From a virus: a DNA stretch of 27,480 nucleotides. The position numbers were made by a program, and so were the translations under genes. Below are positions 1 through 27,480 of this stretch, one piece after another. A model generated the notes under the pieces. That model searched no databases, was not told where the DNA came from, and saw nothing but the letters and a program-made list of their open reading frames with translations. Location of the stretch: positions 1-27,480 of the IMG/VR virus record IMGVR_UViG_3300027714_000095. One strand, given 5' to 3'. The stretch's first letter is position 1. Each line of letters starts with the position of its first letter.

Positions 1-2115
1 CTGTGTACCACTTCCAATATATGTTGTTCGTAACCTTACCTTTACTTCCCTATAAGGTAATCCGATACTCCTGAAATTTGTTTTACCTCCAAGATTTTGA
101 AACGAGTATGTACTGCCTGAAGATCCAATTGGCGTAGTATTTATTTCGTATGTCGTTTCCCAATCCGCACTAGGTGTAGTTGTTTTAAAAACTGTAATAT
201 CTCTATTAAGATAAGATGTGTTTTTAAATTCATATTCAATTGTTGGATTCAAATCTGTATTACCTATTGTTAGGTTAGTTCTCCATACTTCACCAATCTG
301 AACGTTTATATATCCTGTTGTGTTTTTAATAAATTCTAAAGCATATGTCGGTGCAGTCGCTCCCGTACCCACTACTGGACTAAATATAATTCCTGGGGTT
401 GAACCTCCAGTTCTATAATAGTCTCCATTAATAGACATGTTAAGATTAAGATTTCCTGATGTACCACCCTCATTAGCAGTAAATGCTGCAGTTATTTCAG
501 GTAATGGTTGATCGTAATATGTATTTCCTTGATTACTATCAGGACTTGCTGTTAATGTTGTTGTGAATGGTCCTGGATTATAGCTAGTTGGTTGACTTGA
601 AGATAAAGTTCCTGTTACAGTTCCACCGGAATTGAAAAAGCCAGTAGGTACTGTTATAGTAAAATCTACACTTCTATTAATAGCACTTTGAGAATCATTA
701 GCTGTGAATGATGTTGGTACTATAGATACACTAGTAAGAGGCACATAATAAGCTGAACTATTATTTCCTAATGAAATATTTACAGTCCCTGTTTGTTCTA
801 TTGAAGCAATTCCCCCACCATTTCCTGTCCAATTAAAGAAGGTATATGTTGGTGGGACATTTCCTGCTCCATTTCCGTTATCTCCCCATGTTAAATTATT
901 AAATCCTAGGAATATAATTTGCGGTAATTTTTTAATAGTATATGTTGTTCCTGTATTTACACTATCTGCTTGGAATAGAGAATCTGTCGATCCTAATGTT
1001 CCAGTCACATCAAATAGTTGTGTTGAATTATTATAAGTAGCATTTAACGATGTATCTGCCCCTCCAATTATAGGTATTTCGTCTTCTTCTAAAATTGCTT
1101 CCCCTTGGCTATTTGGATCATTTATATTAGGGTCATTTGCTATATTATATGAAAATGAATTTAAATCAGGAGTAATAAAAGAATTAGTTCCGTTAGACCA
1201 TGTTTTTCCATTACATATATACCACCCCTCATATTCTCCAATACCTCTACCGACATATATATCAATAGGTGCCGATGCTGGTGAATTAGCAGTATGTTGA
1301 TTTACAAATTTATTATTATCTTCAAAATAAGCAGGTAACATTGAAATTATAGTACCGATTGGAACCGTACCTCCAATGTCTGCAATATTTTTAAATACAA
1401 TCTTTCCTTGTTGATTATCAGAAACAGCAATTTTATTAGTGTCAGGATTTCCAGTAAGTATTCTTAAGGCTCCTTGTACTTCAACGTCTTTTTGAAATAC
1501 TGTATCAACATTAACGTTAAATGTAGAAATATTTAAACTAATTAAATTATTAGCATTATTATCAGGATCTCCCCATGTAAATATATCAGCATATTGATTT
1601 ATAGAACCTGTTCCTCCGACAAATTTCATATTCATTACTGCATTACCAGACTCGCCGGTATCTAATTTAAAAGCGAATGCTGTAGCTACTCCAACTGTCT
1701 TTAATTCTAAATTATTATTAAAGTTAGAATGTCTATTTATAACAACTTGTGCCCTTTCTTCAATGTAATTATCATATTCATCATCAGTTGTTTTATAACC
1801 TATTATAACTGAAGGAGCTAGTCCCTGTGTACTTGTAATAGGTAATATAGTGTCAGCTTCTGTAGTTCCTCCAGTGTTAACTTTCCATATTTCCTGTCCA
1901 TTACTTCCTTGATTTCCTTGAAATCCCCGATCACCGACAATACCTTGATTTCCTTGATATCCAGTTACACCCTGATGTCCATTATTTCCAGGGTTTCCCT
2001 GAGAACCTTGAAGACCTCCTCCATTTACAACCAGTTGATCAAAGTTATAATTTACTTTGTCCAGCTTGATGTTGTCAATGTCAGATACTAATATTTCCTT
2101 TAAGTTAATTACCAT
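1..2115 (-). CDS. Collagen-like tail fibre protein, C-terminus missing (partial)
   Basis: The frame is open from an ATG at 2115 to the left edge: 705 codons without a stop, so the C-terminus lies outside. The N-terminus (NLKEILVSDI, then NYNFDQL at about 22-28) matches that of the next fibre upstream, which supports this start. Residues 34-75 are 14 uninterrupted Gly-X-Y triplets, many ending in Gln, a collagen-like stalk. At about 248-345 there is a tail-collar-like region (VPIGTIISML, then EGWYICNGKTW and PDLNSFSYNIA). The rest is rich in Thr, Ser, Asn and Gly and alternates like beta-sandwich repeats (GGTVTGTLSSSQ). I infer a trimeric fibre that contacts the host surface. It follows the paralogous fibre after 51 bp holding a promoter-like motif. 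The leader has no Shine-Dalgarno. The receptor cannot be told. Confidence 0.8.
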   Translation of the reverse strand, partial: MVINLKEILVSDIDNIKLDKVNYNFDQLVVNGGGLQGSQGNPGNNGHQGVTGYQGNQGIVGDRGFQGNQGSNGQEIWKVNTGGTTEADTILPITSTQGLAPSVIIGYKTTDDEYDNYIEERAQVVINRHSNFNNNLELKTVGVATAFAFKLDTGESGNAVMNMKFVGGTGSINQYADIFTWGDPDNNANNLISLNISTFNVNVDTVFQKDVEVQGALRILTGNPDTNKIAVSDNQQGKIVFKNIADIGGTVPIGTIISMLPAYFEDNNKFVNQHTANSPASAPIDIYVGRGIGEYEGWYICNGKTWSNGTNSFITPDLNSFSYNIANDPNINDPNSQGEAILEEDEIPIIGGADTSLNATYNNSTQLFDVTGTLGSTDSLFQADSVNTGTTYTIKKLPQIIFLGFNNLTWGDNGNGAGNVPPTYTFFNWTGNGGGIASIEQTGTVNISLGNNSSAYYVPLTSVSIVPTSFTANDSQSAINRSVDFTITVPTGFFNSGGTVTGTLSSSQPTSYNPGPFTTTLTASPDSNQGNTYYDQPLPEITAAFTANEGGTSGNLNLNMSINGDYYRTGGSTPGIIFSPVVGTGATAPTYALEFIKNTTGYINVQIGEVWRTNLTIGNTDLNPTIEYEFKNTSYLNRDITVFKTTTPSADWETTYEINTTPIGSSGSTYSFQNLGGKTNFRSIGLPYREVKVRLRTTYIGSGTQ
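1891..2016 (-). repeat. Collagen-like Gly-X-Y repeat in the partial fibre
   Basis: Fourteen consecutive G-X-Y codon triplets (residues 34-75 of the fibre), with Gln frequent in the third position and Asn common. Such repeats form trimeric stalks in phage fibres. The DNA shows imperfect repetition of units encoding GNQG and GYQG. Confidence 0.85.
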
Positions 2116-2133
2116 GCCTGTTGTTACTAAATA

Positions 2134-2146
2134 TTTAGTTTATATA
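2134..2146 (-). promoter_or_regulatory. Candidate late promoter TATATAAACTAAA before the partial fibre
   Basis: The minus strand reads TATATAAACTAAA, ending 18 nt before the fibre ATG. It resembles the T4 late promoter TATAAATACTATT and is nearly identical to the site before the amidoligase gene (TATATAAACTAAC). It overlaps a perfect 14-bp palindrome, ACTAAATATTTAGT, at 2126-2139. Position and similarity are seen; promoter function is inferred. Confidence 0.45.
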
Positions 2147-2166
2147 TTTCTTTTTTATTATCATTA

Positions 2167-4722
2167 TTATGATAATATTTTAAATCTTTGATTTGTTGCT
2201 GCACTTTGACTGTTTGACCAATAAACACCTATTTCGAAATAAATACCAGAAGTACTGCCATTGTTCATTGTGAAAGTGAAAGAATCATTTGGCTGTATAT
2301 ATTGTGCAGAGTTACCTGTTGTGTTCCAAATTTCTTGATTTGGAACTTGAGTAACGTTTGTTTGATTTATAATCATATTTGTAAATCCTTGTTGATTATA
2401 CGTGTAATAATTTAAACTTTGAAATTCACCAGTTGCCCCTCCAGTTGCTTTCATCCATAGCCAAACCCCTGCAGTTGTATTATTTGTTATTGTCCTAAAC
2501 GCGCTACTACCAGGTGTAGGTACTGCATTTAATTCAGTGTTGATTGTAGGTGCATTATTTTGTGATACACATGTCACGGGTTTTAATAATGTTGATGTTG
2601 TTTTAATTAGTGCGTATTTTTTACCATCCTGTGCCCTATCTTCTATTAATGAATAATATGGATATCCAGCACCTGGTCTGTTTTGATTATAAATCTCTAT
2701 AACTGGGGAAGATCCTAGAGACTGTACCCAATTAAGATTTACATAAAGAATACTAGTATCTGATACGGTATTAAATATTTTGTCCAAACTCCAAAGAGGT
2801 ATTGGATTATCATCAAGTGGATTAGTATTTCTACCAAAATATAAAGTAATATTATCAGTAGAGATGCTATCACACACATTTGAATTATTAAGAGAAGATG
2901 CGGTTATAGGACTTGACTTTATGTTAACATATAATTTATTGATTGAAGCTCCTGTAAAGCTATTTCCATTCCAATATCTCCTGTATACTTCTTCCCCTGT
3001 TCCGAACTCTCTGATCCATCCTGCATTAGGAATTGCTCCGGAAGATGAAAATGTAATAGTTGTTGCATCTTTAAATAATAGTGTGTCTATATTATATGAC
3101 ACTTCAGTAACTCCCGCCGGTAATGTTGCCCCATTTAACTCTGTGTCAAAAACAGCTGATCTACTTACTAAGTTTTTTGTATATATTATTGGACATGCAA
3201 ATTGTATACTCGCCCATTCAGATCCAGTCCAATATCTAGAAAGTTCTTCTCTTTGATACCATCCGGCATTAGGCGATGCACCTGCAGTTCCATTATTGTT
3301 TATGTATAGCATTCCTAATGGACCATTAGTCCAATCAGTACCTGTCCATAAATATGTTTGTAGTGCTGCATCACATGCTTGTTGGTATGTACTTGCGGCA
3401 ACTGTTAGTTCTATTTCTGTTGGTACTATCACACCTGCAGAGGGATCTGATAGCCAATATAAGGAAGCTTCCCCTAGTTTAATTATATTTACATTTCTTT
3501 TAATAGATAAATCAGAAGTTCCTGAGGCAGCCTGTAATGGTATAGAATCGTTAAGTACTTCAACGGTCTGTGATACATCATATCCAAGTGTTGTTTGGTT
3601 GTAAACTGCATCAGATCTTGTGTTACTACCTGCTATTATAACTGGGTCTGGGTTTGTAACAACAATATCTACTTCAGGGCCATCATATTCTGTATTTGAA
3701 TCTGTATTTGCTATAGTATAATTAAAGGAATTTAAGTTAGGAACTTCAAATTGAAGTACTCCATCAATCCATTTTTGCCCATTAGCTAAATACCAACCGT
3801 CAAACATAGAACCTTCTCTTCCTCTACCGTATCCTATTTTTAAATATCCGTCATCCCCTATTTCAGAACCATCTAATATATGAAAATTATTATTATTAAA
3901 ATCTTCTTCTCTAATTGTAATGAAAGATCCTCTAGGTAGTGCACTAAATACTTCAAATCTATTTTTCCATTCTACATTACCATAAGTATCTGTTGAAACT
4001 AAAACTTTATTTTCTAGTGCATTATTATCATATGAAAAATCGCCAAGAACCTCAAATTCATCACTAAATGTAGAATCAACATGAGATTTAAGGAGTTTGG
4101 TAGTATCTTCGTTTATAACTTCTAATAAATCAGTACTATCTCTATGCTTATACTTCCTAACACTGTTAATAACAGGTTCGTTAATATCTAATAACCATGT
4201 TGCTGTTGCTAGTTTTCCAATATTAAGATCCAAATCAATACCCGCTGTAGAACTTTCCTTCGTTCCCCATGACGCCCTGCTAGAATTATTAGCAAGTGCT
4301 ATGTTATTTTTTTGCGGAGTTCCTAAGAAAAGACCTGGAGTTAACTCAAATAGAAGAGGATTATTATATTCATATGATCCTGTTGATGCTCCAGTTAATA
4401 TAGCAATTGGTGAGTATTCTATACCACCTTGATAGTTTGGAAGTATTGTATTATTTGTGTTTGATCTATTTATATTCCATGTAAACTTACCACTAAGACC
4501 TTCAGTTCCTTGAAGTCCTTGATCTCCTTTATTACCTATTATTCCTTGTGTTCCATGTTCACCGGTAATACCATCAGGACCTTGATTACCTAATGGGCCG
4601 TATGCCCCACCTTTCTCTAATTGATTAAAGTTAAAATTAATCTTATCAATTTTATCCTTAGCCCACCAATTAGTACTGTTCGGATCTAGATCACTTTTGA
4701 ATATCTCTTTAATATTTAACAT
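2167..4722 (-). CDS. Collagen-like tail fibre protein (851 aa) with tail-collar-like module
   Basis: Order of modules: an N-terminal attachment motif (NIKEIFKSDLD, then KINFNFNQL at about 27-35) shared with the downstream fibre; 13 Gly-X-Y triplets at 42-80; a beta-rich region; a collar-like module at about 262-345 (PRGSFITI, FDGWYLANGQKW, VPNLNSFNYTIA) also shared with the downstream fibre; then two related modules at about 446-510 (PNAGWYQREELSRYWTGSEW) and 550-600 (PNAGWIREF, then YRRYWNGNSF). The last 130 residues are beta-rich and not recognised. The NAGW/RYW pattern resembles repeats I associate with Bacteroidota surface proteins. I infer a trimeric tail fibre. The start lies 4 nt after the stop of the 1484-aa gene, so translation is probably coupled. 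There is no Shine-Dalgarno. No fibre chaperone is seen in the window. Confidence 0.82.
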   Translation of the reverse strand: MLNIKEIFKSDLDPNSTNWWAKDKIDKINFNFNQLEKGGAYGPLGNQGPDGITGEHGTQGIIGNKGDQGLQGTEGLSGKFTWNINRSNTNNTILPNYQGGIEYSPIAILTGASTGSYEYNNPLLFELTPGLFLGTPQKNNIALANNSSRASWGTKESSTAGIDLDLNIGKLATATWLLDINEPVINSVRKYKHRDSTDLLEVINEDTTKLLKSHVDSTFSDEFEVLGDFSYDNNALENKVLVSTDTYGNVEWKNRFEVFSALPRGSFITIREEDFNNNNFHILDGSEIGDDGYLKIGYGRGREGSMFDGWYLANGQKWIDGVLQFEVPNLNSFNYTIANTDSNTEYDGPEVDIVVTNPDPVIIAGSNTRSDAVYNQTTLGYDVSQTVEVLNDSIPLQAASGTSDLSIKRNVNIIKLGEASLYWLSDPSAGVIVPTEIELTVAASTYQQACDAALQTYLWTGTDWTNGPLGMLYINNNGTAGASPNAGWYQREELSRYWTGSEWASIQFACPIIYTKNLVSRSAVFDTELNGATLPAGVTEVSYNIDTLLFKDATTITFSSSGAIPNAGWIREFGTGEEVYRRYWNGNSFTGASINKLYVNIKSSPITASSLNNSNVCDSISTDNITLYFGRNTNPLDDNPIPLWSLDKIFNTVSDTSILYVNLNWVQSLGSSPVIEIYNQNRPGAGYPYYSLIEDRAQDGKKYALIKTTSTLLKPVTCVSQNNAPTINTELNAVPTPGSSAFRTITNNTTAGVWLWMKATGGATGEFQSLNYYTYNQQGFTNMIINQTNVTQVPNQEIWNTTGNSAQYIQPNDSFTFTMNNGSTSGIYFEIGVYWSNSQSAATNQRFKILS
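4483..4599 (-). repeat. Collagen-like Gly-X-Y repeat in the 851-aa fibre
   Basis: Thirteen consecutive G-X-Y triplets (residues 42-80: GPL GNQ GPD GIT and onward to GLS GKF). They are composed differently from the stalk of the neighbouring fibre, which argues for divergence after duplication rather than a recent copy. Confidence 0.85.
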
Positions 4723-4726
4723 TAAT

Positions 4727-7700
4727 TTATGCTTGTATTTTGATATGCAGCTTTAAATTGTATTTATAGCCTGGTTTTTTATTATATATTAGTCTAAAAC
4801 TAAGACCATCGTTCTGATAACCTTGTATGTCGAAGTTTGTTTGTGTAGTATATCCACCTGATTTTATTTCTTCTGGTGAATTAACAGATACAAATCCTGT
4901 TTCTAAGTTCTTTCCTTGAATTCCATAAACTTCTATATTGTCAATTATAAATCTATTAACAATATTTTCGTATACATATATTTCTAAATCGTCTTTAATA
5001 GATGATTTGTCACCAAATGATTTATCAGCATCAACATACTTACTAAAGCTATTTTGAATTCCATCTTCTAATAATTCATTGTATATTGATTTTGGTAAAT
5101 AAAAGTCTGCTATAATTTCAGAATCATTCTCTAACCAATGTATCGCTGACTTATTTAATTTATTAAATCTAATAGAATCTAAAGAATCAATAGAAGTTTC
5201 AATAGTAGAAGTAAAACTAGTTAAATCATAAACATCCTTAACTTTCATTATTGTTGAAACCATAAATGATTTAGCTTCAATTGGATTTAACGTTCCAAAT
5301 GTTCTTTCAAACTTACCACCCTGTATTGATTTAATGTAATAGTCTTTAGTATATTTAGATTTGAATACATTGAAATCAGTCTTATCAATTGCTATTTCAC
5401 CAATCAATGGATATAGTGGTAATTTATCTGATGTTTCAGAAAGTTTTAATAGGTTTTTAGAATTTTCATCATTAACCTTATGGTAGTACATGTTTTCTAT
5501 AAATCCGTACTTATCATTAGTATTTTTAAATGATCCAAATGCTATTCCAGTATTTTTAAATTTAGAATAGATTAAATATTCTCTAACACTTATGTTACTT
5601 GTTGCAATACCAGAACCTGTCCCTGATCCTATTCCGTAATATGACGTTATGATGAATTCTGGCGATTCAGTTTCTCCAACCTTAGGAATAAATATACCTT
5701 GATCATTATATACATCGGTGAAACTAATACAGTCTTTAAAGATAGGATTATAATCTCCATTGAATCTTCTTAATAATGTATAATATCCACCGTCTGTTCT
5801 CTTGCTAATTACCTTACCGATCTCACCAGACACTATTTGATATGCCTTTGGTTTATCACTATCTGATTTTGTTGTTAATACTGATGGCTTTACAAAATCA
5901 ACACCATCTTCAACCTGAAGTATGAAATCGTTTAAGGTTTCTCCTGTTTCATTTATTGTTATATAGTTTATCTTTCCAAATTTATTAAATCTAGAAGCAT
6001 AATTATAAGATACTATTTCTTCAAATAAATTCTTCCATCCACTATCTCCAGTTCTCCAATATTTAAATTCTTGATCTAGTGGAATGCTTTCAATTTGAGC
6101 ATCATCCATTGGAACTCCAGTTCCAGAAGGTCCAGTGCCTAATGGGTCGAATGCTATGGGCCTTCCTAATACAACAACTTCATTATTACTTACGACTCTA
6201 ACTACTTTAAAACCGTATGTGTTTCCTCCGGATATTGTAAAATAAATCCATGAATAACTACCATCACTTATAGGAGTTACACTTGATAAAAATGTTCCTA
6301 CATTTTGTTCTGCTTCAAATGAATATACTGAAGGTTCATTAGAACTCCAATCCGTTCTTTCATCGGATAAATCTATTTTAAAAGGTATAGTAGAATCAAC
6401 TATAATATCATTCTTTTTAATGTCATTAGCAGTATACGCTATAGATCTAGATAAAGTTATAATGTCGTTACTAACAGTATTTAAATCTAAAACAACACAT
6501 ATAAACTTAAACACATCATTTTTTATTACAGTATAATTTACACCATTCTTTGATTGATCATTATTATAATTTAATATTACTCCAAATTTATAATCATTAA
6601 CCACATTGCTCGATATAAATTCAGTAGGATTAGATTTTTCATATTCCTTTCTCTGCTTATATACATATCTAAGACCTCTAAATACAGTACTAGCATTTAA
6701 GTTTCCAATGGCATTTTCAAATTTAGTAAATAAATTCCTTGCCTCATCTTCAACCCATGTAAATGCACCGTTATTTGGTTTAAATAAACCACTCCACTTA
6801 AAATGAATTTTAAAATAATCAACTTTAGTAGATTTAAGAGCATCTATTGATATTCCATTAGAACTATTAAAATCAGTGTATGACTTAAGATTCTCTGAAT
6901 ATGGTTGCTCGTATATGTAATCAGTTATTTTATTAAAATGGAAATGCTCCATATTTAAATTATCACTATTTCTACCTGCGTCTAAAACAATATTAGGTGA
7001 TAAGTTATCAGAACCAAATGATTCGTTAGAATTTAAAACATATGGTAAATTTCTAGCATTTGTTCCATTTTTTAATGAAAACTTCATAATAGATGGAACC
7101 ATTCTACTTTTAAGAACAGTATCTTGTAGTGCGTTTTCAGATAACCTGTCATACTCAGAATATATTTGCTCTTGATTATTATCAGTGTCAATATCCTCTA
7201 CCTTTAAAACAGGTACTAGCCTATCAAAATTTGTATTATACACAGCTTCTTCAGTTTCTAACTCAATCTGTAGTTCTCCTATGTCAGAATTTGAAATACT
7301 GTGAAAATCAAAATCAAAATCTTTTATATCGTATGCACTAAACTTACCAAAGCTTGGTCTGAACTTTTCATATAACTGAAGTATTTTATCGTTTGGTACT
7401 TTAAATGAATTTTGTAATATTATTCTATATGATAATTGATCCTTATGATCTTTAACTATATTGGTTATTTTGTTAAACTTACTTAAATTCCTTTCTTTAA
7501 TATATTGCCCTATAGCTACATTTTTTAAATCTTCAGATTTAACTAAAAAGGATGCTCCTACTTTAGAACCTCCATCAGCAGTATATAGATCCCAATCATT
7601 ATATTGAGGATATCCAAGACCGATTGAATTAGATGAACCTGTAATTACTTTAATAAAATTAGTAAGGTTTAGTTTTAATATACCAAAAGACATTCTTTTT

Positions 7701-9181
7701 CTATTATCACCAGCTGCATAATCCTCAATGATTACACTAGCACCGTCAACAATACATGTATATGTTGTTATTTTTGTAATTAATTTACTAATTGCGATTG
7801 CAATCTGGTTTAAACCACCTTGTGTTGAGAATTTATTACCGATAAATGTACCCTGTGATATTGTAGGATCTGCAATGCATGTAAAATCGAATAAACTATG
7901 TCCTGCTATTTCAATTTCTGTTTTATCTCCAATATAAAACCTATCATTTAAGTTAGGTATTTCAGTTATTTCAAACTTTATAAAACCTTTATTAGATGCA
8001 TCTATGTGTGATATTGGTAATTTATTAGGGATTATTATAAACTCGTCCGGTGATATTCTATCGCTATTAACAGACACCGGTAATTTTAAATCTCCAAATG
8101 GTCTGTCATTTATTATATTGGTATAGTTGTTTTCACCTAATTTAACGTATGATAGCATTGGAAGCTCTAAGTCACTAGAACTAGGTAGCATATCTTCAGA
8201 ATCTAGTGCTGTGCTTGATAAATCGTATAATACTGTAGTTGTATCTGGTTTAATACTTATAATACCCGATTTAGATATTGTATCTACATCAAATGATCCT
8301 TCCTCAATATCATCAACATATAATCCAAAATATCTGTATATTTCATAATTAACTGCAGTTGCGTCATCAAACATGAATTCCATGTTAATTAAATTAGCAG
8401 ATATTAGACCATGTCTTTCGAATCCACTACTTAATAATTCATTTGCGTATATTTCAGGGTTATCCTTTCTAAGATAGCTTTCTGCTAAAAATTCTTTTTT
8501 ATTAGCAAATCCACCATTTGTTGTATCAATACCTTTAAATTCCGTTGCTCCATCTTCACCAAAATTAAAATTGATACAAGATTTAGGAACCCCTTTATCA
8601 TATGCATGATTATGTAGATATTTACCTAATTTTGATTCTTTAGTAAGATCAAATGTTTTAATTATTGTTGCATTTTTTAATAACTCTAAAATTCTAGAGT
8701 TTTGACCTAATGTATCTTCACTATACTGTTCTTTATATTCTACATCAAAAACTCTATATACTACAAACTTCTTTGGTATTTGTCTATCTATCCATATAGG
8801 TGCGAACACTTTATATTGTTCATCATAAAGTTTTGTTGAATTGAAGCTTGCCCCTGAATTATATTGTTGCTCATATTGAAAGGCATAATCTGAATATGTA
8901 GTAAGATCAGAATTCTTTTTAAGTATTTGAAATCTTTCATTAACAGGAACTCCCTTAAAAAAACGTGAGACGTCATTTGAATAAGAACCATCTTGATTAA
9001 TTTCAAATTTCTGATATTCTACCTTAGATAAGGATTTATTTGCCTTAAACGCTCCTAAAAACATGTCACCTATCGAGTTAACTATCAATTTGATGTTACT
9101 ACTCAGTTTAGGATTGGTTCTTAATATAGCGAAGGATTTCTTCTCTAAATTATCGTGTTCAATGTTATAGTTTATTGCCAT
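4727..9181 (-). CDS. Very large virion structural protein, baseplate or fibre region (1484 aa)
   Basis: I do not recognise this protein by name. The N-terminus carries a compact motif at 16-45 (AILRTNPKLSSNIKLIV, then GDMFLGAF). The rest is a long soluble protein rich in Asn, Asp, Ser, Lys and aromatics, with many alternating beta-type segments, no signal peptide and no membrane segment. The C-terminus (LSFRLIYNKKPGYKYNLKLH) is beta-like. Its place, after the gp7-like wedge and before the collagen-like fibres, matches where T4 carries gp8-gp12, so it probably builds the outer baseplate or a fibre attachment. The start is well supported: AGAGG lies about 8 nt before the ATG, one of the few Shine-Dalgarno-like sequences here, and an exact TATAAATA lies just upstream. 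Confidence 0.75.
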   Translation of the reverse strand: MAINYNIEHDNLEKKSFAILRTNPKLSSNIKLIVNSIGDMFLGAFKANKSLSKVEYQKFEINQDGSYSNDVSRFFKGVPVNERFQILKKNSDLTTYSDYAFQYEQQYNSGASFNSTKLYDEQYKVFAPIWIDRQIPKKFVVYRVFDVEYKEQYSEDTLGQNSRILELLKNATIIKTFDLTKESKLGKYLHNHAYDKGVPKSCINFNFGEDGATEFKGIDTTNGGFANKKEFLAESYLRKDNPEIYANELLSSGFERHGLISANLINMEFMFDDATAVNYEIYRYFGLYVDDIEEGSFDVDTISKSGIISIKPDTTTVLYDLSSTALDSEDMLPSSSDLELPMLSYVKLGENNYTNIINDRPFGDLKLPVSVNSDRISPDEFIIIPNKLPISHIDASNKGFIKFEITEIPNLNDRFYIGDKTEIEIAGHSLFDFTCIADPTISQGTFIGNKFSTQGGLNQIAIAISKLITKITTYTCIVDGASVIIEDYAAGDNRKRMSFGILKLNLTNFIKVITGSSNSIGLGYPQYNDWDLYTADGGSKVGASFLVKSEDLKNVAIGQYIKERNLSKFNKITNIVKDHKDQLSYRIILQNSFKVPNDKILQLYEKFRPSFGKFSAYDIKDFDFDFHSISNSDIGELQIELETEEAVYNTNFDRLVPVLKVEDIDTDNNQEQIYSEYDRLSENALQDTVLKSRMVPSIMKFSLKNGTNARNLPYVLNSNESFGSDNLSPNIVLDAGRNSDNLNMEHFHFNKITDYIYEQPYSENLKSYTDFNSSNGISIDALKSTKVDYFKIHFKWSGLFKPNNGAFTWVEDEARNLFTKFENAIGNLNASTVFRGLRYVYKQRKEYEKSNPTEFISSNVVNDYKFGVILNYNNDQSKNGVNYTVIKNDVFKFICVVLDLNTVSNDIITLSRSIAYTANDIKKNDIIVDSTIPFKIDLSDERTDWSSNEPSVYSFEAEQNVGTFLSSVTPISDGSYSWIYFTISGGNTYGFKVVRVVSNNEVVVLGRPIAFDPLGTGPSGTGVPMDDAQIESIPLDQEFKYWRTGDSGWKNLFEEIVSYNYASRFNKFGKINYITINETGETLNDFILQVEDGVDFVKPSVLTTKSDSDKPKAYQIVSGEIGKVISKRTDGGYYTLLRRFNGDYNPIFKDCISFTDVYNDQGIFIPKVGETESPEFIITSYYGIGSGTGSGIATSNISVREYLIYSKFKNTGIAFGSFKNTNDKYGFIENMYYHKVNDENSKNLLKLSETSDKLPLYPLIGEIAIDKTDFNVFKSKYTKDYYIKSIQGGKFERTFGTLNPIEAKSFMVSTIMKVKDVYDLTSFTSTIETSIDSLDSIRFNKLNKSAIHWLENDSEIIADFYLPKSIYNELLEDGIQNSFSKYVDADKSFGDKSSIKDDLEIYVYENIVNRFIIDNIEVYGIQGKNLETGFVSVNSPEEIKSGGYTTQTNFDIQGYQNDGLSFRLIYNKKPGYKYNLKLHIKIQA

Positions 9182-9197
9182 CTATCGGACCTCTTTT

Positions 9198-9205
9198 TAT
9201 TTATA
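9198..9205 (-). promoter_or_regulatory. Exact T4-late-type TATAAATA box before the 1484-aa gene
   Basis: The minus strand reads TATAAATAAAAAGAGG; the first eight bases equal the T4 late promoter core. It lies 16 nt before the ATG, in the 69-bp gap after the 1227-aa gene. If +1 falls at the usual distance, the leader is very short and begins near the AGAGG. Match seen; function inferred. Confidence 0.45.
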
Positions 9206-9250
9206 TTATATATCAATATTATTTAGAGGACGTTAGTGTGCAATATTATA

Positions 9251-12200
9251 TTAATAATACTCAGTACTTATAAGAGTTGGTTGAGAAAAATCAAGACCTG
9301 CTCCACCAAAATAATCTGTATTGCTACCTAAGCTTTTTCCTCCACTATTATTATAATTAGTAAGCATTGACGCTGTGATAGAATTTATATTCTTACCGGT
9401 TGTTCTATATTTAGCGTAAACTTCGATATCAAATTTAAAATCTTGATTATTAGAATCTAAAATATCTACTCCAATTTTCTTAGAATATGTTAAGTTACTA
9501 AATATGTTACCAAGTACTCCACCAATTCTACCAGTACTATTATCAATACCAGTATCACTTGTTACTCCATAATAATCTGTCATTCTATATTGAAAAACTA
9601 AATCTAATGTAATAGATTTGGCACTATTACCAGGAATTGTTTTCTTACCACTCTTGTTTTTAGCATCTACAATTAAAGACTCAGAGTCCAGTGGTGATAG
9701 AAATAAGAATGATCCACATGAGTGTCCACCTAATAGGTATTTATCGTTTGGATCAAATGAATTTCTAAGAGACTTTCTCATTCCAAACGTACCTGTATTG
9801 TTTACAGATTTTAATATTTTAAAAGGTGTTTGTTGTTTTCCAAATAAATCAGTAGCTCTTAATGGTGTTGTTTTTGGTAATCCTACTAAACCATTTGCTT
9901 GTATTTCTAAAGCACTCTTATCGCCAATGGCTAGAGGGTGATCCCCATGTATTAGTATTGAATTATCATATAAACTAGTACCTATATCCTCTGTACTAAT
10001 TAAACCGGAATCCTCTCCGGCAGCACCATTCCATATAAAATCGGTTGGATTATTACTAGCTGTTATAAGTGGGAATAAAGCAGAACTAAAGTTTTTAGAA
10101 CCATCTGCTGATTCCGTAACACCTGTTATTCCATATGCTGTTGATATACCATACTCATATCTATCATATCCTGATTGATCTGCTGAGTCGATATCACCGT
10201 TAGCGTCTGGTTGTGCATTTCCGTCGTTTTCAGATATGTATAATCCTTTGTCATTTGCTATATTTTTAAATCTAGAATATGCAAATTGACCTCTCAATTG
10301 TGAAGATTGATTAGGGCTGTTATGTAAATAATCTTTTAATAAGTTGTCACTTTCTAAATTTTGATAAACAACTGGAACTAAATCATATTTAGCCTCATTT
10401 GTGTAATAATCGTTAGTAGAGTATAGTGGATCAATATTACCTGATTGTAAACCAAATACCTGTGATTCCGAAGAACTATAAGCTGGTAATTCAGTATCCC
10501 CAATAATTCTAGCTATTAATTCTAATTCACTTGCTTTAGTATTAGATAGATTTATTTTAAAGTTCTTAGTTACTATATGTCCTTTATAATTAGTTTCTGG
10601 TAATTCATTAATGTAATACCCTGCGAATAACTTTATCGTTTGATTATTAGTTACAGGAGTTACATTTCCTTCTTCATCAATTATTTGTATTAATAACTCT
10701 CCGATTGTTCCGTCTATTTGAGCTCTTAATCTTTCAATTTCGTTTGTTAATTCCAATAACTTATCGTAAACTGATACAGGTGATTGTTCCTGAGTTAAAA
10801 ATCCAGATGCAACTTTATTTGCATTATGCACGAAGTATTGATCATTTACTGAAAAAGAATCATCTATATGTTGAAATACCCCAGCCGTTTCTAGATCAGA
10901 GTTGATAGATACTTTTAAAGAATCTAATTCATTTGAGTTAACTAAACTTGATAAAGAATCTGTTGAAAGTTCTCCTTCTGGAAATTCTACCTTTACAATA
11001 GAAGACCAATCACTTGTTAATGGATTTGCAGGATATCCTGCTTCAGAAATAGATTTAACCATAATCTCAATAATTTCTCCTGAGCTTATTGGAAGATCTA
11101 ATGAATTAAAGTTTACTGCTTGAGCATCCTCTTCACTTTCCGTAATCCATTTATATTTACTAGTATCTGTTTGTTTTTCTCTTTTTCTAACAGGTCCATT
11201 TACTTCAACCCAGTTTGAAAATGCAGCAGTTTTACTAGAATTATTAGTTGTATCTTTAAATGACATTTGATCTACTTGACTAGTTTTTCCACTAGTTGAG
11301 ACATATCTATATCTAATTTTAAATTGAACAACTTCTTGTGAAATTTCATCACCAATTCTTCTAGGTTCAGGTATTGGGTAAAAACCTCTAACTCTGAACT
11401 TAGGAGTTACTGTTGCTAAATCAGAAGATTCAGCTGCAGCTTTTATTTCAGAAACAATAGAAGCATATAATTTAGATTCCGACTCTCTGTCGTTTACTAA
11501 TGCTGAGTATTCATTTCTTTGATTATCTCTTTCTACCTTAGAATTAAACTTCTTAGTATTTAATAAAGTCTTTTTCTGTTTGATTGCTTCATCTAAATTC
11601 TTTAAACTTTGCTCAGAAGCTAATTTATCAGATTTTAGTTGTTTAATCTTTTTAGTAGTTGTATTATCTGTTAAGTGTTTATTAATCTGAATTACTTTTA
11701 AATCAGCTGGATCTAAAATAGGTGCTATTGGCATAATACCAACGCTCGATGGCGGTATATAATCAACGCTAAGTGCTTTGATAAATTGACCAAAATCAGA
11801 AACTTCAGTTTTATAATATTCAGAAAGAGACTGTTTTGTTCCTTCCGTTCCGTTTATTTTTAATTCATTTGAATAGAATGCAACACCAGGTGAATATTCA
11901 TCTGATGTTATGTTAGAGATTGGATCAATTGGCTTAATAAAGATTATTTGTCTTTCATCAAATCCAACGTTTATCTCAACGCTTAAATCAGTATCAATGT
12001 TTCTATATACTGTTAATGCTTGTGCACCAATTGTAATAGCTTCATATCCTTCGATTAATTCTAGTTCAACTTGTGATGTTGAATTATCAATCGATTTAAT
12101 AATGTATCTTGTTCTATATTCACCAGAGTTTACGATTAATGAATCGCTAACTTTAAGTACCTCAGTTTCCTTAAGTGTTTTAGAAGCATCTGAGTAACTT

Positions 12201-12934
12201 AACTTATCAAGGGTAAATAACTTAACTGTTTTTGTTTGAGTAGCACCATCAACAACCTGCGACTTCTGCTCATTAGTTATTTTAGTAACATCAAACTTAC
12301 CGCTGTACTGTATAGTTCTTATTGGCATTTCAATTACCTCAGCATCTAAATGATATTTTAAACCATTTTCTGCAATATCAGATTCTAAACCTTCCTTAGT
12401 TAATTCGTTAGAACCTTTATATACTTCATCAAATTGATCAGTCGAAACAGGATCCTGTGAATCAAAAATATATCTTTCAATATAAACTCTTTCTGTTTCT
12501 ACTGGGATTTGTCCACTAACATCTAATTTGATAGTTAATAAAGGATTTAAGAAATCCTCAAAGAATTCATTTAACTTTGTATTGAATTCAGTAGGAGCTG
12601 CTAAAGATGTAATTGATTTAGAAGGTCCTTTAAGTTTTGATGTGAATAATTTTCTGTAAGTACCATCCTTTAATCTAACAGTTGATCCGTTAGATTCAAC
12701 ATCAGATATGGATGATAAATTAGTATCTAATCTTTCAATCTCTCTTTTTAAATATCCGAACGCTGGTATCTGTACTGATTTTACACCATCGTTAGTTGGA
12801 TCGTATAAATCGATAGTCACCGTCTTCTTATCAGTTGAAATTGCTTCATTGATTCGGTTGAAAATTTCTAATGAATTAGTATTTAATTCTAGAAACTGTT
12901 CGAGTAATTGGGATATTGAATTTTTAGCACTCAT
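9251..12934 (-). CDS. Large virion structural protein with coiled coil and FN3-like region (1227 aa)
   Basis: Not recognised by name. Visible parts: a helical N-terminus (1-70); beta-rich segments to about 410; a long charged helical or coiled-coil stretch at about 425-500 (KKIKQLKSDKLASEQSLKNL); a fibronectin-III-like region at about 510-655 (VQFKIRYRYVSTSGKTS, later VKSISEAGYPANPL and SDWSSIVKVEF); a short coiled coil at about 722-745 (YDKLLELTNEIERLRAQI); and a large Ser/Asn/Asp-rich C-terminal part. No signal peptide or membrane helix. It sits among outer baseplate genes between the 652-aa and 1484-aa proteins. The elongated, modular build fits a baseplate-to-fibre connector. The start is 1 nt past the stop of the 652-aa gene, so translation is probably coupled. 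There is no Shine-Dalgarno. Confidence 0.72.
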   Translation of the reverse strand: MSAKNSISQLLEQFLELNTNSLEIFNRINEAISTDKKTVTIDLYDPTNDGVKSVQIPAFGYLKREIERLDTNLSSISDVESNGSTVRLKDGTYRKLFTSKLKGPSKSITSLAAPTEFNTKLNEFFEDFLNPLLTIKLDVSGQIPVETERVYIERYIFDSQDPVSTDQFDEVYKGSNELTKEGLESDIAENGLKYHLDAEVIEMPIRTIQYSGKFDVTKITNEQKSQVVDGATQTKTVKLFTLDKLSYSDASKTLKETEVLKVSDSLIVNSGEYRTRYIIKSIDNSTSQVELELIEGYEAITIGAQALTVYRNIDTDLSVEINVGFDERQIIFIKPIDPISNITSDEYSPGVAFYSNELKINGTEGTKQSLSEYYKTEVSDFGQFIKALSVDYIPPSSVGIMPIAPILDPADLKVIQINKHLTDNTTTKKIKQLKSDKLASEQSLKNLDEAIKQKKTLLNTKKFNSKVERDNQRNEYSALVNDRESESKLYASIVSEIKAAAESSDLATVTPKFRVRGFYPIPEPRRIGDEISQEVVQFKIRYRYVSTSGKTSQVDQMSFKDTTNNSSKTAAFSNWVEVNGPVRKREKQTDTSKYKWITESEEDAQAVNFNSLDLPISSGEIIEIMVKSISEAGYPANPLTSDWSSIVKVEFPEGELSTDSLSSLVNSNELDSLKVSINSDLETAGVFQHIDDSFSVNDQYFVHNANKVASGFLTQEQSPVSVYDKLLELTNEIERLRAQIDGTIGELLIQIIDEEGNVTPVTNNQTIKLFAGYYINELPETNYKGHIVTKNFKINLSNTKASELELIARIIGDTELPAYSSSESQVFGLQSGNIDPLYSTNDYYTNEAKYDLVPVVYQNLESDNLLKDYLHNSPNQSSQLRGQFAYSRFKNIANDKGLYISENDGNAQPDANGDIDSADQSGYDRYEYGISTAYGITGVTESADGSKNFSSALFPLITASNNPTDFIWNGAAGEDSGLISTEDIGTSLYDNSILIHGDHPLAIGDKSALEIQANGLVGLPKTTPLRATDLFGKQQTPFKILKSVNNTGTFGMRKSLRNSFDPNDKYLLGGHSCGSFLFLSPLDSESLIVDAKNKSGKKTIPGNSAKSITLDLVFQYRMTDYYGVTSDTGIDNSTGRIGGVLGNIFSNLTYSKKIGVDILDSNNQDFKFDIEVYAKYRTTGKNINSITASMLTNYNNSGGKSLGSNTDYFGGAGLDFSQPTLISTEYY

Positions 12935-12935
12935 A

Positions 12936-14894
12936 TTATCTTATAATGTCAAGTTCGAATGTCTTGTTTATTTCGTCTACACAAATTAATTCAACGTATG
13001 GTTTCTTACTTAGTAAATCAGATGTACTGATCGTTCCTTTAAGAATCCATCCATTCTTTTTATCCGTGTATATGTTAATAGCTTTGTTATTTAAATTTGA
13101 GATAGGAGTTCTAAAAACAAGCTTAACGGTTTGACCCAGCTTGAATGACGTACCACTATCATCTAAGTATATATTCAAATTACTAGAGAATGTCTCTTCT
13201 TCTAAATAAATCCTTACTAGATTTTCATATCCTTTAATTCTTGTCCAAATTCCACGTGATGTGAAATCAACAGGATTTAATTGATCCGAAGAATCTATTT
13301 TATCTAGTACTGTATTTGAAGTATAATCATATTCATGAACATCATTTAATACATAACCATAATTTGAATTATGTAATTTAATTTTGTTCTTATTTGACTT
13401 ATCAACCGAAATTCCCTGACCAGCTCCAATAACATCCGTGTTATATTGAACTTCAGTTGGTATTTCCCCATTGATTATTTGATTTAATCTCTTATTAGTT
13501 GAAGATATCATATCTAAAACTGATCCTGAATTTTTATAATTTAAAGCAGCATCTTCAAGAGAAGTTTCTAAAGCAGCTACCTTAGTAGCTAAATTCTCAG
13601 TATTTACTGAAGTTAGAAATAAACTTTCTAAATTGTCTAATCTTGTATTTAATTTATTATGACTATGTGTTGCATCTGCTAATACCTTAGCTGCATTTTC
13701 TAATGATGATGTTGAATCAAAGAATATATCCATCGAGAACGTAGAGTAATCATTGATGTTCTTTTCAATTCCAACGTTATCAAGTGATGAATTAAATTTA
13801 ACATTTAATTTTAAAGCGAATGCATTACCATTTAATCCAGTAATTTCATTTGGCTTGTACTTAGATAATTCCGGTATATACCACCCAGTACTTCCTGGAT
13901 CGTTTTTAAAGTTATCTAATAAAATAAATCCATATAAATTAGTTGATCTGTTAAGTGGGTTTGATTTAGAATAAACATCGTAGTAAACTGCGATTGCATT
14001 AAATCTAAAATCTCCACCTCTTTTTGAATAATCTAATAAATTATTTAATTTTTTATCTGTTGCTATTTTAGAATAGTGAGACGAATCCCAATCAATTCCA
14101 TAATTATATGTACCGTTAGGATCTATATTGATAGTACCGTCATTAGAATCGGCAAGAGACCCTAATCCTATGTTACTATCAGGGTGATCCTGTCCTGCTC
14201 TACCGTTAATTTCTGCTAGTGGTTGATAAAGTGAATCTGTTGTATTATAGTCCGAAGATTTAAATAATACATCCGGAGTATAACCTACATAAGAAGGTAC
14301 ATTCACAAACACTTCATTGTATGTATCTCCTGCATAGTTTTTATCGTTAGAAACATCTATGTTTCCTAAGTATTTTACTACTTTACTATATTCAGAACCT
14401 GTTTGAACTGAATCATCTTCCTCAACAACCGCTGATATTCCGCTAACAACTTCTTGAGAAGTAGCTGGTTTTGTTCTAAATGCACCGATATGATTTAACC
14501 ATTTAAAAAAGATCTTTTCAGAATCAGATGCATATAGAGAATCATCAAAGTCATCATCTGATAATATGAAGTTCTCTAGATTTAAAGCATAATTTTGAAA
14601 TGTTTCAGCAAATCTTCTGTTTGCATTATCGTCTGTTGGATTTTCATCGTATCCTGGCGCTAAACCACCACCACTTACGGGACCACCTTCAAATAAATTA
14701 GTAAATTGTATGTAATTATTTGTTGATTCGCCTGACGGTGTTGCAACTACTGGTAAATCTAATAGTGCAAATTTTGAATACTCAAATACAACATCCGGAT
14801 TATAATAAGCACGGGTAAGATCCCTAGCAGAGCTAGAAAATGCATACATCGTTCCTCCTTGTTCCTGTGGAATTCTAATTAATGGTGTAGCCAT
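12936..14894 (-). CDS. Virion structural protein with central coiled coil (652 aa)
   Basis: Not firmly recognised. The N-terminus has a dense, conserved-looking segment at 8-50 (IPQEQGGTMYAFSSSARDL, then FEYSKFALLDLP), which recalls structural proteins of marine T4-like phages; I cannot verify that without a search. Residues 60-395 are acidic and Asn/Ser-rich. Residues about 395-475 form a likely coiled coil (KLNTRLDNLESLFL, then LATKVAALETSLEDAALNY). The C-terminal 150 residues look like beta structure. The layout suggests a trimeric outer baseplate or fibre-base component. It starts 19 bp after the 185-aa gene with an A/T-only leader (AATAAATAAATG) and no Shine-Dalgarno. Confidence 0.72.
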   Translation of the reverse strand: MATPLIRIPQEQGGTMYAFSSSARDLTRAYYNPDVVFEYSKFALLDLPVVATPSGESTNNYIQFTNLFEGGPVSGGGLAPGYDENPTDDNANRRFAETFQNYALNLENFILSDDDFDDSLYASDSEKIFFKWLNHIGAFRTKPATSQEVVSGISAVVEEDDSVQTGSEYSKVVKYLGNIDVSNDKNYAGDTYNEVFVNVPSYVGYTPDVLFKSSDYNTTDSLYQPLAEINGRAGQDHPDSNIGLGSLADSNDGTINIDPNGTYNYGIDWDSSHYSKIATDKKLNNLLDYSKRGGDFRFNAIAVYYDVYSKSNPLNRSTNLYGFILLDNFKNDPGSTGWYIPELSKYKPNEITGLNGNAFALKLNVKFNSSLDNVGIEKNINDYSTFSMDIFFDSTSSLENAAKVLADATHSHNKLNTRLDNLESLFLTSVNTENLATKVAALETSLEDAALNYKNSGSVLDMISSTNKRLNQIINGEIPTEVQYNTDVIGAGQGISVDKSNKNKIKLHNSNYGYVLNDVHEYDYTSNTVLDKIDSSDQLNPVDFTSRGIWTRIKGYENLVRIYLEEETFSSNLNIYLDDSGTSFKLGQTVKLVFRTPISNLNNKAINIYTDKKNGWILKGTISTSDLLSKKPYVELICVDEINKTFELDIIR

Positions 14895-14913
14895 TTATTT
14901 ATTAAATATTTTT

Positions 14914-15471
14914 TTAAACTGTTACTGTAGAGTTAAAGTATGAAATAACATACCAAAGTCCATCGTAAAATCTAAGAGTTAATGTTCCGTTTAATGCAAT
15001 AGATACTGCAGTTGCTCCTGCAATATTAGTAGGGTCGATTGTAATAACCCCTGCACTTGCAACAAATGTTACTTCTTGTCCTACATTTCCATCAGCTACT
15101 ACGTTAGTTCCTGTTAAACCAGAAGCATCTAGTACGTATGTTGATTTAGCATATGCATTTGCAGTAGGCATTGCTGCTACAGCTGCTACTGATTTTTCTA
15201 AACCTGCTGCTAATATTAAAGAATCTTCCATCGTGAATGGTAAAGATGCAATAATATCTGAAGTGTTAACTATAAATAAGTTAGCTCCTCCATTTTTTAA
15301 GTTTAATTGTTTTGCATTAACCCCTCCTGTTAAGGTTAATGTCTGTGAGCTAACATCTAATAAATCTCTAACTTCAATTAAGTCATCGTTGATAGATGCA
15401 AAATTGTCGTTTAAGACTATTCTTGATGATGCTAAACTGTCCGTTCCTAAAAGTGTTGTGATACTTGCCAT
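14914..15471 (-). CDS. Small fibre-like virion protein (185 aa)
   Basis: A short protein with an N-terminal segment (VLNDNFASINDDLIEVRDLL, about 19-38) of the 'N.NF..(I/L)' kind also found near the N-termini of the two collagen-like fibres (NFNQL, NFDQL). It is followed by Ala/Gly/Thr/Val-rich beta structure and a C-terminus TLRFYDGLWYVISYFNS typical of beta-strand fibre tips. I infer a short trimeric fibre or baseplate spike component. It directly follows the gp7-like gene (stop at 15473, start at 15471) and precedes the 652-aa gene. It is much less Asn/Lys-rich and more Ala/Val-rich than its neighbours. No enzymatic motif is visible. Confidence 0.68.
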   Translation of the reverse strand: MASITTLLGTDSLASSRIVLNDNFASINDDLIEVRDLLDVSSQTLTLTGGVNAKQLNLKNGGANLFIVNTSDIIASLPFTMEDSLILAAGLEKSVAAVAAMPTANAYAKSTYVLDASGLTGTNVVADGNVGQEVTFVASAGVITIDPTNIAGATAVSIALNGTLTLRFYDGLWYVISYFNSTVTV

Positions 15472-15472
15472 T

Positions 15473-18400
15473 TTAAATAATGTTTAATATGTTTTTCGTT
15501 ATTGTATTCTTATTTCCGTTTGAATCTTGTATTTCTAACTCTACTGTGTAATATCCTTTGTCTTTAAACAGATGAGTTAATACTTGATTACTATAATATA
15601 TATCATCGATATTTATCGTATTGTTTGTCACCTTCCAATTTTGTGAAACTATTCCCGGCATATTAGTTAAATCATATGAAAATGTCACGTGATTTAATTT
15701 ATGTAAGTCCACTAATCCGTTAATAATATATGTATCATCGAAACTAGGATTATAACTTATGAATTTTATTTGTCCTCGAATTGCTGATGCATATGGTGTA
15801 TAATTTTCTAGCTGACTCATCCAAACATATTCAAAATCGTATGTTCTTGCAGGCTCTTCAGCAACTGCTAGTATGTATAATAATTGATCATTAATACCAT
15901 TGCTAGCTATATCATCATATACTGGATTAAAATTAAATTTACTTAAAATAGGATGTTCGTTAGAATCTAAACTATTAAGTTCATCTGCAATTAACTGCCA
16001 TTGTGATATCGCAAATGATGTCGGTGGGATTATATTTACTATTTGATAGCTATCCCTTGATATTGCACCAGTTCCCGGATCTTTTTGTGTGATATTAATC
16101 CATTGATTACCAGGTACTGCACATATTTGAAATGATGAATTGATATCTGAACCGATTCTAGTCATTTTCCAAGTTACCTCAGGACCATCATCCCATACGT
16201 GATTATCTAAAGCCGACCATTGATAAGGACCAGACGTTTCGTTAAATCCACTAGACTGTGTTGCATCTTGGTATCTTCTAACTGTTGAGAATTCTAATCC
16301 ATTTTCCTCAGGGTCTTGTACATAGTTAGCGCGATCCATTGTTAAATAGTATGTGCTAATAGTATCAGATACTGGTAATGTATTTTCTCTAGACCAATCC
16401 CAGCTAGATCCTGACTTATCCCATGAATATACGTATTCTTGCCAATCTAATTTCTTTGGTGACAATGATGTAAGTCCGTAAAGTTCAACGTTTTTGTTCT
16501 TAACCTCAACTGCATCTTTTATAATCTTAGTACTTTTTACATTATATAAATCATATAAGTTTGCTTCAACTGTATATAATCCAGCGTATGGTAATGTCAT
16601 TGGGAATTTAATGTATTCTTCGATAGGGCCTCTGAAAGATCTTAAATAATTCCTAGGACCTCTTAATACCCATTCTATTTCATAAACTCCTCTGTGCCAC
16701 CAGTTATCCCATGTTAGCAGGTGATTACCAGTGTCTTCTGCGTCATCCCATGTGAATTCAGCAACATCCCAGTCTTGTTCAATACCTTCAATCTCTAAAT
16801 TAATTGGAGCTCCAATTGGAATTCCATCAATTGTATTAAAAGTATCTAAATTACTGTTATAATATTCAGTGTAAAAATCGTCTATAGAATTATTTACGAT
16901 TGGAAGGAAATTTAAATTATTAATATCTTTTCTAATATCTCCTAATTCATCTGATGCAATTTTAAACTTAAAAGCATCACTATTATTATTGCCTGTGGCT
17001 TTGTAAAAACCGTCAAAACTATAATATAAACATAGAGATGTATTACCTGCTTTACAAATCGTATAAGTATCTGTATCTTCTGAATATATTAATTGAAATT
17101 CTCTTCCAGGAGACGTCGTGGTAGCGCTACTATTGACTAGGGTGTTTGGATTATTAGTAGCATTAGAGCCTGTTAATTTCAAGGGATTACCTTGTTTTGA
17201 AACTATATTATAAAATCCATTTGAGTTTTTTCTAAGGGTGAATTTAGTATTTTCAAGATCTCCATTTACTTCGCCAGTAATTGGTATTGATTGTGGTGGT
17301 ACATCATCAACACGCATAAATGTTTTTGATTCAATGTGGTATATTGAGAATTCCACAGTATTTGATAATACGTTATTTAAATCGTCAAAATCTTGACCAA
17401 CCCCTGTTAATCTATAATCAACCTTACGTAAATCTTCTATAAAGATATTTCTACCCTCAGGTTTTAAAACTGGATTAAATTCTACACCTGCCGTTTGGTT
17501 TTGAATCATGTGTTGATTATTCCAAACGTTTTGATTAAATTGAGAAAAGTAATCTCCTTCCCCTGTAATATCTACAATCTTAGCCTGTAGTGGTAAGTAA
17601 TCTTTTTGTAGTTTCTTTTTTAATCCATATAATTTAATTAATACTTCATCCGGAGAAAAGTCTATAGTTTCTTCAACGATAGGCATATCCCATTCGTCCT
17701 GTAAACCAGTTGGTGTATTTAATCGGTATACTAAAGAAAACCTTGAAGTTTTCTTTTGATTTGAGTTTGGTAGGTCTGTTGTTTTATTTTTATCAGCTAA
17801 GAAACCAACAACGTCTTGATTAGGGACTGCAACTGCTTTTAATTTACCAAAGTTTTCACTTTGTTCATTTATGTTTAACCAATATTCTTTTAATGTTATT
17901 TTATCGTACCCAAAGAAATCAACTGCATTTAGCAAGGCTTTATAAGTCCCTATGAAGGGCTTTATCTGCGAAGCCTGTAATAATAGTTCTTTTCTCTTTT
18001 GATTAAGTAGGATGTGATCAGGTGATTGCTCGTTGATGTTTGAATCCTTAAATATGAAATAGTCTAAATCATCAAGATTCATACCAATATTTGATAATAA
18101 GGTTCTTAATCTTTCATCTTCTCCTTCAACTTCACCGTATACTTTAATTCTTGCAATCTCTCTAGTTTCTAAACCATTAACAACTTCTATAATTGAAAGA
18201 GGTCTAATGTGAAATCCTTCAACTTCAGAATTTAAAGCAGCACGAACCATTATAGGATCCGCTTTTAGATTTGCAGTTACTATTTTTTTATCAGTATCTG
18301 TATTATATCCTACTTCAATACTACTATCTAATAATGTAGCAGATTGTTCTAAATCTTTTTGTACTAGTATTTCCCCAGCATTTGGTTTAGCACTATATAA

Positions 18401-18667
18401 AAATATATCTTCACTTGTATTATAGTCATTTGAAAATCTAAACTTAAAAGAAACATCGCCAACTGCTTCTGCAATTGGAGTCACGTGCAAGTCTTCTAGC
18501 AATTGTCCTTCAACATTCTCTAAAATATGGAGAGTTAATGTCTCGTATAATCCTGTTGAAACCAGTGGAAGATATGCAACCCCTTGCCATAAATCTAAGT
18601 CTGTATTAAAGACTAGATTTAAATCGTTGGAATCACTATCAAAAAATCTTAGATTATTATATGCCAT
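15473..18667 (-). CDS. Baseplate wedge protein, T4 gp7-like, with beta-trefoil and PKD-like domains (1064 aa)
   Basis: Its length and position directly after gp6 match T4 gp7 (1032 aa), the wedge protein joining gp6 to the outer baseplate. The segment at about 220-265 (KRKELLLQASQIKPFIG, then LLNAVDFFGYDKITLKEYW) resembles the helical core of phage tail protein I / gp7-type proteins. Two kinds of insert stand out. Residues about 436-573 show a three-fold pattern (FSIYHIESKTFMRV, FYNIVSKQGNPLKL, TYTICKAGNTSLCL, each followed by an F.L/F.F strand) as in ricin-type beta-trefoil lectins. Residues about 655-722 and 990-1064 look like PKD or Ig folds (GYYTVELEIQDSNGNKNTIT near the end). Core assignment rests on synteny plus motif; insert functions are inferred. 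It overlaps the 90-aa gene by one base (TAATG). Confidence 0.75.
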   Translation of the reverse strand: MAYNNLRFFDSDSNDLNLVFNTDLDLWQGVAYLPLVSTGLYETLTLHILENVEGQLLEDLHVTPIAEAVGDVSFKFRFSNDYNTSEDIFLYSAKPNAGEILVQKDLEQSATLLDSSIEVGYNTDTDKKIVTANLKADPIMVRAALNSEVEGFHIRPLSIIEVVNGLETREIARIKVYGEVEGEDERLRTLLSNIGMNLDDLDYFIFKDSNINEQSPDHILLNQKRKELLLQASQIKPFIGTYKALLNAVDFFGYDKITLKEYWLNINEQSENFGKLKAVAVPNQDVVGFLADKNKTTDLPNSNQKKTSRFSLVYRLNTPTGLQDEWDMPIVEETIDFSPDEVLIKLYGLKKKLQKDYLPLQAKIVDITGEGDYFSQFNQNVWNNQHMIQNQTAGVEFNPVLKPEGRNIFIEDLRKVDYRLTGVGQDFDDLNNVLSNTVEFSIYHIESKTFMRVDDVPPQSIPITGEVNGDLENTKFTLRKNSNGFYNIVSKQGNPLKLTGSNATNNPNTLVNSSATTTSPGREFQLIYSEDTDTYTICKAGNTSLCLYYSFDGFYKATGNNNSDAFKFKIASDELGDIRKDINNLNFLPIVNNSIDDFYTEYYNSNLDTFNTIDGIPIGAPINLEIEGIEQDWDVAEFTWDDAEDTGNHLLTWDNWWHRGVYEIEWVLRGPRNYLRSFRGPIEEYIKFPMTLPYAGLYTVEANLYDLYNVKSTKIIKDAVEVKNKNVELYGLTSLSPKKLDWQEYVYSWDKSGSSWDWSRENTLPVSDTISTYYLTMDRANYVQDPEENGLEFSTVRRYQDATQSSGFNETSGPYQWSALDNHVWDDGPEVTWKMTRIGSDINSSFQICAVPGNQWINITQKDPGTGAISRDSYQIVNIIPPTSFAISQWQLIADELNSLDSNEHPILSKFNFNPVYDDIASNGINDQLLYILAVAEEPARTYDFEYVWMSQLENYTPYASAIRGQIKFISYNPSFDDTYIINGLVDLHKLNHVTFSYDLTNMPGIVSQNWKVTNNTINIDDIYYSNQVLTHLFKDKGYYTVELEIQDSNGNKNTITKNILNII
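16949..17362 (-). other. Putative ricin-type beta-trefoil (carbohydrate-binding) domain
   Basis: Covers residues 436-573 of the gp7-like protein. Three pseudo-repeats of about 45 residues share a pattern of hydrophobic pair, four to six residues with K/S/G/N, then a L/M-x-L/V turn, followed by an aromatic beta strand (TKFTLRKN, REFQLIYS, FKFKIAS). Canonical QxW motifs are replaced by EFQ and similar, so the fold is likelier than sugar binding. Confidence 0.5.
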
Positions 18668-18939
18668 TATCTGAATCTTTTATCTTCTTTTTTAGTTGTA
18701 TATGACTTGAATCCCTTTAAATAAGCGACTGCATTAATTAAGTCAGAGAATGTCTTTTGGATTAATATTACAAAATCATTCATTGTATTATTTCTAAAAA
18801 TATACTCTGACATAGAATTTCTTAAAACATTTTGACTATATTCATTACCTAGGTTTTTGCGATTATCAACAGCAGTTTTACGTACCTCTGAATCTTTCCT
18901 CTGTCTGCTTTTAAATAAATTTTGAATAAGTGAAGCCAT
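18667..18939 (-). CDS. Small basic protein between gp6 and the gp7-like gene (90 aa)
   Basis: Not recognised. It is a basic, mostly helical protein (SLIQNLFKSRQRKDSEVRK near the start, EYIFRNNTMNDFVILIQKTF in the middle, KKEDKRFR at the end), with no signal peptide or clear membrane helix. Both its ends overlap neighbours by one base as TAATG: its start sits in the stop of gp6, and its stop overlaps the start of the gp7-like gene. That double coupling suggests it is made in step with the wedge proteins and may be a small wedge subunit or assembly factor. T4 has no gene between 6 and 7, so this is an addition or a very divergent relocated gene. Confidence 0.68.
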   Translation of the reverse strand: MASLIQNLFKSRQRKDSEVRKTAVDNRKNLGNEYSQNVLRNSMSEYIFRNNTMNDFVILIQKTFSDLINAVAYLKGFKSYTTKKEDKRFR

Positions 18940-20759
18940 TATAATGCTTTTCTATTTTTAGCTTGTATTTTAGAGAATATTGTGTTCGGTACTGCAGGTT
19001 CATCAAAGTAAATTGATAGTGCTGCCATTTCTCCCATCTTAGCATCATCTAAAACACTCACACTATCTCTATCTATCCAACCTCCTCTAAAAAGAGCAAC
19101 TTCTTCTTTTTCTAAAATAATATCTCCAAAAGAATCTAAGTTTATTACCTCTTCTGGTAATGCAGCATTAGGTTCAAAGTTGATTTTTTGTTTTGTAACT
19201 GTTCTTTTAAAGAAAACATATTTAGATTTACCATTTCCAATATCTTCTAATACTGGTGTTGATGGAGTAACCGTTACTTTTTCAAGAATGTAATATCCTA
19301 ATCTTCTAGCGTCTTCTTCTGTTTTAGAAGTAAATTTAACATTTACAGAATCTATACCCTCTACCGTTTCCAATAAGGCGATGATATCTGATTTTGGTAA
19401 ACGATCTCTTCTTGTTATATTAATTAAATAGTCTGAAATTTTTCCACGAATTTCAGAATACATAGTTGCTTTATTATATCCTTCAAAATATCTTACTTTA
19501 ACATCCATTCTAAAGTTTTGAATACTAGGCTCTACTATTTTAACTTCAGTCGTAACCATCTGTTGTCCACTGTTTTCTAATAATTCTAATAAACCATTCT
19601 TTTCATCACTAGAGAAAAAGAATTCATCTAACTCTAAATTAAAATAATCTTTATTCTTAGTTAATTTTCTAGCAGTGTCTGGTAGCATAAATAAATAGAT
19701 AACATTATCATCATCTAAATATCCATCGTCAGTTGTATTATATGCATCTAAATAAGAGAACATACCGTATCTAGATAAGAAGTGTTCATATGCATTTGGA
19801 TTTGCCAATACAAACGAATGTGATTGTAGAGGAGCAATAAGTTTAGTTAATTCAGTTGATTCTGGATCTGCTCCCATTTTAGGTGAAGCTGTAAATGAAG
19901 ATTCTAAAAGTTCGTTTAAATCATATGTTTCTCCAAGTGAATCGAAACCTTCAGAAATAAACTTAAACGTAAGATCCTTAGAACCTGTTAAGTTTCCTTT
20001 AGATCCGTCAGTCAATAAATACTCTATATTAATAGAAGCTCCCTCAGTTGGTATTTCACCAAATGAACCATTTCCAAAATAAATATCTAATCCACCTGAA
20101 ATACCAGTTTTAACTAAATATCCTTTAGTACCAACTTTCATATCATATAATGAATCATATTTAGTCCATAATTCACTATTAACACTTACTCGGGTAGAGT
20201 GATGATCTGTTAAACCTTTAACTATTACATTAAATGATTGTAATTTTTCACCGGTTCCGGTCACTGTTTGTGATTCTACAGTTCCTTGAACAACCGGGAC
20301 ATAGATATATTCTGAATTGCTTTTTTCAATTCTAAATTTATCGTTGTTTGTCTTTAAAATATATGTTAATCCGTTTTCAGTACATTTTATAGTTGAATTC
20401 TTTATAATATTAAGAGCATCGCCTGCTAAAGTTTCACTAGCTGATACATTTAAACGTAGTTTAATTTCACCATAAGCGCTAGCACCTCTAAAAGAATCAT
20501 GCCCCGCTAATCTAGCAAGTCCATAAATTGATTCAGGGTTTTGTGCAGTTAATATATTCTGCTCAACTGTTGAATCTTCAATATAGAAGAATATCAGTTT
20601 TGTTAGTTCAGTTAATACATCCAAGATTTGAGAAAACGGAGAAGCTGTTGTGAATAATTCACTAGTTCTTCCATATAAACGCGAAATGTATGTTCTCGTA
20701 TCTGAGATCATTTCATTTGCTTTAATTCTTGAAGTATTTAAAAATTTAAATTCAGCCAT
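18939..20759 (-). CDS. Baseplate wedge protein gp6 (baseplate J-like)
   Basis: 606 aa against 660 in T4 gp6, the dimeric wedge protein that forms the inner ring of the baseplate. The N-terminal helical part (LYGRTSELFTTASPFSQIL, then IFFYIEDSTVEQNIL, YGLARLAGHDSFRGASA at about 29-96) is the classic start of gp6/baseplate J proteins, followed by beta structure. The middle segment (IYFGNGSFGEIPTEGASINI, 226-245) is the baseplate J core. The C-terminus has FRGGWIDRD (557-565), which I recall as typical of gp6. Directly upstream is gp25, its partner in the wedge, 18 bp away; directly downstream the 90-aa gene overlaps by one base. The leader is A-rich with no Shine-Dalgarno. Confidence 0.9.
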   Translation of the reverse strand: MAEFKFLNTSRIKANEMISDTRTYISRLYGRTSELFTTASPFSQILDVLTELTKLIFFYIEDSTVEQNILTAQNPESIYGLARLAGHDSFRGASAYGEIKLRLNVSASETLAGDALNIIKNSTIKCTENGLTYILKTNNDKFRIEKSNSEYIYVPVVQGTVESQTVTGTGEKLQSFNVIVKGLTDHHSTRVSVNSELWTKYDSLYDMKVGTKGYLVKTGISGGLDIYFGNGSFGEIPTEGASINIEYLLTDGSKGNLTGSKDLTFKFISEGFDSLGETYDLNELLESSFTASPKMGADPESTELTKLIAPLQSHSFVLANPNAYEHFLSRYGMFSYLDAYNTTDDGYLDDDNVIYLFMLPDTARKLTKNKDYFNLELDEFFFSSDEKNGLLELLENSGQQMVTTEVKIVEPSIQNFRMDVKVRYFEGYNKATMYSEIRGKISDYLINITRRDRLPKSDIIALLETVEGIDSVNVKFTSKTEEDARRLGYYILEKVTVTPSTPVLEDIGNGKSKYVFFKRTVTKQKINFEPNAALPEEVINLDSFGDIILEKEEVALFRGGWIDRDSVSVLDDAKMGEMAALSIYFDEPAVPNTIFSKIQAKNRKAL

Positions 20760-20777
20760 TTTATTTTTTATTCTATT

Positions 20778-21131
20778 TTATACGTAAACACCCATTTGGA
20801 TTCTACCATCAATTATAATATCTAAAAAAACAGCATGTCTATCTGTTTCTTCTGCATAATCTATTTCTATATCAACACTATATTTACTAGATAATGGAAC
20901 GTATGCGATCAATTGATCTTGTATTGATTTTTTTAACATATAATCATTATATCTTAATTCATATACATAATCTTCTAAATTTGCTCCAAAATTAATATCA
21001 TTTAAAACCTCTCCCTTTCTAGTGAAAAGAACAGTTTCTATCTGAGTTAATAACATTGATATTTCAGCATCTTGCTGTATCTTATCAGGGCTAAAGTTAG
21101 GTTCTCCAACATTTTTTACGTAAAATTCCAT
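20778..21131 (-). CDS. Baseplate wedge protein gp25
   Basis: 117 aa, close to the 132 aa of T4 gp25, in the GPW/gp25 family. The protein joins the inner baseplate and primes sheath assembly together with gp6 and gp53. Diagnostic features are the helix followed by a turn and short strand (IETVLFTRKGEVLNDINFGA at about 32-51), the helical YVYELRYNDYMLKKSI and the paired C-terminal strands (YSVDIEIDYAEE, HAVFLDIIIDGRIQMGVYV). Synteny gp25-gp6 strengthens the call. The ATG at 21131 is 15 bp after the stop of the preceding gene; a palindromic TATATA sequence touches the start codon and no Shine-Dalgarno is present. Confidence 0.9.
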   Translation of the reverse strand: MEFYVKNVGEPNFSPDKIQQDAEISMLLTQIETVLFTRKGEVLNDINFGANLEDYVYELRYNDYMLKKSIQDQLIAYVPLSSKYSVDIEIDYAEETDRHAVFLDIIIDGRIQMGVYV

Positions 21132-21146
21132 ATAGTATATATACTT

Positions 21147-21977
21147 TTAAGAATGCATCATCCAATCAGTGCCTTCGTCTCCTTTTATTTCTTCAATTAC
21201 TGCTTCTAGTTCATTTTCACCAAGACCTTGTATTAAATCAGCATTTACTTGAATATTTCCAGGTAATGTGAATCCAAAGATTCCTAGTTTTTGACCTAAT
21301 GATACTTTAATTTTAGCAGCACAATATCTAAAGAACGATTCATCTCCAAATAATGCACATTCTGGAATAGTTTCATAAACTTCTAAAATAACATCTTTTT
21401 GAGGAGTACCTCCAGTAAATTTTAATTCATGTGTTAGTTGACTATAATTAAATGAGATAGGATTCTCAATAATCTGACGAGCTAGATCATAAAAACTTTC
21501 GTTAATTACAAACGATTGTAAGTTTTCAGCGCCAGCTGCAGTACTTGCTCCACCATACATTCCTTGCATCATCATTCTTTCAGTTGAGAAATCTCCTTGT
21601 GAGAAATTAATATCTGAAGAACCTCCCCATCTTGATCCGGTTTCAAATACTCCATATACTGAGTATATTTCGTTTCCACCTGTCGTTGTATCAGGGCCTG
21701 GTAATGTGATGCTTCTATTTGCTTTAAAGTGATCACTATCAAATAAAGATACCGGTAGCACTACAAAACTTTCCTTAACTGAATATTCGTAGTTTTTATA
21801 GAACCATTTCTTTGCTCTTTTAACTATATTTTGAACTTCTTTTTTTGGTAAATTCATCGGAATCATACAAGATCCTGTAACTTCCTCTGCTAATTCAGTT
21901 ACGAATTCATTAAAGCATTGACTACCAAACTGTGGATTTTCTAACCAAGTTTCATCTCCTAAAAATATATTACTCAT
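21147..21977 (-). CDS. Virion structural protein of unknown role, upstream of gp25 (276 aa)
   Basis: Not confidently recognised. The N-terminal half is helical and charged (KEVQNIVKRAKKWFYKNYEY). The middle is low-complexity Gly/Met/Ser-rich (about 115-150, including ERMMMQGMYGGAS). The C-terminus has CAAKIKVSLGQKLGIFGFTL and then helices. A 'long helix plus PG-loop plus acidic helix' ending occurs in phage connector-type proteins, so a neck, tail-completion or wedge-associated role is possible; this is inference. It is 17 bp from the amidoligase and 15 bp from gp25, in the same probable transcript. The leader AAATAAATAAGGAAAATG contains AAGGA, but only four nucleotides before the ATG. Confidence 0.7.
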   Translation of the reverse strand: MSNIFLGDETWLENPQFGSQCFNEFVTELAEEVTGSCMIPMNLPKKEVQNIVKRAKKWFYKNYEYSVKESFVVLPVSLFDSDHFKANRSITLPGPDTTTGGNEIYSVYGVFETGSRWGGSSDINFSQGDFSTERMMMQGMYGGASTAAGAENLQSFVINESFYDLARQIIENPISFNYSQLTHELKFTGGTPQKDVILEVYETIPECALFGDESFFRYCAAKIKVSLGQKLGIFGFTLPGNIQVNADLIQGLGENELEAVIEEIKGDEGTDWMMHS

Positions 21978-21993
21978 TTTCCTTATTTATTTT

Positions 21994-23289
21994 TTATACT
22001 TCTGTATAAAGTATTTTTTCAGTGCCATTAAATTTGGCTGTTTTCTTATCGTATTTTCCCTCTCTAAATATACCACCAGTCATCTTACCTTTCATAATAC
22101 CGGTAGTTCCATAAATATATGCATCTTCTAATTCACACGACTGATGTACGTATGAATTCTTTATTTTAGAACTAATTATTTTACAATTATCATAAAAGTT
22201 ACATTCAGTTATATCAGACCCGTCTAATTCACATTTAAATAAATCACAATGTATTAATTCTCCTTTTATTTTACTATCTACAAAATCGTAACCTTCAAGA
22301 GCAACGCAATACGATAATTCACCACCGTTGATCTGCACCTTACTAGTATCAGTGTCATAATTAATATGACCTTTAGTTATAGAACCATGTGTAAATAACC
22401 TCATGACTTGTTCTTTTATATTTGACCAATGTAGATCTAATATTTGAGGATGTTTTTGTAAATCAACAGTGAATTGAATATTCTTCCAGTTCTTTTCAAT
22501 TGATCTCCAATCTTTTCTAGAACTTATAATTCTTTGATTCTCTGCGAGGATTCTCTTTAGTTCTAGTGCATTAAGACTGTTAAATTGAATAGATTCAGTC
22601 GAATTCCAAAGTTGTACTAGAAATTGATCTAGCATGTGAAGCACGGTTGAAGTTTTCTTTTCCCAATCTTTTCCTCCTATATATCTAAACTCTAAATAAT
22701 TCTTATGTCTTTTGTCGAAGTTAATTCCATAATATTTAGAATCAGGATATGTGAAGTTCTGTTTATTAATAGTTTTACCATCAAAGAAATATGTATCTTT
22801 ATTTGGTAATATAAATTTAATAGATTTAGCGTAAGCAGATCCTTTTCTTTCTGGAAAGAATTTAAATACCTGATCTTCCTTAAAGTCTAAAATAAACTTA
22901 AGAACATTCATTTTAGATATTCTATTCTTATTTTCTATTTTATTTTTATCGAAAGATAGGTTTAAGTGAATTGATGAACGATCTGTAGTATATCCGTTTT
23001 CCTCTATCCATTTACAAACGTTTATAATCATTAAACGTGCATTGTAATACGGAGTAGGCCCTGTTACCAATTCCATTAGTTTAACACCACCACTCATATC
23101 TGGTTCGAGCTTAAAATGGTCAGCGGTTGGTTCAAAGTCACTATGTGCTTTGTCCTCTACTTGAATCTTTTTATCTAAAAGACTTCCAAGTTTTTTGGCA
23201 GTTTCTTCAATAGGAAGATTTGAATAAAATTCGAATTCAACACCAACTAAGGCATTCTTTAATATATTTGAATCGTTAAATGTGTTCAT
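21994..23289 (-). CDS. Amidoligase-like enzyme with C-terminal pentapeptide/beta-helix repeats (431 aa)
   Basis: The N-terminal ~300 residues fit the glutamine-synthetase-like COOH-NH2 ligase fold (Amidoligase_2 type): GVEFEF at 16-21, KLEPDMSGG with MELVTGP at 60-78, HLNLSF at 108-113, and KNYLEFRYIGG at 196-206. These correspond to the family's ExE, D-G-S...E, H.N and ExR positions. Members are thought to use ATP to form amide bonds; the substrate here is unknown. Residues about 330-410 are short repeats (YDFVDSKIKGELIHCDLFKC, then LDGSDITECNFYDNCKI) of right-handed beta-helix character. The gene starts a transcript: the S1 terminator and a late-type promoter motif precede it. It may modify a virion protein or a cell-wall peptide; both are inference. 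Confidence 0.72.
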   Translation of the reverse strand: MNTFNDSNILKNALVGVEFEFYSNLPIEETAKKLGSLLDKKIQVEDKAHSDFEPTADHFKLEPDMSGGVKLMELVTGPTPYYNARLMIINVCKWIEENGYTTDRSSIHLNLSFDKNKIENKNRISKMNVLKFILDFKEDQVFKFFPERKGSAYAKSIKFILPNKDTYFFDGKTINKQNFTYPDSKYYGINFDKRHKNYLEFRYIGGKDWEKKTSTVLHMLDQFLVQLWNSTESIQFNSLNALELKRILAENQRIISSRKDWRSIEKNWKNIQFTVDLQKHPQILDLHWSNIKEQVMRLFTHGSITKGHINYDTDTSKVQINGGELSYCVALEGYDFVDSKIKGELIHCDLFKCELDGSDITECNFYDNCKIISSKIKNSYVHQSCELEDAYIYGTTGIMKGKMTGGIFREGKYDKKTAKFNGTEKILYTEV

Positions 23290-23312
23290 ATTAGATTATC
23301 TATTAAACTTAA

Positions 23313-23325
23313 GTTAGTTTATATA
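23313..23325 (-). promoter_or_regulatory. Candidate late promoter TATATAAACTAAC before the amidoligase gene
   Basis: The minus strand reads TATATAAACTAAC, 23 nt before the ATG and just after the S1 terminator, where a new promoter would be needed. Twelve of 13 bases match the site before the partial fibre. A 10-bp palindrome AACTTAAGTT (23306-23315) overlaps its downstream edge. Confidence 0.5.
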
Positions 23326-23352
23326 TTCTAATTATATTAAGATAATCTCAAT

Positions 23353-23380
23353 AAAAAACCCGAGACTATTAAATCTCGGG
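23353..23380 (-). terminator. Intrinsic terminator after the S1 homologue
   Basis: On the minus strand a perfect 7-bp stem CCCGAGA / TCTCGGG with an 8-nt loop is followed at once by six T residues. It lies 24 bp past the stop of the S1 gene. It is the only clear rho-independent terminator seen in the window. Read on the plus strand, no T run follows the stem. Confidence 0.88.
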
Positions 23381-23404
23381 CTGTTTACTTAAAAAATATA
23401 CTTA

Positions 23405-24670
23405 TTAAATCTTTAAAAAGATCTTACGAGTAGCTGCATCAATTCTTGTAACTTGAACTGTTATACTATCTCCTGGTTTAATATCAGTTGTTTCTAAAAC
23501 ATCTTCAATTTCTGAGATATGCAATAATCCTGCAACTCCTTTTTCAACATCTATAAAGATTCCATAATCTTTAACTGCTCTAACTGTTCCTACAACCTCA
23601 CTTGGTGTCTTAATACGGTCTTCAATACCGTCCCATAAGTCAACTGAAGGTGCTTGATCCAATTGAGTTAATATAATCTTAGTGTCGCTAACAACTTCTT
23701 TAATTTTGAAAGTTATTTCAACGCCTGGATTAATCTCTCTAGCTTTATGAGCCTTTAACATTTCAGGGGTTAGGTCGTTAACGTGAATCATTCCAGTTAA
23801 ACATTCTTTGAATTCAACAAATACTCCGTATTTTGCAGATCCTGTAACGTTCCCTGTAATTTCTTCTCCAATGTTTTCTTTTAATTCTTCGATTCTAGAA
23901 GGAATCATGGCTTTAAGATATTCTCTATGTGATACTACAATAGTTCCTCTCTTTTCTGAGAAGCTTACTGGAACAACGTACATGTCTGTTCCGATAATAG
24001 ATTCAAAATCTACTAACTTGTTAATACCAGCTAATGAACCTGGCATGAAACAGTCAATTCCTTGAATACGAACGATGTAACCACCACCCGGAATCATTTC
24101 AGTAACAGTACCCATATATCCAGTTGATCCGCCCTCGATAGATGCCATAATTTCAGCAACAACCGCAGTCTTAACTCCAGCTGAGATAGAACCTAATACG
24201 TATCCTTTAGATCCACCATATTCTAGAACTTGAATTTTAACTTCATTTCCTACTTTAAATTGATCTCTAATACTCGCTTCTTCTTTAACAACAGAAACAT
24301 AAACAGATTCACGATATCCAATATCAACTGATACCCATGTTTCGTTAACCGTCTCAATAACTCCATCGTAAATTCCACCATTTTCAATTTTTAATTGTTG
24401 AATGCTTTCCACTGATTCTTCATGACCTGTTAATAGGTTTAAGAAATCTTGTGCGTATGGTGCTGTTGAATATACAGTCCATCCGTTAGGTGCCTTTATC
24501 TTAGTATTATGTACTCTTCCTTGGCTAGGACAATCTGCTTGATGTGCATCCCAATCAAATTCATTGATAGGAACATTTGCATATTCAGTAAAGTCAATCT
24601 CTACTCTTTTTTTAGTCTCAACTTCTGGGTTTGTTACCGGAAGTCTTTTTCTCTTAACGTCTTTTGACAT
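23405..24670 (-). CDS. Phage-encoded ribosomal protein S1 homologue, four S1 domains (421 aa)
   Basis: Four S1 (OB-fold, RNA-binding) domains are visible: about 98-163, 181-248 (GGYIVRIQGIDCFMPGS), 269-337 (YGVFVEFKECLTGMIHVNDL) and 357-421 (YGIFIDVEKGVAGLLHISEI). Order and spacing match domains 1-4 of bacterial S1, which normally has six in this host group, so the last two are missing. The basic N-terminal tail (KDVKRKRL) leads to NEFDWD at 36-41, which resembles the FDWD segment I recall at the start of Bacteroidota S1 proteins. In E. coli S1, domains 1-2 contact the ribosome and 3-6 bind mRNA. A role in favouring phage mRNAs, or as an RNA-process cofactor, is inferred. It has its own candidate promoter and terminator inside a baseplate cluster. 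The leader AAATTAAAAAAAGATG has no Shine-Dalgarno. Confidence 0.9.
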   Translation of the reverse strand: MSKDVKRKRLPVTNPEVETKKRVEIDFTEYANVPINEFDWDAHQADCPSQGRVHNTKIKAPNGWTVYSTAPYAQDFLNLLTGHEESVESIQQLKIENGGIYDGVIETVNETWVSVDIGYRESVYVSVVKEEASIRDQFKVGNEVKIQVLEYGGSKGYVLGSISAGVKTAVVAEIMASIEGGSTGYMGTVTEMIPGGGYIVRIQGIDCFMPGSLAGINKLVDFESIIGTDMYVVPVSFSEKRGTIVVSHREYLKAMIPSRIEELKENIGEEITGNVTGSAKYGVFVEFKECLTGMIHVNDLTPEMLKAHKAREINPGVEITFKIKEVVSDTKIILTQLDQAPSVDLWDGIEDRIKTPSEVVGTVRAVKDYGIFIDVEKGVAGLLHISEIEDVLETTDIKPGDSITVQVTRIDAATRKIFLKI

Positions 24671-24713
24671 CTTTTTTTAATTTAAATTGTTAGTAATTGT
24701 GTGTAAATAATTA

Positions 24714-24726
24714 TAATGTATATATA
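24714..24726 (-). promoter_or_regulatory. Candidate late promoter TATATATACATTA before the S1 homologue
   Basis: The minus strand reads TATATATACATTA, ending 43 nt before the S1 ATG and within the 60-bp gap after the 565-aa gene. It resembles T4 late TATAAATACTATT and the other sites here, though CATTA replaces CTA. It contains the palindrome GTATATATAC. Function inferred. Confidence 0.38.
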
Positions 24727-24730
24727 CGTT

Positions 24731-26428
24731 TTAAAATGCAACAGGTATAAATCCAATCATAGGCACTGGGCCTACTGGTGTTGTAATACCTCCTAGATAT
24801 AAAAACTTTAATAATGCTAAATGCTTAGCAAATGATACTGCTACTGCAGTTGCAACTAATTTTGATGCTATTGGATTTGCCGGCTGGACTTCAAAAATCT
24901 TACCAGTATTCCATGCTCTTCTTAAATCGTTTGCTAACATTGATTTACTTCCATAATATATTGGTGCATAAATTCCACCCAATGGCAGTATTGTATTACA
25001 AGGTGGGACTGGTGGCAATGATGTAAATGGCTGAGCTGCCGCAGATTGCCAATATTTTATAACAGCTGATGCCATCATTTCATACGGATCTGTACCATCT
25101 TCTTCCTGATCTTGTTTAAGCTCTTCTTCTTTAGATCTTGCCCATTTTATTTGAGTTTCCCTCCATCTTTTCTTTTCTTTCTTATAAAGTTCTATCTTTC
25201 TACCATGGGATCTAGCCCTAGATCCTGAATCACTGGGCTTATCATAGCTTTTTACATATATAAATTTACATATAAAATTATCTGTAAGGTCGTCGGGTAT
25301 TGATTCAACTCGATCTATGTGCTCTTCTTGAAAAACATATTGATTTATAGTATCTTCAACCTCAATAGGCGGTATAGCCTCTAATGTGAATCGGGTTTGA
25401 CCAGGTGTTAATCCTTTTTTCTCTTCTGCTCGCCACGTAGCTTCTAATTTTTTAATGGCGTTCTCGACCTTTAATCCGAGAGCGTTAAAAAGACCATAAT
25501 TCCCTAAACGATAAACCCATGTTTTAAAGTATTTAGTTCCGTCGTTTTGTGCAAGAACTCTCATTGCTAACGCATTTATCTGTTCAGTATCCGTCATTGT
25601 TGGTATTGGATTCCTAGGTTCTTTTTCAATAACCTCAGGATATTCTGAAACGTCACCCTGTAGAACTTCATCAATATCACTTAGTTTCTCAAGAACACCA
25701 CCATCACCTATAGTTATAGATTTTGATTTATTAACAGTTCTAATAAGATCATCACCCGTGTTGTTTAATATTTCAATAAAATTATAGGTATATTTACCAG
25801 GAACCTGTGGTATGTTAAGGGTTGTGAATCCTGTATTGCCAATTGATATAGGTTCCTGCTCAATGTTATTTAATGAATATCTTACATTGTATGATTGTTT
25901 ATCATCGTATTTTGATAATGTGAATTTAACTATATAGTTATGCGAGGCTTCATTAATATCGGAAGAAGCTTTTGTTACCACATTAAAATCTACAGAATCT
26001 CCTTGCTCTGTATCTTCTATTGGATACGGAACAGGGCATGTTGAATTATATAGAGGATAAAATCTAAATTTGTTAAGAGTATCTGTATTTTCTAGTGCCC
26101 ATTTTTCAATTTCACAGCTTGCATCAAAACTAAGATCCGCACCTGGTATGACTTCCATCATATCTCTATACTTCTCGATTGTTTTCCTATCCTCTAAGGA
26201 AGTATCATAATCTTCATATAGTTTTTTGAAAGCTTTTTTAAAACCTGCATCGAGTATTGGCCTTTGACCGGCATTATTATGTGTATTACCAAATGGGGTT
26301 TGAGCAGATGCTACGGCACTAGCATATTCATTCGCTAAAAACTCTCCAAATTTTGGAATGCTTTCAATACTCCTACTATCTAATCTAGTGGAAACGTTAT
26401 TTATAAATATAGGCCATTTTGCCGGCAT
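24731..26428 (-). CDS. Virion protein of unknown function with an Ig-like insert (565 aa)
   Basis: Not recognised by name. The N-terminal 125 residues are helical and look conserved (KFGEFLANEYASAVASAQTP, then GFKKAFKKLYEDYDTSLED). Residues about 143-241 alternate like an Ig fold (NYIVKFTLSK, YNVRYSL, GKYTYNFIEILN). A helical, highly charged stretch follows (about 400-445: KKEKKRWRETQIKWARSKEE). The C-terminal 100 residues are Pro/Ala-rich with a hydrophobic helix (ASKLVATAVAVSFAKHLALL) and end GPVPMIGFIPVAF. It lies 28 bp after the gp5-like hub gene, with a late-promoter-like motif between them, and before the S1 gene. A role in the tail hub or tail tip is likely from position alone. Confidence 0.7.
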   Translation of the reverse strand: MPAKWPIFINNVSTRLDSRSIESIPKFGEFLANEYASAVASAQTPFGNTHNNAGQRPILDAGFKKAFKKLYEDYDTSLEDRKTIEKYRDMMEVIPGADLSFDASCEIEKWALENTDTLNKFRFYPLYNSTCPVPYPIEDTEQGDSVDFNVVTKASSDINEASHNYIVKFTLSKYDDKQSYNVRYSLNNIEQEPISIGNTGFTTLNIPQVPGKYTYNFIEILNNTGDDLIRTVNKSKSITIGDGGVLEKLSDIDEVLQGDVSEYPEVIEKEPRNPIPTMTDTEQINALAMRVLAQNDGTKYFKTWVYRLGNYGLFNALGLKVENAIKKLEATWRAEEKKGLTPGQTRFTLEAIPPIEVEDTINQYVFQEEHIDRVESIPDDLTDNFICKFIYVKSYDKPSDSGSRARSHGRKIELYKKEKKRWRETQIKWARSKEEELKQDQEEDGTDPYEMMASAVIKYWQSAAAQPFTSLPPVPPCNTILPLGGIYAPIYYGSKSMLANDLRRAWNTGKIFEVQPANPIASKLVATAVAVSFAKHLALLKFLYLGGITTPVGPVPMIGFIPVAF

Positions 26429-26441
26429 TTTGAGATTGTTT

Positions 26442-26454
26442 TATAGACTATATA
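26442..26454 (-). promoter_or_regulatory. Candidate late promoter TATATAGTCTATA before the 565-aa gene
   Basis: The minus strand reads TATATAGTCTATA, ending 13 nt before the ATG and directly after the hub gene's stop codon. It shares the TATATAnnCTA pattern of the other sites. Function inferred. Confidence 0.4.
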
Positions 26455-26456
26455 TC

Positions 26457-27185
26457 CTATTTACCTTTTTGCTGATAATTAATGTGTTTGCTCTTTAACA
26501 CAGCAATTGTCGCTGGTGTGATTGGTGCAGGTGGCCCTGATGGTCCTACTCCTGTTGGGTGAAAATGGTTTTTGTAATCATCTAACAATTCGTCTAACCA
26601 TGCTTCTAAAGAAACTCCTCTAACTACAGGTTCTGATTCATCAGCACCGTCTTCTCCAGTATTACTTAAAAATATATTTCCAGAATCTAGAAAGATTTTA
26701 GAGTCAGTTGATATTTTTATATGTCCTTCTTCGTCGATTTGAATGATTGGTCTTTCTTTAGCTCCTGATCCTCTAGAAATTACTAATCCGTCTTCCGGAG
26801 ATGAATATATTCTTATGTTTCTTTCAGCATCATATACTAATGAAACTACATTATGTGCTTCAGCCGAAGGATCTAAAATATCTTCTTTAAGTTCTTTATT
26901 TTGATTGATTTGAAACCAGTATTCTGGGTGATAGATATTACCATTATCGAAACGAATTGCTACTATGTCTCCGACTCTTGGTATTGAATGAGCCCCTGCA
27001 TTGTCGCGATTCATCGGGGTTGCCCATGGTAGAGCATCTTCCGTTAATTTATCAAACTTACCGTATACCTTAACCTTACATCTTCCTAATTTAGCAGGGT
27101 CTTCATTAGATACAACCTCTCCTAACCAATGGGTTTCCCTAAGGTTATCAGATTCTAGTTCTTTATTTTTATTTTTATTAATCAT
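26457..27185 (-). CDS. Baseplate hub protein, gp5-like OB-fold, no lysozyme domain (242 aa)
   Basis: The segment at about 18-95 (THWLGEVVSNEDPAKLGRCK, then LPWATPM and IPRVGDIVAIRFDNGNIYHP) is the OB-fold of gp5/gpV/VgrG-type spike hubs, which cap the tail tube at the centre of the baseplate. Residues 110-175 are short beta strands as in a spike stem (IIQIDEEGHIKISTDSKIFL). The end has a NHFHPTGVGPSGPPAPI motif (206-222) typical of phage hub and spike proteins. At 242 aa it is far shorter than T4 gp5 (575 aa), and no lysozyme domain is present. Its start overlaps the end of the preceding gene by 8 bp (ATGATTAA), indicating coupling. Confidence 0.85.
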   Translation of the reverse strand: MINKNKNKELESDNLRETHWLGEVVSNEDPAKLGRCKVKVYGKFDKLTEDALPWATPMNRDNAGAHSIPRVGDIVAIRFDNGNIYHPEYWFQINQNKELKEDILDPSAEAHNVVSLVYDAERNIRIYSSPEDGLVISRGSGAKERPIIQIDEEGHIKISTDSKIFLDSGNIFLSNTGEDGADESEPVVRGVSLEAWLDELLDDYKNHFHPTGVGPSGPPAPITPATIAVLKSKHINYQQKGK

Positions 27186-27480
27186 GTACGTTACCTAAAG
27201 ATCGTGCAGCTGCACTATTTAATACATCTCCTAGCGTATCACCTGGTCTTATAAGCCCGCCGTGTACGTTTTCAGTTATAGCAGCACTTACGTTTTCAGA
27301 TTGATTTGGTAAAGTTGCTGCTTCATCAACTCCATTAACAAAATCCTTATATGCGTTCTGAACCGCAGCGTTTAATCTACCTACTGTCGCATTCTTCGCC
27401 ATTTGTGTAAGTTCTCCTACTTTATTATTAGCCATAGTTTTAAGATCAGTAACTGCTCTATCCGCAAATTGCTTTCCTGC
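27178..27480 (-). CDS. C-terminal part of an unidentified phage protein (partial)
   Basis: The frame is open from the right edge to a TAA at 27178: 100 codons. An ATG exists at 27435, but the frame stays open for all 15 codons upstream of it (AGKQFADRAVTDLKT), and no Shine-Dalgarno precedes it, so the true start is more likely outside the window. The visible part is Ala/Asn-rich and mostly helical (VGRLNAAVQNAYKDFVNGVD), ending IRPGDTLGDVLNSAAARSLG. No family is recognised. It overlaps the hub gene by 8 bp, so it is probably a tail protein co-expressed with the hub. Confidence 0.65.
   Translation of the reverse strand, partial: AGKQFADRAVTDLKTMANNKVGELTQMAKNATVGRLNAAVQNAYKDFVNGVDEAATLPNQSENVSAAITENVHGGLIRPGDTLGDVLNSAAARSLGNVHD

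Follow-up and report, generated by a model that had tools for sequence, protein, structure and literature searches.

The window analysed here, that is, the whole stretch of DNA, is a virus record from IMG/VR that is 27,480 bases long and in which the main genes all lie on the minus strand. Most of the window genes with a recognisable family encode tail or baseplate proteins, and among them lies one complete open reading frame, running in a single frame from ATG to stop, whose product resembles bacterial ribosomal protein S1 (bS1) (Table 1). In the clade to which the window belongs, gene order was nearly invariant, leading from the gp5-like hub and a gene of unassigned function to S1, the amidoligase, the Ad2-like adaptor, gp25 and the wedge. 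The amidoligase was found downstream of S1 at 107 of 108 loci of this clade, and the hub was found upstream at 98 of 99. When loci with enough upstream sequence were chosen by their neighbours, S1 was present at all 133 loci chosen by the amidoligase and all 56 chosen by the baseplate wedge, two sets that overlap in contigs. These results showed that S1 is a core gene of the window's clade. Bacterial contamination was rejected, since tail genes flank S1 at the phage loci of this clade.

Table 1 Features of the S1 locus and its neighbours, with positions in the window
Feature	Position	Strand	Basis or remark
Baseplate wedge subunit	18939..20759	-	Relative of Tenacibaculum and Flavobacterium phage wedge proteins
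gp25-like baseplate wedge protein	20778..21131	-	Family matches
Head-tail adaptor Ad2-like protein	21147..21977	-	Family match
Amidoligase-like enzyme, C-terminal pentapeptide-like beta-helix	21994..23289	-	Amidoligase_2 matches; downstream of S1
Predicted intrinsic terminator	23357..23382	-	Terminator prediction; directly after S1
Four-domain bS1-like protein, 421 aa	23405..24670	-	ORF, Pfam/NCBIfam matches, Bacteroidia profile, AlphaFold2, Foldseek
S1 domain 4, residues 352-421	23408..23617	-	Canonical RNA-binding motifs; sequence and AlphaFold2
S1 domain 3, residues 265-336	23663..23878	-	Canonical RNA-binding motifs; sequence and AlphaFold2
S1 domain 2, residues 181-250	23921..24130	-	Most conserved domain; degenerate, docking type
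S1 domain 1, residues 95-161	24188..24388	-	Degenerate, ribosome-docking type; model strands 100-161
Arg120 in domain 1	24311-24313	-	Equivalent in position to E. coli Lys43
Putative N-terminal aromatic anchor FDWDAHQ, residues 38-44	24539..24559	-	F-x-W motif common to Bacteroidia bS1
S1 mRNA leader, A-rich	24671..24704	-	34 nt; conserved in relatives
Promoter-like element, TATATA core	24710..24729	-	Upstream of S1; conserved in relatives
Upstream neighbour, unassigned function	24731..26428	-	Family searches
Baseplate hub OB protein, Phage_base_V, gp5-like	26457..27185	-	Family matches

The initial annotation had placed S1 inside a baseplate cluster. This holds for the window's clade, where tail and baseplate genes stand on both sides, but not for the Lak phages and some other huge phages, in which S1 is distant from the baseplate wedge gene. 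Part of the window-clade gene order was kept in LR756500, a 462-kb phage, and S1 adjoined other large tail genes in LR745206, LR756502 and contig L043. The enzyme family next to S1 was highly conserved, and 8 of its 13 members matched Amidoligase_2 (best E 2.8e-8); the predicted model of the amidoligase-like protein had a core too weak for a fold match. Elsewhere in the window, a large tail protein (15473-18667) carries an ulvan-lyase-type beta-trefoil and PKD domains, which suggests carbohydrate binding, and two tail-fibre proteins (1-2115 and 2167-4722) matched collagen-like fibre families.

The HMM search that had been proposed for the S1 gene matched its product to the Pfam S1 family with E 1.4e-22, and the best NCBIfam matches were models of 30S ribosomal protein S1, which aligned to residues 84-419 in one stretch (E 3e-44, 151 bits). 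The other NCBIfam models (CvfD, GSP13, PNPase, RNase R) reached 75 bits or less; PNPase scored 51 bits, RNase R 37 and GSP13 63, and the GSP13-like matches covered single domains. A PDB sequence search likewise matched bS1 chains from ribosomes best. The AlphaFold2 model showed four beta-barrels with helices between them (mean pLDDT 75). Its top Foldseek matches were ribosome-bound bS1, the first being a 30S mRNA delivery complex (E 1e-26), and the best PDB matches were overwhelmingly ribosomal S1 chains. A PNPase, RNase R or GSP13 module was ruled out by the model scores together with Foldseek. The curated rpsA cut-offs were missed, with 151 of 524 bits; because the protein is divergent and two domains short, we named it a homologue and not an equivalog. 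As judged from its sequence, the 421-aa protein is a genuine phage bS1 homologue spanning domains 1-4, and the family models, the tree described below and Foldseek all supported the initial annotation on this point and spoke against a PNPase or RNase module.

Genuine bS1 docks on the ribosome with its first two domains (PMC10123108). Its pattern of degenerate domains 1-2 followed by RNA-binding domains 3-4 was found in the phage protein by both Pfam and a residue check. Domains 3 and 4 alone reached the Pfam S1 cut-off, and they alone carried canonical motifs (KYGVF..GMIHVNDL and DYGIF..GLLHISEI); domains 1 and 2 came to light only in alignments to complete rpsA models and in the predicted structure. 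Four canonical S1 domains had been described earlier, and the number agrees with the four predicted barrels, but the YG.F and IH motifs are confined to domains 3 and 4. Positions 42-367 of the Bacteroidia S1 profile, covering domains 1 to 4 of six, aligned to residues 94-420. Compared with six-domain Bacteroidia S1, domains 5-6 were absent from the phage protein, as the earlier description of two missing domains had stated. Between the window and its close relative L005, dN/dS of S1 was 0.07, similar to that of the adjacent structural genes, which indicated purifying selection.

The contacts of S1 with the ribosome are known from E. coli, in which Phe5 and Phe9 of the N-terminal helix stack on uS2 Phe32. 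There, Lys43 reaches into the zinc pocket of uS2, and OB2 turns Phe120 and Phe130 towards the mRNA (PMC10123108). The N-terminal FDWD segment reported earlier was present at residues 38-41. An F-x-W motif ahead of domain 1 was found in S1 sequences from phages (111 of 113) and from Bacteroidia (76 of 77); it occurred in 0 of 30 S1 from genomes of other Bacteroidota and 0 of 6 from other phyla, and in the form tested, F-x-W[DE], it was absent from the huge-phage family members. Its position and aromatic character suggest that the F-x-W segment is a uS2 anchor. The Lys43 position held R or K in 37 of 37 phage rows, and K in the bacteria checked. The OB2 aromatic pair corresponded to Tyr198 and Phe208 of domain 2, again kept in 37/37 phage rows, and domains 3 and 4 retained their RNA-binding aromatics and histidines. 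Across the family, conservation was lowest in domain 1 (0.55) and reached 0.80 in domain 2. Both an aromatic anchor and a basic residue for uS2, features of bS1 with a role known from E. coli (PMC10123108), could thus be recognised in the phage sequence. The conserved contact residues are in line with the earlier view that the ribosome-contacting domains 1-2 and two mRNA-binding domains are kept. The anchor motif, together with wedge relatives in cultured Bacteroidota phages, points indirectly to a Bacteroidota host; no S1 domain was detectable in the cultured jumbo phages whose wedges are related (Tenacibaculum, Flavobacterium, Chryseobacterium and PAU phages).

A first viral scan gave 41 loci, and a profile scan of viral sequences gave at least 533 loci encoding relatives. 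With the same profile, the bacterial genome scan found no relatives of the phage family. The annotated phage records with the family came from Prevotella Lak phages and from huge phages of metagenomes, 462 to 735 kb in size, and in BFVD, related sequences from uncultured phages carry the name 30S ribosomal protein S1. Some hits in the phage collection, to Acinetobacter MD-2021a and faecal clones, resembled ordinary bacterial rpsA and were excluded as phage evidence. The sampled phage copies formed one clade (100/100), which was shared with LR756500-type and Lak S1 with the same support and stood apart from cellular S1 on very long branches. With one deep phage clade and zero relatives in the bacterial genome scan, a recent capture from the host was rejected. 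The AU test gave p 0.27 for a common clade with Bacteroidia and p 0.52 for one with all Bacteroidota, the phage branches being very long, and an origin of the phage clade inside Bacteroidota was neither shown nor rejected. Two relatives have altered S1 genes. In L003 (2008-3273), which is 97% identical, S1 is split at invariant Ser247 by a TCA-to-TGA change, either a sequencing error or a real nonsense mutation; a supposed frameshift in this relative was dismissed, as the single change comes with no indel. In Lak-B5 (Prevotella; L046 11941-13050), the FDW segment is kept and an acidic tail takes the place of domain 4.

As for expression signals, TATATA was found within 100 nt upstream of S1 in 60 of 66 non-identical relatives, usually 30-60 nt before the start codon, and under a strict rule a terminator followed S1 in 46 of the 66. 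From the promoter-like element and the usual terminator, S1 appears to stand as its own expression unit. In a 175-kb relative, TATATAA lay upstream of genes 33 times in the sense direction, compared with 8 times antisense and 13 in shuffles, and it also preceded tail genes. The TATATA element may be a late promoter. Late-type control had been raised for S1, and the promoter-like element that it has in common with tail genes is suggestive of it. The S1 leaders across relatives contained about 1% G and differed from the leaders of other genes: held-out S1 leaders had a median score near 11, with 3 of 35 below zero, and the best of 136 other leaders from the same loci scored 0.6. Such conservation could be explained by strong translation of S1 or by binding of S1 to its own leader.

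In Bacteroidota ribosomes the anti-Shine-Dalgarno sequence is hidden, and suspicion for the choice of start sites falls mainly on bS1. Neither the window nor the 175-kb relative showed a Shine-Dalgarno signal, consistent with the leaders described initially; in the 175-kb relative, Shine-Dalgarno cores preceded 3.7% of 191 genes, compared with 4.3% in shuffles. Adenine in this relative reached 62% at -14 to -11 and 61% at -3, compared with 43% further upstream. The same A-rich start context is found in F. johnsoniae, and positions -12 to -15 have been proposed as the contact of bS1 domain 4 there (PMC6847099). The phage S1 terminates after domain 4. Addition of F. johnsoniae bS1 doubled initiation on mRNA without a Shine-Dalgarno sequence (PMC9976891). 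Because Bacteroidota host mRNAs share this grammar, the absence of Shine-Dalgarno sequences cannot by itself favour phage mRNA. The idea that late mRNAs without them are selectively steered was therefore not upheld, given the phage-wide absence and the F. johnsoniae-like start context.

Taken together, a phage bS1 working on host ribosomes is the most likely explanation, to which we give a probability of about 0.64. The F-x-W segment and domain 1 would dock on uS2 of the Bacteroidota 30S subunit, and domain 2 would be positioned at the exit channel for mRNA; ahead of the start codon, A-rich RNA in single-stranded form would be gripped by domains 3 and 4. Host bS1 is loosely bound and exchangeable. 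The phage S1 may displace it when bulk phage protein is needed, and may aid initiation on mRNAs without Shine-Dalgarno sequences. Because of the bS1 homology and the conserved ribosome-contact features, replacing or competing with host S1, as first suggested, is the best reading. Strict retention in the clade, purifying selection, the start context and the company of bS21 also speak for it. Against it weigh the scores below the rpsA cut-offs, the lower conservation of domain 1, which would be the chief anchor, than of domain 2, the missing F-x-W[DE] in huge-phage members, the very long branches and the indirect host assignment. Homology, domain order, conserved contact residues, core-gene status and leader composition are seen in the sequences; ribosome binding, the replacement itself and its timing are what we infer.

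Host S1 also works off the ribosome with T4 RegB or Qbeta replicase, many S1-domain proteins act away from the ribosome, and the phage protein has canonical RNA-binding residues in domains 3 and 4 and its lowest conservation in domain 1. It could accordingly be an RNA-binding factor that never joins the 30S subunit and serves as a chaperone of A/U-rich phage RNA, an antitermination partner or a nuclease cofactor. We consider this unlikely, as F-x-W, the Lys43-type basic residue and a non-RNA-binding domain 1 would be needless for a pure RNA binder. The retained docking features and the loss of the last two domains would also suit an antagonist of host translation, which would fill the bS1 site on uS2 and, without domains 5-6, deliver host mRNA poorly and cause host shutoff; phages do target host S1, as when T4 ModB modifies it (PMC10468400). 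Such a role seems quite improbable, however, since domains 3 and 4 look RNA-competent, an S1 with four domains is the normal form in Firmicutes and Actinobacteria (PMC6705787), and a blocker would harm the phage too when the start-site grammar is the same in phage and host. A virion component, packed along with the tail and injected for an early role, would account for the location among baseplate genes, which is fixed in the window's clade, but is very hard to reconcile with an S1 that is preceded by a promoter-like element of its own and usually followed by a terminator, that in Lak and several other huge phages is remote from the wedge gene, and that is missing from cultured Bacteroidota phages with related wedges.

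A phage-encoded S1 has precedents. Phage S1 has been known since 2020, when S1 proteins were reported in a few huge-phage genomes with a proposed role in initiation and rare Shine-Dalgarno motifs (Al-Shayeb et al., PMC7162821), and the window protein adds to that group; a 2019 survey had omitted the S1 domain as common in other proteins (PMC6375957). The huge-phage S1 proteins (LR756500-LR756504, LR745206, Prevotella Lak) fall in the same clade (100/100) and have the domain 2-3 signature in common with the window protein. In contrast to them, the window's clade has the F-x-W anchor, the fixed baseplate-amidoligase locus and the conserved leader; the Lak version is without domain 4, and the family now covers at least 533 viral loci compared with the few genomes in PMC7162821. 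Bacteroidia bS1 (rpsA) is alike in having domains 1-4 in order, the F-x-W N-terminal segment and the domain 3-4 RNA-binding residues, whereas the phage protein has only about 25% identity to it, is without domains 5-6, is set apart by a very long branch and carries a phage-specific CPS..NP..KT..YAQ stretch between anchor and domain 1. The bS1 of the cyanophage PhiMa05, described in 2026, is comparable by its description, being phage-encoded and assumed to replace the host copy, but its authors traced it to a Vampirovibrio-like host, and it is found alongside five other ribosomal proteins (PMC13157829). The bS21 phages of Chen et al. (2022) are likewise large, with predicted Bacteroidetes hosts and a ribosomal protein gene near structural genes, and their bS21 is expressed late and linked to late replication; bS21 is the subject there, and a text search of the paper for bS1 gave no mention (PMC9723584). 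No description of the core status, fixed locus, Bacteroidia-type anchor or leader was found in the literature searched.

Seven of 14 large S1-bearing phage records also encoded bS21, which lay about 18-25 kb from S1 in 5 of them. In the 175-kb relative, bS21 (L250 9251-9439; G002 89251-89439) has the orientation of S1 and is located about 18 kb upstream of it, and two tRNA genes, Arg(tct) and Glu(ttc), were found at L254 10502-10766. In the E. coli 30S subunit, bS21 braces bS1 (PMC10123108). Phage bS1 and bS21 may refit the mRNA platform together. More speculatively, the clade might rebuild the mRNA-recruiting platform of Bacteroidota with its own bS1 (and in some phages its own bS21), the Bacteroidia-specific aromatic tag and autoregulation through the leader, and so obtain a phage-specialised ribosome that has an mRNA preference of its own; we hold this to be doubtful.

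Because the start context is shared with F. johnsoniae, the correlation published for huge phages between S1 and a lack of Shine-Dalgarno motifs (PMC7162821) loses weight, and it may do no more than mirror their Bacteroidota hosts. A minimal four-domain bS1 with a Bacteroidia-type anchor, strictly kept in its clade, would be a small natural test protein for start-site choice in Bacteroidota.
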